DNA from: Balneolaceae bacterium
GTDB taxonomy: Bacteria; Bacteroidota; Rhodothermia; Balneolales; Balneolaceae
NCBI GenBank assembly: GCA_034521495.1
Contig: JAXHMK010000010.1
Location: forward strand, 744,001 to 808,000
Length of the DNA stretch: 64,000 nucleotides
Direction: 5' to 3'
This document shows positions 1 through 64,000 of this stretch, piece by piece. The notes under the pieces were generated by a model, which worked only from the letters and a program-made list of their open reading frames with translations, was not told the DNA's origin and made no database searches. A program made the position numbers and the translations under genes. Numbering within the stretch: position 1 is the first letter of the stretch; each line of letters begins with the position of its first letter.

Positions 1-189
1 GTATGCGGCCCAAATTCCGAGTTCATGGAATTCTGTATCATCATCCAGGAGCAAATTGATCCGCTCCCTGGCCGTCAGTTTGCCTTTTTTATGCTGCTTT
101 TCAATTCTTTCGGGACCACCCCCTTTTTCAATCTTTTCTTTCTCATTTTCTAACGATTCGATAAGCTCCCGGAACCAATCTTCTTTCAT
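1..189 (-). CDS. Acyl-CoA carboxylase carboxyltransferase subunit, N-terminal fragment
   Basis: The minus-strand frame opens at an ATG (187-189) and runs off the left edge of the window, giving 63 residues. It reads as a lysine/glutamate-rich lead followed by [15 protein letters not shown] and [11 protein letters not shown], then a segment ending ELGIWAAY. The ARERI-LLLD block is the typical start of the carboxyltransferase (beta) subunit of propionyl-CoA, methylmalonyl-CoA or acetyl-CoA carboxylases, which moves a carboxyl group from carboxybiotin to an acyl-CoA. The substrate cannot be decided from this part. The gene is divergent from the GWxTD gene at 318. Confidence 0.8.
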
Positions 190-317
190 TATGCTTGATA
201 TTAGATTAATTTGTTGAGTTGATAATACCGATTGTGATTACCACGTTCCAATAGGGTAAAATAAAAACCGCTGAATGCGTTATAAATGAAGTATATCATT
301 ACTTAAACTTTTTCAAA

Positions 318-1757
318 ATGATAAAACAAATATCTATTCTAACCCTGCTTTTTTTCCTTCTCACTACCACCATTTATGGTCAAAGACAAGAACAACAGCG
401 CAGTAGTGCCTACCAGGCATTGTTAGTGCGTACAGATCGTCCACACGCATACTTTGATCATGTTACTTTTCCTGCAAATGATGGAACTTCACAATTCGCA
501 TTCCTTTTTCGGCTCGATTACGATTCTGCAAACTTTTTAAAAACCAGTGCCAACATGGAGGCGCCACAACCCGATGCTGAATATTATGCCAACGTCCAGA
601 TCGGTCTTGAAATTTTTGAAGGCCCGGTTTCCAGGTCAAGAAACTCTTCACGCATTCCCACATCCATACACAGAGATAACTGGCAGGATACGCTTTGGGT
701 TGATTCCTTCGAAAAAACCAAATCAAGAACAGATTATTTCCAGGGTTTGATGAATACTCATCTCGATACCGGTGACTATCACTATAAAGTACAGCTACCA
801 CGAACAGAGTTGCCTGCTGCATCAGGAAGCCGATCATCACGAAGAACCGGTTCAACGATGCCGAATACTACACGAAATGTTACCATAACAGGTTTAGATG
901 GTAATGAGAAACCTGATTTTATTCTCTTAAAATCCTTTCAACCGAATGCAACTTCTTTCTCAGCTACTTTTTTGAATTACGGGGATAATGTTCTTTATGG
1001 TGAAGATTACAGCATTTTGATTCGATTACCTTCAGATTCAGAGTCCAATTCCCTGAATTTGAATTTATACCGATTAACTGGAGGAGCAAATACCGATTCG
1101 GAGGAACTACGTCATTCACAAGAAATATCTGCTGAAAATATTGTACAACTTGGTGATATCAGCCTGACAAATACGAATGGTGAAATTGGTTTTGAAGCAA
1201 GCATCTCGGATGAAGGAAACAACTACGCTTATATACAGATTCCAAATAAAAATTTTGAAAACTCCATGTACAGGCTGGCCCTTGAGGACAGTGAATCGGA
1301 TGAGGTGATTGGTGAAAAAAGAATCACCTCCCAATGGTTAGATATGCCGGTTAGCCTTTATAATCTCGATGTGGCTATTAATATGCTGCGGTTTATTGTA
1401 AGCAATGAAAAACTGAGCGAATTAAACTCCGGATCTGATTCTGCACGAGAACGAAAATTCAGAGAATTCTGGGCGCAGAGAGATCCCTCTCCAGATACCG
1501 AATTCAATGAATTGATGACGGAATATTATAACCGTATTGATTATGCCTATAAAGAGTTTTCATCTCTCCAGGTACAAGGTTTCAACACGGATCAGGGCAA
1601 AGCTTATATTCTGTACGGGCCACCAGATCAGATAAACCGCCAATTACCTACGAATGCTCCCACACGCGAAATCTGGGAATATCCAAACAAAACCCTCATT
1701 TTTGAGGCTACAACAGGCTTCGGCGATTTTAAACTGATTTCAGAGCAGCAGTCGTAG
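318..1757 (+). CDS. GWxTD domain-containing secreted protein
   Basis: A 479-residue protein with an N-terminal signal peptide (hydrophobic residues 6-20, likely cleaved after IYGQ). The last 110 residues carry the GWxTD-type domain: FWAQRDPSPDTEFNE, then YYNRIDYAYKEF, then GFNTDQGKAYILYGPPDQI, ending with WEYPNKTLIFE. Here the name-giving motif reads GFNTD rather than GWxTD. The family is common in Bacteroidota-like and Acidobacteria genomes and has no settled biochemical role. The middle of the protein looks like beta-sandwich repeats. It is probably periplasmic or exported. It sits alone, 106 bases before pdxA. Confidence 0.85.
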   Translation: MIKQISILTLLFFLLTTTIYGQRQEQQRSSAYQALLVRTDRPHAYFDHVTFPANDGTSQFAFLFRLDYDSANFLKTSANMEAPQPDAEYYANVQIGLEIFEGPVSRSRNSSRIPTSIHRDNWQDTLWVDSFEKTKSRTDYFQGLMNTHLDTGDYHYKVQLPRTELPAASGSRSSRRTGSTMPNTTRNVTITGLDGNEKPDFILLKSFQPNATSFSATFLNYGDNVLYGEDYSILIRLPSDSESNSLNLNLYRLTGGANTDSEELRHSQEISAENIVQLGDISLTNTNGEIGFEASISDEGNNYAYIQIPNKNFENSMYRLALEDSESDEVIGEKRITSQWLDMPVSLYNLDVAINMLRFIVSNEKLSELNSGSDSARERKFREFWAQRDPSPDTEFNELMTEYYNRIDYAYKEFSSLQVQGFNTDQGKAYILYGPPDQINRQLPTNAPTREIWEYPNKTLIFEATTGFGDFKLISEQQS

Positions 1758-1863
1758 GTGTGTTCAGCGGATGAGTGTATAGGATCAAATTTTGTATCTG
1801 TTCACATCACCCATCCAATGAATTGGCATTTTCTCATCGCCATTGACTTTTCTATTTTCTGAT

Positions 1864-2859
1864 ATGATACCAACAATAGCAATTAGTATGGGAGATCCCA
1901 ACGGAATTGGGCCTGAAGTGACACTGAAATCTCTTCAGAGAACTGATCTCGGTAATTCAATCCCAGTGTGGATTGGCAGTCAAAATGTGTTTGAATACTA
2001 TTCAGATAAATTTGATATCCAACTCCCCATAAAAAACTTTCAAAAGAGTGATACATTAGAATCCGGGTCCGTCTATCTGTTTGATATTTTTGAAAACTCC
2101 GATTTTGAAATCACATCCGGTAAGATTTCAAAAAAAGCGGGTAGTTTGGCGATGCAAGCTGTGGAAAAGGGAATTGAGCTATGCATGAATGGACAAGCGA
2201 ATGCGCTCACAACCGCCTCCATATCAAAAGAAGCTATTCATATGGCGGGTTATAAGGTTCCTGGCCACACTGAATTTCTTGCAGAAAAAACCGGAACAGA
2301 TGATGTTGTAATGGTACTGGCCAGTGATGATCTTCGGGTGGCTCTTGCAACAATTCACATTCCGCTGAAAGATGTCAACAGATCCATCCAGAAAAAGAAA
2401 CTCAAAACGAATCTTCAAATTTTGTATAAAAGTTTACGTGAGGATTTTGGAATTGAAAATCCAAAAATTGGTGTACTGGGGTTGAACCCGCATGCCGGAG
2501 ACGGCGGAGTTATTGGAACCGAGGAGATTGAACGAATCACTCCCGCCCTTGATGAACTTTCTGATGAAGAAATTTTAGTTGATGGCCCGTTTGCTGCGGA
2601 TGGCTATTTCGGGAGTCAGCTCTATAAAATTTATGATGCCACTTTTGCTATGTACCACGACCAGGGATTGATTCCTTTTAAAGCACTCACGTTTGGTGAA
2701 GGTGTCAATTTTACTGCGGGCTTACCGATCATTCGTACATCACCCGATCACGGAACCGCCTTTGATATTGCCGGAAAAAATATTGCCGATGAGCAGTCGT
2801 TTCAATCAGCGTATGATTTGGCTGTTACAATGGCACAAAACCGAATTCGTAAATCGTAA
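1864..2859 (+). CDS. pdxA: 4-hydroxythreonine-4-phosphate dehydrogenase
   Basis: About 331 residues from the ATG at 1864, which gives the canonical start MIPTIAISMGDPNGIGPEV; the frame is open back to 1843 but the extra seven residues do not fit the family. PdxA oxidises 4-phosphohydroxy-L-threonine with NAD in the DXP-dependent route to pyridoxal phosphate and needs a divalent metal. Visible family marks are GDPNGIGPE near the start, GHTEFLAEKTG, GLNPHAGDGG, the metal-site segment MYHDQGLIPFK and the late FTAGLPIIRTSPDHGTAFDI. It is cytosolic. Its stop codon directly abuts the methyltransferase start, so the two are almost certainly co-transcribed. No pdxJ is in the window. Confidence 0.96.
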   Translation: MIPTIAISMGDPNGIGPEVTLKSLQRTDLGNSIPVWIGSQNVFEYYSDKFDIQLPIKNFQKSDTLESGSVYLFDIFENSDFEITSGKISKKAGSLAMQAVEKGIELCMNGQANALTTASISKEAIHMAGYKVPGHTEFLAEKTGTDDVVMVLASDDLRVALATIHIPLKDVNRSIQKKKLKTNLQILYKSLREDFGIENPKIGVLGLNPHAGDGGVIGTEEIERITPALDELSDEEILVDGPFAADGYFGSQLYKIYDATFAMYHDQGLIPFKALTFGEGVNFTAGLPIIRTSPDHGTAFDIAGKNIADEQSFQSAYDLAVTMAQNRIRKS

Positions 2860-3636
2860 ATGGATCTAACATTGCAAGAAAAACCGACCTACTCCGTACT
2901 TGCCGATATTTATGATACTGTTATGTCGGATGTGGACTATGAAACCTGGGCTGATTATATCGATGAAATCATCCTGATGCATCAACCCACAGCCCGCTCA
3001 ATTCTTGAACTGGCCTGCGGAACCGGCACGATTGCACTCTCACTCGAAGAACTGGATTGCTATAAAATAACAGCAACGGATGGATCGGAGGATATGATCA
3101 GAATTGCAAAGCGGAAAGCAGCTACTGTGAATTCCGAGATTGATTTTCATACAATGAATTTCCTTGATCTCTCTTTTGATGAATCGTTCGATGTGATCTA
3201 CATGGTATTCGACAGCCTCAACTATCTTCACACGAAAGATGATATCATTCAGCTTCACGATGAGGTGAAAAATATTTTAAATCCCGGGGGTATTTTTGTG
3301 TATGATTTTACCACTCCCAGAAATTCACGCAAGGCCATTCGCTTTCTGGACAATGAATCCAAAGATATTAACGGAGAATATCGATATCACAGGAAGAGTT
3401 CATTTAATGCTAAAGAAAGGATTCATACGAACCGGTTCTATATCGAAAAAATTGACGGATCCAGCGGCGATATTATTGAAAAATTTAAGGAACAGCATCA
3501 ACAAAAAATTTATACACTTAACGAGTTAAAGTCTGTTATTAAGGAAACTGATTTTGAGATTATTCAGGCGTACGATGGATTTGAGTTGAAACCGGCTCAT
3601 CCAAAAAGCCTTAGAATTACAATGGTATTAAAATGA
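2860..3636 (+). CDS. Class I SAM-dependent methyltransferase
   Basis: A 258-residue cytosolic protein whose ATG follows the pdxA stop with no gap. Motif I of the SAM-binding Rossmann fold is ILELACGTGTIALSL (about residues 47-61). An acidic post-II residue appears in ITATDGSEDMI, and a proline-containing motif near NPGGIFVYDFTTP is typical of the small-molecule methyltransferase clan. The substrate cannot be read from the sequence. The 3' end overlaps ftsE by four bases (ATGA), so pdxA, this gene and ftsE form one tightly packed transcription unit. Confidence 0.88.
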   Translation: MDLTLQEKPTYSVLADIYDTVMSDVDYETWADYIDEIILMHQPTARSILELACGTGTIALSLEELDCYKITATDGSEDMIRIAKRKAATVNSEIDFHTMNFLDLSFDESFDVIYMVFDSLNYLHTKDDIIQLHDEVKNILNPGGIFVYDFTTPRNSRKAIRFLDNESKDINGEYRYHRKSSFNAKERIHTNRFYIEKIDGSSGDIIEKFKEQHQQKIYTLNELKSVIKETDFEIIQAYDGFELKPAHPKSLRITMVLK

Positions 3637-4310
3637 GCGGCAACGAAGTTATACAGATGATGAATGTATCGGTGGCCTACAACGGCACAACGGTACTTGG
3701 CGATATCGATTTCTCACTTGATGTTGGTGAGTTTTGTTATGTGATAGGAAAAACAGGAGCGGGAAAAAGTTCGTTTTTGAAACTGATATATAAAGATGTA
3801 AATCCTGTAAAAGGATTGGTTAAAGTAGCCGATTTTGATCTGTCAAATCTCCCGGACAAAAAAGTCCCCTATCTACGGAGAAGAATTGGAGTAGTATTCC
3901 AGGATTTCCAACTGCTGCCAGACCGAAATGTATTTGAGAATGTTGCATTTGCACTTCGGGTCACCGGCCAAAATAAACGGTTCATCAAACAACGAGTAAT
4001 TGAAGTTTTGGGTTTAGTTGGGTTAAGTCATAAAAGAAAAGCGATGCCCAACGATCTTTCCGGCGGTGAAAAACAACGAGTTGTAATAGCAAGAGCGCTG
4101 GCAAATGAACCACGTCTTTTATTGGCCGACGAACCCACCGGGAATCTCGATCCCGAAGCCAGTGCTTCCATCATGGAGCTGCTTCATCAAATCAACAATC
4201 GCGGAATGAGTGTTTTGATGGTAACCCACGACTATGACGTAATTCGAAAATTCCCGAACCGTACCGTACAAATTGAAAATGGTGATTTACAGGATATTAA
4301 CGTTCTGTAA
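3633..4310 (+). CDS. ftsE: Cell-division ABC ATPase FtsE-like
   Basis: A 225-residue ABC ATPase. Walker A is GKTGAGKSS, the Q-loop region is [19 protein letters not shown], the signature is LSGGEKQR, Walker B with the D-loop is [12 protein letters not shown], and the H-loop is VTHDYD. Length and the FQDFQLL/NVFENV wording fit FtsE, which with FtsX controls peptidoglycan hydrolases at the septum. The start overlaps the previous stop. The usual ftsX partner does not follow; a 72-residue membrane protein does. A LolD-type ATPase is the main alternative, but the FtsE reading is better supported by length and motif wording. Confidence 0.85.
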
Positions 4311-4386
4311 CTCTAACTTCTTCTTTTGAAATATTCAGATTAAATATATTTTTTCTCAGAGTTAACCGTAAATTTATTCATTCATC

Positions 4387-4605
4387 ATGATTGATTTTCT
4401 ATCGGGTCTCTTTTTGGATCTGCTTCTATTTGGCGGAATTATTCTTTTACTGATTAGCCCTTTCCAAAAATTCAAAGAGCACAGAAAATATTTGATTCCA
4501 CTTGGACTTATATTTGTTGCCATTGGGATCGCCTTCATTGATTGGGGTGCCGTTCAAGCAGCATATTGGGAAGGTTATGATGCTGCTAACGGTGGACAAA
4601 GGTAA
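4387..4605 (+). CDS. Small two-span membrane protein
   Basis: A 72-residue protein I do not recognise. It has two hydrophobic segments (about residues 5-25 and 36-56) joined by a short basic loop FQKFKEHRKY, and a short polar tail rich in G, D and N. The pattern fits a hairpin in the inner membrane. It starts 76 bases after ftsE. A weak stem (AGGTTT with AAACCT) lies just downstream near 4630-4651. Confidence 0.6.
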   Translation: MIDFLSGLFLDLLLFGGIILLLISPFQKFKEHRKYLIPLGLIFVAIGIAFIDWGAVQAAYWEGYDAANGGQR

Positions 4606-4713
4606 ATTCTATTCTCTTTTAATATTAACAGGTTTGAGTATGTCTAAACCTGATCTGTTAACTGCATGTCAATAAAAATTGCAATAGATATGTAAATATG
4701 TTAATATGTATTC

Positions 4714-4989
4714 ATGCGAACCACAATCGATTTACCGGATTCTATTTTAAAAAAAGCCAAAATGAAGGCTGTAAAAGACAATATTACGCTCAAAGAGCTG
4801 TTCATCCGAAGCCTGGAACATGAACTTGAGAGTTCCGGCAGTAGATCTGGTCTATCCAAGGCCCCCTGGAAAAAATTACAAGGGAAGGGTTCAGCCTCAG
4901 GTATTTCCCCTACTGATTCCGGCTTTGAAGGATATTCCGGTCCCGATTGGAACCACTCCATTCAGGTTAATGAACCTGATGAAGATTGA
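4714..4989 (+). CDS. VapB-type antitoxin, ribbon-helix-helix
   Basis: A 91-residue protein beginning MRTTIDLPDSILKKAKMKA, the usual beta strand plus helix start of a ribbon-helix-helix DNA-binding antitoxin, then LKELFIRSLEHEL. The C-terminal half is disordered, glycine/serine-rich and acidic, as expected for the toxin-wrapping part. It overlaps the PIN toxin gene by four bases. The 60 bases upstream are very AT-rich with repeated ATATGT-like steps (about 4688-4712), a plausible autoregulated operator. Confidence 0.85.
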   Translation: MRTTIDLPDSILKKAKMKAVKDNITLKELFIRSLEHELESSGSRSGLSKAPWKKLQGKGSASGISPTDSGFEGYSGPDWNHSIQVNEPDED

Positions 4990-5384
4990 TATTACTGGAT
5001 ACACATATCTGGCTTTGGTGGTTATTAGGGGATGGAAATTTATCCCCACAAGAAAGAGAGGCACTTGATAACAAAGCATCTGTCAAAGAACTTTGCATCT
5101 CATGGGTTACCATTTGGGAGACGGAAATGCTGGAGAGAAAACAACGAATTACACTTCAACCAAACTTTCAGACCTGGATTTATCAAGCAACGAATTCTTC
5201 ATTTATGACAATTCTTCCCGTTGATGTTGAAGTTGTACTCACTCAGCGAAACTTACCGAAATCATTCCATGCCGATCCAGCTGACAGGCTCATCACTGCA
5301 ACCTCCATCCTCTCGAAATACCCTCTTGCTACGCATGACGGGAGAATACTACAATCTGAAGCTTGTGAAATTTGGGCTGTTTAG
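4986..5384 (+). CDS. VapC-type PIN-domain ribonuclease toxin
   Basis: A 132-residue PIN-domain protein. The start is a TTG at 4986 that overlaps the antitoxin stop (TTGA); it gives LLDTHIWLWWLLGD with the first catalytic aspartate. Further acidic positions are the glutamate in SWVTIWETEML, the aspartates in HADPADRLITATSI, and THDGRIL near the C-terminus. The family cleaves RNA when freed from its antitoxin. Gene order antitoxin-toxin is standard. The TTG start and overlap imply translational coupling, which keeps toxin output below that of antitoxin. Confidence 0.88.
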   Translation: MILLDTHIWLWWLLGDGNLSPQEREALDNKASVKELCISWVTIWETEMLERKQRITLQPNFQTWIYQATNSSFMTILPVDVEVVLTQRNLPKSFHADPADRLITATSILSKYPLATHDGRILQSEACEIWAV

Positions 5385-5682
5385 GTAAGAAAAAGATGGT
5401 ATGTCTTCTTGATAAGATTGAACTTTGAGTTATTCGCACAAGGTACAGTTTGACTATATTTTAACCTGAGTTCGGGATAAGAACGTTGAAAATGAAAGCC
5501 CCTCCTATGATTAGGAGGAGTTCGGGAAGGTAGAAAGTAGATTAAATCTTGAATTGAACTAAATTCTGTTTCAACCACCCCTAAATCCCCTCCTTGGAAA
5601 AGGAAGGGACTTTTCCATGCCAATTCTTAATATTCTTATTACAAGTTCACGTTATTTTAAGGCTTATTCAAACATACCATGT
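5385..5682. repeat. Intergenic region with palindromes, including a solo DUF559-cassette-like end
   Basis: No gene is seen here. At 5501-5518 there is a perfect 7-bp stem with a 4-base loop (CCTCCTA/TAGGAGG). At 5574-5616 there is an imperfect palindrome preceded by ACCCCTAAATCCCCTC, the same wording as the right end of the DUF559 cassette at 53067-53101. It lies between two converging genes and may also end transcription. Confidence 0.6.
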
Positions 5683-6462
5683 TTAGAATTCACTCAGAAC
5701 CAAATCACAAAACCGAAAAACCATCGTCCCTTTTCCTTCGGGTGATGGATATTCTTTCTCTTCGATCTCTCCTTTTTTAAACAGAACCGGTTCAGAAAAA
5801 ATAGGACCGTCAAACACGAACGTATGAAACTCGCCATTCTCTCCACAGGGATCAGTATCATCCTTAATATCCTTTAATATCTCATTTGAATACAACTCTC
5901 CGGCATATTCAGAAACCGCCTTATTTTTATCAACACAGACTAAAACAGCTTTAAATCCTTCTTCAATAAATGATTTTGCAAGCTGATTGGTATCCTCACC
6001 CCAGATCGGAAAAATTGGTTTTATTCCGATTTTATCGAGCTGTTTCTCCCTGTATTCTTTCAAATCCTCAAGAAAAATATCTCCAAAGGCACAGTGAGTG
6101 AATCCTTCATTTAACAAGATATTCATCTTCTCTTTCATGATAGAATCGTACTCATTCATCGATGGATTTTCAGGAAGCCTCAAGTATGTAATTGGAATAC
6201 CGAGAATCTCAGCTTGCCTCTCAATCAATTCCAAGCGAACTCCATGCATCGACACACGATTGGTGGATTCATTCACAGAAACCAGCAGTCGATCTACAGA
6301 AAACTGATCACCTTTCAGCAATCTTTGAAGAGTAATCGCACTGTCTTTGCCACCACTCCAGCTTAGGACAGTTTTGTGTTTTTGAGCGTCTGAATTCAAA
6401 CTATATACTCTAAACAAGTTAAAGATCCGCGAAGTCTTTGGAGACTTCGCGGATCTGGTCAT
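5683..6462 (-). CDS. PP-loop ATP-binding protein, DUF71/Dph6-like (possible B12 salvage)
   Basis: Up to 259 residues. The PP-loop is LSWSGGKDSAITL, followed by CAFGDIFLEDLKEYRE and later GENGEFHTFVFDGPIF, both typical of the DUF71/COG2102 family. In eukaryotes and archaea this family makes diphthamide. A bacterial branch has been predicted from gene neighbourhood to act in B12 salvage, and here the gene directly follows btuB and its cobalamin riboswitch. The listed ATG (6460-6462) abuts the btuB stop, but the first dozen residues are encoded by a palindromic repeat (6423-6456). A TTG at 6397-6399 would give a more normal N-terminus. No clear ribosome binding site decides between them. ATP-dependent amidation or ligation is likely; the substrate is unknown. 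Confidence 0.82.
   Translation of the reverse strand: MTRSAKSPKTSRIFNLFRVYSLNSDAQKHKTVLSWSGGKDSAITLQRLLKGDQFSVDRLLVSVNESTNRVSMHGVRLELIERQAEILGIPITYLRLPENPSMNEYDSIMKEKMNILLNEGFTHCAFGDIFLEDLKEYREKQLDKIGIKPIFPIWGEDTNQLAKSFIEEGFKAVLVCVDKNKAVSEYAGELYSNEILKDIKDDTDPCGENGEFHTFVFDGPIFSEPVLFKKGEIEEKEYPSPEGKGTMVFRFCDLVLSEF
6423..6456. repeat. Palindromic repeat at the start of the PP-loop gene
   Basis: Two arms, AGATCCGCGAAGTC and GACTTCGCGGATCT, surround a 6-base loop. Close relatives occur at 54147-54179 and 44756-44787, both between genes. This copy lies in the 5' part of the frame 5683-6462, in frame and without stops. Confidence 0.85.
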
Positions 6463-8370
6463 TTACAACGCAAACCGAACTCCTGCCCTTGCGTGAATTC
6501 CCATCGTGTTGTATCCGTACACTTCAGTGAAACCAGAATTAAACAGATTTCGAACAGTCCCGAATACCGTTAATGATTGATCGAAAACTTCATATTCAGC
6601 GTATAAATTAGCAAGTATGTAAGAATCCAAAGCCACTTCTTCGGGAGCGTAATTATTTGCAGGATTAAAGAACAGATCGGTTCGTTCGGTTGAAAATTCT
6701 CCGTCTGCTTTCACCATAAAACTGTTTGAAATTCGATACGAAGCGTTCAGTCCGAAATTGTGTTTTGGTAACCGTATCAATCCTCTCGAGGACTGTTTAT
6801 TACCGGAATCATCAAGTGTAATTGTCTTACCATCCAGGTAATTGTAGAAACTTCCAAGTGTAATACTCTTCCCAGCAAACCAGTTTATCTGAATTTCCAC
6901 TCCCCGTGTCTCTTCTCTGTCTCGGTTAATATAACCGGCCGATCCGAAGGCGATCAGATTATCAATCTTACGGTCAAAAAAGTGAGATTCAATTTTTAGA
7001 TTTTGATTCAGCAGGTAGCTCTCAAATCCTATCTGGATACTTCTGCTCTCTTCTGGTTCCAGATCCGCATTAGCACCAAATTGGCCAAAAAGCTGGTCTA
7101 AAGTGGGTGCTTTGAACCCGGTTCCAAAAGATCCAAAGAGTTTAAGATTCTCCGATATTTGATAGGATGGCGAGAAACTGTAGGTAGAATTCGTGCCATA
7201 CTCAGAGTGAATATTCATACGAAAACCCGCTTCTGCGCGAAGTCCGTTTCCGGCATCGAACAACAATGTACTGTAAGGACTTGTAAATGAAGCAGAGACT
7301 TCAGAAAGTTCGTTCTCTTCATCCGCCGGTAGTACCCCTTCTTGCCAATTCAAACCGGCCATGATATTTACAGACTGATTCAACTCATAATTTAGAAATG
7401 TATCAAAATTATGAAATGAGCCTTCTAACAACGTCTCCCCAAATTCCGATAAAAATTCACGTTCCGTTTTAGTAAACTGATAAGCAGAATTGAGTTGAAA
7501 ATCTCCCATCTCCGCTAAAACCTGTACTCCCGGATTCCACATATTCGTATAAAATGTGTTTGGTGCGTCCGTAAATGCGTCAGCATCATAGTCACCTTCA
7601 AAAACAGAGTACTTCAGAAAAGGTTTGATGGTGATTTCCTTCACAGGCCGAACGGAGATATTTCCATAAAATGAATCTTTTTGATACCCGTCATTTTCAA
7701 ATGATTCTGAACCTTCCGGGGTAGTAGCTGCACTGATTCCATCACTCGACTTTCTGCTGTAACCGATTGAATAGTTCAACCGATCTTGAACCGATCCACT
7801 GACATCCGCTGATCCTCTGAACGAATTATAGGCACCATATTCTATTGTTCCGTTTGGTTGAAATGTACCCCTGGCTTTTTCCTTTGTGATGATATTAATC
7901 ACACCGGCAAGCGCATCTGAACCATATAAGGTAGATTGATTTCCTTTCAGTACTTCAATTCGTTCCACGTTATGCAGTGGCAGCAGCCGCAAGTCAATGG
8001 CACCGCCAATTCCGGAAGGATCGTTTACGGCAATACCATCCAGTAAAATCAGTGTGTAAGATGAACTGGCTCCCTGCAGGAAAAGGTCTTGATTGTTAGC
8101 GGGTGATCCCATCGAATTGTTTACCCGAATTCCGCTGTGCTGATGTAAAAGTTGTGCTACATTAATTCCGGAACTCTGCTCGATTTCCTTTCTGTTAATA
8201 ATTAAAACCGGGCGTGATGTTTCACGGGCCGACACCGAGAGTTTGGAAGCTTGTACAACAATTTCGTCGAACTGAAGAGTTGTATCGGCAGGTTGAGAAG
8301 TGGTTTGTGCTTGTAATGATGAGGCACACAAAAAAGCCCCGACTATGAGTATTATGAATTGTTTGCTCAT
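6463..8370 (-). CDS. btuB: TonB-dependent vitamin B12 receptor BtuB
   Basis: A 635-residue outer-membrane receptor. Residues 1-21 form a signal peptide ending LQAQ. A TonB-box-like stretch DEIVVQASK follows. The plug domain contains ILLDGIAVNDPSG, LPLHNVERIEVLKGNQSTLYGSDALAGVINIIT, and a beta-barrel fills the rest, with the late plug-to-barrel and C-terminal strands ending in ARAGVRFAL. The length fits BtuB (about 600-640). The assignment to B12 rests on the cobalamin riboswitch about 130-330 bases upstream on the same strand. Uptake would need TonB-ExbBD and a BtuFCD permease, none of which is in the window. The PP-loop gene follows without a gap. Confidence 0.92.
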   Translation of the reverse strand: MSKQFIILIVGAFLCASSLQAQTTSQPADTTLQFDEIVVQASKLSVSARETSRPVLIINRKEIEQSSGINVAQLLHQHSGIRVNNSMGSPANNQDLFLQGASSSYTLILLDGIAVNDPSGIGGAIDLRLLPLHNVERIEVLKGNQSTLYGSDALAGVINIITKEKARGTFQPNGTIEYGAYNSFRGSADVSGSVQDRLNYSIGYSRKSSDGISAATTPEGSESFENDGYQKDSFYGNISVRPVKEITIKPFLKYSVFEGDYDADAFTDAPNTFYTNMWNPGVQVLAEMGDFQLNSAYQFTKTEREFLSEFGETLLEGSFHNFDTFLNYELNQSVNIMAGLNWQEGVLPADEENELSEVSASFTSPYSTLLFDAGNGLRAEAGFRMNIHSEYGTNSTYSFSPSYQISENLKLFGSFGTGFKAPTLDQLFGQFGANADLEPEESRSIQIGFESYLLNQNLKIESHFFDRKIDNLIAFGSAGYINRDREETRGVEIQINWFAGKSITLGSFYNYLDGKTITLDDSGNKQSSRGLIRLPKHNFGLNASYRISNSFMVKADGEFSTERTDLFFNPANNYAPEEVALDSYILANLYAEYEVFDQSLTVFGTVRNLFNSGFTEVYGYNTMGIHARAGVRFAL

Positions 8371-8496
8371 GGTTTTCTATTGAATTTAAAATTAAACCGA
8401 TGAGCTTCCGATGAAAAAAGGGTAGGGATATATAGAATCCGGATATAGTGATTCTCTATTCCCGGCTCTTCCTCCGAAAGCCTGAATAATGATTAG

Positions 8497-8696
8497 CAAA
8501 CAGGCAGGTCTTCTGACTTACTCATTGCCGGCTGCCTTCCCGTCCGAATTTTAGGACAGTGGCATGCAGAGCCAACAAAAAAATGAGTTTACAGCTACGG
8601 GGATAGTTCCGGATTCCCCATCCTTCGCATAAAACTATGGAGGACAGGCCACCGGATTCCCTTTTCAACCCGATCATAAATCGGGTACCTGTTGCT
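8497..8696 (-). promoter_or_regulatory. Cobalamin riboswitch upstream of btuB
   Basis: Read on the minus strand, the region shows the ordered boxes of the class I adenosylcobalamin element: ACAGGTACC, then GAAAAGGGAATCCGGTG, then GGGGAATCCGGAACTATCCC followed by CGTAGCTGT, then GCCACTGT, GGGAAGGC, and finally AGTCAGAAGACCTGCC. The element lies 127 bases before the btuB start. Binding of coenzyme B12 would be expected to shut off btuB and the following PP-loop gene. Boundaries are approximate. Confidence 0.93.
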
Positions 8697-8887
8697 ATTT
8701 TCATGGTAAGCTGATTTTTGCCAGAAGTCAACATCACTTTTCGATCATTTTCTCTTTAATTTTCGTTGATATAGTAGTCATCATTGAATAATAAGTGATC
8801 CGGTGAGTACTTTGACCAATGATTACTATTTACGCTTTCTTACTCATCGGATGAATCCCTCATTTTTTAAAACGAATAGAAGGAATT

Positions 8888-10210
8888 ATGAATCAAAAGG
8901 AACAGGCTGTTCAGTTTTTTAAATCAATCTTGAAAAATGTAAATCCGAGAGAGTTTCTCCCGGATATTGTTAATTGGGATCCTGAAAACAGAAAGCTCAA
9001 CATTTATGATGAAAGTTTTATTCTTGATGAAGATCAAAAAATATATGTGATTGGCACCGGGAAAGCCTCTCCAACCATGGCCATCGCCATGGAAAAGATT
9101 TTGGGTTCGGATCTTGAAGATGGATTTATCATTGCCCCGCCTGATACTGAGGCTGAACCATCAAAAATTGAGATGATGGAGGGTTCTCACCCCCTGCCGG
9201 ATGAGAATAGTGAAAAAGCCACAGAAAGATTAATCTCTTTGATCAAAGAGATTCCAAATGATTCGATTGTGATTAATCTTCTTTCAGGGGGAACATCGGC
9301 TTTGCTTTGTAAACCGGCTGAAGATTTAAGTATTGAAGGTTTTCAAAAAACGTATAAAATTCTGCTTGACTCTGGAGCAGACATCCATGAGGTGAATACC
9401 GTTCGAAAAGCTCTTTCTGAAGTGAAGGGCGGGCGATTACTTTCTTTTTTTAATGACGTCTTACTGATAGATCTGGTCATTTCGGATGTACCGAATGATG
9501 ATCTTGCATCTATTGGAAGCGGGCCGACCACACCCCAGGAAATTTCTTACGACAAAGCGTTCAAGGTCCTCAAAAAATATATGATCTGGAATGATCTGCC
9601 CCATGAAGTGAAAAATCACTTGGCGGATAAAATGGATGAAGAGAGCCAAAAAAGCGGCTCATTTAAAACTAAAGATCTCCCAACCCATCAAACATGGATC
9701 GTTTCATCGGCTTCCAAAGTTGCTCAAAAAACAACCTCCATGCTCGAAGAAAAAGGTTATCAAACAACGTTGATTAATCCGGCATGGACTGGGTTGGTCG
9801 ATGATTTTGAAGACCATATCATGGATCATCTTCAAAATTTATTAGAAACCGAATCAGAAAAGAAAGCAGTGGTTTTTTACGGTGAGAGCACTGTAAAAGT
9901 CACCGGAGATGGCCTCGGTGGCCGAAACCAGGAAATTGCCCTCCGGATAGCAAGGCGACTCAAAGATTTCGACCATCAGATGCTCTTCTTAAGCGCCGGA
10001 ACGGATGGAATCGACGGGCCCACGGATGTAGCCGGTGCGGTGGTTGACCAAAATACATATGAAGAGGCTGTTTCAGACGGAATCAATCCCGATGATTTTA
10101 TAGAGAATAATGACAGTTATCATTTCTTTGAGAAGGTTGGCGGACACATCAAAACCGGCCCAACGGGAAATAACGTGATGGATATTCAGCTCGTCTTGAT
10201 TGAAGAATGA
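8888..10210 (+). CDS. Glycerate 2-kinase, MOFRL family
   Basis: A 440-residue cytosolic kinase of the GckA/TtuD (MOFRL) type that phosphorylates D-glycerate to 2-phosphoglycerate. Visible marks are VIGTGKASPTMAIAMEKIL near residue 50, EGSHPLPDENS, INLLSGGTSALLCKP, the long segment with VISDVPNDDLASIGSGPT, and the C-terminal MOFRL domain with GLGGRNQEIALRIA, SAGTDGIDGPTDVAGAVVD and KTGPTGNNVMD. The length is normal. It is divergent from the riboswitch-btuB unit, with 190 bases between the riboswitch and the start. No glycolate or tartronate genes are nearby, so the physiological feed is unknown. Confidence 0.93.
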   Translation: MNQKEQAVQFFKSILKNVNPREFLPDIVNWDPENRKLNIYDESFILDEDQKIYVIGTGKASPTMAIAMEKILGSDLEDGFIIAPPDTEAEPSKIEMMEGSHPLPDENSEKATERLISLIKEIPNDSIVINLLSGGTSALLCKPAEDLSIEGFQKTYKILLDSGADIHEVNTVRKALSEVKGGRLLSFFNDVLLIDLVISDVPNDDLASIGSGPTTPQEISYDKAFKVLKKYMIWNDLPHEVKNHLADKMDEESQKSGSFKTKDLPTHQTWIVSSASKVAQKTTSMLEEKGYQTTLINPAWTGLVDDFEDHIMDHLQNLLETESEKKAVVFYGESTVKVTGDGLGGRNQEIALRIARRLKDFDHQMLFLSAGTDGIDGPTDVAGAVVDQNTYEEAVSDGINPDDFIENNDSYHFFEKVGGHIKTGPTGNNVMDIQLVLIEE

Positions 10211-10292
10211 TTTTGAAAGACATTGTTTTTTTCGAGTCAATTTACGATTGCTAAACATGTAGAAACTTTAGCATGCATCTACATTACTAAAT

Positions 10293-10317
10293 GGTAAGAG
10301 AAATACAATGTCTCATT
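10293..10317 (+). repeat. Direct repeat, left copy, flanking a toxin-antitoxin pair
   Basis: A 25-base sequence beginning GGTAAGAGAAATACAATG that recurs at 11132-11156 with one mismatch. This copy touches the stop codon of the PIN toxin (10317-10319). Confidence 0.85.
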
Positions 10318-10736
10318 TACGACAGCGCATCCAAAGAATTCAATAACTCTTGCGGACTGTAAACCGGCAGGGTACAATTTTTGAAATCTTTCTGATTTCG
10401 AGTCAATATTCCATCCAAACCGCTGTGTATTGCCACTTGGTGAAGAACCGAATCTTCATAGTCTGTAAATTTTCCGGTAATTGCATCTTCCAGTACAGCC
10501 CTATTGACTGGTGCAATGTGAAATACTTTGAGAATATTTTTCAAATGCTTGTCGGCTGATTTTTTGGATAGCCCCTTTTGAAGTAAATAATAGAGAGTAG
10601 TAACCGTGGTGCCACTGAGCCATCCTTCAATAACATTTCTTTCGGCAATTGCTACTGATGTAAACGAAGAATCATAAAAAGGTTCTCTTTCAAGAAATAC
10701 ATCCAGCAAAATATTTGTATCAAACAGTATTTTCAC
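10317..10736 (-). CDS. PIN-domain toxin
   Basis: A 139-residue PIN-domain protein. It starts MKILFDTNILLDVFLEREPF with the first catalytic aspartate, and has a middle acidic cluster in GKFTDYEDSVLHQVAIHSG and the late segment DGILTRNQKDF. The length and wording fit the PIN_3 branch, which is paired with small helix-rich antitoxins. It overlaps its antitoxin gene by four bases and lies downstream of it. The predicted role is RNA cleavage under stress when antitoxin is lost. Confidence 0.88.
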   Translation of the reverse strand: MKILFDTNILLDVFLEREPFYDSSFTSVAIAERNVIEGWLSGTTVTTLYYLLQKGLSKKSADKHLKNILKVFHIAPVNRAVLEDAITGKFTDYEDSVLHQVAIHSGLDGILTRNQKDFKNCTLPVYSPQELLNSLDALS

Positions 10737-10984
10737 TTCAAATATTTCTCTTCGAGATGAGTTTTATAATCGTCTTCATTCAGATCACTCTTTTTCAAGA
10801 TGCCGGAAAGTGAAGAACTAATTGGAGAGATTTTCTTTTCTCTTTTTGATGTAGATTTTTGAGACTTAATCATTGCAAAATAATCTGCCACAAGCTGAGA
10901 AACAGAGGTCCCCTTCTCATTAGCATATTTTTTTGCCTCTTTGATGAGATCTTTCTCTAACCGTAATGTGAGTTTATTCTTCAT
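10733..10984 (-). CDS. Antitoxin of the PIN pair (DUF6364-like)
   Basis: An 83-residue protein starting MKNKLTLRLEKDLIKEAKKY, then NEKGTSVSQLVADYFAMI. This is the strand-helix-helix of a ribbon-helix-helix antitoxin of the kind usually placed just before PIN_3 toxins. The C-terminal part is charged and flexible. AT-rich sequence with TATATAAT-like steps upstream (about 10990-11025) could hold the autoregulated promoter. Confidence 0.85.
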   Translation of the reverse strand: MKNKLTLRLEKDLIKEAKKYANEKGTSVSQLVADYFAMIKSQKSTSKREKKISPISSSLSGILKKSDLNEDDYKTHLEEKYLK

Positions 10985-11131
10985 GACTGAATATTTTGTA
11001 CGTATATAATATATCTAAATATACGTCTTAAGAATAAAAAATGGAAGTTCATAAAAGGCATTATATTTTTTCAATACGGCAATAAGTTCAAAAATGATTG
11101 ATGTTCCATCGGCTTTACGACTTTTCTAACC

Positions 11132-11156
11132 GGTAAGAAAAATACAATGTCTCATT
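11132..11156 (+). repeat. Direct repeat, right copy, flanking a toxin-antitoxin pair
   Basis: The second copy of the 25-base repeat, beginning GGTAAGAAAAATACAATG, with one mismatch to 10293-10317. The two copies bracket the whole antitoxin-toxin pair in the same orientation, 839 bases apart. Confidence 0.85.
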
Positions 11157-11245
11157 CAACAAAGGGATAAATTGAACCTTCACCCTTCCGTAATAATTCG
11201 TAGTTTTACACACTTCAGAAGTCAATAGAAAGCTACACATATTTC

Positions 11246-13540
11246 ATGCAAAAATTTACGCTACAGCCGGAGTCCTCAAAACCAACATCGCCGCCTGATT
11301 TTCTTAAAGATTTAAATGAACAACAGAGACGGGCAGCATCGCACACTCATGGTCCGCTGCTGATTGTGGCAGGTGCCGGAAGCGGAAAAACAAGAGTACT
11401 CACTTACCGGATTGCATACTTATTGCAACAGCACCATGCTCTGCCTAATCAAATCCTGGCACTTACCTTTACCAATAAGGCTGCACGTGAAATGCAGGAA
11501 CGGATTCAGAATTTGATTGGCGATAAAGCGAAGGGCTTATGGATGGGAACCTTTCACTCCATCTTCTCTAAAATTCTCCGGTTTGAGGCGGAAAAAATCG
11601 GCTTTTCTTCCAACTTTTCAATCTATGATACGAGTGATTCACAGAATGCTATCAAACTGATTTTAAAAGAGTTAAATTATGATCCGAGAGAGATCAAACC
11701 AAAAACCATTCACCGGAAAATCAGTGATGCCAAAAATCAACTAATTCTACCGGGTGCTTATCAATCACAGTTTGTTCACAGTACCCTTGATGATATCACT
11801 GCTAAAATTTACGAGATCTATCAAATACGACTGAAACAAGCGAATGCAATGGATTTTGACGATCTGCTAATCCGTCCCGTACAACTTTTCCAGGAGCACC
11901 CGGATGTTTTAGAAAAATACCAGGATCGGTTTAAACATATTTTGATTGATGAATACCAGGATACGAATCATGCCCAGTATAAAGTCACGAAATTGCTGGC
12001 GCAGAAATATCAAAATATTTGCGTGGTGGGAGATGATGCACAAAGTATTTATTCCTTTCGCGGTGCGGATATTGCAAATATCCTGAATTTTAAAAATGAC
12101 TATGAAGATGCCGTTGAAGTACCGCTTGAGCAGAATTACAGGTCAACTAAATATATTTTGCAATGTGCTGATTCCATCATCAAACAGAATGAACAACAGA
12201 TTGAAAAAACACTCTGGACAGATAATGATGAAGGTGATACGGTAACTCTCCTAAAAAATTTCGATGAACGGGATGAAGCTAATAGAGTTGTAAATCATAT
12301 CAACAACCTCAAGCTTCGTTATGGATACCAAAACAACGATTTTGCTATTCTGTATCGAACCAATTACCAAAGCAGGATTTTTGAAGAGTCTTTGAGGCGA
12401 AAGGGAATTACGTATCAGCTGGTGGGCGGCCTGTCATTCTATCAAAGAAAGGAGATTAAAGATGTTCTGTCTTATTTAACGCTGCTTGTAAATCCCGAGG
12501 ATGAACAGGCTCTTTTACGCATCATCAATGAGCCAAGCCGTGGTATCGGGAATAAAACCATGAATGATATCCTGAAAAAAGCAAGAAAGGAAGGAAGAAA
12601 AATCTGGAATATCATTCAAAATGTTGAAGAAGCAGATCTCTATAAACCAGCAAAGGCCAAAATTGGTGAATTTGTTGAGATGATTAACAACCTCAGGAAA
12701 GAGCTTGAATCAGGTGCATCCATTTTAGATGTAACAAAGAAAATGCTCGAACAGAGCGGGTATATGAAAGCTTTGGTTGAAGAGAACAGTGCTAAATCTT
12801 TAACGCGTCGCGATAACGTTTTGGAACTCCAAAACGCAATTGCCTATTTCCAAAAAAATAACAGCAATCCAAATCTTGCGTCATTCCTCCAGGAGATCAG
12901 CCTTATTACGGATACAGATAAATATGATGAAGATAAACCTGCCGTCACACTGATGACAGTCCACGCCTCAAAGGGACTGGAATTTCCTGCTGTCTTTATT
13001 GTTGGACTCGAAGAAAACTTATTTCCAATGGGGCCACGTGATGGCGAAGAAGCAAACATCGAAGAGGAACGACGTCTATTTTATGTAGCAATCACACGAG
13101 CAGAAAAACACCTGTTTTTTAGTTACAGTAAAATGAGATATCGGTATGGAGAGGAACAGCGGCAAGCTCGGTCCCGGTTCCTTGATGAAGTTGACCCGGG
13201 AATTGTTCGAACGGAATCCGGCTCAACGATCAAGCAAAAGAATCGAGATAACTCCTCATCTTCGAAAGATTCGTCTTCTTACGACCAAAAAATTGAATAT
13301 GACTGGAAGCAGCCGCTTCATTCAAAAAATTCTAAATCTTCAACCAATGATTACCAATATGAATACGATGATGATCCATTTCAGACGGGAACTCATGTAA
13401 TGCATCCTACGTTTGGTCCCGGTAAAATTATTCGTCGCAGCGGAACAGGAAAAGACTCAAGAGTTGTTGTATTTTTCAAAAACAGGGGGCAAAAAACCCT
13501 GATGCTTCGCGCTGCTAAGTTACAAGTCCTCAATCAATAG
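11246..13540 (+). CDS. UvrD/PcrA-type superfamily 1 DNA helicase
   Basis: A 764-residue 3'-5' helicase used in nucleotide excision repair, mismatch repair or recombination control. Visible motifs are the Q motif LNEQQRRAA, Walker A VAGAGSGKTRVL, motif Ia LTFTNKAAREM, Walker B ILIDEYQDTN, motif III VGDDAQSIYSFRGAD, motif IV EQNYRST, motif V MTVHASKGLEF and motif VI EERRLFYVAITRA. A linker rich in serine and lysine (about residues 655-710) leads to a C-terminal Tudor-like patch, THVMHPTFGPGKI, typical of PcrA. The gene is followed after nine bases by a surface-protein gene on the same strand. Confidence 0.95.
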   Translation: MQKFTLQPESSKPTSPPDFLKDLNEQQRRAASHTHGPLLIVAGAGSGKTRVLTYRIAYLLQQHHALPNQILALTFTNKAAREMQERIQNLIGDKAKGLWMGTFHSIFSKILRFEAEKIGFSSNFSIYDTSDSQNAIKLILKELNYDPREIKPKTIHRKISDAKNQLILPGAYQSQFVHSTLDDITAKIYEIYQIRLKQANAMDFDDLLIRPVQLFQEHPDVLEKYQDRFKHILIDEYQDTNHAQYKVTKLLAQKYQNICVVGDDAQSIYSFRGADIANILNFKNDYEDAVEVPLEQNYRSTKYILQCADSIIKQNEQQIEKTLWTDNDEGDTVTLLKNFDERDEANRVVNHINNLKLRYGYQNNDFAILYRTNYQSRIFEESLRRKGITYQLVGGLSFYQRKEIKDVLSYLTLLVNPEDEQALLRIINEPSRGIGNKTMNDILKKARKEGRKIWNIIQNVEEADLYKPAKAKIGEFVEMINNLRKELESGASILDVTKKMLEQSGYMKALVEENSAKSLTRRDNVLELQNAIAYFQKNNSNPNLASFLQEISLITDTDKYDEDKPAVTLMTVHASKGLEFPAVFIVGLEENLFPMGPRDGEEANIEEERRLFYVAITRAEKHLFFSYSKMRYRYGEEQRQARSRFLDEVDPGIVRTESGSTIKQKNRDNSSSSKDSSSYDQKIEYDWKQPLHSKNSKSSTNDYQYEYDDDPFQTGTHVMHPTFGPGKIIRRSGTGKDSRVVVFFKNRGQKTLMLRAAKLQVLNQ

Positions 13541-13549
13541 GATTTCTGA

Positions 13550-15085
13550 GTGACGATCCTGAAAAAAAAGTACGCTTTACTAATTCTTCTAACGCTATTT
13601 GTGTGTGTGATTCCAAAAATATCGCATTCACAAATTTCTCTGACAACCGAGAATATGGCTCTCGGCGGTGGAGGTACAGCCTACTTAACCGGATTTGAAT
13701 CACTGTTTGTAAACCCGGCAAATCTTTACATACAGGAAAAAAATTACCGGTTCCAGATCTCCCTTCTCCAGGGCGGACTTTATCATGATACAATACTCCC
13801 CGTTCCCAATTACACAGACCGATGGAATCATTTCCAGGATCATACCGGTTTTTTTGATCAACAGACTCCTCTCCCGGATTTAAGCCCAAACGACTACGAT
13901 ACTCTTCTCGATCGGAATTACCCGAGAAATAATACGACCCGGGAATTTTTATCAGAAACCGATTTTTATTGGTTTGGCCTGAAATGGGTACGGCCGGAAC
14001 GAAGCTATGCTCTGTCTTTTCGAACGAGATACGCTACCCGGTACGAACTCGGACGCGGTTTTTTTTCGATGAGTCCTGTGGACAGGAATGATAATATGAT
14101 TCTTGATCGGTCCTTTTCTCAAAAATCGCAGGTGTTGCATGAACTATCATTTGGCTATGCTGAATCATTTACGTTTTTGAATGGGCTTATGCCTCAGCTT
14201 TCCGAATTCATCATCGGCATTGCACCTAAAGTTGTACTCTCCGGTGCTTCGCTGGACGCCAATTTTACGAACAGTTATGTTATGGATGCGGGTTCTTCAA
14301 ACTGGATTCATCATGCGGAATATAGTCAGCAAACTTCGGGAGTATTGTCAACCTATGGGCAATCGTTTTTTAACTCCGGCAGTCTTCCCTCCCAATCAGA
14401 TCATACATTCCGGGATTTACTGCAACCTGCCGGTATTGGTTTTGGGCTGGACATCGGTGTAACCTACCTGATAACATTTGGAGATGATCTTTCAATTCTC
14501 CGACAGCAAAATGAACCCACAGAAAAATCTCTGCGAATTGGATTATCCATAACCGATTTAGGAGCTGTTTATCAGTACAAATCACCTTTCCAGTATTCGT
14601 CGCAATCTGTAAATCGTACAACGTCTGAAATTGGATCAATTTCTGATACCGGCTTTACGGGAGCACCCAACGAGCATTATTTTTTCCTCTCTCAGGTCAG
14701 TGAATTCAGAAATTTATCAGAAGCTTCTCAAAATAATGGTTCATACGAGATGCTTCTGCCAACTTCCATACAAGCGGGAGCTCTGTTTCAATATCAACAG
14801 ATAAAATTGATGGGAGATCTCAGTTATTCATTATCGCAAACGCCTTTTAGCCACTCAGGATTGGCCAGTTATATAGGCATTGAACTGCGACCTTTGCCCT
14901 TTTTGCCTATTCGTGGTGGCACCCGTTTTGCCCGTAAAATGTCTGGTTATTACAGCTTTGGAACAGGGTTGGAAACAAAATACTTCGACCTGAATTTGTC
15001 TGTACTACTAAAGAGCCTGAATGCAGCACCTACAACAGAAATTTTAGGAATGTCTTTCTTAGGACTTAAATTCTATTTACAATAG
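13550..15085 (+). CDS. Predicted outer-membrane beta-barrel protein
   Basis: A 511-residue protein with a GTG start only nine bases after the helicase stop. A signal peptide spans residues 1-27 and ends SHSQ. The mature start reads LTTENMALGGGGTAYLTGFESLFVNPANL, a pattern shared with FadL/PorV-like and DUF5723-type barrel proteins where a glycine-rich strand is followed by an NPA motif. Alternating hydrophobic and aromatic strands and the closing strand GLKFYLQ support a barrel. The exact family and cargo are not known to me. Confidence 0.7.
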   Translation: MTILKKKYALLILLTLFVCVIPKISHSQISLTTENMALGGGGTAYLTGFESLFVNPANLYIQEKNYRFQISLLQGGLYHDTILPVPNYTDRWNHFQDHTGFFDQQTPLPDLSPNDYDTLLDRNYPRNNTTREFLSETDFYWFGLKWVRPERSYALSFRTRYATRYELGRGFFSMSPVDRNDNMILDRSFSQKSQVLHELSFGYAESFTFLNGLMPQLSEFIIGIAPKVVLSGASLDANFTNSYVMDAGSSNWIHHAEYSQQTSGVLSTYGQSFFNSGSLPSQSDHTFRDLLQPAGIGFGLDIGVTYLITFGDDLSILRQQNEPTEKSLRIGLSITDLGAVYQYKSPFQYSSQSVNRTTSEIGSISDTGFTGAPNEHYFFLSQVSEFRNLSEASQNNGSYEMLLPTSIQAGALFQYQQIKLMGDLSYSLSQTPFSHSGLASYIGIELRPLPFLPIRGGTRFARKMSGYYSFGTGLETKYFDLNLSVLLKSLNAAPTTEILGMSFLGLKFYLQ

Positions 15086-15237
15086 TGCAACCTGTCCAAC
15101 TGTCATAAAAATATGAACCACTCACAAATTGGCAGAACCCTTTGATAACTTCTGACGTTCTGGTACTAATAACATATTTGGCTCTCATTTTGCCGATTTA
15201 CGTGCAAAGTCTAAAAACATAAATTTACTAACATTAT

Positions 15238-17778
15238 ATGTTCGAACAACGAAATAGATTTCAGACGGCATTTGAAGATAAAAATGAAGGTTTCGATGAT
15301 TTTGAACAGGCTATTCCTCTGATGAGTGAAGAAGAGGAAAAGAAACTGACTGAATCAGAAATACCGGATGCTCTTCCAATTCTGCCTCTTAAAAATACTG
15401 TTTTATTTCCCGGTGTAGTCGTCCCAATTACTGTAGGGCGAGACCGGTCCCTGGCCCTTGTGAAAGAGGCGTATGAAAATGACAAGACGATTGGTGTTGT
15501 AGCCCAAAAAGATGAATCCGTTGAAGACCCTGATCCACAAGATCTCTATAAACTGGGAACTGTTGCGCAGATTCTTAAACTGATTAAGATGCCCGATGGC
15601 AGCAAGAGTATTGTAATCCAGGGGAAAAGCACATTTGAAATTGAGCAATTCACACAATCAGATCCATTTTTTAAGGCTGATGTGAAGCCGGTAAAACAGA
15701 ATATGGATCTTAGCGGTATTGAACGGGATGCTTCTATGCGTTCGGTAAAAGAGACCGCGTCCAAGATTGTAAACTTGTCTCCCAATATTCCGTCTGAGGC
15801 TTCAATTGCCATCAATAACATCTCCAGCCCAACATTTTTATTGAACTTCATCTCTTCAAATCTGCAGGTATCTCTTGCTGAAAAACAGGACCTGCTGGAG
15901 ATCACAGATTTTTCTGAAAGACTCGATAAAGTGATGGAGCACCTGAACAAAGAGCTGCAGGTCTTGAATTTAAGCGAAGAGATTCGTTCAAAAGTAAAAA
16001 CAGATATCGATGATCAACAGCGGGATTTTTATCTTCGCCAGCAGATGAAAGCGATCCAGGAAGCGTTGGGTGAAGACAGTGAACAACAAGATGTTACCCA
16101 ACTCCGCAATCGCCTTGAGGCCAAAAAAAACATACCTGATGAAGTTGTAGAAGAGGCAGAAAAAGAGATTCAACGTCTCGAAATGACGCCAAATTCATCT
16201 CCCAATTATGGAATTATTCACAGTTATGTTGAGTGGATACTGGATCTTCCCTGGGGTGATTATTCCGATGACAAACTGGATCTTAAACGAGCCAAGAAAA
16301 TTCTCGATGAAGATCACTATGGACTTGAAAAAGTTAAAAAGCGAATCATCGAATACCTGGCTGTACTGAAGCTAAAAGAAGATATGAAAGCGCCCATTCT
16401 CTGCTTCTATGGCCCTCCAGGTGTTGGTAAAACATCATTAGGTAAATCCATTGCGCGTGCTATGGATCGGGAATTTGAACGATTTAGCCTTGGCGGTATT
16501 CATGATGAGGCGGAAATTCGGGGTCACCGGCGCACCTATATTGGCGCACTTCCGGGCCGAATTCTTCGTGCCATGAAGAAAGCCGGAAAAGGAAATCCGG
16601 TGATGATGCTGGATGAGATCGACAAAGTTGGTTCCGATTTTCGGGGTGATCCAACCTCTGCCCTGCTTGAAGTTCTTGACCCTGAGCAAAATGATTCGTT
16701 CACAGACAACTATCTTGAATTGGAATATGATCTCTCGAAGGTGATGTTCATTGCCACGGCTAACTCTCTCGATACTATTCCTGCACCTCTCAGAGACAGG
16801 ATGGAGATCATCAATATCAGCGGATATACGCAGGAAGAAAAAATTGAAATTGCGCGGAAATACCTGATCCCGAAGCAGATCGAAGAAAATGGTTTGACCA
16901 AAGATCGAATAAAAATTTCCAAGGCAGCCATCAACAGGATTATTGATGAATACACTCGCGAGTCAGGTGTACGAAACCTGGAACGGCGAATTGGTGCCGT
17001 ATGCCGTAATGTGGCAGCACAAATTGCCAGAGAAGATATTGAAAAAAAGAGTGTTGGCGTAAACGACATAGAGGATATTCTCGGTAAACAGAAATTTTTC
17101 TCTGAGGTTGCTGAACGTACGACCGTACCCGGTGTGGCTACCGGCCTTGCATGGACACCTTACGGTGGCGATATACTCTTTATAGAGGCAAGCGTTAGCA
17201 AAGGCAGCGGTAAACTTCACATAACGGGTCAACTTGGTGATGTGATGAAAGAATCTGCCATGCTTGCACTCTCTTATTTAAAAGCTCACTCCGGGAGATT
17301 GAATATTCCTGAAGATGCTTTTAAATACTGGGATCTCCATATTCACGTGCCGAAAGGTGCGGTTCCTAAAGACGGACCATCTGCCGGTGTATCGATTTTT
17401 TCTGCTATTTCATCCATTTTTACGCAGCGGAAAGTAAAAGGTACTCTGGCTATGACCGGGGAGATCACACTACGCGGATTGGTACTTCCAGTCGGCGGTA
17501 TCAAAGAGAAAGTGCTGGCGGCCAAGCGGTCTGGCATAGAAAAAGTGCTTCTGCCAAAGAAAAATGAGAAAGATGTCGATGAAATAGAATCTGAAGTTCT
17601 CGGCGATCTGGAGATTCAATATCTCGAGCGTATGGATCCACTGCTTGATATTGTGTTGGATGACGAACCTGTTTCAGATCCGCATGAGCGTTTCAAAGTT
17701 TCAGAAAAACATAAATCTCAAAACGGATCTGCCGGAAAAACGAAAGACACCAGTACAGAAAGCCTGGTGATGGAATAA
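15238..17778 (+). CDS. lon: ATP-dependent Lon protease
   Basis: An 846-residue serine protease with AAA+ module that degrades damaged and regulatory proteins. The N-terminal substrate-binding domain starts LPILPLKNTVLFPGVVVPI (about residues 45-63). The AAA+ part has Walker A GPPGVGKTSLGKSIA, the adjacent SLGGIHDEAEIRGHRRTYIG, Walker B VMMLDEIDKVG and the arginine-finger segment near ATANSLDTIPAPLRDRMEII. The protease domain has the nucleophile in PKDGPSAG (serine at about residue 715) and the dyad lysine in GGIKEK (about residue 756). A variable acidic tail of 40 residues ends the protein. A strong terminator follows. Confidence 0.98.
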   Translation: MFEQRNRFQTAFEDKNEGFDDFEQAIPLMSEEEEKKLTESEIPDALPILPLKNTVLFPGVVVPITVGRDRSLALVKEAYENDKTIGVVAQKDESVEDPDPQDLYKLGTVAQILKLIKMPDGSKSIVIQGKSTFEIEQFTQSDPFFKADVKPVKQNMDLSGIERDASMRSVKETASKIVNLSPNIPSEASIAINNISSPTFLLNFISSNLQVSLAEKQDLLEITDFSERLDKVMEHLNKELQVLNLSEEIRSKVKTDIDDQQRDFYLRQQMKAIQEALGEDSEQQDVTQLRNRLEAKKNIPDEVVEEAEKEIQRLEMTPNSSPNYGIIHSYVEWILDLPWGDYSDDKLDLKRAKKILDEDHYGLEKVKKRIIEYLAVLKLKEDMKAPILCFYGPPGVGKTSLGKSIARAMDREFERFSLGGIHDEAEIRGHRRTYIGALPGRILRAMKKAGKGNPVMMLDEIDKVGSDFRGDPTSALLEVLDPEQNDSFTDNYLELEYDLSKVMFIATANSLDTIPAPLRDRMEIINISGYTQEEKIEIARKYLIPKQIEENGLTKDRIKISKAAINRIIDEYTRESGVRNLERRIGAVCRNVAAQIAREDIEKKSVGVNDIEDILGKQKFFSEVAERTTVPGVATGLAWTPYGGDILFIEASVSKGSGKLHITGQLGDVMKESAMLALSYLKAHSGRLNIPEDAFKYWDLHIHVPKGAVPKDGPSAGVSIFSAISSIFTQRKVKGTLAMTGEITLRGLVLPVGGIKEKVLAAKRSGIEKVLLPKKNEKDVDEIESEVLGDLEIQYLERMDPLLDIVLDDEPVSDPHERFKVSEKHKSQNGSAGKTKDTSTESLVME

Positions 17779-17802
17779 CCACTATCAGATCAAACAATGA
17801 AT

Positions 17803-17832
17803 GAAAAGCCCCGATTTACGGGGCTTTTTTTA
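17803..17832 (+). terminator. Rho-independent terminator after lon
   Basis: The stem AAAAGCCCCG / CGGGGCTTTT encloses ATTTA and is followed by a run of T. It lies 25 bases after the lon stop. Confidence 0.92.
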
Positions 17833-17891
17833 TTTAAAATCAAAATGGTACGTTTAGGTTCTGAAGCTTAATAATTACACTGAAAAATCAC

Positions 17892-18806
17892 TTGAAAGAA
17901 GGACGAATCATACAATCAACCGGAAAGTGGTATAAAATTGCCTCAAACGGTGATACCATAGAAGCAAGATTGCCGGGAAAATTTCGCCTTGATGCGAAAG
18001 AGGTCACAAATCCAATTGCAGTAGGCGACTACGTGGAATTTGAAATTGAGAATGATGGAACGGGAAGCATACGTGAAATAAAGGAGAGAAAAAATTATGT
18101 GCCCCGACAAGCAACTCACGGGCGCAGGGGTGAACAGATACTTGTCTCAAATATAGACCGGGCCTGGGTTGTGCAAAGCATCAGGCATCCAAAACTAAAC
18201 ACCGGTTTCATTGACCGTTTCCTTGTAACGTGCGAAGCTTACGAGGTGCCGGCCGGAATCATTATCAATAAAAATGACCTCGCCAATGTAAAAGACTCTC
18301 GTATGATTGAAGATAAAACGCAATTATATGAAAAACTTGGCTATAAAACGGCGGTAACATCCATTCATGATGAATCATCTCTCCAGGATCTTTCAGAACA
18401 GATAAAAGACCAAACCTCTGTTTTCATTGGACCTTCCGGGGTTGGCAAAACAAGTTTGCTGAATGCCATCGATCCTGAAATTAATCTGAAAGTAAACGAA
18501 ATATCCTCTTACTCTAACAAGGGTAAACATACCACTACTTTCGCTAAACTCGTTGCACTGGAATCCGGAGGATTTATTGTTGACACACCCGGTATTCGGG
18601 AATTTGGAATTGTTAACATCGATAAGAGTGAGCTGTCTCTTTATTTTCCGGAGATGGCAGAACCAAGAGAACATTGCAAATACTATAATTGCACTCACTA
18701 TCATGAACCGAAATGCGGAGTCGTTGAAGCATTTGAACAGGGTGAAATCGATCCCGACAGATACAATTCTTATCTAAACATTTTGGAAACACTTCCTGAT
18801 TACTAA
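17892..18806 (+). CDS. rsgA: Ribosome small subunit-dependent GTPase
   Basis: A 304-residue circularly permuted GTPase that helps mature the 30S subunit. The start is a TTG at 17892, giving the expected opening RIIQSTGKWYKI. An OB-fold N-terminus is followed by IIINKNDL (G4), the P-loop GPSGVGKTSLLNAI (G1), the switch region KHTTTFAKL, DTPGIREFGI (G3), and a zinc-binding tail CKYYNCTHYHEPKCGV with the C-x5-C-x-H-x5-C spacing. The length is normal. It is separated from lon by the terminator and so has its own promoter. Confidence 0.95.
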   Translation: MKEGRIIQSTGKWYKIASNGDTIEARLPGKFRLDAKEVTNPIAVGDYVEFEIENDGTGSIREIKERKNYVPRQATHGRRGEQILVSNIDRAWVVQSIRHPKLNTGFIDRFLVTCEAYEVPAGIIINKNDLANVKDSRMIEDKTQLYEKLGYKTAVTSIHDESSLQDLSEQIKDQTSVFIGPSGVGKTSLLNAIDPEINLKVNEISSYSNKGKHTTTFAKLVALESGGFIVDTPGIREFGIVNIDKSELSLYFPEMAEPREHCKYYNCTHYHEPKCGVVEAFEQGEIDPDRYNSYLNILETLPDY

Positions 18807-18854
18807 GCTATACCATATTGTTGCCGAGATCTCCAAAACAATTTTTCTGAACTT

Positions 18855-19623
18855 ATGAAGTGGAATTTATCATCCTTTACTTATCTGAAACCGATAAATT
18901 TTCACCGCTACTGTTTTTTTCTTTTGCTGTTCTTTGTAGTTACTACACCAACATACTCTCAAGTTAGCAATGCCGGTGAAATATTTCGGTCCGGCACCGA
19001 TGGCACAATTTTCTTTAGGGCTTCCCGGAGCTGCACAGGTAACACTCCGGTATTCTCCTGAAGTGGTTATCGACAATGACTATACACTACGGGTATTTGG
19101 AATTGGCGGTCTGGTTGGATTAAATCAACTTTTTTTTGATGACCAACTTCCTATTGATATATCGCTCCAGGCCGGTATCATGGACTTAAGCGGATATGCC
19201 AATTTAAACGTTTTGCCACCCGATGATGAGCAGATGGAAAACCAGTTTCCGGATTCACACTGGGATGGTCAGGCCATTAACCTTGATACGAATACATTTA
19301 CTGCAAATGTAATAATTGGAAAAAAATTATCTTTTCTATCCCTGTTTGGCGGTGTTGGATATCAATATGCATCCACAAATATTACCTCAGAGGGTCGCTA
19401 CCCATTTGTTGTCCCTGTTGAAGATGAAAGAAGTGCCAGTAGTACAACTCATGAGGTTCAAAGCATTAACGTGCCAGTTAATATCACTTTAGATGGGGCT
19501 AACAAGATGCATGGCGTTGCAGGCCTGCAATTAAATTTGGAAATATTATCTATATCGGCAAGTTATACAGTTGCCGAATATTCTACAGTAAAAGCAGGCA
19601 TTGGAATCATGATCAGATCCTGA
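18855..19623 (+). pseudogene. Disrupted outer-membrane protein gene (DUF6588-like)
   Basis: Two frames are needed. The first (18855-19061) encodes a signal peptide ending TPTYSQ. The second (in frame from about 18970 to 19623) encodes 200 residues of strand-rich sequence starting YFGPAPMAQFSLGLPGAAQV. The junction near 18965-19020 needs a +1 shift. Comparison by memory with DUF6588 proteins, which place an extra N-terminal domain of roughly 100 residues before the PMAQ-like block, suggests that this domain is also missing. It is either a decayed gene or a small deletion with a frameshift. An independently translated short protein without a signal peptide is less likely. Confidence 0.6.
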
Positions 19624-19637
19624 TAGCCTTAGCCGAT

Positions 19638-20621
19638 TTAATTGACCGGCTTTTTTTGATCCTGTTGCAGCATATAGAGTTGCCACAAATCAGCATTGTT
19701 CAATTTCAGCAACGGCTGGATAGCAAGCTTACCCGTTTTACCAATATTCTCTTCAAGATATTTCAGCTCTTCAAACTGTGCTTTTATTTCGGGATCTGGC
19801 GGGAGATCAAAATCGTTTTCTTTCATAATTAAAATTCCCTTTGCCTTAACAGACAACTCCAGGTAAACCCGCAGGTAACAAATAATATCCCCCACAATTT
19901 CAGCTGAAAATTTATTTTCTATCGACTTTAAATAAGTGCCAATTCGAGACTCAGAAATATTTCCTGCCATCAGCAATCGAAGCATCTCCATATCACTATC
20001 CAAACCCGTGCCAAGCCACACACGTGTGTTTTTTTCGCTCTTCTTGAAAATGAAATAAAGCAAAGGCGGAAGGATAATCAGAATTAAAAGGGTAACGGTT
20101 ACCGGAGGCAAAAGGAATTGGTTAAACAGGCCATGAATAAACACAGCTGCCAAAAACCCGGGCAGATAAGTGAATAGATCCGGCCACTCTTTTCGGTCTG
20201 AAATATCTTTGATGAGTATCGCGGCAATTGCTGTAGTTCCGCCATGCATCACCGCTGTACCAAATCCGCGAACAAACCAGGTTAAGAGCCCCGCATTCGA
20301 TAGGGCATTCAAATAGTAGATGTTTTCGATAATGGCAAAACCTGTGCCTACAGCAAATCCAAATATTGTTGCATCCACCGCAAACCCAACTTTTTTGGAT
20401 TGAATCAAATAAACAACAAACAGAATTTTAAAGAACTCTTCAGATATCGGTGCAACAAATCTGGAATAGATGGATGATTCCATGCCAAGCCAAACAATAA
20501 GGTTATAGTTTGCAAATATGGTGATAAGTGCAGAAAATGCCCCCACAACAATTGCAACCACAGTTTGACGAAACGACACAAGTTTAAAACTGTCAATCAC
20601 CCGCATAAAAATGAGAAACAT
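19638..20621 (-). CDS. PrsW-family intramembrane glutamic protease
   Basis: At least 327 residues with seven to eight hydrophobic segments. The catalytic marks of the PrsW/CPBP-like clan are present: PISEEFFKILFVVYL (the EExxK glutamates), GFAVGTGFAIIENIYYL, GTAVMHGG and PGFLAAVFIHGLFNQFLL with the later histidine and asparagine. In Bacillus PrsW starts cleavage of an anti-sigma factor. Here an ECF sigma/anti-sigma pair lies 3 kb upstream on the same strand, which makes a functional tie tempting but unproven. The ATG at 20619-20621 falls inside the first membrane span; the frame stays open upstream, so the true start is probably further up, with a non-ATG codon. Confidence 0.85.
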   Translation of the reverse strand: MFLIFMRVIDSFKLVSFRQTVVAIVVGAFSALITIFANYNLIVWLGMESSIYSRFVAPISEEFFKILFVVYLIQSKKVGFAVDATIFGFAVGTGFAIIENIYYLNALSNAGLLTWFVRGFGTAVMHGGTTAIAAILIKDISDRKEWPDLFTYLPGFLAAVFIHGLFNQFLLPPVTVTLLILIILPPLLYFIFKKSEKNTRVWLGTGLDSDMEMLRLLMAGNISESRIGTYLKSIENKFSAEIVGDIICYLRVYLELSVKAKGILIMKENDFDLPPDPEIKAQFEELKYLEENIGKTGKLAIQPLLKLNNADLWQLYMLQQDQKKPVN

Positions 20622-20693
20622 CAGGATAGGCAGAAAGGCGATTGCTATTTCAAGTACTTCGTAGATATGTTTTGATCTATTACAGGTTAAATA

Positions 20694-23657
20694 TTATCTC
20701 ATCAACCGTAGTGATATCATCCATTCATCCCCGCGAGATCCGGTATCATAATTCCAGGCTGATCCATAACCCACCGAGAGTGTTGACTCAAGAATAGAAA
20801 ACATCACCATACGAATATCTAATTGTGCTCCAACATTATAATATCTGCCTCTGAATAATTCATCATCAATATTGGTGACCAAACCGGTAGAGAAAAAGTT
20901 AAGCTGCGCCCAGTTTGCGTATAAGTTTAAAAACCCCGCCCTCTTAAATCGTATGGGAGGCGTTGCCCATTCAGCCATCAACTTGGCAAAATTTGTAGCT
21001 GGAATAGCATTCAGTTCTGCACCCGGAAATGAGTAAAAGCGACGGTACTGTCTGCTGTTTTGATTGTCGACCCAATTGTTTCCAAATCCGCCAAAATAGA
21101 AATTACCAAGAGGTTCCTCCCTTGGAGAAAACGAGATACCTGCTGAAGATCTCAGCCAAAGCGATGAGTGATTAATTGGCAGTTCAAACCCTGCATCAAA
21201 ATTTTGATTGATACGGGGAAATAGTTTTCCATCTCCATAATTGTTTGAACTGGTCAGCTCCCACTCAAATCCCTTCTCATAATCCACAGCACCCAACGAA
21301 TTTTGCAGTGCCTGGTACGATACTGAACTATTCAGTGCCACAAATTCGCTGAAAGATGTAGTAATATTTTGGAAATCGGGTAAGCGCTCCATTCCTCCAT
21401 AATAGGCCGAGGCGATGTCGAAATGCACTGTTTTTTCCACATCTTTATAAAGTTCGGTATTGTATCCCATCCCCACTGAGTAACCTTTTCGGCTGCGTTT
21501 TGTGGGACCAAAAAGATCATAAAAATCTGCACCGTTATAATTTCCAAAAAAACGCCAGGATGGGGTTTCGTACAGAAATGAAGCATGAAAATGTTCATCT
21601 TCCGCCAATCCCGAATGAGGGGAATATGAACCCGTTATTGCTAAATCGTGCAGTCGCAGATTATCTGTAAAGTTAAACCGGAGTCCGCCGGCCACATAAT
21701 CTTTAAACCCCTGAACAATGGGATACGCAGAAACCAATGACAGATTCCCAATTGAAGAATAGTCAGATCGACCGGTAATTAAAGCTTCTGTATCCATGCG
21801 GTCTGAATCCGGAGGAGGAAGCATCCAATCAATGACTTCAGGGTGATTTTCGACAATTTCCTGTCCTAAAAAATGTATAGAACTAACGTTGCTTACCGGC
21901 TCATTCTTGATCTTAACGGGTAAAAAACCGGTTCCTGTATATTCAAATGCGATCAGCGTATCCTCTGAAACCGGAATTGGTTTGAAGTAGCCGGTCTCTA
22001 CATTTGTAAGCCATCGAATCTCTTCACTCTCTATATTGTACCGAACAATATTAGAGACCCCGCTGTAGTAGGTTGACCCAAAAAGGTATTTACCATCACC
22101 TGAGAATTGAAAATTGGACGGGGAACTGACCTGAAAATCAAAGAGTTCTCTCGGCTCAAACGTACCGGCTCTCAATGAATCTGTATGGAGCATTACAAGC
22201 CGCTGATCTCCGCTTACATTTCCAAGTGCTGCACTCATCCACTTTCCATCCGGTGAGAGATCGATATCAAAAATATCTTCGCCATAAGGCATGGAATAAA
22301 TTCTATTCCATTGATCATAAGGAGGAGGAATTCGCACGATCGATGCAATTCCATTCAGATGGCGTACGCCCCACAATGATTTATCATTTTCGTTGAGTAC
22401 AAGGTCTCCTGTACGAACATCTTCCATCAACATTTCAGAGTTGCCGGTATGTACATTTACGGAGTAAAGATCGCGCCACTCGTTATTGTCGTTAGTGTAA
22501 AACAGAGTTGCGGAATCCGGATCGTATGCAAGCGAGCTTACAAAATAGAGCGCCGAACCACGGATATCAGTTATCCGGTTCATCTCCCCTGTATTGGGAT
22601 TTAATGAGGTAAGATGTGAAACTCTGCCCGGCAGATCTACAGCCATGTAGATACGGTCGTTCACCTCATCGTAAATACCGCTGGAAACTCCGCCAAGTGG
22701 CCGCGGTGTAAGAACTTCTCGTTCTGTTATGGGATTTTGTCGAATTCTTTCCAGGTTTTGTTGTTGCCATCTGTTTTCCCACTCAACCCAATTCGACCAT
22801 TCATTATCAAGAGAAGTGCCATATATATTTTTGAACTGACGGGCGTAAAACGCTTTGCTGTCATTGGACCGGCTTACCCAATCGAGCAGAGACTGCGGAC
22901 CATACTGAAGCGACAGATAGCTCATAAAACGAGTTCCATACATATACGAGTTTGCACCAACCTGGAAATCGGCGGTTGTGCCTTCCGATTCAAGTCCAAC
23001 AGCATCATAAATGTAAGATGAATCCCGTACCATCGTCCGAAACATCATTTCGTCGTAGGCTCCCATTACCCGGCCAATTCCGCCAGACATCCAGGTTGTC
23101 ATGTATTCTGCAATTCCCTCGTGATACCATCTCGGCGCAAAAATTCTTGGAGCTGTTAAATACGTATAAAACATCGACACAGGATTATCGCGGCTTGGAT
23201 AAACTTTTCCGGCAAACAATGTTCGAAAAAATTGATCCGAATTATTGGGTTTATCCTGGGCTATAATGTGAACCAGCTCATGATTCATCAAAACATTGAT
23301 ACGTTCATTTGCGGGATTTGTCTCATAAGCATAACTGTAGGGCGCAATTCCCATTAGAATAATATTATTAGGAACGGCGGATGCTCCCCCATTTGCAAAA
23401 TCACCATAATCGGACATGATGACACTTACCGGTTCAGAAAGATTGTAATTGAATTTTTCTTTGTGAAATCGAAGAGAGTTAGTATAGCTGCGAACAGTGT
23501 GATTGAGCAGGTATTGATGCCCAAAATTGTAGTAGATGAGATTGAGATCTTCTGTTTCAACGGTCTTAAACTGCCCTGTTGCCCTGGCTTGTAATACAAG
23601 TACAATAAAACATCCACTAATAAATATAATTAACAACTGTTTTAGTATATGCCCCAT
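20694..23657 (-). CDS. Secreted peptidase-MA-like protein with beta-propeller and barrel regions
   Basis: About 987 residues from the ATG at 23655-23657, which gives a clean signal peptide; the frame extends 29 codons further upstream without adding anything recognisable. The N-terminal third carries a gluzincin-type site, MNHELVHIIAQD, followed downstream by WYHEGIAEYMTTW with the third zinc ligand, so a zinc metallopeptidase is predicted. The middle third has repeated TolB/WD40-like blades (DIDLSPDGKWMSAALG, FQFSGDGKYLFGSTYYSG). The last 300 residues alternate like an outer-membrane barrel and end in WMISLRLMR. The combination suggests a surface-anchored peptidase. It is the first gene after the sigma/anti-sigma operon terminator. 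Confidence 0.8.
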   Translation of the reverse strand: MGHILKQLLIIFISGCFIVLVLQARATGQFKTVETEDLNLIYYNFGHQYLLNHTVRSYTNSLRFHKEKFNYNLSEPVSVIMSDYGDFANGGASAVPNNIILMGIAPYSYAYETNPANERINVLMNHELVHIIAQDKPNNSDQFFRTLFAGKVYPSRDNPVSMFYTYLTAPRIFAPRWYHEGIAEYMTTWMSGGIGRVMGAYDEMMFRTMVRDSSYIYDAVGLESEGTTADFQVGANSYMYGTRFMSYLSLQYGPQSLLDWVSRSNDSKAFYARQFKNIYGTSLDNEWSNWVEWENRWQQQNLERIRQNPITEREVLTPRPLGGVSSGIYDEVNDRIYMAVDLPGRVSHLTSLNPNTGEMNRITDIRGSALYFVSSLAYDPDSATLFYTNDNNEWRDLYSVNVHTGNSEMLMEDVRTGDLVLNENDKSLWGVRHLNGIASIVRIPPPYDQWNRIYSMPYGEDIFDIDLSPDGKWMSAALGNVSGDQRLVMLHTDSLRAGTFEPRELFDFQVSSPSNFQFSGDGKYLFGSTYYSGVSNIVRYNIESEEIRWLTNVETGYFKPIPVSEDTLIAFEYTGTGFLPVKIKNEPVSNVSSIHFLGQEIVENHPEVIDWMLPPPDSDRMDTEALITGRSDYSSIGNLSLVSAYPIVQGFKDYVAGGLRFNFTDNLRLHDLAITGSYSPHSGLAEDEHFHASFLYETPSWRFFGNYNGADFYDLFGPTKRSRKGYSVGMGYNTELYKDVEKTVHFDIASAYYGGMERLPDFQNITTSFSEFVALNSSVSYQALQNSLGAVDYEKGFEWELTSSNNYGDGKLFPRINQNFDAGFELPINHSSLWLRSSAGISFSPREEPLGNFYFGGFGNNWVDNQNSRQYRRFYSFPGAELNAIPATNFAKLMAEWATPPIRFKRAGFLNLYANWAQLNFFSTGLVTNIDDELFRGRYYNVGAQLDIRMVMFSILESTLSVGYGSAWNYDTGSRGDEWMISLRLMR

Positions 23658-23744
23658 TGTGTACAGGTTTAATCGTGCCTGTTGAATTTTTTCGCCAAGT
23701 AAATTTAGCCCTAAAAACTTTTGGTTATTTTTACACAAATACAA

Positions 23745-23785
23745 ATAAAAAAAGAAAAATGCCTCATTTCACTGAGACATTTTTG
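23745..23785 (-). terminator. Terminator after the anti-sigma-like gene
   Basis: On the minus strand the arms AAAAATGTCTCA and TGAGGCATTTTT enclose GTGAAA and are followed by a T-rich tract (TTTTTCTTTTTTT). It lies between the anti-sigma-like gene and the peptidase gene. Confidence 0.7.
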
Positions 23786-23867
23786 TCTTTTTGCTCAACT
23801 ATATTTTTGAATTTTCTTTTAGGCGGCCGACTCCTCAACAAGCCGGCCGATAAAAAAGCAGATCTTT

Positions 23868-25334
23868 TTAATTAAGATCGGGGCTTGCCAGCAGTTGATG
23901 AAAGTCTGGGCTGGCCAGTAATTGATTGAAATCTGGACTTGCAAGTAACTGATTGAAGGCAGGACTCGCCAACAGTTGATTAAAATCTGGACTTGCAAGT
24001 AATTGGTTAAAGTCTTGATTTGCCATTAACTGAGCAAAATCGGGACTTGCCATAAGTTGACTAAAATCCGGGCTGGCCACTAATTGATTGAAGGCCGGGC
24101 TGGCTACCAACTGGTTAAAATCCGGACTCGCCATCAGCTGGGCAAAATCGGAACTTGCCATTAATTGACTGAAATCCGGGCTGGCCACCAACTGTTGGAA
24201 GGCCGGACTTGCTACCAACTGGTTAAAATCCGGGCTCGCCATCAGCTGAGCAAAATCGGAGCTTGCCATCAGTTGATTAAATGATGAACTGGCAAGCAGT
24301 TGATTAAATTCAGCACTGGCAATCAACTGGTTAAACGCCGAACTTTCCATCAACTGATTAAAATCAGAACTGGCCATCAATTGATTAAACTCCGCACTTG
24401 CTGTTAACTGATTAAAATCAGAACTGGCAATTAATTGTTGAAAATCCGAATTGGCAACCAACTGGTTAAAATCAGAGCTGGCCATTAATTGTGTAAAGTC
24501 TGCACTGGCAACCAATTGTTGAAAATTGGAGTTTGCCATTAACTGATTGAAATCTGCAGTTGCAAAAAGTTGATTAAAGTCAGAACTGGCCATTAACTGA
24601 GTGAAGTCAGAATTTGCAATCAACTGGTTAAATTCAGCAGTTGCAAAAAGTTGATTAAAATCAGGGCTGGCAAGTAATTGATTGAAGGCAGAGTTAGCCA
24701 TCAATTGATAAAATTCAGGACTTGCAAAAAGCTGATTAAAATCAGGGCTTGCCATCAATTGTGAGAAGGTTTCGTTTTTGGCAATCGCCTGTAATTCGCC
24801 CGTTTCTACTAAGCGCTGAAAATCATCACTTTGTAATATTTGCTGTGTTTCCTCGCTGTCAAGATCTACATCGGCTTCTGTAATTTGTGTCCCCCTGTAG
24901 CGTTCTGCCTGTTCAACTCCATCTGTTCCGATTGTACCGGAAACATCACTTTGTTGTGGTTGTTGGAAATCTGTAGTAACAAAAACTACAATTACAACTG
25001 CGGCTGCGGCTGCAAGAATTGCGGCTGTCTTACCCGAAAATAATTTTGAATCAGGCATATGTTCCTCCTTTTTGATTTTGTGGATTTTATTCTGTTGTAC
25101 GTCCTTAGTTTCAGATTTTTTAGCTATTTCCTCTTTAATATGCATTGAAAGTCCGTCAGGAAGCTCAATTTCTTTCTTTAACTCATCCATTTTCTTTGCC
25201 ATCTCCTGTAGATCATTGTATAGTGAACGAGCTTCTTCGTTTTCTTCAAGGATTGATTGAACTCTTCGGCTATCCCCGGGTGAATTTTCACCGTCGATTT
25301 CAGCCTGGATTAATTTTACAATCTGATTGTCCAT
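23868..25334 (-). CDS. Anti-sigma-like membrane protein with 33 nonapeptide repeats
   Basis: A 488-residue protein. Residues 1-100 resemble the cytosolic part of an anti-sigma factor (AEIDGENSPGDSRRVQSILE, then NEEARSLYNDL) but have no zinc-ligand motif. A single membrane span lies at about 103-120 (AAILAAAAAVVIVVFV). Residues 121-162 are an acidic linker. Residues 190-486 are 33 uninterrupted copies of a nine-residue unit, consensus FNQLMASPD, ending with Leu-Asn; three weaker units (163-189) precede them. The repeat domain would lie outside the cytoplasm. The gene follows the ECF sigma factor after 143 bases on the same strand, so it is probably the cognate regulator. I know of no named family for the repeat domain. 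Confidence 0.85.
   Translation of the reverse strand: MDNQIVKLIQAEIDGENSPGDSRRVQSILEENEEARSLYNDLQEMAKKMDELKKEIELPDGLSMHIKEEIAKKSETKDVQQNKIHKIKKEEHMPDSKLFSGKTAAILAAAAAVVIVVFVTTDFQQPQQSDVSGTIGTDGVEQAERYRGTQITEADVDLDSEETQQILQSDDFQRLVETGELQAIAKNETFSQLMASPDFNQLFASPEFYQLMANSAFNQLLASPDFNQLFATAEFNQLIANSDFTQLMASSDFNQLFATADFNQLMANSNFQQLVASADFTQLMASSDFNQLVANSDFQQLIASSDFNQLTASAEFNQLMASSDFNQLMESSAFNQLIASAEFNQLLASSSFNQLMASSDFAQLMASPDFNQLVASPAFQQLVASPDFSQLMASSDFAQLMASPDFNQLVASPAFNQLVASPDFSQLMASPDFAQLMANQDFNQLLASPDFNQLLASPAFNQLLASPDFNQLLASPDFHQLLASPDLN
23877..24767 (-). repeat. 27-bp coding tandem repeat, 33 units
   Basis: The 891 bases encode 33 nonapeptides in register without a gap or stop. Phe (position 1), Gln-Leu (3-4) and Ala (6) are nearly invariant; positions 5 and 7-9 vary. 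A 36-residue (108-bp) block, four units long, is repeated (units 20-23 and 24-27), and the last units (29-33) are the most uniform, which points to recent expansion at the 3' end. Confidence 0.95.
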
Positions 25335-25477
25335 CGCTTTCAGTCTTTAAATTGAATTCTCTTCGTTGCCCAAGAGACGACCATTCTGTCTTTTACTTTA
25401 AGTACACACCAATCCTGAAAAAGTTGGTGAGTTTTTTAAATTATTTTGAAAAGTGTATTTGAAGCGATTCAACGATT

Positions 25478-25999
25478 TTAACAGAGTCGTTCTCGCAGTT
25501 TCATTCGGGCTCCATACAAACGTGATTTTACTTTTTTCTCTTCAATATCCAACACTTCAGCAATCTCTTTATAACTGAGTTCCTCAAAGTGCCTCAAATA
25601 TATTACAGAGCTGAATTTTTGATCTAACGATTCTATCGCTTCGTAAAGTTGACGGTTTTCCTCTTTTCTGATGACTATGCCAACCGGAGTTTCTCCATCT
25701 GTTTCATTGGGAGAAATTCTCTCTGTTTCTGTTACCCCTCTCATTTTATTCAAAGCCTCGTTCATTATAATCCGATAGAGCCAACTATAAAATTTATAGT
25801 CTGAATTATAAGACTTCAACTTCTCCCAGGATTTTATGAACCCGTTTTGTGTTACATCTTTAGCAGCTTCAGGATCTTTTACAACAGATAGAGCGGTCCT
25901 GTACATGGTCAGTTGATATCGATCAACCAACTCATCAAATGCCCCGTTATTTCCTTCCAGACACTGTGTTACAAGTTCTTTATCACTCGCCCCAACCAT
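25478..25999 (-). CDS. ECF-type RNA polymerase sigma factor
   Basis: A 173-residue sigma-70 family protein. Region 2 is recognised by FDELVDRYQLTMYRTALSVV and DVTQNGFIKSWEKL, then YKFYSWLYRIIMNEAL. Region 4 is DQKFSSVIYLRHFEELSYKE followed by IAEVLDIEEKKVKSRLYGAR. The size and the lack of regions 1 and 3 fit an extracytoplasmic-function factor. The downstream membrane protein on the same strand is the natural anti-sigma partner, although the 143-base gap is longer than usual for such pairs. Confidence 0.94.
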   Translation of the reverse strand: MVGASDKELVTQCLEGNNGAFDELVDRYQLTMYRTALSVVKDPEAAKDVTQNGFIKSWEKLKSYNSDYKFYSWLYRIIMNEALNKMRGVTETERISPNETDGETPVGIVIRKEENRQLYEAIESLDQKFSSVIYLRHFEELSYKEIAEVLDIEEKKVKSRLYGARMKLRERLC

Positions 26000-26081
26000 G
26001 AAGAGCTATTTCTTTAAATTAAAATTGACCCCTAAACATTATTTTTAAACCACTCAAAGGAAAATTGAATAATCTTTTTAA

Positions 26082-26366
26082 TTATTCAATGGTAAAAATC
26101 TGATCAAGTCGTGTAAATTTAAATACATCCCTTACGTGGTCATTCATATTCTTCAATCTAACTGTATGTCCGTTTTTTTCCAGTCGTTTATATGTATTCA
26201 CGAGAATACTTAATCCCATACTTGAAATATAATCCAGATCCGACATATCAATCGTAACCGTTTCTTCACTTTTTGAAAGATGATTAGCTGCTTTTTCAGC
26301 CTGACTTGCATCCAAACGGCCTTTAAATTTTAGCTCATTGGCACTTTTCTTTTCGATAGTCAACAT
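26082..26366 (-). CDS. STAS-domain anti-sigma factor antagonist
   Basis: A 94-residue single STAS domain. The phosphorylatable serine region is DLDYISSMGLSILVNTY, followed by the typical C-terminal VRLKNMNDHVRDVFKFTRLDQIFTIE. Such proteins bind and neutralise an RsbW-like kinase when unphosphorylated. It follows the HATPase gene 9 bases downstream on the same strand, so the two form a pair. Confidence 0.9.
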   Translation of the reverse strand: MLTIEKKSANELKFKGRLDASQAEKAANHLSKSEETVTIDMSDLDYISSMGLSILVNTYKRLEKNGHTVRLKNMNDHVRDVFKFTRLDQIFTIE

Positions 26367-26375
26367 TCTAAATCC

Positions 26376-26780
26376 TCAAACATTTTTAATTATCGTAATT
26401 TTTGAGATCCCATTTTGGTGTTCAAATTTCACTTCATCCATCAATTGTTTTACAAGAAAAATACCCAAACCACCCGATCTCTTCTTTTTAATATAATCAT
26501 CAAAATCGATCTTGGTTGTTTTAGTCAAATCAAAGGGGTGCTCTTCATGATCCGTCAGACATGTTAATATCTGACCGTTAACACTTTCAATAGATATTTC
26601 TATGGCCTGACTTGAACCGGAATTGTGCCGAACCATATTTGTAAAAATCTCTTCAACCGAAAGCTCAATATCATGTAAAAGCCTCTCACCCAGATGAAAT
26701 TTTTCCCCGTTTCCTTCCAGGAAATTGAAAATATTTTCCAGTTCCTTAATACTTCTGCTAAATTTTTTTTTGTTTTCCAT
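26376..26780 (-). CDS. RsbW-like serine kinase/anti-sigma ATPase
   Basis: A 134-residue GHKL ATPase of the RsbW/SpoIIAB type. The N box is LSVEEIFTNMVRHN, and the G1/G2 region is KKRSGGLGIFLVKQLMDEV. It would phosphorylate the STAS partner and could hold a sigma factor or another output protein. It is cytosolic. The matching phosphatase and sigma-B-like factor are not in the window, so the output is not known. Confidence 0.88.
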   Translation of the reverse strand: MENKKKFSRSIKELENIFNFLEGNGEKFHLGERLLHDIELSVEEIFTNMVRHNSGSSQAIEISIESVNGQILTCLTDHEEHPFDLTKTTKIDFDDYIKKKRSGGLGIFLVKQLMDEVKFEHQNGISKITIIKNV

Positions 26781-26987
26781 TAATTGAGCAAATAATTGTT
26801 TAAAGAACCATCTATCTCAATTTAATTGCCAATATAATAGAAAAATTATACCATTTTACTCTTTTAATTTATTATGTTTGTTTTTCCAGGTTCTACTTCA
26901 ATTATTATTTGAAAATCTATTATTAGCTTTTAATAATATTAATTGTAGTTTTTATTCATAATCCAATGAAATCCAAATAAGGAAACC

Positions 26988-27329
26988 ATGAATTACAGTA
27001 TAAACGAAAAGTACAACTGCGTAGTTATCAATTTAAAAGGCAGAGTTATGGGCGGGCCAGATGCCGAAACATTTTCAAATGAAATTCACAAACTTATTGA
27101 CGAGGGTAAGAAGCAGATTATAATCAATTTGGAGGATGTTAAATTTATGAACTCTTCCGGTTTAGGAATTCTAATTGGAGGACTCAATACTGTGCGAAAA
27201 AATGATGGAGATATAAAACTGTGCAATGCAGATAAACGAATTTCAAGTTTATTGATGGTCTCCCAGTTGAACACAGTATTCGACCACTATACCAGCCTGG
27301 ATGAGGCACTTGAAGCCTACAACGACTAA
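26988..27329 (+). CDS. STAS-domain anti-sigma factor antagonist, second copy
   Basis: A 113-residue STAS domain protein, divergent from the RsbW-like gene with a 207-base AT-rich gap. The core is LEDVKFMNSSGLGILIGGLN with the phosphorylatable serine, and it begins YNCVVINLKGRVMGGPDAE. It is longer and more standard in length than the first STAS protein. It could compete for the same kinase or serve another one elsewhere. Confidence 0.9.
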   Translation: MNYSINEKYNCVVINLKGRVMGGPDAETFSNEIHKLIDEGKKQIIINLEDVKFMNSSGLGILIGGLNTVRKNDGDIKLCNADKRISSLLMVSQLNTVFDHYTSLDEALEAYND

Positions 27330-27427
27330 TGCAATCATCTAAATTGATTGTTAAGATTTCTACAAGACTCATCGGGGGAAAATTTTAATAAACTACCGGC
27401 GGGTCTTGTTTGATTCCCTTTCTCCTC

Positions 27428-27988
27428 ATGGCTGAATCTTATTTTGCTGATCAAACTTTTAAAGGTGTAAAGTCCATACAAATAGGAGATTTTGAAAATT
27501 GTCACTTCATAAACTGTATCCTGCCAAATTCAGATTTATCCGATATCAGTTTTGTTGAATGTGAATTTGAGAATTGCGATTTCAGCTCATCTAAGCTCTA
27601 CGACACCTCTTTCAAATCAGTATTCTTTATTGAATCCAAACTGGTAGGTTTGCGATTTGAAGAGTGCAATGAATTTCTATTTTCAATTGATTTCCGGAGC
27701 TGCTACCTAAACCTCTCCTCTTTTTACCAGATGAATCCTCAAGGAATTTCATTCCGGGAATGTAATCTAAAAGAAGTGGATTTTACAGAAGCAGAACTGG
27801 CTGAGACCCTATTTGAAAAATGTAATCTCAACTCAGCCATCTTCAAAAATACCAATCTTGAAAAAGCTAACTTTAGATCTGCTTACAATTTTCTGATCGA
27901 TCCTGAAATCAATAACATTCAAAAAACAAAGTTTTCCTTGATGGGATTACCCGGATTATTAGACAAGTATGATCTTGAGATAGAATAA
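27428..27988 (+). CDS. Pentapeptide-repeat protein (Qnr/MfpA-like length)
   Basis: About 186 residues from the ATG at 27428; the frame is open to a TTG at 27410. Most of the protein follows the A(D/N)LXX-type five-residue period, for example FENCHFINCILPNSDL, FVECEFENCDFSS, FRECNLKEVDFTEAEL and FEKCNLNSAIFKNTNL. The closing helix-like tail LMGLPGLLDKYDLEIE resembles the dimerisation tail of Qnr and MfpA, which mimic DNA and bind gyrase. Gyrase protection is possible but not shown here. It is a single gene between the STAS gene and polA. Confidence 0.88.
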   Translation: MAESYFADQTFKGVKSIQIGDFENCHFINCILPNSDLSDISFVECEFENCDFSSSKLYDTSFKSVFFIESKLVGLRFEECNEFLFSIDFRSCYLNLSSFYQMNPQGISFRECNLKEVDFTEAELAETLFEKCNLNSAIFKNTNLEKANFRSAYNFLIDPEINNIQKTKFSLMGLPGLLDKYDLEIE

Positions 27989-28059
27989 ACCTTGATGCTC
28001 TTCACTTTCATCTACACCATAAGTTTGATGATTTCGGAATTTGATATTTGAAATTTTCC

Positions 28060-30813
28060 CTAATGTGCCTCCAGCCAATTCTCGCCAATTCCGGCTTCTA
28101 CCTTCAGCGGTACATCAAGTTCAAAAGCTGATTCCATCATCTCTTCAATTTGATCCGGAACTTCATCCATTTCACTCTCGTGGATCTCAAAAATCAGCTC
28201 ATCATGAACCTGCAAAAGCATTCTGCTTTTCTTTTCATTCTCTTTTAACCAGTGATGAATATTGATCATCGCCAGTTTGATGATATCCGCAGCTGTGCCC
28301 TGTATCGGCATATTAATCGCCGTACGTTCGGCAAATCCGCGCACATTCCAATTTCCAGATTTGATATCGGGAATATAACGCCGGCGGCCCATTAATGTTT
28401 TTACATAGCCATGCTCGCGGGCAAACGCCTTTGTGTCGTTGATATAGTTCAGAATATTCGGGAAGCGCTCAAAATACTGATCAATCATCTCTTTCCCTTC
28501 GCTGTTTTCAATACCTAACCGTGATGCCAGCCCATATGCACTCACTCCATAGGGAATCCCAAAATTCACCTCTTTGGCTTTGCGCCGGTGATCGGGAGTC
28601 ACATCATCAATCGAGTCGAGGTTAAAAATCTCTTTTGCCGTTCTGGAGTGGATATCTTCATCATTCATAAATGCTTCAATCATCGCATCATCTTTAGAAA
28701 TATCAGCAATTACCCGAAGTTCCACCTGGGAATAATCAGCAGACATGAGTTTAAACCCATCTTCAGCTATAAACGCCTTCCGAATTTCACGTCCGCGTTT
28801 CGTACGAATCGGGATATTTTGAAGATTCGGATTCGATGATGCCAGCCGCCCAGTAGCAGTTACCGTTTGGTTAAATTCAGTATGGATGCGCTCTGTTTCC
28901 GGATTGATAAGCGCCGGGAGGGCATCCACATACGTTGATTTCAACTTTTTTAACTGACGATAATCCAGTATAAGACTGGGTATCTCATATTTAACTGCAA
29001 GCTTGGTTAATACCGATTCTGCCGTGGAATACTGTCCGGTTTTTGTCTTCTTCCCTGCCGGCAGCTCAAGCTTTTCAAAAAGTATTGTACCGAGCTGTTG
29101 CGGAGAGTTGATATTGAACTCTTCACCTGCTTTTTCATAAATTTCTGTTTCAAGTTTTTTCAAATCCTCAGCCAACTCTTCCGAGAATTGTGTAAGCATT
29201 TCTTTGTCCAGCCTCACCCCCTCGTACTCCATATCTGCCAGGATTTCCATCAACGGAAAATCCACTTGATAGGCAATCTCTTCCAACTCATCTTTTTTAA
29301 GCTGCTCGTTCAGTATTTCGTACAATCGAAGCGTGATGTCCGCATCTTCGCATGCATACAAATAAATATCGTCCACATTCAGGTCTGCCATCGACTTTTG
29401 CTTCTTCCCTTTACCAATCAACTCTTCGATGGATACAGGTTTGTAATTTAGCAAGCCTTTTGAAAGTTCATCCATTTTTAACTTTTGGGTGGCATCCACA
29501 AGATACGCAGCTACCATCGTATCAAATGCTTTCCCACTGATCTCAATCCCCGCCTTCGATAACATCATGTAATCGAACTTGTAATTATGCGCTATTTTTG
29601 TTGAATCGGAATTTTCAAATATTGGCCTGAGCAGTTCAAGAACTTCTTCCTGATTCAATCCTTCCTCAACATTTACGGGTATGTAATATCCCGATCCCGC
29701 TGTTGCCGAAAAGGAGATCCCCACAAGTTCTGCCGATACCGGATCGGGACTGTCTGTTTCTGTATCAAAACAGATCTCTTTTTTACTTTTTAAAATATCA
29801 ACGACTTTTTTAACCCGATCTATGGTGTTGACCAATTCATAACTAACCTTTTCCTCATCCAACTCCTGCTTTGGCGCTTCCTCTTTAAATGATCCAAAAA
29901 GATCCACCTGGTCACCATTTTTTTCAGCGACAGGTCCCTCCTCACCAAGATATTTTTGAGTGAGTGTTCTAAACTCCATTCGCTTGAAGAAAAGGCCCAA
30001 TTCTTTTTTATCGGCACCTTCCCACTCCAGGTCTTCCCAGTCTTGTACATCAGGTACATCTGTTTTTATTGTAACCATCTCTTTTGCCTGGAGGGCCTGA
30101 TCAGCAAAATCAGTTAACCCTTCGCGGGCTCTTTTTCCTGAGATGTTTGGAGCATCTTCTATCGCCGCTTCCAGTGTTCCATATTTTTTGATCAGTTTGG
30201 GAGCCCCTTTTTTCCCAATTCCGGGCACGCCGGGAATATTATCGGATGTGTCTCCAATCATCGCTAATACATCAATCACTTTCTCAGGATATACACCAAA
30301 ATAATCCTTCACCCCCTCCCTGTCTATGATATTAAAACCCCCATTTTTATTATCGGGTTTCATCATTTTTATATGATCGTGAACCAATTGCATAAAATCT
30401 TTATCCGGAGTGACCAACATTACATCTACATCGTCTGCATTGGCACCATTTGCTATTGTCCCGATAATATCATCCGCCTCAAATCCATCTTGCTCGATAT
30501 TTGGTATTCCCCACGCCTTGAGCATCTCTTTCATCAGTGGTATTCCAACTTTAAGTTCTTCCGGTTGTGGCGGGCGATTAGCTTTATACTCTTCATCAAT
30601 TTCGTGCCTGAAGGTAGGTTCATGAGTATCCCAGGCCACTGCTATGTGCGTTGGTTTATCCTCCTCCAACATTTTTTCAACTGTATTGGCAAAGCCCAAA
30701 ATTGGCCCGGTTGGAATTCCCTCTGAATTTTTTAATCGACTGTTGATAAATGCAAAATGTGCCCTGTATGCAAGAGCCATTCCATCGAGTAAGAAAAGTT
30801 TCTTTTTTGACAT
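28060..30813 (-). CDS. polA: DNA polymerase I
   Basis: About 917 residues from the ATG at 30811-30813 (MSKKKLFLLDGMALAYRAHF); the frame extends 13 codons further up but the upstream residues are not family-like. Residues 1-300 are the 5' nuclease (GFEADDIIGTIA, GDTSDNIPGVPGIGKKGAPKLI). The 3'-5' exonuclease domain carries ICFDTETDSPDP and HNYKFDYMML, so proofreading looks intact. The polymerase has ADYSQVELRVIADIS (motif A), RRKAKEVNFGIPYGVSAYGLA (motif B) in part, and LLQVHDELIFE (motif C). It fills gaps and removes RNA primers. Intergenic palindromes separate it from nfo. Confidence 0.97.
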   Translation of the reverse strand: MSKKKLFLLDGMALAYRAHFAFINSRLKNSEGIPTGPILGFANTVEKMLEEDKPTHIAVAWDTHEPTFRHEIDEEYKANRPPQPEELKVGIPLMKEMLKAWGIPNIEQDGFEADDIIGTIANGANADDVDVMLVTPDKDFMQLVHDHIKMMKPDNKNGGFNIIDREGVKDYFGVYPEKVIDVLAMIGDTSDNIPGVPGIGKKGAPKLIKKYGTLEAAIEDAPNISGKRAREGLTDFADQALQAKEMVTIKTDVPDVQDWEDLEWEGADKKELGLFFKRMEFRTLTQKYLGEEGPVAEKNGDQVDLFGSFKEEAPKQELDEEKVSYELVNTIDRVKKVVDILKSKKEICFDTETDSPDPVSAELVGISFSATAGSGYYIPVNVEEGLNQEEVLELLRPIFENSDSTKIAHNYKFDYMMLSKAGIEISGKAFDTMVAAYLVDATQKLKMDELSKGLLNYKPVSIEELIGKGKKQKSMADLNVDDIYLYACEDADITLRLYEILNEQLKKDELEEIAYQVDFPLMEILADMEYEGVRLDKEMLTQFSEELAEDLKKLETEIYEKAGEEFNINSPQQLGTILFEKLELPAGKKTKTGQYSTAESVLTKLAVKYEIPSLILDYRQLKKLKSTYVDALPALINPETERIHTEFNQTVTATGRLASSNPNLQNIPIRTKRGREIRKAFIAEDGFKLMSADYSQVELRVIADISKDDAMIEAFMNDEDIHSRTAKEIFNLDSIDDVTPDHRRKAKEVNFGIPYGVSAYGLASRLGIENSEGKEMIDQYFERFPNILNYINDTKAFAREHGYVKTLMGRRRYIPDIKSGNWNVRGFAERTAINMPIQGTAADIIKLAMINIHHWLKENEKKSRMLLQVHDELIFEIHESEMDEVPDQIEEMMESAFELDVPLKVEAGIGENWLEAH

Positions 30814-30852
30814 TTGTATTCTTTTAAAACCTGATTTTTTGTTCAATATCAA

Positions 30853-30975
30853 GAGACCTGACAGAGTGTTTCCGCTCTTTGGAAACTCCTGTCAGAGTCT
30901 GGTAATTCTTCAACATCTATACAACTCTGACAGGACTTCGCTTTGCTCAGACTCTGACAGGTTGTATACAAACAA
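30853..30975. repeat. Cluster of CTGACAG palindromes between nfo and polA
   Basis: The stretch contains repeated (A)CCTGACAG / CTGTCAGG words in both orientations, forming two imperfect hairpins, one with GTTTCC...GGAAAC inside the stem. A related cluster lies at 50205-50325. These look like dispersed intergenic palindromes rather than genes. Confidence 0.7.
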
Positions 30976-31026
30976 CCATGAAGCGTGCGATGGCTCCTAC
31001 AAGAGTTTTTTTGTAATTATTTAGAA

Positions 31027-31911
31027 CTATTCAAGGACCTTCGGACTCTTGAAGGTTCTCCTTAATTCAAGGCCGGCCCACTCTTTCAACTGTTGAATCT
31101 CCTTCGCCCATCGGTCTGTATTTGGTGTTTCCAAAATCAACGGAATTCCATCAAACCGGATATCTTCCATAATTAGCTTGAAAGGAGTCCAGCCAATCAA
31201 ACCATCACCTAAACTTTCATGGCGATCCACTTTAGAGCCGAGTTCCTTCTTTGAATCATTCAAGTGCATACCCATTAATTTGTCGAATCCAACAATCTGT
31301 TCAAACTGAGAAAAGGTCTCTTCAAACCCATCCCCGGTGGAAAGATCATATCCTGCTGCAAAGGCATGAGCCGTATCAATACAAACACCTACCCGATCTT
31401 TTTGATCAACTTTGTCAATCATACCGGCAAGATGTTCAAAACGGTAGCCCATATTCGTTCCCTGTCCGGCTGTATTCTCAATAACCGCGTTCACAAATTC
31501 GGTTTTATCGAGTGCTTCGTTAATCGACTCTGCAATAATCTTAATGCAATCTTCTTCGCTGATCTTATTCAGATGGCTTCCCGGATGAAAATTCAATTTT
31601 TGAATCTCCAACTGTTCACACCTTTGTAGTTCATCCAGAAAAGCATTTCGGGATTTGGTCAACCCCTCCTTTTCCGGGTGCCCAAGATTAATCAAATAGC
31701 TGTCATGCGGCATCACAGCTTCCATTGAAAAATTATAGTTATTACACTCCTCTTTAAATCCAGTAATATTTTCTTCTGATAATGGTTTTGCTTTCCACCT
31801 GCGTTGATTCTTTGTAAAAAGCGCGAAACCAGTTGCCCCAATTTCATGTGCCCGTTCGGGTGAGTTTTGTACACCACCGGCTGCGCTTACATGTGCTCCA
31901 ATATATTTCAT
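31027..31911 (-). CDS. nfo: Endonuclease IV (AP endonuclease)
   Basis: A 294-residue zinc AP endonuclease of base-excision repair. Family blocks in order are [105 protein letters not shown] and PLILETPN. The histidine, aspartate and glutamate zinc ligands are all visible. The length is a little above the E. coli enzyme (285). It lies on the same strand as polA, which acts in the same pathway, with a palindromic gap between them. Confidence 0.96.
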
Positions 31912-32081
31912 TCAATTAAATTCAGTTATAATTTTGGAACAAAATACGAATGACAACCGGCTTCCTGAAATTAAATCAATTGTGTATCTGTTAGATAAGC
32001 ACAATACAAATTTGCAAATCATAAAAAAAGAATCTACAATAATAATTGATTCGATTTCCGGTATAAACCAGATGAAATCTT

Positions 32082-32705
32082 ATGAGCACTAAACAAAGCG
32101 ATATTTCACCCCGCAGATCAAAAATTATTGATGTACTCAAGGAGGCAGGAGAAGAGCTTCAAATCCGGGAAATTGTAAAAAGAACCGATCTTGACTATAA
32201 CAATGCCCGAAGTGCTCTTTCTGAAATGACATCAATGGGATTAATTGAGAGAGTACACCGCGGTGTGTACGACCTTCCTGAACGTGTTCAAAAAAAAGAG
32301 ATAGAAAATCCGGATCATCCCATTCAAAAAATTCTCCAAAACCAGCAAATTCTCAAAGTCTTATTGAATACGGTAATCACAAATAAAGCTTTAATGGAAG
32401 CTTTGCTGCTTGGACAGCAAGAGATTATCCAGGCGCTTCGTACCATAAGTTCTAATAACGAGGAAGACGAAGAAGCGATTAAAAACCTGGAAGAGGTGTT
32501 TGCCAAACGAATTGAGTGGCATTTTGATGTTGCCGCCGAACAGGTTACTGCCCAATACACAAAACTTCCTGAAGAAGTTTTTGATGTACTTGTTGCCCCC
32601 CTTACTCGAGACAAAGATTCCAAAAACAAAATGTGGGATCGGCTGAAAAATAAAGAGTCCAAAAAGAAAAAAGACCGAATGAAGAAAGCAGATAAGTCAG
32701 GATAA
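32082..32705 (+). CDS. Winged-helix DNA-binding protein, unknown role
   Basis: A 207-residue protein. Residues 10-65 form a winged-helix domain: SKIIDVLKEAGEELQIREIV, then RTDLDYNNARSALSEMTSMG and a wing-like GLIERVHRGVYDL. The rest is helical and rich in charged residues, with a strongly basic tail (KKKKDRMKKADKSG). No cofactor or ligand domain is seen. It could be a regulator or a nucleoid-associated protein. It is divergent from nfo with a 170-base AT-rich gap. Confidence 0.65.
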   Translation: MSTKQSDISPRRSKIIDVLKEAGEELQIREIVKRTDLDYNNARSALSEMTSMGLIERVHRGVYDLPERVQKKEIENPDHPIQKILQNQQILKVLLNTVITNKALMEALLLGQQEIIQALRTISSNNEEDEEAIKNLEEVFAKRIEWHFDVAAEQVTAQYTKLPEEVFDVLVAPLTRDKDSKNKMWDRLKNKESKKKKDRMKKADKSG

Positions 32706-32784
32706 AATCCCCTTTCTGAGCCATTAAATCCCACCTTAAGTATCAAATTCTAAAAACAATTACTTTTGATCTATTAGTTCAGTA

Positions 32785-32830
32785 GACAATTGACAGTAGG
32801 CAACTGTTACTTTGCCTACTGTCAATTGTC
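32785..32830. repeat. Perfect 19-bp inverted repeat (strong hairpin)
   Basis: The left arm GACAATTGACAGTAGGCAA (32785-32803) and the exact reverse complement (32812-32830) enclose an 8-base loop. A run of T follows soon after (CTTTTT). It lies between the winged-helix gene and the permease and could act as a terminator for the former, or be a dispersed palindrome. Confidence 0.85.
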
Positions 32831-32976
32831 AACTTTTTCCGCGAACACCTGTACCTACACTGTCAACCTCTTGTCCATTGCATCCTGTAACCTACCTCCT
32901 GCCCGATAGTTTTTCTCAATTTTTTGATACAGAATTAGTATCATGTTTGGGAATTTGAACCAACCCGATCTACTCC

Positions 32977-34347
32977 TTGAAAATAAAAATACCGCATACT
33001 CTTGCTCTTCTCTTTTTATTGATGATTGCCGCGCTTGTACTCACATGGATCGTGCCATCTGGTCAATTTGAAGCAACCGTGAATGAAGCTGGACGAGAAG
33101 TTGTGATTCCCGGATCGTACGAAACAATTCCTGATAAGGAGTATTTGCCGATTACGGCTCTTTTCACTGCTATACCACGAGCATTTGCGGATGCACAGGG
33201 AATTATTTTCTTTGTGCTGATCATTGGTGGTTCGCTCGCCGTTATTCGGGAAACCGGGGCGATTGATGCTCTTCTCGGTAAAGTTCTGAACCGTTATGGC
33301 AAACAACCCGGGCCACTCCTCTTTGTAATGATGATGGCTTTCGCCGTAGCCTCTGCTACACTTGGAATGGCGGAAGAGTATATTCCATTTGCCATCATTT
33401 TGGTTTCGCTCTGTATTGCTCTGAACATGGATGCCATTACGGCAATTGGAACAATGGTTGTTGGCTACGGAATTGGTTACGGAGTTGCCATTCTCAATCC
33501 GTTTACACTTCTGATCGCCCAGGATATCGCGGAGCTACAACCAACATCCGGGATGTGGTATCGGCTCGTTATTGCGGTTCCGCTTTTAATTGTAGGTTTT
33601 CATCACGTTTGGAGTTATGCCAAAAAAGTACGCAATAATCCCGATTCCAGTTTAATGAAAGACATTGAACAGGATGAGCATGAGATCATTGAATATCCGA
33701 ATATGGATGTCAGGAAGATGATTGTTCTTGGATTAACCATTGCCGCACTCATTCTGGTAGTGGTGGGAATCGGTTTGTGGCACTGGTACATTATTGAACT
33801 TGGAGCCGTTTTCTTTGCACTGGCAATATTTGCAGGATTATTTGGGGGGATGGGAGTCAATAATACAGCATCTGTATTTTCTAAAGGAGCCGCAGAACTA
33901 ACCGGTACTGCCCTGTTAATTGGCTTCGCACGCTGCATCGCTCTCTTGATGGAAGATGGTGAAATCCTCCACACGGTTGTAAACGGACTGGCCACTCCCC
34001 TCTCCTATGCCGGGGCAGAAATTGCCGGTATCGGTATGCTGTTCGTCCAAAGTATTCTAAACTTCTTTATTCCTTCAGGAAGCGGACAGGCATTCGTCAC
34101 GATGCCCTTAATGGCTCCAATCGGTGATATTGTTGGAGTTTCGCGACAGGTTGCCGTCTTATGTTACCAGCTTGGTGACGGATTAATGAATATGATCGTT
34201 CCCACCAACGCCGTCTTAATGGGCATACTCGGCCTGGCAAACATTCCCTATGAACGCTGGTTCCGGTTTATCTATCCGCTGATAATTAAATTGATGGTGA
34301 TTTGTTCGATCGCAATCGCTGTTGCGGTATGGATTGGCTATTCGTAA
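32977..34347 (+). CDS. YfcC/DcuC-like membrane permease
   Basis: A 456-residue inner-membrane transporter with about twelve hydrophobic segments. The start is a TTG giving KIKIPHTLALLFLLMIAALV. Family wording includes LTWIVPSGQFE, a periplasmic loop, FFVLIIGGSLAVIRETGAID, GMAEEYIPFAIILV and, near the end, NFFIPSGSGQAFVTMPLMAP and DGLMNMIVPTNAVLMGIL. The YfcC branch of this family is thought to move amino acids or dicarboxylates, but the substrate is not settled. No metabolic partner gene is adjacent. It converges on the tricorn-like protease gene with only 25 bases between. Confidence 0.88.
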   Translation: MKIKIPHTLALLFLLMIAALVLTWIVPSGQFEATVNEAGREVVIPGSYETIPDKEYLPITALFTAIPRAFADAQGIIFFVLIIGGSLAVIRETGAIDALLGKVLNRYGKQPGPLLFVMMMAFAVASATLGMAEEYIPFAIILVSLCIALNMDAITAIGTMVVGYGIGYGVAILNPFTLLIAQDIAELQPTSGMWYRLVIAVPLLIVGFHHVWSYAKKVRNNPDSSLMKDIEQDEHEIIEYPNMDVRKMIVLGLTIAALILVVVGIGLWHWYIIELGAVFFALAIFAGLFGGMGVNNTASVFSKGAAELTGTALLIGFARCIALLMEDGEILHTVVNGLATPLSYAGAEIAGIGMLFVQSILNFFIPSGSGQAFVTMPLMAPIGDIVGVSRQVAVLCYQLGDGLMNMIVPTNAVLMGILGLANIPYERWFRFIYPLIIKLMVICSIAIAVAVWIGYS

Positions 34348-34372
34348 ATCCCCTTAATTGTCAGTAAACGTA

Positions 34373-37300
34373 TCACTGGTTTTCAGACTCAATTTGTTCT
34401 AAAAGCACCTCAACAGCTTTTTTGAGTTGAGTATCTTCACCTGTTCGATAATCTGGAGTGTTATCTACTTCATAATCAGGCACAGCACCTCCGAAGTCCA
34501 TATTTTCATCTGAGTTCTTCACATACCAACCACGGAACGGCAATCGAATTAATGATCCATCAATAAGTCTTGCTCCACCCGTTGAAATAACGGCACCAAA
34601 CGTTTCAACCCCCACAAGTGAACCAATTTCAAGACTCTTGTAAGCGTGAGAAAAGATCTCTGCATTTGAATAGCTGCTCTCATTTGCGAGTGCAATGGAT
34701 GGTTTTGTCCAGGCAGACAATGGTAAACGTTCCGAAAATGGATAATAGTCACGGAACTCACTCTTATTTTCACTTAGATTATCACTGGCCCCTCTCGGAA
34801 TGGTGTATGCGTGCTGTTCAACATTTAAAACAGTCATCAGGTAATCTGTAGTCCAGCCACCGCCATTGTAACGAACATCAATCAGAATTCCATCTTTGCC
34901 ATAACCCGATGCCATTAGCTCCCGTTCAAAACGTTCAAAACTTGGCATATTCATCCCCCGGATGTGAATGTATCCAAGACGCCCGTTGGAATATTCTTCC
35001 GTTAATTTCCTGCGTTCCTCCGTCCACTGCTCGTACAAAAGATCGCTCAGCGAATTTGTGGGACGAATAACCACTTCAGTTTCCTCTCCCTCACGGATTA
35101 TATCCAATAAAATTTGATCCTCAGCAGTATTGTTGAAATGCTTATAGAAATTTTCTGCCTGGGTTAATTCTTTTCCATTCACATGAGTAATCACATCTCC
35201 GGCATATAATTTACTGTGTTCACGATCCGCAGGCCCGTTTGGAATGACATGAACTATTTCCATGCCATTATCTGCGGGTTGAATTTCGGCCCCCAGTAAC
35301 CCGGTTTGATTTTGCTGCGTTTCGGCCCGGTCATCACCATACATTCCCATATGACTTGCATTGAGCTGTCCCAACATCAGGTTAAACATATACCTAAAAT
35401 CTGTGATTGTTGAAGCAGCCAATGTCAGCGGTTCATAGATCTCCCGTAGTTCCCTGAAGTTCTGTCCGTGGAAATCCGGATCATAAAAGCCCATATTCAA
35501 AATACTCCAGGCTTCCTCGAACATCTGTTGCTTCTCTTGTTCAAAGTCTCGTTCCATCTCAGCATTAAATGCTACCATTTCAGCATTTTCGCTCGCAATA
35601 TCGAGTTGAGCCAATCTTCCATTACTGATATAAAACAGGGATTCTCCATCATTTGAGATAGTCAGATTTTCAGGTGATGCTCCGCCCCTTGTAACTTGCT
35701 TCAATTCTTGTCCATCCCATTTAACTTTGTAGAGATCCGATTGATCACTTTCTATAGAAGACCCTGTGAAGTAGATATATTCCCCGTCAGAGTCAAAAAC
35801 AGGAGTGAACTCATTTCCACTTGCACGAGTCACCTGCATCAGCCGGTTATGAATTTCATCCAGGTCGATATCAACAACAACCTCTTCATCTTCGCTGTTC
35901 TTTTCCTCATCCTCAGTTGCTTCCGAAGAATCAAAATAAAGTCCTTCCTCTAAATCATTTTGTGTTTTATCCCAATCATCTTCATTCAACCAGGCAAACC
36001 AAACATCATAATCCTGGTTATTTCTCTCGCTAACAAACGCAAGCTTCTTACCATCCATACTCCAGTGCGGCATAGAATCTCCTTTGGGATGCATACTCAC
36101 ATTTACCGGTTCACCTTCACCATCAGCAGATCGAATAAACACCTCAGTGTTGAAATAAAGGTCATCCTGATTATAAGCAAACCATTGTGAGTCGGGACTC
36201 CAGGCTACATTCTCCGGCAAATTCCACCACTCATCGTGCAGCACTTGTTGATTGGAGATTGTACCGGTCTCATCAATATCAGCCAGAATAAATTCCGATC
36301 CACTTATATAGGTGATACGCGTACCATCCGGTGAGATTACCGGGTTTCTCTCGTCAGCTTCTGTATCTGTAATATTCCTTACCTGATGCTTCAGTGTTTC
36401 AAGCAGCATGGGTTTATTCTCATCCGTAGAAGCTGCTGCGTATAGTTCATAATTTCCGGTTCTGTCTGATACAAATACCAGTGTCGAATCATTTAACCAG
36501 GATGCATCACGATCTCTGTAGCCATGTTGAGAAATATTTCGTGTTTTTGATTTTTCAGAATCATTTTCGGTCACAAATATTTCACCGTGGATACCCAATG
36601 CCGAATATTTTCCATTTGTAGTAACTGCAAACTCCGTTAAATCTGATGATTTTGACATTGCTACCACCGGATCAAATCGGTAATCTCCTGTATGATTTAA
36701 TTCCAATACTTCTGAGGATTGGCCTGATGCCCTATAAACCAATCGACCCCCGGAAGTATAAACGATATCGCCGTCCTCAGAAAGATCAAAATGACGAACT
36801 CCAAAATCTCGCTCGTTTGTCATCTGCTCAGTATTTGAAATAGATCCGTCATCATTGAGATTTAGCCTCTTCACATTATATCGGCCTCCTTCAGAACTTA
36901 TATACCACAACGTATGGTCATCCTGCCAGCGGGGCATATAATCATTTCCATTAAAGGTTGTAAGCTGAATAAAATCTCCCGATTCCATATTCATCAGCCA
37001 GATATCCAGATTAGCTGAGCCTCGATAGGCTTCTCTTGAGATTCTGCATGAACCTCTCACAAATGCCAGCCACTCACCATTTGGCGATAATGTTGCAAAC
37101 TCACCGAATGCATCCGAAATCCGGAAAGGTGTTCCACCATTTTCATCAACACTATAAATTTCGGAATCCCACTCTACGGCATTGAAATCACGTTCTGTAA
37201 TAAATATCAAATTTCCATTTTGCCAGTCCGAAATCATATCATCACTGCTTCGCCAGGTTATTCTTTGCACATCGCCACCTGCAACCGGAACTTTAAAAAT

Positions 37301-37576
37301 GTCATCATTTCCATATCGGTCACTGCTGAACGCAATTTCATCTCCTGCCTGGTTAAATGTTGGATTCGACTCATATCCCTCGTGAATTGTTAATCGTCGG
37401 GGTTCTTTTTGATCGAGATCAACAAACCAGATATCTCCTTGTAAACTATAACTGAGCAAGTTTCCATCCGGTGAAATTGCAGGATTCCTGTAGATCTGTT
37501 GCCCTAAACTTTGATGACTAAAAAAAATTAGAAATAGAGAGGTGATCAGAAACGTAAAATGAGATTTCTTCATCAT
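34373..37576 (-). CDS. Tricorn-like S41 protease, secreted
   Basis: About 1067 residues from the ATG at 37574-37576, which gives the signal peptide ending SHQSLGQ; the frame is open 42 codons further up with no fitting sequence. Residues 20-650 are two beta-propellers with TolB-like blades (NPAISPDGNLLSYSLQGDIW, PDGTRITYISG). A PDZ domain follows (GADREHSK-like region, YAGDVITHVNGKEL). The C-terminal S41 domain has GILIDVRYNGGGW and the nucleophile in NESSYSNAEIFSHAYK. Known relatives are archaeal tricorn and bacterial tricorn homologues, which cut peptides. A short acidic spacer (EDEEKNSEDEE) lies between the propeller halves. It is probably periplasmic. Confidence 0.92.
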   Translation of the reverse strand: MMKKSHFTFLITSLFLIFFSHQSLGQQIYRNPAISPDGNLLSYSLQGDIWFVDLDQKEPRRLTIHEGYESNPTFNQAGDEIAFSSDRYGNDDIFKVPVAGGDVQRITWRSSDDMISDWQNGNLIFITERDFNAVEWDSEIYSVDENGGTPFRISDAFGEFATLSPNGEWLAFVRGSCRISREAYRGSANLDIWLMNMESGDFIQLTTFNGNDYMPRWQDDHTLWYISSEGGRYNVKRLNLNDDGSISNTEQMTNERDFGVRHFDLSEDGDIVYTSGGRLVYRASGQSSEVLELNHTGDYRFDPVVAMSKSSDLTEFAVTTNGKYSALGIHGEIFVTENDSEKSKTRNISQHGYRDRDASWLNDSTLVFVSDRTGNYELYAAASTDENKPMLLETLKHQVRNITDTEADERNPVISPDGTRITYISGSEFILADIDETGTISNQQVLHDEWWNLPENVAWSPDSQWFAYNQDDLYFNTEVFIRSADGEGEPVNVSMHPKGDSMPHWSMDGKKLAFVSERNNQDYDVWFAWLNEDDWDKTQNDLEEGLYFDSSEATEDEEKNSEDEEVVVDIDLDEIHNRLMQVTRASGNEFTPVFDSDGEYIYFTGSSIESDQSDLYKVKWDGQELKQVTRGGASPENLTISNDGESLFYISNGRLAQLDIASENAEMVAFNAEMERDFEQEKQQMFEEAWSILNMGFYDPDFHGQNFRELREIYEPLTLAASTITDFRYMFNLMLGQLNASHMGMYGDDRAETQQNQTGLLGAEIQPADNGMEIVHVIPNGPADREHSKLYAGDVITHVNGKELTQAENFYKHFNNTAEDQILLDIIREGEETEVVIRPTNSLSDLLYEQWTEERRKLTEEYSNGRLGYIHIRGMNMPSFERFERELMASGYGKDGILIDVRYNGGGWTTDYLMTVLNVEQHAYTIPRGASDNLSENKSEFRDYYPFSERLPLSAWTKPSIALANESSYSNAEIFSHAYKSLEIGSLVGVETFGAVISTGGARLIDGSLIRLPFRGWYVKNSDENMDFGGAVPDYEVDNTPDYRTGEDTQLKKAVEVLLEQIESENQ

Positions 37577-37711
37577 ATAATCGTTGGATAATTGCAATAA
37601 ATAGTAAATAAAAGGTAAATATTTTCTTAAAAATATTAGAACCCGGTTTAAAAACCCACTCGCATGAATACAGTCCTGTAGCAAATCGTTCTTGGTAGAC
37701 AAAGCAATTCT

Positions 37712-38044
37712 TCACCTGAGGTTTTCAGACGGATCCCAAAAGTGCTTTTCAATATCAGTGGTGTATTCTTCTTTGAAATCAACTCCCTCCTGTTCTAATC
37801 GCTCTTTCATAGAGTCACCGGGAAAATAGGACCTGCCTGTTAATTGTCCTAACCGATTGACAACTCTGTGAGCCGGATACTGTTCTCCCTCTGCTGATAT
37901 CAAATTGTTCAAGGCATATCCTACCATCCTGGCACCCGACCGAACGCCCAGATAACCTGCAATGGCTCCGTAGGTGGTCACTTTCCCCGGCGGAATTTCC
38001 GCTACAACATCATAAACTCTCTGATAGAAATCTTCACGATTCAT
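37712..38044 (-). CDS. Alkyltransferase-like protein (ATL)
   Basis: About 110 residues from the ATG at 38042-38044. It matches the DNA-binding domain of O6-alkylguanine-DNA alkyltransferase: FYQRVYDVVAEIPPGKVTTY, GAIAGYLGVRSGARMVGYAL, and YPAHRVVNRLGQLTG. The acceptor cysteine of the PCHRV motif is replaced by alanine (PAHRV), so it cannot take an alkyl group. ATL proteins flip damaged guanines and hand them to nucleotide excision repair. It overlaps no gene and lies upstream of the tricorn-like protease on the same strand. Confidence 0.9.
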   Translation of the reverse strand: MNREDFYQRVYDVVAEIPPGKVTTYGAIAGYLGVRSGARMVGYALNNLISAEGEQYPAHRVVNRLGQLTGRSYFPGDSMKERLEQEGVDFKEEYTTDIEKHFWDPSENLR

Positions 38045-38103
38045 TCTGGTGTTATCTGCGGCCAAATTTTCGTGTCAGAAATTTAATAATTACCCAATTC
38101 ATC

Positions 38104-39102
38104 CTATTCCAACCCATAATATTTTTTCAAACGATCATATAAAAGTTGGAATGTTTTATCACGATCAATGTCTGAACATCTCAGTAGTGTCCCATTAGTA
38201 TCGTAAAAATTATAGTCCATATAATGCGTAACTGTTGGTGCAACTGACTCTTGACATGTTGCAATTTCAGGATCAAGTAAAGCGGCCATATCCCCAAGAT
38301 CAAAAAACCCTTTATTCGGATCCATAAAATAATCACTATTGTACCGGTACTCATGTAAATATTCTCCAAGATCACCATGGGGTTTTACCTTTCTCTCCGA
38401 CTCCTCCATTGTTATACTGAGGTGAGTTCCCGTATCAAAAAGAACAAGAGGTAATGGTGAATGAAACATTATTCTGGAAGCACGTATATCTCCCTTTATG
38501 TTAAAGTTATGAGCTCTGAATGGCCATGTATTCTCTGTTCGGGCATGCCAGTACATTATCACTTTGTCTTTAATTTTTGGCTCTTTTAAGTACGCCGATG
38601 CAAGATCAGTCGGGCTGCCCAAGCCGATTACCCACAACGGATTTTCTGATGATCCAGTCATTGCTCGTTCAATAATAAAATCAACCCCCTCCGATTCACT
38701 GGGTTCAAAAACGTACTGCATGGGATGGCCTCCGCGCAAAATTGGGATCTCTCCTTCCATACCTGCTTTTTCTAAAATTGTGTGGGCTTCTTCAAATGAG
38801 TTTTGAATGCTCTCAGGTCCAGATCCACTGTAATAACTATCATGATTACTTGTAACAATTCCTTCTATATCAAACCGCTCCGGTGATAGAATAGCCAAAG
38901 AAATTGCCCATATATCATCAATTTCATTTGTTACATCACTCACAATGATTACTCTTATCTTTTCATCTTTTGCCGGTATTTTAGGTGTAACTTTCTTTTC
39001 ACTATAATACAAACTTCGCTGGGCTTGTACGTTTTTGGTGGGTAATATTAATAAAAAAGGAAGTACAAAAAATATGACAGTTGGGATATTTATTCTATTC
39101 AT
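38104..39102 (-). CDS. Secreted nucleoside hydrolase-like protein
   Basis: About 332 residues from the ATG at 39100-39102, which opens a signal peptide ending NVQAQ. The nucleoside-hydrolase signature is weak but present: VIIVSDVTNEIDDIWAISLA (acidic metal cluster), GIVTSNHDSYYSGSG, LWVIGLGSPTDLASAYL and the later HNFNIKGDIRASRIMF. A typical member cleaves the N-glycosidic bond of ribonucleosides using calcium. The exported location suggests scavenging. It is divergent from the amidase gene at 39235. Confidence 0.82.
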   Translation of the reverse strand: MNRINIPTVIFFVLPFLLILPTKNVQAQRSLYYSEKKVTPKIPAKDEKIRVIIVSDVTNEIDDIWAISLAILSPERFDIEGIVTSNHDSYYSGSGPESIQNSFEEAHTILEKAGMEGEIPILRGGHPMQYVFEPSESEGVDFIIERAMTGSSENPLWVIGLGSPTDLASAYLKEPKIKDKVIMYWHARTENTWPFRAHNFNIKGDIRASRIMFHSPLPLVLFDTGTHLSITMEESERKVKPHGDLGEYLHEYRYNSDYFMDPNKGFFDLGDMAALLDPEIATCQESVAPTVTHYMDYNFYDTNGTLLRCSDIDRDKTFQLLYDRLKKYYGLE

Positions 39103-39234
39103 TCTACTTAAATTAGTTTTCAAGTAATCTTTCTTTATCATTGTCAACCTTCAATATTATTCTGAAAAAATCCAGTAGTTCTTATTTTTAAATGAATACT
39201 TTTTTCAAATAACTCATCTATTTACAATTTTTTT

Positions 39235-40806
39235 ATGAAATATTTTAAATCTACAATTGGCCTAATTCTACTTCTTATTTTAAGCATAAGCTGCATTGAT
39301 CAAACAAACGACCGCACAGAAAATGCTTTCCTGTTTGAAGAAATTACTATAAGTAATCTTCAACAGGGGTACACCAGTAACGACTTCACAATCAAGGAGG
39401 TCGTTCAAGCCTACCTCAATCGAATTGAACAAATTGATCAAAGCGGTCCCGCCTTAAACGCAATGATCTATCTGAATCCAGATGCCATTTCAGTAGCTGA
39501 AGAATTAGATCAAGAACTTCAAAATGGTAACTCTCGAGGTCCTCTTCATGGAATTCCTATTGTGTTAAAAGACAATATCGATACTTCTGATATGCCCACC
39601 ACCGCAGGATCGCGATTCATGGAAGGGTCAATACCCCCGGATGATGCCTTCATCGTGCAGAAACTGCGAGACCAGGGAGCCGTTATCATTGGTAAAGCGA
39701 ACCTGAGCGAATGGGCCAATTTCCACAGCGATTTTTCATCCAGCGGATGGAGCGGATTAGGCGGACAGACCAAAAATCCGTACGATATCACCCGCAATCC
39801 ATGTGGTTCAAGTGCCGGTTCGGGAGTGGCAGCTTCCGCAAACCTGGCTGCAATTGCCATTGGTACAGAAACAAACGGTTCGGTTGTCTGTCCCTCCAAT
39901 GCCAATGGAATTGTTGGAATGAAGCCTACAGTTGGATTGTGGAGCCGAGACGGAATTATTCCCATCTCCTATCATACCGACAGTGCCGGCCCAATGGCCC
40001 GAACTGTTCGGGACGCTGCAATTCTGCTGGGTGCGCTGGCGGAGTCTGATCCAAATGATCCGATTACAGAACCGAGTAACCAAAACAGGCACGAGGATTA
40101 CACTCAATTTTTGAACGAAAATGGTCTAAAAGGAAAGAGAATTGGGTTTTATACCGGTCCCATGGGAAATCACTTTCGTGTTGATACTCTCATGAACCAG
40201 GCCGTTGATTTCTTTGAAAACCAAGGAGCTGCAATTGTTGAATTAGAAGAGATAACTGAAGAAAATATTGGCGGAGATGCATTCCAGGTTTTACTGTATG
40301 AATTTAAAGACGGCTTGAACAAATATTTTGCATCTCTCGGTGAAGATGCGCCGGTATCGAGTATTGAAGAACTTGCAGAATTAACAAAAGAGACTCCGGT
40401 TGAAACCGAACGTTTCGACAGAAGTTTAATCACAATGGCAGCAGAGAAAGGAGATCTCAATTCTGAAGAGTATCAAAACGCACTTGAACGAATGTTAACG
40501 GAGAGCCGGGAAAACGGTATGGACCGGGTGATGGATGAACATAACCTGGATGCCATTATTTCTCCAACAGGCTCACCCGCCTGGAAAACCGATTTGATCC
40601 TTGGGGATAATTTTTCACTCTCTTCAAGTTCTCCTTCAGCCAGGGCTGGCTATCCAATTATAACTGTCCCGATGGGAGATATTGAAGGATTGCCGGTCGG
40701 TCTTTCCATTTTTGGAAGAGCCTGGAGTGAACCGGTTTTGCTTGAAATTGCTTTTGCTTATGAGCAGGGAACTAAACACCGGATTGTACCAAGGTTTGAG
40801 GAATAA
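39235..40806 (+). CDS. Amidase-signature lipoprotein
   Basis: A 523-residue amidase. A lipoprotein signal peptide has its lipobox at LSIS-Cys20, so the enzyme is probably anchored in a membrane. The Ser-cisSer-Lys triad is visible: lysine in GIPIVLKDNIDTSDMPTT, and the two serines in CGSSAGSGVAASANLAAIA followed by GTETNGSVVCPSNANG. The length is normal for the family. The substrate amide is not known. The gene stands alone and is followed by a 308-base intergenic stretch. Confidence 0.93.
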   Translation: MKYFKSTIGLILLLILSISCIDQTNDRTENAFLFEEITISNLQQGYTSNDFTIKEVVQAYLNRIEQIDQSGPALNAMIYLNPDAISVAEELDQELQNGNSRGPLHGIPIVLKDNIDTSDMPTTAGSRFMEGSIPPDDAFIVQKLRDQGAVIIGKANLSEWANFHSDFSSSGWSGLGGQTKNPYDITRNPCGSSAGSGVAASANLAAIAIGTETNGSVVCPSNANGIVGMKPTVGLWSRDGIIPISYHTDSAGPMARTVRDAAILLGALAESDPNDPITEPSNQNRHEDYTQFLNENGLKGKRIGFYTGPMGNHFRVDTLMNQAVDFFENQGAAIVELEEITEENIGGDAFQVLLYEFKDGLNKYFASLGEDAPVSSIEELAELTKETPVETERFDRSLITMAAEKGDLNSEEYQNALERMLTESRENGMDRVMDEHNLDAIISPTGSPAWKTDLILGDNFSLSSSSPSARAGYPIITVPMGDIEGLPVGLSIFGRAWSEPVLLEIAFAYEQGTKHRIVPRFEE

Positions 40807-41114
40807 TTTGACTCTCATATCAAAAATCTTCTAAGATACGTCCCGAAAATTTTAGGTTTACTAAACGTTTTTCTTAAAGTGTCCCCTTTCCCCTCGTACC
40901 GTAGGTCCCCTTCGGTACGCCCCACTGAAGCTCCGCTTCAAAACCAACGGCCAGCAAGCCGTTTTACCGGATTTTATATCCACTCTGTAGAAAAACATCT
41001 ACTTTTCTGATCACAAAAAATTAATCTTTAGCTGTTCAAATTATTGCTTAGAAAAACGGTATTTATTCATAATTTTACATCCTGAAAATCAGTCAACCTA
41101 CTTATACAAACTAA
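40807..41114. repeat. Intergenic stretch with a GTACCGAAGG-type palindrome
   Basis: No gene is seen. At 40895-40919 a 25-base imperfect palindrome (CGTACCGTAGG / CCTTCGGTACG) matches the perfect form at 54289-54314. A second G/C-rich fragment (CTGAAGCTCCGCTTCA) follows. The last 60 bases are AT-rich and probably hold the promoter of the polyamine genes. Confidence 0.6.
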
Positions 41115-42521
41115 ATGAAAAATTCATATTTCGAACTGGTTGATCAGACCTACGACTTTCCACAGAATGGTTTCGAGTTGATCAACGGAACTTTAAGTTT
41201 TCATAATGTTGACCTGGTTCGGTTGATCGAGAAATATGGAACTCCGTTTCGGCTTACTTATCTCCCCAACATCCAAAAGAAGATTGAAACAGCCCGCAGG
41301 CTATTCAATAACGCGATTCAAAATCACAACTACTCCGGGAATTACGAATTTTGTTATTGCACAAAATGCTGTCATTTTAACCATGTGGTAAGCAAAGCTC
41401 TCAAAGAGAACGTTTCCCTGGAAACCTCATCCTCGTTTGATCTCGATTTGATTGAAAACCTGTATCAAAAAGGCAAGTTTGATAAAAACGGAACGATCGT
41501 CCATAACGGGTTTAAAACGGATAACTACGTCAAAAAAATAGGACAGTTAATCAATAAAGGATTCTCCAATTCCATTTCAGTGCTTGACAACACACGCGAA
41601 CTGGAAAAACTAAAAACCATTGAAACGGATAAGAAGATAAAGATTGGGATTCGTATCTGTATTGAGGAGGATCCACAGGCTGCATATTACACCTCAAGAA
41701 TGGGAATTAACAAGCGTGAAATCCTGGATTTTGTCAGCGAAAATATTGTTGATGATGATCGTTTTGAGCTCACAATGGTACACTTTTTTGTAGATTCGGG
41801 CATCAGCGACAATATGTATTACTGGAATGAATTCAAGAAAGCTCTCACCCTCTATACAAATATCAAAAAAATGGTCCCATCCGTTAGATCCCTGAATATT
41901 GGCGGCGGATTTCCGATTCAAAATAGTCTCAATTTCAATTACGACTATGAATATATGACCCATGAAATTGTTGGGAATATTAAAGAGACCTGTGCCGATG
42001 CCGGTGTTGATGAACCTGATATTTTTACAGAATTTGGAAGATATACCGTAGGTGAAAGCGGTGCGGTAATCTTCCAGGTTTTAGAACAAAAGCAGCAAAA
42101 TGATACTGAACTTTGGTACTTGATTGATAACAGCCTGATGAACACGATCCCTGATGCATGGTCTATAAACGAGAAATTTATCTTGTTGCCTCTCAACAAA
42201 TGGAAAAATCAGTATAAAAGAATCAACATCGGGGGAATTAGTTGCGATCATTCCGATTACTACAACTCAGAGGAACTGAATCAGCAGGTGCTGCTTCCGG
42301 CTTATTCTGATGACGACCGGGAACCGCTCTACATCGGTTTTTTTCACACGGGGGCCTACCAGGATTCCATCAGTGGGTACGGGGGTATCAAACACTGCCT
42401 GATTCCATCCCCAAAACATATCGTTGTAGATATTGATGAGGATGGAAATATGTACGATTATTTATACCGGGATGAACAAAATGTTGATAAAATGCTTGAA
42501 ATTTTAGGATATCATGATTGA
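41115..42521 (+). CDS. Biosynthetic arginine decarboxylase (Bacteroidota-type)
   Basis: A 468-residue fold-III PLP enzyme of the alanine racemase/ornithine decarboxylase clan. It opens with LIEKYGTPFRLTYLPNIQKK, then the PLP-binding lysine area NYEFCYCTKCCHF, ETSSSFDLDL, IGIRICIEEDPQAAYYTSRM, VRSLNIGGGFPIQNS and the diacid/phosphate region EFGRYTVGES, with ISCDHSDYY near the end. It should make agmatine from arginine. The agmatinase gene overlaps its 3' end by eight bases, which supports this over carboxynorspermidine decarboxylase, the main alternative. It is cytosolic and starts the polyamine operon. Confidence 0.85.
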   Translation: MKNSYFELVDQTYDFPQNGFELINGTLSFHNVDLVRLIEKYGTPFRLTYLPNIQKKIETARRLFNNAIQNHNYSGNYEFCYCTKCCHFNHVVSKALKENVSLETSSSFDLDLIENLYQKGKFDKNGTIVHNGFKTDNYVKKIGQLINKGFSNSISVLDNTRELEKLKTIETDKKIKIGIRICIEEDPQAAYYTSRMGINKREILDFVSENIVDDDRFELTMVHFFVDSGISDNMYYWNEFKKALTLYTNIKKMVPSVRSLNIGGGFPIQNSLNFNYDYEYMTHEIVGNIKETCADAGVDEPDIFTEFGRYTVGESGAVIFQVLEQKQQNDTELWYLIDNSLMNTIPDAWSINEKFILLPLNKWKNQYKRINIGGISCDHSDYYNSEELNQQVLLPAYSDDDREPLYIGFFHTGAYQDSISGYGGIKHCLIPSPKHIVVDIDEDGNMYDYLYRDEQNVDKMLEILGYHD

Positions 42522-43374
42522 TCAAAAGCCTCTTTACGCAGGAATTGAAGGCGACCATAATCTCTATGAAAATGCAGAGATTCTGCTACAATCCATTCCC
42601 TACGACGGTACCAGTACCTGGGGAAAAGGTGCGGACCGTGGATTCAAAGCTTTCCTGAATGCCACCGAAAATATGGAAATTTATGATATTGAAACGGACA
42701 GCGAGGTCTATAAAAAGGGAGTTCATATCTTAGATCCGATTTTGGAGGATTCATCGCCTGAAGCCGTTTTTGAAGCTGTTTACAAGAATACAAAAGAGCT
42801 TCTGAATAGCGGGAAATTTCTGACCTTTTTCGGGGGAGAACATTCCATCAGTATCGGCATTATCAAGGCGTTTTATGAGGCCCATCCCGATATCACAATA
42901 TTGCAACTGGATGCCCACGCCGATCTCCGTCCCGAGTTTCACGGATCGCCATACAACCACGCTTGTGCGGTAGCTGATGCTTCAAAAAACGCAAACCTGA
43001 TCCAGGTTGGAATCAGGAGCATGGACAGCTCTGAACTTCCCTATTTGGATCGCGAAAAATGCTATTTTGCAGAAGATATGTATGGTACAACCGACTGGAT
43101 GGAGAATTCAATATCGAAAATCACTGATAAAGTGTACATCACTCTGGACTTAGATGTGTTTGATCCCTCCATTATGCCCTCCACCGGAACGCCAGAACCC
43201 GGGGGAATGCAGTGGAATACGATGATTCAATACCTCCGAAAAGTGTTTGATCAAAAAAATGTACTGGGATTTGATATTGTTGAACTCGCCCCGATTGAAG
43301 GACTCAATGCACCCGACTTTTTGGCTGCAAAACTTTACTACAAAATGTTAAGCTATAAATTCGCAAACTCATGA
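42514..43374 (+). CDS. speB: Agmatinase
   Basis: A 286-residue ureohydrolase. The manganese-binding blocks are all present: FFGGEHSISIGI, QLDAHADLRPEFHG and LDLDVFDPSIMPSTGTPEPGG. It removes urea from agmatine to give putrescine. The eight-base overlap with the arginine decarboxylase gene points to co-translation. Arginase is a weaker alternative, because the neighbour makes agmatine. Confidence 0.94.
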   Translation: MIDQKPLYAGIEGDHNLYENAEILLQSIPYDGTSTWGKGADRGFKAFLNATENMEIYDIETDSEVYKKGVHILDPILEDSSPEAVFEAVYKNTKELLNSGKFLTFFGGEHSISIGIIKAFYEAHPDITILQLDAHADLRPEFHGSPYNHACAVADASKNANLIQVGIRSMDSSELPYLDREKCYFAEDMYGTTDWMENSISKITDKVYITLDLDVFDPSIMPSTGTPEPGGMQWNTMIQYLRKVFDQKNVLGFDIVELAPIEGLNAPDFLAAKLYYKMLSYKFANS

Positions 43375-43422
43375 GTGGCATGTTAACTACAGAATTACGA
43401 GTTATTGTCTGTCGGTTGGATA

Positions 43423-43515
43423 AGACTTCCGAAGTCTTTCAGAACAAGATCAGAAACTCCCGTTATTGTTACGAAAAGTTAACTTTCGTAACGGCTTGAG
43501 AGACTTCGGAAGTCT
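43423..43515. repeat. Nested palindromes between speB and the DHS-like gene
   Basis: The word AGACTTCCGAAGTCT (43423-43437) and AGACTTCGGAAGTCT (43501-43515) bracket an inner hairpin, GTTACGAAA / TTTCGTAAC (43468-43492), with a 7-base loop. It belongs to the class of dispersed palindromes in this window. It may loosen coupling between the two genes. Confidence 0.8.
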
Positions 43516-43590
43516 ATAAGTATCAATTATCCCAGTGTTGACAACTATCTACAAATAACTTAGACCCAAAAATCCTAAGCTGACACACCA

Positions 43591-44565
43591 ATGAGTACAA
43601 AAGGACCTGTTTCCAATTTTTTAACTCACCATTTTCGCCATTTTAATGCCGCTTCGCTGGTTGATGCAGCTAAAGCTTATGAAGATCAGCTCAACAGTGG
43701 GGCAAAAATGATGATTACACTCGCCGGTGCTATGAGTTCGGGTGAGCTTGGCTTATCTCTTGCGGAGATGATTCGGCAGGACAAAGTTCATATCATCACC
43801 TGTACGGGTGCCAATCTCGAAGAAGATCTCTTCAATCTCGTGGCGCACAATCATTATAAACGCATTCCAAATTACCGTGATTTAAGTCCGGAAGATGAAC
43901 AGAAACTTCTCGAAGGGCATTTTAATCGCGTTACGGACACCTGTATTCCTGAAGAAGAAGCGATGCGACGGATTGAAGATCATCTGGTAAAACGATGGAT
44001 AAAAGCCACGGAAGAAAATAACCGATATCTCCCTCACGAATATTTTTATGACCTTCTTTTGAGTGGTGATCTGGAGGAGAGTTATCAAATCGATCCGGAT
44101 GATTCCTGGCTAATGGCTGCCGCAAAAAAGGATATCCCGATTATCGTGCCGGGCTGGGAAGATTCAACTTGTGGTAATTTTTTTGCGTCCCACTGCATTC
44201 ATGGTGATGCTGACCCCATGGCCGTGAAAAGCGGTATTGAGTATATGATGTTTTTGACAGACTGGTATCAAAAAAATTCCAAAAATGGAGTCGGGTTTTT
44301 TCAGATTGGCGGTGGAATTGCAGGAGATTTCCCCATCTGTGTGGTACCGATGATGGAACAGGATCTTGGGCTGAAAGACACACCACTCTGGTCCTATTTC
44401 TGCCAAATTAGTGATTCCACAACCAGTTACGGATCCTATTCAGGAGCTGTTCCCAATGAAAAAATTACCTGGGGCAAACTTGGTATTGATACACCGAAAT
44501 TCATCATCGAATCCGATGCCACCATTGTAGCTCCGCTGATTTTTGCGTATTTGTTGGGGTGGTGA
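43591..44565 (+). CDS. Deoxyhypusine-synthase-family polyamine enzyme
   Basis: A 324-residue NAD-dependent enzyme of the deoxyhypusine synthase fold. Visible blocks are MITLAGAMSSGELGLSLAEM, IITCTGANLEEDLFNLVAH, IIVPGWEDSTCGNFFASH, FFQIGGGIAGDFPICVVPMM, SYGSYSGAVPNEKITWGKLG and IESDATIVAPLIFAYL. The lysine equivalent to the eukaryotic catalytic residue (in the SWGK motif) is kept at position 296. Bacteria lack eIF5A, so these enzymes are believed to move the aminobutyl group onto putrescine, forming homospermidine or a related polyamine. It follows arginine decarboxylase and agmatinase, which would supply putrescine. Confidence 0.88.
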   Translation: MSTKGPVSNFLTHHFRHFNAASLVDAAKAYEDQLNSGAKMMITLAGAMSSGELGLSLAEMIRQDKVHIITCTGANLEEDLFNLVAHNHYKRIPNYRDLSPEDEQKLLEGHFNRVTDTCIPEEEAMRRIEDHLVKRWIKATEENNRYLPHEYFYDLLLSGDLEESYQIDPDDSWLMAAAKKDIPIIVPGWEDSTCGNFFASHCIHGDADPMAVKSGIEYMMFLTDWYQKNSKNGVGFFQIGGGIAGDFPICVVPMMEQDLGLKDTPLWSYFCQISDSTTSYGSYSGAVPNEKITWGKLGIDTPKFIIESDATIVAPLIFAYLLGW

Positions 44566-44584
44566 AAATCTCCCCGACGGGAGT

Positions 44585-44709
44585 GAGGCTGTCCAAAAGG
44601 ATGCAAGGGATGATCAATATCTCATTTTGTCATACGGACTCGATGATATTCACACTGATTAACAATTGAGATTCTGAATAAGTTCAGATGACATCTTTTG
44701 GACAGCCTC
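44585..44709. mobile_element. MITE-like inverted-repeat element, 125 bp
   Basis: The left arm GAGGCTGTCCAAAAGGATG (44585-44603) and right arm CATCTTTTGGACAGCCTC (44692-44709) are inverted repeats with one gap. There is no coding frame inside. The eight bases on each side, ACGGGAGT and GTGGGAGT, agree at six positions and may be a decayed target duplication. The ends resemble those of small nonautonomous elements; no transposase is in the window. Confidence 0.6.
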
Positions 44710-44755
44710 GTGGGAGTATACACCTGACTACATAAGTGAGGATCGAAATGACTTA

Positions 44756-44787
44756 AGTCCGCGAAGTCTTCAAGACTTCACAGATCT
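44756..44787. repeat. AGATCCGCGAAG-family palindrome, diverged copy
   Basis: This copy reads AGTCCGCGAAGTCTTCAAGA followed by CTTCACAGATCT, a diverged form of the 34-base palindrome at 6423-6456. It lies just before the E1 dehydrogenase start. Confidence 0.75.
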
Positions 44788-44806
44788 ACATTAACTAAAC
44801 TAGCGT

Positions 44807-46793
44807 GTGATCCAAACCGACAAAAAAATATCAAAAGACGAAGCGGAGAAAATCTACAAAGCCCTTCTCCTCCCGCGGCTAATTGAGGAGCGAATGTTGA
44901 AGCTTCTTCGTCAGAATAAAATCAGCAAATGGTTTTCCGGCATTGGCCAGGAAGCGATCTCTGTTGCCACTGCCCTCACTCTCGATGATGACGACTATAT
45001 CCTCCCAATGCACCGCAATCTGGGAATCTTTACAACACGCGGCGTGCCTCTCTACAAACTTTTTTGTCAGCTTTTGGGGAAAGCAGATGGCTTTACGGGA
45101 GGACGAGACCGCTCGTTTCATTTCGGATCAACCAAACACAATATTTTTGGAATGATCTCCCATCTCGGCGCAACGATGCCTGTGGCCGATGGAATTGCCC
45201 TGGCTCAGAAATTAAAAAACAGAAACCGGGTGAGCGTAAGTTTTTGTGGAGACGGAACCACCAGTGAGGGCGATTTTCACGAAGCTCTAAATCTCGCCGG
45301 AGTCTGGAAGCTGCCCGTTATTTTTATCATCGAAAACAACGGTTACGGGCTTTCCACTCCTGTATCGGAACAATATGCCTGCGAACATCTTGTAGACCGG
45401 GCGGAGGGATACGGATTGAAGGGAATCCAACTTGACGGAAACGATTTTTTCGCGGTTCAGAATGCCATTCAGGAAGCTCGCGAATCAGCTTTGAATGGAA
45501 CTCCGGTTTTGATAGAGGCTGTCACTTTTCGCATGAGAGGGCATGAAGAGGCATCCGGAACATTTTATGTACCTGATGAAGAGTTCGAAAAATGGAAAGA
45601 TGAAGACCCTATTCTGCGATTTGAAAATTGGCTTTTAGATCAGAAATATTTTGACAACCGGAAATCATTTGAGAAAACTAAAGATGAGGTCAATCAAAAA
45701 TTTGAAGATGAATTAAAGAGAGCTCTCAAAGCTGATGAACCTGTTTTTGATGAGAAGACGGAACTCAAACGAGCCGGACTTTCCCCTCAGCCCAAATTCT
45801 CAAAATCATATAGTGGAAAAACTTCTGAGAAACGCTTCATTGATGCTACACATCTCGCCCAAAAACAGGCCTTTTCTGAAGATGAATCCTTCATCCTGAT
45901 GGGGCAGGATATCGCCGAATACGGTGGAGTATTTAAAGCTACGGAGGGATTTATTGAGGAATTTGGCAAAGATCGGATTCGAAATACACCGATTATTGAA
46001 TCCGGAGCAATTGGTGCGGCGATTGGCCTTGCTATTGAAGGATTCAAACCCGTTGTTGAGATGCAGTTTGCGGATTTTATCTCTTGTGGATTCAATCAAA
46101 TTATCAACAACTTGTCCAAGGCGCGCTACCGCTGGATGCCGGAATTGAATATTACCATTCGTGCGCCGCACGGTGCAGATGTTGGTGCTGGTCCTTTTCA
46201 TTCTCAAAGTCCAGAAGGCTGGTTCATGCAGCATCCGGGATTACGGATTTTGGTTCCCTCATCTGTTGAAGATGCTCAACATATGCTTTACACAGCGTTA
46301 TACGATCCAAACCCGGTACTGTTTTTTGAGCATAAACGGTTGTACAGAAGCATCCGGGCTACGACTTCAGACCCATGCAGACTCATCGATATCGAAAAAG
46401 CCAATATCGTTCGGGAGGGCTCGGATATTTCCATTATCACCTATGGTTTGGGTGTTCACTGGGCATTGGAAATTGCAGGGGAGTATGCTGATAACAGGAA
46501 CGGAAATTGAAATCATTGACCTCAGATCACTCGCTCCCATCGATTGGAAAACGGTTCTTCAATCCGTTCAAAAAACGGGTAAAGTTTTGTTATTACAGGA
46601 ACCATCTGAAATTTTAGGTCCGATGAGTGAAATATCATCGGGTATTATTGAACGAGGATTTGAATATTTAGATGCCCCTGTGATGCGGTGCTCCTCCCTT
46701 CATACACCGGTTCCCTTCAACAAAAATTTAGAGAAAGGATACTTAGCAAAATATAGGTTGAAAGAGACGCTGGACCAGTTGATTGAGTATTGA
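44807..46793 (+). pseudogene. Fused E1 alpha/beta 2-oxoacid dehydrogenase with a frameshift
   Basis: The first frame (GTG at 44807 to 46510) encodes the whole alpha part and most of the beta part. The second frame continues to 46793. The alpha half has the TPP motif GDGTTSEGDFHEALNLAGVW through FIIENN, and the beta half starts near DATHLAQKQAFSEDESFILM with QDIAEYGGVFKATEGF. The join at about 46480-46498 needs a one-base shift; without it the protein stops at ADNRNGN, while the other frame continues with ITGTEIEIIDLRSLAPIDW. The total, about 662 residues, fits a fused branched-chain-type E1. Either the gene is inactivated, losing the C-terminal transketolase domain, or there is a sequencing error. 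Confidence 0.85.
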
Positions 46794-46977
46794 TATAAAC
46801 TAAGAATGGTTTTGCTGTCCAGTGCACATTGTACGACGACATTTTACTCATCGAAGCTTTACGCGTAGTTGAGCCTGCCCGTCACTGACCAACTTCATCA
46901 AAACCAGTGTGGGTGGTTATATTAGGTATCTTTCCGAACATTTAAGAAATCAATCCACGATAAACGGTAAATTCAGT

Positions 46978-47016
46978 ATTCCGAGGGGCCGGACAGGCTG
47001 TCCGGCGTACATTTTA
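46978..47016. repeat. Palindrome at the 3' end of the symporter gene
   Basis: The sequence ATTCCGAGG then GGCCGGACAGGCTGTCCGG and CGTACATTTTA overlaps the stop codon of the minus-strand gene at 47014. A near copy (53293-53330) touches the stop of another minus-strand gene, and a partial copy in the opposite orientation lies at 52504-52525. Confidence 0.8.
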
Positions 47017-48726
47017 ATCTTTCCCGGATTGTTCTTCCTTGTCTGATGCGACCACTTTTCGCGGAATTCGAATATCCTCTACCAGATCCTGGATATCCTG
47101 CGGCGGTTCTTTGGTAAACTTCATCACGGTGAGGGCCACCACAAAGTTCAAAATCATTCCCAATGTTCCGATACCTTCCGGAGAGATTCCAAACCACCAG
47201 TGTTCTGCATTGTTTAATTCAGGATTGATAAATGTAAAGTATATGATGTAAGAAGCTGTCAATGTAATTCCGGCAATCATTCCTGCAATTGCACCCTCTT
47301 TATTCATCCGTTTAAAGAAAATACCCATCAAAATGACGGGAAAGAATGAAGCTGCCGCCAGACCGAACGCAAAGGCCACAGTTTGGGCTACAAAACCCGG
47401 GGGATTGATTCCAAAATAGCCTGCAATAAGTACGGTAAAGAATACGGTAACTCTCGCTACAATCAACTCGGTCTTCTCCTTCATGGTTGGAATAAATGTT
47501 CGCTTCAGGAGATCGTGTGCAATTGCAGTAGCAAGAACCAGTAGTAAACCCGCTGCAGTTGAGAGCGCCGCTGCCAATCCGCCTGCTGCAACCAACCCAA
47601 CTACCCAATTCGGCAAATCGGCAATTTCCGGGCTGGCAAGAACCATGATATCCGGATCCACCGTGAGTTCATTAATGGATGGATCTGAATGGTATTGAAT
47701 CAGACCATCGTCATTCGAATCTTCATATTGAAGCAATCCTGTAGCCTCCCAGTTGTGGAACCATTGTGGTGCCTCGGTGTACGCAACCTTATCTACATCA
47801 TTAATCATATTGGTCTTAACAAAAGCAGCAACGGCCGGAGCGGTGCTGTAGAGAAGTACTATAAAAATCAGAGCATATCCTGCAGATATCCGGGCATCCT
47901 TAACTCTCGGGACAGTAAAGAAGCGAATAATCACATGTGGCAATCCGGCTGTTCCCACCATCAAAGCGGCGGTTATGAAAAAGACATCTATCGGGAGCTT
48001 TGTCCCATCGGTATACGCCGTAAATCCAAGGTCCGTCATCAAACCATCCAGCCTGTCCAAAAGATAGACACTCGGTTCATCCACCAAAGTACCACCAAAT
48101 CCCAGTTGCGGAATGGGGTTTCCGGTCATTAAAATCGAAACAAATATAACAGGTACGAGATATGCAAAAATCAACACACAGTATTGGGCAACTTGTGTAT
48201 AGGTAATTCCCTTCATCCCGCCTAAAACGGCATAGAAGAACACAATAATCATCCCGATTATCACACCCTGGTTGATTCCTACATCTAAAAACCGGGAGAA
48301 AACAATTCCCACTCCGCGCATCTGTCCGGCCACATAGGTAAACGAAATAAAAACGGCACAAAGAATTGCCACAACCCTCGCGGTACTTGAATAGTAACGA
48401 TCCCCCACAAAATCAGGAACGGTAAACTTGCCAAACTTGCGAAGATATGGTGCCAGCAGAAGTGCTAAAAGAACGTAACCGCCGGTCCACCCCATCAGGT
48501 AAACCGATCCGTCGTACCCAAGAAATGCAATTAAACCGGCCATGGAGATGAATGAGGCAGCCGACATCCAGTCTGCAGCTGTTGCCATCCCATTCGCCAA
48601 TGGATGAACCCGGCCACCTGCTACGTAAAAATCACTTGTAGATCCCACGCGTGCCCAAACGGCAATACCGATATAGAGCGCAAATGTGATTCCTACAATA
48701 ATGAACGTCCAAACTTGTATACTCAT
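47014..48726 (-). CDS. Sodium:solute symporter, VC_2705/ActP-like
   Basis: A 570-residue transporter with about thirteen membrane spans. It begins with TFIIVGITFALYIGIAVWAR, followed by STSDFYVAGGRVHPLANGMA, typical of the acetate permease ActP and related members of the solute:sodium symporter family. Further marks are ADWMSAASFISMAGLIAFLG, GTAGLPHVIIRFFTVPRVKD and ALSTAAGLLLVLATAIAHDL. A long loop with an acidic EDSNDDGL segment interrupts the middle. The small DUF4212 protein gene lies just upstream, the usual partner of this subfamily. Acetate or another short carboxylate is the likely cargo. Confidence 0.93.
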   Translation of the reverse strand: MSIQVWTFIIVGITFALYIGIAVWARVGSTSDFYVAGGRVHPLANGMATAADWMSAASFISMAGLIAFLGYDGSVYLMGWTGGYVLLALLLAPYLRKFGKFTVPDFVGDRYYSSTARVVAILCAVFISFTYVAGQMRGVGIVFSRFLDVGINQGVIIGMIIVFFYAVLGGMKGITYTQVAQYCVLIFAYLVPVIFVSILMTGNPIPQLGFGGTLVDEPSVYLLDRLDGLMTDLGFTAYTDGTKLPIDVFFITAALMVGTAGLPHVIIRFFTVPRVKDARISAGYALIFIVLLYSTAPAVAAFVKTNMINDVDKVAYTEAPQWFHNWEATGLLQYEDSNDDGLIQYHSDPSINELTVDPDIMVLASPEIADLPNWVVGLVAAGGLAAALSTAAGLLLVLATAIAHDLLKRTFIPTMKEKTELIVARVTVFFTVLIAGYFGINPPGFVAQTVAFAFGLAAASFFPVILMGIFFKRMNKEGAIAGMIAGITLTASYIIYFTFINPELNNAEHWWFGISPEGIGTLGMILNFVVALTVMKFTKEPPQDIQDLVEDIRIPRKVVASDKEEQSGKD

Positions 48727-48768
48727 CCGGCTAACTCCGCTAAATTATTTTTTCCATTCTGAGATTCA

Positions 48769-49023
48769 TCATTTTTCATCAAAATCGAACTCTTTATCCA
48801 GTTTATTCATGCGATACACATAAATGAAAATCAATATCACGAACACATACTGGGAGCCCTGCTGAGCAAACCAAAAACCTAATTTAAATCCACCTAATCG
48901 AAATTGATTTAACTCATCGACAAGTAGAATCCCAAAACCGAAGGAGACGATAAACCAAATCGTTAAGAGAATAGCTAACAGGGTAAGATGTTTCTTCCAG
49001 TATTCTTTGGCTTTTTCATTCAT
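48769..49023 (-). CDS. DUF4212 small membrane protein, symporter partner
   Basis: An 84-residue protein with two membrane spans (about 12-34 and 47-67). It matches DUF4212: KAKEYWKKHLTLLAILLTIW, then FRLGGFKLGFWFAQQGSQYV and FIYVYRMNKLDKEFDF. In the VC_2705 group such a protein is found directly before the large symporter gene, as here (42-base gap). It is thought to be an accessory subunit. Confidence 0.92.
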   Translation of the reverse strand: MNEKAKEYWKKHLTLLAILLTIWFIVSFGFGILLVDELNQFRLGGFKLGFWFAQQGSQYVFVILIFIYVYRMNKLDKEFDFDEK

Positions 49024-49260
49024 GGCTTGAACCGAGCAAATTTATTAAAGCTTTTAAGTCCCCTATCAAACACAAAGATTATAACGAATTCTTATGATTC
49101 TCAAAAATGAAGTTCTTATTTGTTAGGCAGCAGTCATTTTTAATTGAATAAATTCGCGTTTAAACTGAATTAAGGATAATTATTGTATCAGAGAATTCCC
49201 TATTTTCATTTTAGATTACTGTTAATACATTAAAGTGAAGGTTAACTCAATTTCTTCCCT

Positions 49261-50100
49261 ATGATTAAACGAATTCTAATCGCTCTTGATCCCGATGAAG
49301 ACACTCCTATTGCAACTCAGTATGCCATTTCACTCGCTAATAACAGCGACGCATCTGTAACCGGTTTGGCCGTTGTTGATACAAGCAATATCTATCCTAC
49401 AGGAATCATTGGCGATCCGGACGAAACTCATCATGCCCGAAATTTATGGGAAGAATTGACTGAAGAGAGCCGAAGTGTAGCTGATAGACTTTTACAAAAA
49501 TTCAGAAACAGCGTTGAAAAATCCGGCGTCAGACATTCTGAAATCAAGAAAGAGGGAGCATCTTACGAGCGTATTATTGAGGGGATGAAATACCACGATC
49601 TGCTTGTTGTGGGCCGGGATTCTCATTTCTTTTACAACGAACCCAAACAAAACACTAAAACACTTGCTCAGGTTGTAAAATATGGTGTCTCCCCAACCCT
49701 GATTGTAACACACCATTTTGAAGAAGTAAAAAAAGTACTTATTGCTTTTGACGGGAGCCGACCGGCAGCACGATCATTAAAAAGCTTTGCGCACCTCAAA
49801 CCATTTGGTGAAAAAGTAGACATTGAACTGCTTCATGTTCAGAATGAAGATGACTCAAACGAAGAAATTTTAAATTATGCAGCCGACTATCTAAAAGAGC
49901 ACAACTTTAAAACAATTACCACAAAAGTTCTGAAGAAAGAAAAGATCAGTGAGCAAATTTTGGCCCGAAGTCGTGAAATAGACGCCGATCTGATTGTACT
50001 TGGTGCACATGCGGTTTCGGCCATCAAGCGATTAACATTTGGTTCAACCACTCACGATCTGATTACAAAAACCCATTTGCCGCTTTTTATGACACCCTGA
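49261..50100 (+). CDS. Universal stress protein, tandem UspA domains
   Basis: A 279-residue protein with two Usp domains. The first starts MIKRILIALDPDEDTPIATQ and the second VKKVLIAFDGSRPAARSLKS. The second has the ATP-loop type ending DLIVLGAHAVSAIKRLTFGS followed by TTHDLITKTHLPLFMTP. The first has a DLLVVGRDSHFF ending that departs from the usual G-2X-G-9X-G, so it may not bind ATP. A strong hairpin follows the stop. It stands opposite the DUF4212-symporter operon with a 237-base gap. Confidence 0.9.
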   Translation: MIKRILIALDPDEDTPIATQYAISLANNSDASVTGLAVVDTSNIYPTGIIGDPDETHHARNLWEELTEESRSVADRLLQKFRNSVEKSGVRHSEIKKEGASYERIIEGMKYHDLLVVGRDSHFFYNEPKQNTKTLAQVVKYGVSPTLIVTHHFEEVKKVLIAFDGSRPAARSLKSFAHLKPFGEKVDIELLHVQNEDDSNEEILNYAADYLKEHNFKTITTKVLKKEKISEQILARSREIDADLIVLGAHAVSAIKRLTFGSTTHDLITKTHLPLFMTP

Positions 50101-50105
50101 GCAAA

Positions 50106-50138
50106 ACCCGTCTGACCGCTCCAAGCGGTCTGACGGGT
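50106..50138 (+). terminator. Hairpin after the Usp gene
   Basis: Arms ACCCGTCTGACCGCT and AGCGGTCTGACGGGT pair except at one central position, with a tiny loop, five bases after the stop. A short T-rich tail (ATCTTTAT) follows. It can end transcription, but may also be a dispersed palindrome. Confidence 0.75.
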
Positions 50139-50435
50139 ATCTTTATAGCCAGCACGACTCAAAACTGGCGCAAGTCTCCGTACATGTTTAGCGGTTTAAG
50201 TCAAACAACCTGACAGAGCACCGTGCTTTTCGGTTCCTGTCAGAGTTGTGGGATAAGGTATTCCCCTCGAAAACCGATCCACGCGACTCTGGCAGGAGCT
50301 ATCGCACTCTGCCAGGACGCTAAACAGATACAAGTCTCCAGACTTGTGCCCATACCCCATTCTCCAAACTTTTTATTCAATATCAATGCCCGATGAGCTG
50401 TGAACCAAGTTCATTTTTTGATACATTCACTTTGA
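50139..50435. repeat. Intergenic stretch with CTGACAG and GTTTAGCG inverted repeats
   Basis: No gene is seen. The words GTTTAGCG (about 50187) and CGCTAAAC (about 50322) bracket two imperfect hairpins built on CCTGACAG...CTGTCAG and CTGGCAGG...CTGCCAGG, similar to 30853-30975. A small palindrome CAAGTCTCCAGACTTG (about 50333) closes the stretch before the S9 peptidase promoter. Confidence 0.55.
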
Positions 50436-52490
50436 ATGAAAACCCAATTCCGTTCCATGAAAAAATTCCTGATTCTACTCCTGATTCCACTCTTCCTTTC
50501 CTTACCCGATCAAATCGCAAAGGCCCAAAAAACCAATTTTGATTATCTGGATATCTTCGATCTTCAGTTTGTGGATGAACCACAAATTTCACCTGATGGA
50601 AATACTATCATCTACCTCCGTCACCAGTTTGATGTGATGACAGACAAACGCTACACCAACTTGTGGAGCATCTCTTTCAGCGGGGATGATCACGAACCGC
50701 TGACATCCGGAAAATCAAGCTACGGATCACCAATTTGGTCACCCGACGGATCAAGAATTGCCTACACATCATCTGAAGAAGGATCAAACCAGATCTTTAT
50801 TCGATGGATGGAGAGCGGAACAACTTCTTCCATCACCAACCTGACTCACAGTCCGGCAAATTTACAATGGTCACCCGATGGTACTAAGCTGCTTTTCACA
50901 ATGAATATTCCAGCAGATCAACCTAAAATAGCCGATCTTCCATCCCCTCCCGACGGTGCGGAATGGACCAAAAGTGCTACTGTAATCGACTACGTTCAAT
51001 TCAAAGCCGACGGTAATTTCGACATCCTTGAGGAAAGCTATTCCCACATCTACCTGATTTCAGCCGAGGGTGGCGCTCCGCGAAAGCTGACGAATGGAAA
51101 TTTCGATCACTCCTCTCCCACCTGGGCACCAGATGGAGAAAGCATTCTTTTTACGGCTGATCGATCCGGTAATGCCGATCTTGATCCCAATAATGCTCAA
51201 ATTTATGAGATGAATATAGAATCCGGAGAAATGACTCAAATCACGGACAAACGGGGTCCGCACAGCAATCCGAAAATTTCGCCGGATGGACAGTATATCG
51301 CCTATACCGGCTATGAAGATCAATTTGTGGGATACCAGTTGACCGATCTCTACATCATGAACCGTGACGGCTCGAACCTGCAAAAAATTTCCGGTACCCT
51401 CGACGTAGATGTCAGTGATATTACCTGGGCCAGTGACAGCCGCTCGCTGTTCTTTCGATACGATGAGGAAGGAAACAGCAAACTTGGTAATATTCGACTG
51501 AATGGCGATATCATAACCGTTGCATCGAACCTGGGTACCTCAAGCATTGGGCGGCCGTATGGTGGCGGAGCATATTCTGTAGCAGACAATGGTCGTTTTG
51601 CTATTCCTCTTGGATCCACCGAACGACCGACTGAACTTGCTGTAGGCCATTTTCCCACCCGGATGGCTATTACTCAGCTAACAAATATTAATGAGCTCTT
51701 TTTACAGTCTAAGAACCTGGGAGAAACCACCGAGTTTTGGGTTGATTCATCCGTTGATGATTTTGAAATCCAGGGCTGGATCCTTACCCCGCCAGACTTT
51801 GATCCGAATCAAAAATACCCCATGATTCTCGAAATTCACGGGGGTCCGCACACCAATTATGGACCGAGATTTACTCCTGAACTTCAACTAATGGCTGCCA
51901 AAGGTTACGTGGTTGTATATACCAATCCAAGAGGTAGTACAAGCTACTCCAGTGATTTTGCCGCTTACATTAATCAAAACTATCCAAGTGAAGATTATAA
52001 CGATCTGATGGATGCTGTGGATTATGTAATTGACCGCGGCTATATCGATGAGGACAGGCTGTACATTACCGGCGGAAGCGGCGGAGGTGTTCTGAGCTCC
52101 TGGGCCATTGGAAAAACGGATCGTTTTGCGGCTGCAGTTGTAGCCAAACCGGTTATAAACTGGTACAGTTTTGTATTGACTGCTGATGTTTACCCATTTT
52201 TTAGCAAATATTGGTTTACAGAATACCCCTGGGATGATCCCGAGCAGTACCTTGAAAGATCCCCGATTTCGCTGGTTGGCAACGTAACGACACCTACCAT
52301 GCTACTTGTTGGTGAGTATGATTACCGAACTCCCGTAAGCGAAAGCGAGCAGTATTACCAGGCGTTAAAACTCCGGGGAGTGGATGCCTCGATGGTTAAA
52401 ATCTCCGAATCATCACACTCCATCGCCTCCAAACCCAGCAATTTGATACGAAAAGTGGCGTATATTTTAGGATGGTTTGAGAAGTATTAG
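50436..52490 (+). CDS. S9 prolyl-oligopeptidase-family peptidase, secreted
   Basis: A 684-residue exported peptidase. The signal peptide ends IAKAQ; a second ATG at 50457 would give a shorter but equally good start. A seven-bladed TolB/WD40-type propeller covers residues about 40-410 (EPQISPDGNTIIYLRHQ, PIWSPDGSRIAYTSSEEG, HSSPTWAPDGESILFTADR). The alpha/beta hydrolase domain has MILEIHGGPHTNYGP, the nucleophile serine in ITGGSGGGVLSSW, the aspartate in LLVGEYDYRTPVSESEQYYQ and the histidine in SESSHSI. It resembles acylaminoacyl-peptidase-like enzymes used to digest oligopeptides. A palindromic region precedes it. Confidence 0.94.
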   Translation: MKTQFRSMKKFLILLLIPLFLSLPDQIAKAQKTNFDYLDIFDLQFVDEPQISPDGNTIIYLRHQFDVMTDKRYTNLWSISFSGDDHEPLTSGKSSYGSPIWSPDGSRIAYTSSEEGSNQIFIRWMESGTTSSITNLTHSPANLQWSPDGTKLLFTMNIPADQPKIADLPSPPDGAEWTKSATVIDYVQFKADGNFDILEESYSHIYLISAEGGAPRKLTNGNFDHSSPTWAPDGESILFTADRSGNADLDPNNAQIYEMNIESGEMTQITDKRGPHSNPKISPDGQYIAYTGYEDQFVGYQLTDLYIMNRDGSNLQKISGTLDVDVSDITWASDSRSLFFRYDEEGNSKLGNIRLNGDIITVASNLGTSSIGRPYGGGAYSVADNGRFAIPLGSTERPTELAVGHFPTRMAITQLTNINELFLQSKNLGETTEFWVDSSVDDFEIQGWILTPPDFDPNQKYPMILEIHGGPHTNYGPRFTPELQLMAAKGYVVVYTNPRGSTSYSSDFAAYINQNYPSEDYNDLMDAVDYVIDRGYIDEDRLYITGGSGGGVLSSWAIGKTDRFAAAVVAKPVINWYSFVLTADVYPFFSKYWFTEYPWDDPEQYLERSPISLVGNVTTPTMLLVGEYDYRTPVSESEQYYQALKLRGVDASMVKISESSHSIASKPSNLIRKVAYILGWFEKY

Positions 52491-52503
52491 TTGTGAGTCC
52501 TTA

Positions 52504-52564
52504 GTACGCCGGGCAGCTTGCCCGGCCCTGAGCCTGTTTACTCGCTCCGAAGGTCTCCTTCGGA
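52504..52564. repeat. Two palindromes next to the DUF559 cassette
   Basis: GTACGCCGGGCAGCTTGCCC (52504 on) is an inverted partial copy of the 3'-end palindrome seen at 46978 and 53293. TCCGAAGG / CCTTCGGA (52546-52564) is a separate stem, with a near copy at 53146-53166 on the far side of the DUF559 cassette. Confidence 0.7.
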
Positions 52565-52587
52565 GTCTTGATTTGAGGGCAAATTTG

Positions 52588-53101
52588 AAATCCCCTCTTG
52601 AGAGGGGACAAAGGGGTGTGTAAAAAAGATTTTGTAAGGATTCATGGTTTGTCGGTTCATACAAATAGATATGAAAAGACCAATCATCCCATATAATCCA
52701 AGGCTTAAAGAACTCGCAAGAAGACTCAGAAACAATAGCACCAAATCAGAAAAAATTCTTTGGCAATATCTAAAAGGCAAACAAATTTTAGGATTCGACT
52801 TCCATCGACAAAAACCTATTGACCAATTTATTGTAGATTTTTACTGTTCTGAACTATTTCTGGCTATTGAGTTAGATGGATACTCGCATGAACATTTTGA
52901 AATTGCTCAAAAAGACAAACGAAAGAAGAAGCGGCTTAATGAATTAGGTGTTTATTTAATTCGTTTTTGGGATGAAGAAATATTTAATGATTTGGATAAT
53001 GTTTTAAGAGTAATTGAGATCACAGTGGAAAAACGGAAAATAAAATTTGGTCTATAAAAACAATTCTAACACACCCCTAAATCCCCTCTCAAGAGGGGAC
53101 T
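52588..53101 (+). mobile_element. DUF559 cassette with inverted terminal palindromes
   Basis: The left end (52588-52622) contains TCCCCTCTTGAGAGGGGA, then AGGGGTGTGT. The right end (53067-53101) contains ACACACCCCT, then TCCCCTCTCAAGAGGGGA. The two are inverted copies of each other, and each also contains its own palindrome. The only gene inside is the DUF559 nuclease gene. A deletion derivative lies at 54331-54508 and a solo end at 5574-5616. No target duplication was found. Confidence 0.65.
52671..53057 (+). CDS. DUF559 endonuclease-domain protein
   Basis: About 128 residues from the ATG at 52671 (MKRPIIPYNPRLKELARRLR); the frame is open a further nine codons up. The DUF559 core, related to very-short-patch repair endonucleases, is clear: NNSTKSEKILWQYLKGKQIL, GFDFHRQKPIDQFIVDFYCS, LAIELDGYSHEH, DKRKKKRLNELGVYLIRFWD and FNDLDNVLRVIE. 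The acidic residues of FYC-x-LAIELDG and the EK of TKSEKILW fit a PD-(D/E)XK-type fold. It is the sole gene between inverted terminal palindromes, so it may be the nuclease of a selfish cassette rather than a host repair enzyme. Confidence 0.88.
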   Translation: MKRPIIPYNPRLKELARRLRNNSTKSEKILWQYLKGKQILGFDFHRQKPIDQFIVDFYCSELFLAIELDGYSHEHFEIAQKDKRKKKRLNELGVYLIRFWDEEIFNDLDNVLRVIEITVEKRKIKFGL

Positions 53102-53292
53102 TCTAAGGTCCTACTCTTCTCAATACTTGCTACTCAATTTTCTGGTTCCGAAAGTCTCCTTCGGAACTCTCATTTGAAACTCCGCTTCTATTCAATAATC
53201 TATATTTGGGAAGAGCATCCAGTTGGCGTTTTGAAACAAGAGCTTCGGAACCATCAAAGGATCTACGGAACGAATTAACGAGTAAAATTAAC

Positions 53293-53330
53293 ATTCCGAG
53301 GTAACGGGCAGGCTGCCCGGCGTACATTTT
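53293..53330. repeat. Palindrome at the 3' end of the 53330 gene
   Basis: ATTCCGAGGTAACGGGCAGG continuing CTGCCCGGCGTACATTTT is a near copy of 46978-47016. It ends exactly at the stop codon of the next minus-strand gene, just as the other copy overlaps the stop of the symporter gene. Confidence 0.8.
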
Positions 53331-54055
53331 CACGACTCCGCATTAATCGCCTGCATTAGCTTTCGTTTGGCAACCGGCAGAATGGTTTGGTTGAACGGAA
53401 AATCCAGGCTGGTATCAAAGGCGTACGTGGCCGGATTTGGAAGTTCTTTTTGCTCGCGAATTAGTTCCAGTTTTATAGAACCGGGTGAAAGGTGTGCCTG
53501 CCCCTGCTTTAGTGCTTTCAAAAATTTTGTTTTCAGAGATCTGTACTGATCTTCCGTACTCTGAAAAATAGAAACCTCAAATCGAAACAGGTTGATCTTA
53601 AGTTCCTGGTTATCCGGTACAAAAAAGTAGCCTTCATCCTTGTAATTTGGAACAATCCCAACATGTTCAACAGAAAGCTCCTTTTCTACATACTCGTGGA
53701 TAGCAATTCCCTCGTGAATTACCTTGTCCATCTTTGGAAGCGCCCAGTTGATCAGCTCTTCTACAGTTTCCAAATCCGTTCCATTTACAAAAACAACTTC
53801 ATGCTCTATCGTGCGGTTCACCCAGTCGATTTTGCTGATGCGTTTCGGAAATTTATTACGAAGGTCGGCCAAACGGTCAATGACATCTTGCAATGTTCGC
53901 CGAATCTCAATCAATCTGCTTAAATGAGGATATACTTTGTAATACTGAAACTCGGATGAGATTTTTTTGAGTTCAGCAAGCACAATGTACTGACGTTTTT
54001 CCAGATCATCTCTTACTTTCGTAAAAAGATTTAGATTCAGACGTGATTCTTTCAT
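53330..54055 (-). CDS. Conserved-looking hypothetical protein, unknown role
   Basis: A 241-residue protein I do not recognise. Residues 1-85 are strongly helical and charged (DLEKRQYIVLAELKKISSEF, LIEIRRTLQDVIDRLADLRN), compatible with a coiled coil. A middle mixed segment includes IEHEVVFVNGTDLETVEELI and HEYVEKELSVEHVGIVPNYK, and a later strand-rich part reads GYFFVPDNQELKINLFRFEV. There is no signal peptide, no membrane span and no catalytic motif I can name. An acceptable ATG with an AGGAGGC-like sequence six bases upstream supports the start. It stands alone between palindromic gaps. Confidence 0.75.
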   Translation of the reverse strand: MKESRLNLNLFTKVRDDLEKRQYIVLAELKKISSEFQYYKVYPHLSRLIEIRRTLQDVIDRLADLRNKFPKRISKIDWVNRTIEHEVVFVNGTDLETVEELINWALPKMDKVIHEGIAIHEYVEKELSVEHVGIVPNYKDEGYFFVPDNQELKINLFRFEVSIFQSTEDQYRSLKTKFLKALKQGQAHLSPGSIKLELIREQKELPNPATYAFDTSLDFPFNQTILPVAKRKLMQAINAES

Positions 54056-54330
54056 CGTATGCCTCCTGTGATGATTTGATGAGGTATGATTAATAAACGC
54101 TATTTAAAAGCGGGGATTTTGTCAAGTAAGAATTTTTAAGCCTTTAAGATCCGCGAAGTTTTGGAAACTTCGCGGATCTTTCACTTTACTCGTTCCAAAG
54201 CTCCTGCTTTGGAAAGGCCTTAGGAAGCTCCCGCTTCCATTAATTTAAAATCCTTTTTTTTTTTGATGAGAAGAGAGCTTCAATCAGGCGTACCGAAGGA
54301 GGACCTTCGGTACGAGTTTACAGCCTCAGA
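54056..54330. repeat. Intergenic region with three palindrome families
   Basis: No gene is seen. It holds the AGATCCGCGAAG-family palindrome at 54147-54179 (arms AGATCCGCGAAGTTT and AAACTTCGCGGATCT), a CCAAAGC/GCTTTGG stem near 54185-54210, and a perfect CGTACCGAAGG/CCTTCGGTACG stem at 54289-54314, which matches 40895-40919. Confidence 0.75.
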
Positions 54331-54508
54331 TTAATTTTCCCCCTTTGAAGGGGGCGCAGGGGGATGGCTGTTTATCCAATGCTCTAAAACTCTACTTACA
54401 TTCTCAATCTCTTTGGAGATTAATATTTTAGCCATGATAGTTGAATTTTTTCAGGCCAACGTTTCTTGCTTTGCCATCCCCCTCTTTCCCCTTCAAAGGG
54501 GGATTTTT
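54331..54508 (-). mobile_element. Shrunken DUF559-type cassette
   Basis: Inverted ends (54335-54369 and 54473-54508), each with a CCCCCTTTGAAGGGGG-like palindrome, enclose about 100 bases. On the minus strand a 34-codon frame (54435 to 54331) reads ISKEIENVSRVLEHWINSH, which lines up with the C-terminal IFNDLDNVLRVIE of the intact DUF559 protein. It looks like an internally deleted copy that keeps both ends and the last part of the gene. Confidence 0.6.
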
Positions 54509-56177
54509 ACTCAATCCCCAAAACCTCTTTCCCTTGCTCAAACACAATATCCGTGGGAATTCCTGCTTCCGCGAGACGGTCGAGGGAGTTTTGAAGTTGC
54601 TCGCCGACATGGCCATACTCTTCCACAAAAGCAGCGACACCTTCATAATCGCCGTCACCCTGGAAGGTTAGAATTCGGTTTGATAAGGAGTTCGTGACCT
54701 CATCCATTTGGTCATACTCCACTCTCCACGCTTCCTGATCTTCGTCGTACGTGATGGCGCCATTTTCTACGAAATAATTAAACCGAATCAGGTTCGCCAT
54801 TCCGTGAGCGCTGCTGGTTCCGAATCGGATCGACCGGAAAATACTGGCAACAAATGTGGTGTAGTTATCTTCAATGACACCATCAGTCACCGTTCCGTCG
54901 TTTCGGAGTTCGGAAATCATGTACAATCCAAGAACATCGGCTTTACCCTCTTCGAGTGCCGATGAATGTTCTCTGAGAGCTTCCCGAACGGTTCCGCTGC
55001 CGTTAATGGTATTCTTAATTCCCAATCCGTGAGCTACTTCATGAAACATCGTGTTGGCAAAAAAGGCGTCAAATGTCAGGTGTTCGCGCTGTTCTTCCAC
55101 AATCAGCATATCGGCGATATCCACCAAAATCTTGTCGTACTTGGCACGCATCGCGTTTTTCAACTGGAGTCTTCGTGTTCCTTTTGCAAGCTGAACTTCC
55201 TCGTCATTCGGCAGGTTGATGGCGATGGTTTTTGAGCCCGCATTGGCATCTCCGGCGTAGTACACAGCATCGTAGGCGTTGAGGTCCGAATCGCGACCCG
55301 GTTCTTCCTGTTTGTATTCGTCGGGAACCGGCAGACCCTCCTGGAGTTCGGGCAGCACTTCGGCATATCGCGAGAGGCGGTCGCTCCACTCCTGGTCTTT
55401 GATCAGCACAAATGTTTCGTGTGCGGCTTTGTACCCGTAGAGCTGATCTTCATACGTTTCAATCGGCCCGATCACCACCTCAATCGTGTTCTCTTTCATA
55501 TCCAGCCACGCCATATCGCTGGCCTGATACTCGTCGGTCAGCAGCGCTTCCGCCCGTAAATTCAGGTACCGCTTCAGTCCGGGATCTTCCGCCAGTTCGG
55601 CCGCTTCTTTCAACTTCTCAGATGCCAATTGATGCTGCTCGGCAAACGCCTCGTGATACGGAACCGTCATTAAGTTGCCGGAATCATCTCTCCGGACCAG
55701 CGTGTACAGATCATCCTTCGTTTCAGAATCCCACGCATCAAACTCCTCTTTCGTCATATCGGCGGGATAGAAATTGGCGCCAAGTGGTTTTTGCCCAAAA
55801 CCTTCTACAAACGGTTCATCCCCGTTCAGGCGGTCCCACGGACCATAATTGATCTCCGCAAACTCCCTCAACGACTCACTACCCAGCATATCCATCAGCT
55901 CACTCTTATCTCCATACGACTCCATCCAGAACACCTCATCCATCGCCTGTCCGGCGTCAATCAGCAGCGAAATCATCTGCCGCTGGTTGTCGGAAAGCTG
56001 ACTCAAATCTGCATTCAGCTCAAACGTGGTGTATTGGTCGAGGCGGTCTTCGATGGTCATTTCATCTGAGGATGACTCTGACATCTCCCCTGATTCCTGC
56101 CCGCCGCATCCTGTTAGCAAAAGTCCTGTGAATAGTAATGATAGAATTGAAAAAGTGGTTGCCAAGCGTTTCATCAT
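54507..56177 (-). CDS. M49-like zinc peptidase lipoprotein
   Basis: A 556-residue protein. A lipoprotein signal has its lipobox at LLTG-Cys24, followed by a GGQESGEMSESSSDE linker, so it is probably anchored in a membrane. The body resembles the dipeptidyl-peptidase III (M49) group of zinc peptidases: the zinc helix is MFHEVAHGLGIKNT (HEVAH in place of the HEXXGH form), the second zinc-binding glutamate region is SSALEEGKADVLGLYMISEL, and the MTVPYHEAF region sits earlier. Members cut dipeptides from short peptides. The stop codon touches the end of the shrunken DUF559 cassette, so the cassette lies directly at the 3' end of this gene. Confidence 0.85.
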   Translation of the reverse strand: MMKRLATTFSILSLLFTGLLLTGCGGQESGEMSESSSDEMTIEDRLDQYTTFELNADLSQLSDNQRQMISLLIDAGQAMDEVFWMESYGDKSELMDMLGSESLREFAEINYGPWDRLNGDEPFVEGFGQKPLGANFYPADMTKEEFDAWDSETKDDLYTLVRRDDSGNLMTVPYHEAFAEQHQLASEKLKEAAELAEDPGLKRYLNLRAEALLTDEYQASDMAWLDMKENTIEVVIGPIETYEDQLYGYKAAHETFVLIKDQEWSDRLSRYAEVLPELQEGLPVPDEYKQEEPGRDSDLNAYDAVYYAGDANAGSKTIAINLPNDEEVQLAKGTRRLQLKNAMRAKYDKILVDIADMLIVEEQREHLTFDAFFANTMFHEVAHGLGIKNTINGSGTVREALREHSSALEEGKADVLGLYMISELRNDGTVTDGVIEDNYTTFVASIFRSIRFGTSSAHGMANLIRFNYFVENGAITYDEDQEAWRVEYDQMDEVTNSLSNRILTFQGDGDYEGVAAFVEEYGHVGEQLQNSLDRLAEAGIPTDIVFEQGKEVLGIE

Positions 56178-56623
56178 GGTTGGTTGAGTCTGTTGAAATT
56201 TGTTGATTTCTGAAAGCTATGAAATTTGGTGGGATGTCATTGAAAGAATCCACGACTTACTGAAAAATACTTGTGGACTTATTATTTTAAAATGAGACTC
56301 CAAAATTACTCAAAGATAAAAGTTCTGATGAATTATTGCAATTCCCTGGTAATTTTAAGCTATCATTAAAATAATGTATTCATCACTGGAAAAAATTATT
56401 GTAAAAGGACTTTCTACTCTTCATCAAAGAAGAATAGAGAGACTACGTCCAATGTCAACTTTAAAGTAGAATTAGAAAAAGGTTTGAATGCGGATGTATT
56501 CAGATTAATTGACATAGGAAAAAAATGTCTATGTAATCTTGGATCAATAACATCTCCAGCATCTAATGGTTTCATTAATATCAGTCAAAGATAATTGATA
56601 CAATCCCGAATTTTCGAAGAAGT

Positions 56624-57225
56624 ATGCCTGATCAATACAAAGAAACAGTATTGGAGATTCATCAACCTTGGGAATTGGGCTTAGAAAAAAATCCAATTTG
56701 GTGGAAAGCTTACAATGATGTCAAGCATCATCGAAACGAACACTTCTTGAGGCAAATCTCATAGAATACTTTATTCTCTATGGCTGGGTTACATATTTAT
56801 TTGGTGTACTATTACAAAGAGATTACAAGAAAATCTATATGATTTGCCTACTTCGATATGAAACTGATTTAAGTTCTGAATTACAACCACTCCACTCAAT
56901 CATGATTCAATTTCTCTTGTTCAGTCTGCATTAGATTCAAAAATTAGTCCTCTAATTGCACTAAGATATTTGCATAAGGCCAAAGAAGAAAACATTTCAC
57001 ATCATAAATGGATTGATGCTACAATTGCTGCATGAACTTGCAATTAAAGAAGTTTTGATAATCCATAACCCTAATACTTGAGCATTCTTTTAATGGAAAT
57101 TCCTTCACCCTTTATAACAAAACTATATGGCTCTATACTCGAGGAATATTTAGGTGAACGCATCACCTGTATTTATAATAAATTTCAGAAAAGGTGTGAG
57201 AAATCAGACAATACAGCTTGTCAAT
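56624..57225 (+). pseudogene. Decayed hypothetical gene(s)
   Basis: The frame from the ATG at 56624 reads KNPIWWKAYNDVKHHR and is then cut by a shift, after which another frame gives ANLIEYFILYGWVTYLFGVL. A second segment reads KEENISHHKWIDATIAA, interrupted by a stop but restored by a one-base shift as ELAIKEVLIIHNPNT. It is followed from 57093 by MEIPSPFITKLYGSILEEYL. These are pieces of one or two uncharacterised helical protein genes that carry several frameshifts. The order on the plus strand is kept. Confidence 0.65.
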
Positions 57226-57394
57226 AAACACAAATGAATATGAAATAGATGCTCTAAAACATACATGATGAATGAGAATATTATTCATTCAGAATTAGAA
57301 GACATAAATGGATCTTTAAAAATTATCGGTTGGCAATACTCAAAATATAATTGACCAAACTTTATTAGTTACCTACAAATACAAACATAAAAAT

Positions 57395-57720
57395 ATGACC
57401 AAAGGCATTGCTATAAAAATATTCATACAAGTAGTCAGATCTTATAAGGCGTGTGATATTATCTCCTATCATTTCAGACTTGAATCATACTTAAGCAGTC
57501 CTTTCCCTAAATCCTTGAATTCATTTGAAATTTTTCAAGAATTATTTGTCGCAGCTTTCGATTATGATGACAACATTTAATAACTCTTCTCGACTGTGTA
57601 AGATCATTTCGTAAACATCTTGACAGAATAGTATCTGAAACGAAGGTTATTCTGCAAGTGAATTTGAACGGTACTCCACAAACGATACATCGTCATAGAT
57701 TAGTCACATACCAGCTCATA
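57395..57720 (+). pseudogene. Decayed copy of the PIN-antitoxin locus at 59638
   Basis: The end of this stretch reads AAFDYDDNI, matching the PIN protein end EAFDYDDNN at 60076-60102. The bases that follow (CTGTGTAAGATCATTTCGT and TCTGAAACGAAGG...CTGCAAGTGAA) line up with the antitoxin gene at 60086, but contain stops and shifts. The upstream part is too diverged to align with the PIN core with confidence. Confidence 0.65.
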
Positions 57721-57843
57721 AGTAATTATCAATGATTTTTACTACCATTTTCTATGTCTAACAATATTGGAAGAGCCGGACATTACAGAATCACTATTCG
57801 GTGCCCAAATTGCCAATCCGTTACTATTTAGATAAACTCAACA

Positions 57844-58401
57844 ATGCCACGATCACCATCCATAAAATCTCTTATTAAAGATCTTGAACCTGACGAACTT
57901 CGTGAAGTGATCGTTGAACTTTGCAAGCTCAACTCCAAAAACAAGCAATTTTTACAGCTTTATCTGCAGAGTTCGGATTCCGTTGATATCGAATCCATTG
58001 TGAATGAAGCAAAGGCCAAAATTCATAGATATTTCTATGGCCAATCAGTGATTCCAAAAGTAGATTTATCGAGCGCCCGAAAAACCGTCAACGAATACAG
58101 CAAAGTACTCAAAGAATATCCGGGACAGGTTGCTGAACTTAAACTCTACTACGTTGAAACCGGTACAGATCTGACAAATGATTTCGGAGATATGTATGAA
58201 GCTTTTTACTCATCATTGGAGTCTATGTTTAAAAGTTTTTGCAAACACATTATCAAGCATCCCACCTATTTTAATCAGTTTGAAGATCGAATAAAAAATC
58301 TGCAAACTGCCTGTAAAGATATCGGCTGGGGCTATCAAGATATCATTGATGATCTTGCTTTTGAGCTGGAGGAGGCAATGAAAGCGAATCAAAAGAAATA
58401 A
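57844..58401 (+). CDS. DUF6155-like protein
   Basis: A 185-residue helical protein starting IKSLIKDLEPDELREVIVEL, then CKLNSKNKQFLQLYLQ, followed by EAKAKIHRYFYGQ, VAELKLYYVETGTDLTNDFG and a late helix with IGWGYQDIIDDLAFELEEAM. The first part resembles DUF6155 proteins, which are often placed next to defence or mobile genes, but the role is not known. There is no signal peptide or membrane span. It is intact although surrounded by remnants, which suggests it is still under selection or arrived recently. Confidence 0.65.
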   Translation: MPRSPSIKSLIKDLEPDELREVIVELCKLNSKNKQFLQLYLQSSDSVDIESIVNEAKAKIHRYFYGQSVIPKVDLSSARKTVNEYSKVLKEYPGQVAELKLYYVETGTDLTNDFGDMYEAFYSSLESMFKSFCKHIIKHPTYFNQFEDRIKNLQTACKDIGWGYQDIIDDLAFELEEAMKANQKK

Positions 58402-58581
58402 TTGTTGTGCTGTGAGTATACCATCACTATGCAGTATCTCATTATTTTTTATCTTCGGATATGATTAAAACTTCTTTGTGTAAAGAACATATTATAATGG
58501 TTGGACCGAATGGTGAGCTCACTACATAGAAACCTAAAGTGCAATCTAAAACTGTAATACGTTTACGAACAAAGAAATACC

Positions 58582-58818
58582 ATGAGTACCTTAAGCGTAA
58601 GATTACCCGATTCACTGCACAAAAAATTAAAAGAGCTTGCTGAAAAGGAAGGGGTTTCTATGAATCAGTTGATCACTCTGGCTGTTTCGGAAAAGATGTC
58701 TGCACTATTAACGGTAGATTATCTGAGAGAAAGGGCAGAAAGAGGAAACCGAAAAAAGTTTGAAGAAATAATGTCTGAAGTACCCGATGTGGAACCGGAG
58801 GAGTATGATAAATTATAG
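58582..58818 (+). CDS. Orphan ribbon-helix-helix antitoxin
   Basis: A 78-residue protein: MSTLSVRLPDSLHKKLKELA, then KEGVSMNQLITLAVSEKMSA, and a charged tail. This is the HicB/CopG-like ribbon-helix-helix fold of an antitoxin or small repressor. No intact toxin gene is next to it; the following locus (58873-59183) is a frameshifted remnant of a different family. It may be a left-over antitoxin. Confidence 0.78.
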   Translation: MSTLSVRLPDSLHKKLKELAEKEGVSMNQLITLAVSEKMSALLTVDYLRERAERGNRKKFEEIMSEVPDVEPEEYDKL

Positions 58819-58872
58819 GCCGGTTTCCAAAAAGCATTATCCAGTATCTCTTAACCTTAAAATGAAAAACGA

Positions 58873-59183
58873 TGAGTGATAAACAAGTAACAGGAATTCT
58901 TTGGTGGACACCTGAACAGTGGGAACGAGCGAAACGAATCAGCGACGACAGCCATGCTATTTGATGATACGTTCCGAAGATTGGCAAGAGAGTGCAGAAC
59001 AGGCACTTAAAAAATTTTCACGACCTTGGTATGAAAGCCTATAAAATTGAGATTGATTTGGACGAATTGATCAAATGGTGTAACAGAAAGAATAAACCTC
59101 TTGACGGTAAAGCCCGTTCAGAGTTTGTGTCTGGTAAAGTTAAGGAGATATGCATCGAATCACAATCGAGAATCACGAAGTGA
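58873..59183 (+). pseudogene. Frameshifted hypothetical gene
   Basis: The first frame reads MSDKQVTGILWWTPEQWERA then KRISDDSHAI and stops. A shifted frame gives EDWQESAEQALKKF, and a third frame gives NFHDLGMKAYKIEIDLDELI then KWCNRKNKPLDGKARSEFVS to a stop at 59181-59183. Joined, these make an acidic small protein of about 105 residues with the ending typical of a common uncharacterised family. At least two shifts show that it is dead, unless there are sequencing errors. Confidence 0.75.
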
Positions 59184-59637
59184 TCAGACAAACTCGTCAG
59201 GAGTGACCACTGCTTGCTGATGAACTGTTTACTGAATAAGCGGCCTTGATTCGTCGGTAAACGAATGACGATCGACCTCAAGAATCTCATGTCGCTTCGA
59301 GTTCAACAATTTATCAATCATATCAATGTAAACCTACCAAGGTTTCATAGTCCATTGTCTCGCGAGATTATCCCGCGGTGTGATCCTCCGCCAAGATTCA
59401 CAGACTTTTTGTCCGGCTTGCTAATCCCAATACTTTGGGATGGATCAAGTCAATACGAGATCTAATAGATTGAAAAGTCTGAGCTTTTATTAAATCGCTA
59501 TCAAGTGGAAAACCAACTTGAATATTTCAGTTCGAACATCTAATTCAATCCGACTTAATCAGCCAAAATTGCCTTAGCACAATGATATCATAGGGTACCA
59601 GTTACTAGTTCACGACTTTTATGATATAATCCATATT
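59184..59637. other. 454-base stretch without a recognisable gene
   Basis: All frames are interrupted or give short sequences with no family likeness. The longest plus-strand frame (59265-59465) has an unusual composition and no start signal. The last 40 bases include TATGATATAATCC, which may be the promoter of the PIN gene at 59638. Confidence 0.5.
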
Positions 59638-60102
59638 ATGAGAATTGTTTACACTGATACATCTGTTTTTGGTGGTAAATTCGATGAGGAGTTTGGGTAC
59701 TGGACTCAAAGATTTTTTGACCAAGTAATATCTGACGATATAAAGATTCTAAAATCTGATGTCGTAGATGATGAGTTGACCGGAGCTCCTGAATTTGTTC
59801 GGAAGTTTGTGAATTCACTGCCAAAAAAGAATATTCAACATATTGAATTATCTGAAGAAGCCATTTGGTTGTCTGAACAATATATTCATGAGAACGTGGT
59901 GGGGAAAGCCAGTAGGGCAGACTGTTTTCATATTGCAATTGCAACCATTTATAAAGTTGATCTGCTTGTGAGCTGGAATTTCAAACACATAGTTAATATT
60001 GAACGAATTCACGGATACAATTCGGTAAATCTTAAACACGGTTTTCAGACGTTAGAAATAAGAAATCCAAGAGAAGCTTTTGATTATGACGACAACAACT
60101 AA
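59638..60102 (+). CDS. PIN-domain toxin of a reverse-order pair
   Basis: A 154-residue PIN-like protein. It starts MRIVYTDTSVFGGKFDEEFG with the first aspartate, followed by the acidic DVVDDELTG in the middle and KASRADCFHIAIATIYKVDL leading to LVSWNFKHIVN, the usual last catalytic aspartate and PIN ending. It ends FDYDDNN. Unlike VapC loci, no antitoxin gene precedes it; a small gene overlaps its 3' end by 17 bases instead. It probably cleaves RNA when free. Confidence 0.82.
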   Translation: MRIVYTDTSVFGGKFDEEFGYWTQRFFDQVISDDIKILKSDVVDDELTGAPEFVRKFVNSLPKKNIQHIELSEEAIWLSEQYIHENVVGKASRADCFHIAIATIYKVDLLVSWNFKHIVNIERIHGYNSVNLKHGFQTLEIRNPREAFDYDDNN

Positions 60103-60241
60103 AAAAAAGTTCGACTGTGTAAAGTCAGTTCGTAAAGAACGAGACAGAATTGCATCTGAAACGGAAGGAAAATCTGCAAGTGAAATATTGGAGTACTTCC
60201 GCAAACGAAGTAAGAAGGTGAAAGCTCCTGATGAAAGTTAA
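60086..60241 (+). CDS. Small antitoxin downstream of the PIN toxin
   Basis: A 51-residue basic protein: MTTTTKKKFDCVKSVRKERD, then RIASETEGKSASEILEYFRK and a lysine-rich end. The pattern FDCV-x-xxRKxxxxI-xxxTxGxS-xExExYFRK is known from small proteins next to PIN toxins. It starts inside the PIN gene and ends just before a strong terminator, so the pair is one transcript with the toxin first. It is shorter than the 60-residue cut-off often used for gene calling, so it is easily missed. Confidence 0.75.
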   Translation: MTTTTKKKFDCVKSVRKERDRIASETEGKSASEILEYFRKRSKKVKAPDES

Positions 60242-60266
60242 AATCTCATCTTTATCCATCTTTAAA

Positions 60267-60298
60267 AAAAGGCAGCCCGTTGCCAGGCTGCCTTTTCT
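60267..60298 (+). terminator. Rho-independent terminator after the PIN pair
   Basis: The stem AAAAGGCAGCC / GGCTGCCTTTT encloses CGTTGCCA and continues into TCT. It lies 25 bases after the small antitoxin gene. The flanking A run lets it also serve transcription from the opposite side (katG). Confidence 0.9.
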
Positions 60299-60299
60299 A

Positions 60300-60463
60300 A
60301 TTCTTAGTATGCCGAACGTCAGTTCGAGCCTTTCGTCAAGCTCAAGACAGGCGTAGTTCCGCTGCTTTTGCGGAACGTAGTCGAGAACTCGTTCCAGTCA
60401 TTAGTGACTTCTCGTCTTCATTCCACTTCGTTACATTGCGCTCGAAGTGACGTACTTGTGGAT
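60300..60463. repeat. Palindromic intergenic sequence
   Basis: No gene is seen. Short palindromes such as TTCCGC/GCGGAA (60358-60376), GAACG-TCAG-TTC near 60313, and GAGAACTCGTTC-like words form the dispersed intergenic palindrome class seen elsewhere in the window. Confidence 0.5.
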
Positions 60464-62732
<2,269 letters not shown>

Positions 62733-62917
62733 TTAATTGTAGGTTTGCAAATTATGTCAATATCATGATGATTATATGAATAATTTCCACCAATGCACCA
62801 ATTGATGTTTACTATCAGTTGTATTTGACTTGGTTATTACATCAACATTAAACAGTAAAAAAATTAGGAACTTCTGTGTAAAACGGAGGATTGCTTAATA
62901 AAAATCCTGGGAATGGC

Positions 62918-64000
62918 TTAGTCCCTCTTCTCATCCACTTCCAATGTTATCTCAGGATACTCTTTACCCAGATCTCTCAAATCGATATTTCGATCTCCGC
63001 GTAAATATTTATTAAAGAATGCGACTGAATAATCGTTGATCAATTCCGTGGCATTATACGGATCTGCTTCTCCGGCTTCGTTTATTGACTGAATCGGTAT
63101 CAAAAAGGGAATATCACTGAAATTACTGTGACCAAAACCATTTACTTTTAAATCGTACATAGCTGTTTCACTTCCATTGTGATAGATTAGATCATTCGGA
63201 GCAAACGTTGCAGAATCCCGAACAGCTTCAATTCTTAAAAAGGGTTTATTGAGTGTTGAATCGATCATATCTGCCCATTGAGCTCCATCCCAATTAATCC
63301 CGGCTTTCACCCTGGGATCGGTTAGCATCAATTGACCGGCTGTTGCTCCTCCTGCTGAGTGACCAAACGCTCCGATCTTATCAAGATTCAATTTGTTAAA
63401 AAACCGGTTATTGGTCTGTGAGTTCATTCTTTCCAATTCATCAATCACAAAAGAGAGATCCTCAGCCCACTGCCGCATCATCTCTGCATTGGGATAGATA
63501 TCGGATATTTCGCGAATAATATCTCGTTTTGCTGAATCACTATCAGCAGCCCAAAATTGATCTTCGAGTTCAACAATCTGCTCCCAGACATTCTCAAAAA
63601 TTTTGGATTCATATTGGTAATCAAAAGAGACTTTTCCCCCATCCGAAAAAACCGTTGCTATTGATTGATAGGGATGATTCACCGCAAATATGATGTATCC
63701 GTGGCTTGCTATTTCCGTCAAAAATGCTGCATACGTTGCAGGAGGAACATTGTACCCGTGGGAGAAAAGAAGAGCTGGAAATGTGGATTCCTGATCAGAG
63801 ATGAGCAGATCCTGATAAGCAAACGTTTCTATATGCCTCAAATGATTCAGCGTAAATGCAGGTAACCCATATTTCTTTGCAAAATACTCCGCTTCAAACG
63901 GGTGCATGTAATTCATTTGATTTACATTTGAATTCAAATCATCAGAGGGATACCAGGCACGAACCATTAATTTTCGATGGTCGTCAGGATTTTCTGTGAT
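62918..64000 (-). CDS. PAF-acetylhydrolase-like esterase, start outside the window
   Basis: At least 361 residues; the frame stays open at the right edge and continues upstream, reading ITENPDDHRKLMVRAWYPSD, so the first Met in the window is not the true start. The alpha/beta-hydrolase marks are the oxyanion region PALLFSHGYNVPPATYAAF, the nucleophile in GAFGHSAGGATAGQ, the aspartate in AGINWDGAQ, and a late histidine in NGFGHSNFSDIPF. The wording fits platelet-activating-factor acetylhydrolases and related bacterial carboxylesterases. The full length and any signal peptide are unknown. Confidence 0.85.
   Translation of the reverse strand: MTENPDDHRKLMVRAWYPSDDLNSNVNQMNYMHPFEAEYFAKKYGLPAFTLNHLRHIETFAYQDLLISDQESTFPALLFSHGYNVPPATYAAFLTEIASHGYIIFAVNHPYQSIATVFSDGGKVSFDYQYESKIFENVWEQIVELEDQFWAADSDSAKRDIIREISDIYPNAEMMRQWAEDLSFVIDELERMNSQTNNRFFNKLNLDKIGAFGHSAGGATAGQLMLTDPRVKAGINWDGAQWADMIDSTLNKPFLRIEAVRDSATFAPNDLIYHNGSETAMYDLKVNGFGHSNFSDIPFLIPIQSINEAGEADPYNATELINDYSVAFFNKYLRGDRNIDLRDLGKEYPEITLEVDEKRD

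Follow-up and report, generated by a model that had tools for sequence, protein, structure and literature searches.

Genes at the locus

The window considered here is the whole stretch of 64,000 nucleotides analysed, taken from positions 744001-808000 of a contig of a Balneolaceae bacterium. The gene under study encodes a 488-residue protein that begins with an anti-sigma-like part and ends in a long array of nonapeptide units. It lies between the gene for an ECF sigma factor and that for a large multidomain protein, called the partner below, and the partner gene is followed by one for a PrsW-family protease (Table 1).

Table 1. Features of the array locus, with positions counted from the first letter of the window
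Feature	Position	Strand	Basis
PrsW-family intramembrane protease	19638..20621	-	Aligned with relatives in PrsW model; relatives match PF13367
Partner: HExxH peptidase-like part, TolB-like propeller, probable Omp85-type barrel	20694..23744	-	Alignment and profiles
Anti-sigma/array fusion gene, 488 aa	23868..25334	-	ORF and translation
Nonapeptide array, 33 units, residues 190-486 (F190 to D486)	23877..24767	-	Unit analysis; AlphaFold2
36-residue (4-unit) block, tandem duplication	24066..24281	-	Sequence comparison
About three degenerate in-register units, residues 163-189	24768..24848	-	By eye; unit phasing covers two
Juxtamembrane motif GTIGxDxVExAxRYRxTQIT, residues 131-158	24861..24944	-	Invariant columns among relatives
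Putative hydrophobic membrane span, about residues 103-121	24972..25028	-	From sequence
Met93, internal ATG conserved among relatives, where the stand-alone array gene has its start codon	25056..25058	-	Alignments
Cytosolic anti-sigma-like part, residues 1-92	25059..25334	-	NCBIfam NF052375; VIA
Internal Shine-Dalgarno-like AAAGGAGG, in frame in gene	25064..25071	-	Upstream-sequence comparison
ECF sigma factor	25478..25999	-	Pfam/NCBIfam and ortholog search
STAS protein (RsbV-like)	26082..26366	-	Pfam, locus comparison
HATPase_c_2 protein (RsbW-like)	26376..26780	-	Pfam, locus comparison
Second STAS protein, divergent	26988..27329	+	Pfam, locus comparison

A contig scan for the array gene yielded 20 named loci, in which the gene order is RsbW-like ATPase, STAS protein, ECF sigma factor, anti-sigma/array fusion and a partner of about 1000 residues. 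The ATPase is present in 11 of them, the first STAS protein in 15, the second in 7, and the sigma factor and the partner in 18 each; the misses of the latter two fall at contig ends, the loci that miss the sigma factor (L041 and L050) beginning at a contig edge. These loci come from metagenome assemblies labelled Balneolaceae, Balneolales, Balneolia, Rhodothermaceae, Ignavibacteriales or Bacteroidetes, and for many of the relatives a soda-lake origin is suggested by isolate labels like CSSed, presumably short for Cock Soda Lake sediment.

The RsbW-like ATPase and the two STAS proteins (26082-27329) form a partner-switch set adjoining the ECF system. Beside them, at 27410-27988 on the forward strand, lies the gene for a 192-residue protein with a pentapeptide-like pattern (CDFSSSKLYDTSF...), and a similar protein was seen by eye in the same region of another genome, G011.

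In an alignment of 14 partner proteins, the sequences HELVH and WYHEG are invariant (14/14). A TolB propeller signal was obtained for 11 of the 14 (best E-value 3.7e-4) and an Omp85_2 signal for five (best 4.9e-4), the window partner itself having no Omp85_2 match; the barrel is probably of the Omp85 type, judging from these profiles. A comparison with PDB sequences gave no significant match. By its description in the available part of PMC4104836, the WD40-Omp85 subfamily, in which a propeller is followed by an Omp85 barrel, resembles the predicted make-up of the partner, which differs in having an HExxH domain in front.

Seven relatives of the window PrsW protein are assigned to PF13367 by Pfam. 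With a local model, PrsW was found downstream of the partner in all 15 named loci that have at least 1 kb of room there; at L031, it lies about 1.7 kb beyond the partner.

Anti-sigma-like part and putative membrane span

The N-terminal part matches NCBIfam NF052375 over residues 19-144 with an E-value of 2.2e-8 and 34.4 bits, which is under the model's cut-off of 100. Structure comparison by VIA gave modest Z values of 6.5 for RsiW (5wuq), 6.2 for MucA (8z6g) and 5.8 for 6in7, all obtained from an AlphaFold2 model whose pLDDT is only about 48-66 in residues 1-50; in the compared structures, RsiW is bound to SigW and MucA to AlgU. Residues 1-92 contain no cysteine, so the CHCC zinc motif of ZAS proteins is absent from them.

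Hydrophobicity points to a single putative membrane span at about residues 103-121, ahead of the array, where the first-pass annotation of this DNA had placed it. Relatives align from the cytosolic part through the span to the juxtamembrane segment with many invariant columns, including M93 and G-T...E-x-x-x-R-x-R..Q, and a core resembling the VExAxRYR of the juxtamembrane motif is also present in other lineages. Whole or in part, the anti-sigma/array protein was found by protein search in 20 of 58 genomes, its own included, and a sigma ortholog in 21 of the 58, including all 20 of these. The adjoining ECF sigma gene and the modest resemblance to RsiW and MucA support the view, already taken in that annotation, that the array protein is a membrane-anchored anti-sigma-like protein.

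The nonapeptide array

The array consists of 33 consecutive units with the consensus FNQLMASPD and without a gap. F1, Q3 and L4 are invariant (33/33 each), A6 is found in 32 units and an acidic residue at position 9 in 26, while position 5 is never Ala and position 7 never Lys (0/33 each). The column agreement of 0.76 compares with a maximum of 0.26 among 2000 shuffles. In front of the array are about three degenerate units in the same register, recognised by eye, of which the unit phasing covers two. Within it, a block of 36 residues (352-387) is repeated immediately (388-423), with 34 or 35 of the 36 residues identical depending on the start point chosen; this duplication may be read as a sign that the array is still expanding. 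The gapless array, the weaker units and the duplicated block had all been described from the sequence in the first-pass annotation, and each was recovered here.

Differences between the window units fall mostly on third codon positions (0.57, against 0.26 for first and 0.14 for second positions), and this excess indicates that the protein sequence of the unit is under constraint.

Variation of the unit among species

Species have units of their own, although some close relatives share one: besides FNQLMASPD in the window, we found FQRLMASAD, FAELAANPS, FVELMREPS, FRNLIAVED and LVAALRDDN. Of 25 arrays, 21 could be cleanly phased; the other four (L038, L039, L042 and L045, in which no more than 0.7 of the units are clean) were excluded from the identity comparison and from the counts over 765 units given below. 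For 195 of the 210 pairs of arrays, the identities within both arrays exceed that between them (means 0.51 and 0.28), as is expected from concerted evolution. In aligning arrays, one segment per species was used, sliding segments of a single array having given 327 columns, and the cut arrays of L040 and L043 were excluded from alignment A2.

A hydrophobic residue occupies position 1 in 745 and position 4 in 754 of the 765 units, counts that are partly built in, as the unit phase was selected on these two positions. Phasing took no account of positions 7 and 8: position 7 is S, T, D or N in 658 units, and 291 of the 303 prolines stand at position 8. A proline directly after an S/T/D/N cap is a classical helix start, and from the cap and proline pattern each unit would seem to begin a new helix. 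In relatives, 171 units have Ala at position 5, a residue never found there in the window array.

It had been proposed that the length of the array tunes the release of the sigma factor. However, the length is fairly constant across species (37.3 +/- 4.5 units, 25 sequences); this favours a required size over tuning. The same figures bear on the idea that the array is a neutral expansion, i.e., slippage-prone filler with no role beyond that of a flexible tether. Such an idea would fit the recent block duplication and the fact that the corresponding place in other lineages holds arrays of quite another kind or no array, but it is hard to reconcile with the third-position excess, the invariant F, Q and L or the constant length, and we consider it very improbable.

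Predicted fold and comparison with other repeats

AlphaFold2 models of the whole protein mostly show a helix of seven residues and a turn of two in each unit, with a pLDDT of about 70-80 over most of the array, a poor stretch at residues 304-334 and a pTM of 0.48 (19-row alignment). When 21 units were modelled alone (11-row alignment), 21 helices were obtained with a mean pLDDT of 84.4 and a pTM of 0.41; among the five models, pLDDT ranged from 84 down to 42, two being below 45. The prediction is thus one short helix per unit, and to that extent agrees with the short-period solenoid first suggested. A Foldseek search of the PDB with the array model returned three matches at E<=10, none of them below 0.001, which is no proof of a new fold, and none of the three reached a Z of 2 in VIA.

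Sequence matches of so repetitive an array need care. Reversed arrays match other families at 1.6e-8, so E-values of this order are unreliable, and since the nonsense matches of reversed arrays are equally strong, the Pfam and NCBIfam matches on the array were rejected: BACK, TPR_END_plus (whole-protein scores above cut-offs), YdhT and others were put down to repetitiveness. Factor V was likewise discarded; it is matched at 3.6e-32 by a single sequence, but at only 28.5 bits and 7.7e-6 by the profile, and the residues at the core positions differ. Its LSPD repeat, presumably PF06049, is not among the 10 Pfam families listed at E<=1 for the window protein. The repeats of this vertebrate protein (7kve) have a nine-residue period with S-P-D like the array but, unlike it, carry Leu mostly at position 1 and none at position 4, and the match arises through repetitiveness.

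Repeat matches were also found in three phage and two plasmid records, two of which were examined: L140 (1324-2304, a Paenibacillus plasmid) and L141 (967-1716, a phage) carry nine-residue repeats, YSRLAASGD and SAQLAASGD, between similar end domains, and repeats of the SAQLAASGD type show periods of both 9 and 18. With Leu at position 4, Ala at 5-6, Ser at 7 and often Asp at 9, they have a Leu-Ala-Ala-Ser core in common with the array; they differ in that position 1 is not hydrophobic, position 8 is Gly and no membrane span was seen. The array query also caught an unrelated FNQ-containing repeat, in a 690-residue protein made of FNQPIGDWDVSNVT units (L029, 796-2866).

Two comparisons raise functional alternatives. 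The first is with Tcar0761 (5apz), onto which the array profile aligns in exact register, FxxL onto IxxM, at E=0.16. According to the available part of PMC4786415, its nonads have the same nine-residue period with hydrophobic residues at positions 1 and 4 and an acidic one at 9, and a fibre of this kind has a crystal structure. The array might then be a structural stalk, a trimeric nine-residue alpha/beta coiled coil serving as a rigid spacer, for which the position-5 Ala of relatives would also speak. However, the E-value is only 0.16, the cap residue stands one position later than in Tcar0761, often with proline, and of the beta-layer consensus [aliphatic]-A-T-K-[polar]-[DE] only the aliphatic residue at 4 (33/33) and the acidic one at 9 (26/33) are found in the window, where the central Ala, the Thr and the Lys are lacking. 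We regard a stalk of this type as improbable.

The second comparison is with STI1-HOP_DP (PF17830), the Pfam family matched by most members: it was hit by 11 of 19 relatives (best 8.8e-16), and by three of three arrays read forward and none of three reversed. UBQLN1 was matched by two of the 19, and the array of G104 matches it over 60 of 70 positions, above its cut-off. As described in the available part of PMC13083928, STI1/HOP-DP and ubiquilin domains (PF17830, PF23195) are, like the array, composed of short Met/Leu-rich helices with proline turns, and in one ubiquilin-family STI1 a Met-rich groove binds transmembrane segments. A string of such helices might hold hydrophobic or unfolded envelope proteins in a chaperone-like manner, its loading being the stress signal. 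On the other hand, the array has dozens of consecutive units, the STI1-HOP_DP matches span about 20-28 of 55 positions in the relatives with ranges shown and so fall short of the whole domain, the window protein matches neither PF17830 nor UBQLN1 among the families listed by Pfam, and reversed arrays do find other families at 1.6e-8; we give this possibility little credence. On the reversed-array control and the position tests, the array was assigned neither to Tcar0761 nor to STI1/HOP-DP. The first-pass remark that no named family with this unit was known needs qualifying accordingly: similar nine-residue repeats do exist, in Tcar0761, factor V, a phage and a plasmid, but none is a clear relative.

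A possible internal start at Met93

In the window, Met93 is preceded by AAAAAGGAGGAACAT-ATG. A match of at least 5 nt to AAAGGAGGT was found at this place in 15 of 23 sequences (window included), compared with seven of 336 internal Mets elsewhere in 34 ORFs of the window; for at least 4 nt, the counts are 20 of 23 and 46 of 336. In the other eight sequences the match is shorter than 5 nt. Of the 20 sequences with Glu at M-3, 19 use GAG, compared with 117 of 348 Glu codons nearby, and in L042 the residue is now Arg, with GAGG still there. Note that L085 (G141), which has no Met at this place and only one earlier in frame, was left out of both counts.

Some genomes have the array in a gene of its own. 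Among eight stand-alone array genes read, three (G272, G061 and G393) have their start codon at the equivalent Met, behind AAGGAGG- or GGAGG-type sites, and show a Shine-Dalgarno match of at least 5 nt near the start; G261 and G124 have a weaker GGAG, and G309, G104 and G182 have none at the normal distance. It looks as if the fused gene keeps the ribosome-binding site and the start codon of the separate gene in frame, and it may make two proteins. However, Bacteroidia ribosomes mostly ignore Shine-Dalgarno sequences, according to the available text of PMC9976891, so that Met93 may instead be a relic; a text search of that available text found no mention of Balneolales.

Arrangements in other genomes

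The array and the partner occur together. Counting at least 10 units as an array and a strong match as a partner, we found both in 16 of the 58 genomes, the array only in none, the partner only in two and neither in 40 (Fisher p=1.9e-12, although p-values of this kind overstate independence because the sequences share ancestry). In the two partner-only genomes (G010 and G020), the partner stands at a contig start and is cut by the contig end. Four genomes with part of the anti-sigma protein and no readable array (G011, G044, G052 and G055) were counted under 'neither', the arrays of G044 and G052 being cut by contig ends. In G055, a 285-residue version of the anti-sigma protein adjoins its sigma gene (L018/L112), its outer part being degenerate, with no clean array.

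Sampled across the phylum, the partner was found in 30 of 395 genomes, 24 of which are readable upstream (G179 is mostly masked; G010, G020, G116, G364, G382 and G092 are unreadable). The upstream protein has nine-residue repeats in eight genomes, 12-residue repeats in one (weak), 15/16-residue repeats, such as SQLEELGSRYGFLRSN, in ten (one largely masked), a weak 26-residue period in one and no clear period in four, the last of which indicate that the partner needs no array as such. Where the N-terminus is readable, a similar short motif can be recognised by eye, in some cases VERAERYR and in others a looser version (VKKYNAGQ, for instance); the 15/16-residue set has it, again by eye, after a signal-peptide-like start. 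Arrays of this set (SQLEELGSRYGFLRSN, SQVEALGSAYIFGRSA) stand upstream of the partner in L127, L128, L134, L135, L137 and L139, which belong to other families, and some are nearly perfect at the protein level.

The connection with the sigma factor is looser. In G061 and G272, sigma factor, anti-sigma factor, array and partner are encoded by four separate genes in a row. G104 has a separate array gene, the partner and PrsW, with no sigma gene in the 12 kb read, and none was found in the seven 15/16-residue genomes with upstream sequence; control of a sigma factor is, then, not the only role of the array. In one of the 15/16-residue genomes, G279 (L164, 3899-5290 and 316-3921), the array gene lies behind the genes for a sigma-54 activator, recognised by Pfam, and for a large protein that looks kinase-like by eye; these perhaps represent another regulator that replaces the ECF pair. 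These sigma-free and split arrangements, together with the co-occurrence of array and partner, indicate that the array belongs first with the partner and that the fusion to the anti-sigma factor is an added link. Hence, of the earlier proposal that the array is a sensor tied to the sigma factor, the tie proves frequent but not defining, the array being a separate gene in G061, G272 and G104.

Losses also affect several parts at once. G011 keeps the sigma gene, followed by an anti-sigma stub of 84 residues and an out-of-frame stretch, TANPAFHKLI, that is like a last array unit; neither a strong partner match nor PrsW was found in the 13 kb read beside the sigma gene. Judged by its sequence, this genome has lost array, partner and PrsW, and the out-of-frame stretch is a scar of the array type. 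In G285, which has no strong partner match in the 395-genome sample, PrsW directly follows an anti-sigma-like gene that lacks an array (L092, 7-1725), with no partner between. G071 (L148) has another type of anti-sigma fusion, in which the outer part carries a weak repeat of a different sort; no PrsW was found in the 2.4 kb downstream.

Outside the named loci, PrsW is present at seven of eight membrane-anchored loci (all but G071) and at neither of the two readable signal-peptide lineages. This distribution fits the main rival to the mechanism described below, in which the array would be the cargo of its Omp85-like neighbour: a cut near VExAxRYR, by PrsW in the membrane-anchored forms or by signal peptidase in the signal-peptide forms, would free the array for processing or export by the partner, and the fusion would couple export to transcription. 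The motif follows a membrane span in one set and, by eye, a signal-peptide-like start in the other, PrsW accompanies membrane-anchored forms even where no sigma gene was found (G104), and the partner is the constant neighbour; the signal-peptide forms are better accounted for in this way. However, the PrsW contrast comes from only two signal-peptide lineages, PrsW follows an array-less gene in G285, and the Omp85 assignment is weak (5/14). We hold export to be unlikely, but a serious alternative.

A possible mechanism

The reading we prefer, with a probability of roughly 45%, is that the array forms a periplasmic arm whose contact with the outer-membrane partner gates the cleavage of the anti-sigma factor by PrsW. 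From the observed gene order ([RsbW-like ATPase, STAS], ECF sigma, anti-sigma/array fusion, HExxH-propeller-Omp85-like partner, PrsW), the co-occurrence and co-loss, the turnover of units at a fixed period and the conserved internal ribosome-binding site, we infer the following steps. Each unit would form one short capped helix, and about 37 units an arm that meets the partner. Contact between arm and partner would shield the GTIG-VExAxRYR segment next to the membrane; once that contact is lost, PrsW would clip this segment and the sigma factor would be freed, as happens to RsiW; in systems controlled by PrsW, a site-2 protease acts after it. In Bacillus subtilis, PrsW cuts the anti-sigma factor RsiW, and the inducers of the SigW regulon include alkaline shock, as stated in the available part of PMC5358783. 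Initiation at Met93 would yield, alongside the anti-sigma form, an array-only protein like the stand-alone form, which might leave most arms for envelope work and some for reporting on the envelope.

Comparison with known systems

More broadly, and tentatively, the locus may represent a widespread and so far undescribed envelope system of Bacteroidota, in which an array protein with an N-terminal VExAxRYR-like signature has a dedicated HExxH-propeller-Omp85 partner that is retained as lineages exchange arrays with units of 9, 12 or 15/16 residues. Among Balneolales and some Ignavibacteriales, an in-frame fusion would have joined the array gene, ribosome-binding site included, to an anti-sigma gene, yielding both an envelope part and a sensor, with PrsW as the release switch. 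Control by sigma factor, anti-sigma factor and PrsW is itself already known; in the open PMC literature, we found no description of an array-fused anti-sigma factor that keeps an inner start, has an HExxH-propeller-Omp85 partner and carries arrays swapped between lineages.

If this is true, the locus provides sigma control through a sensor made of an exchangeable helical array, linked to an outer-membrane-type protein and to PrsW, and it is a case of gene fusion in which the start site of the inner gene is retained. Having one partner and many arrays, it offers a natural series on what tandem repeats must keep and what they may change, and for structural work the array is an unusually short predicted helical repeat.

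A close comparison is with RsiW, SigW and PrsW of B. subtilis, as given in the available part of PMC5358783, with which the locus shares an ECF sigma factor, a one-span anti-sigma factor and a PrsW-family protease. It differs in that residues 1-92 have no cysteine or zinc motif, the outer part is a long array, the PrsW gene is part of the locus and follows that of an outer-membrane-type protein, and there is a possible second start codon. Two-partner secretion likewise has a repeat protein encoded beside a barrel of the Omp85 superfamily; here, in contrast, the repeat protein is a helical array on a membrane anchor.
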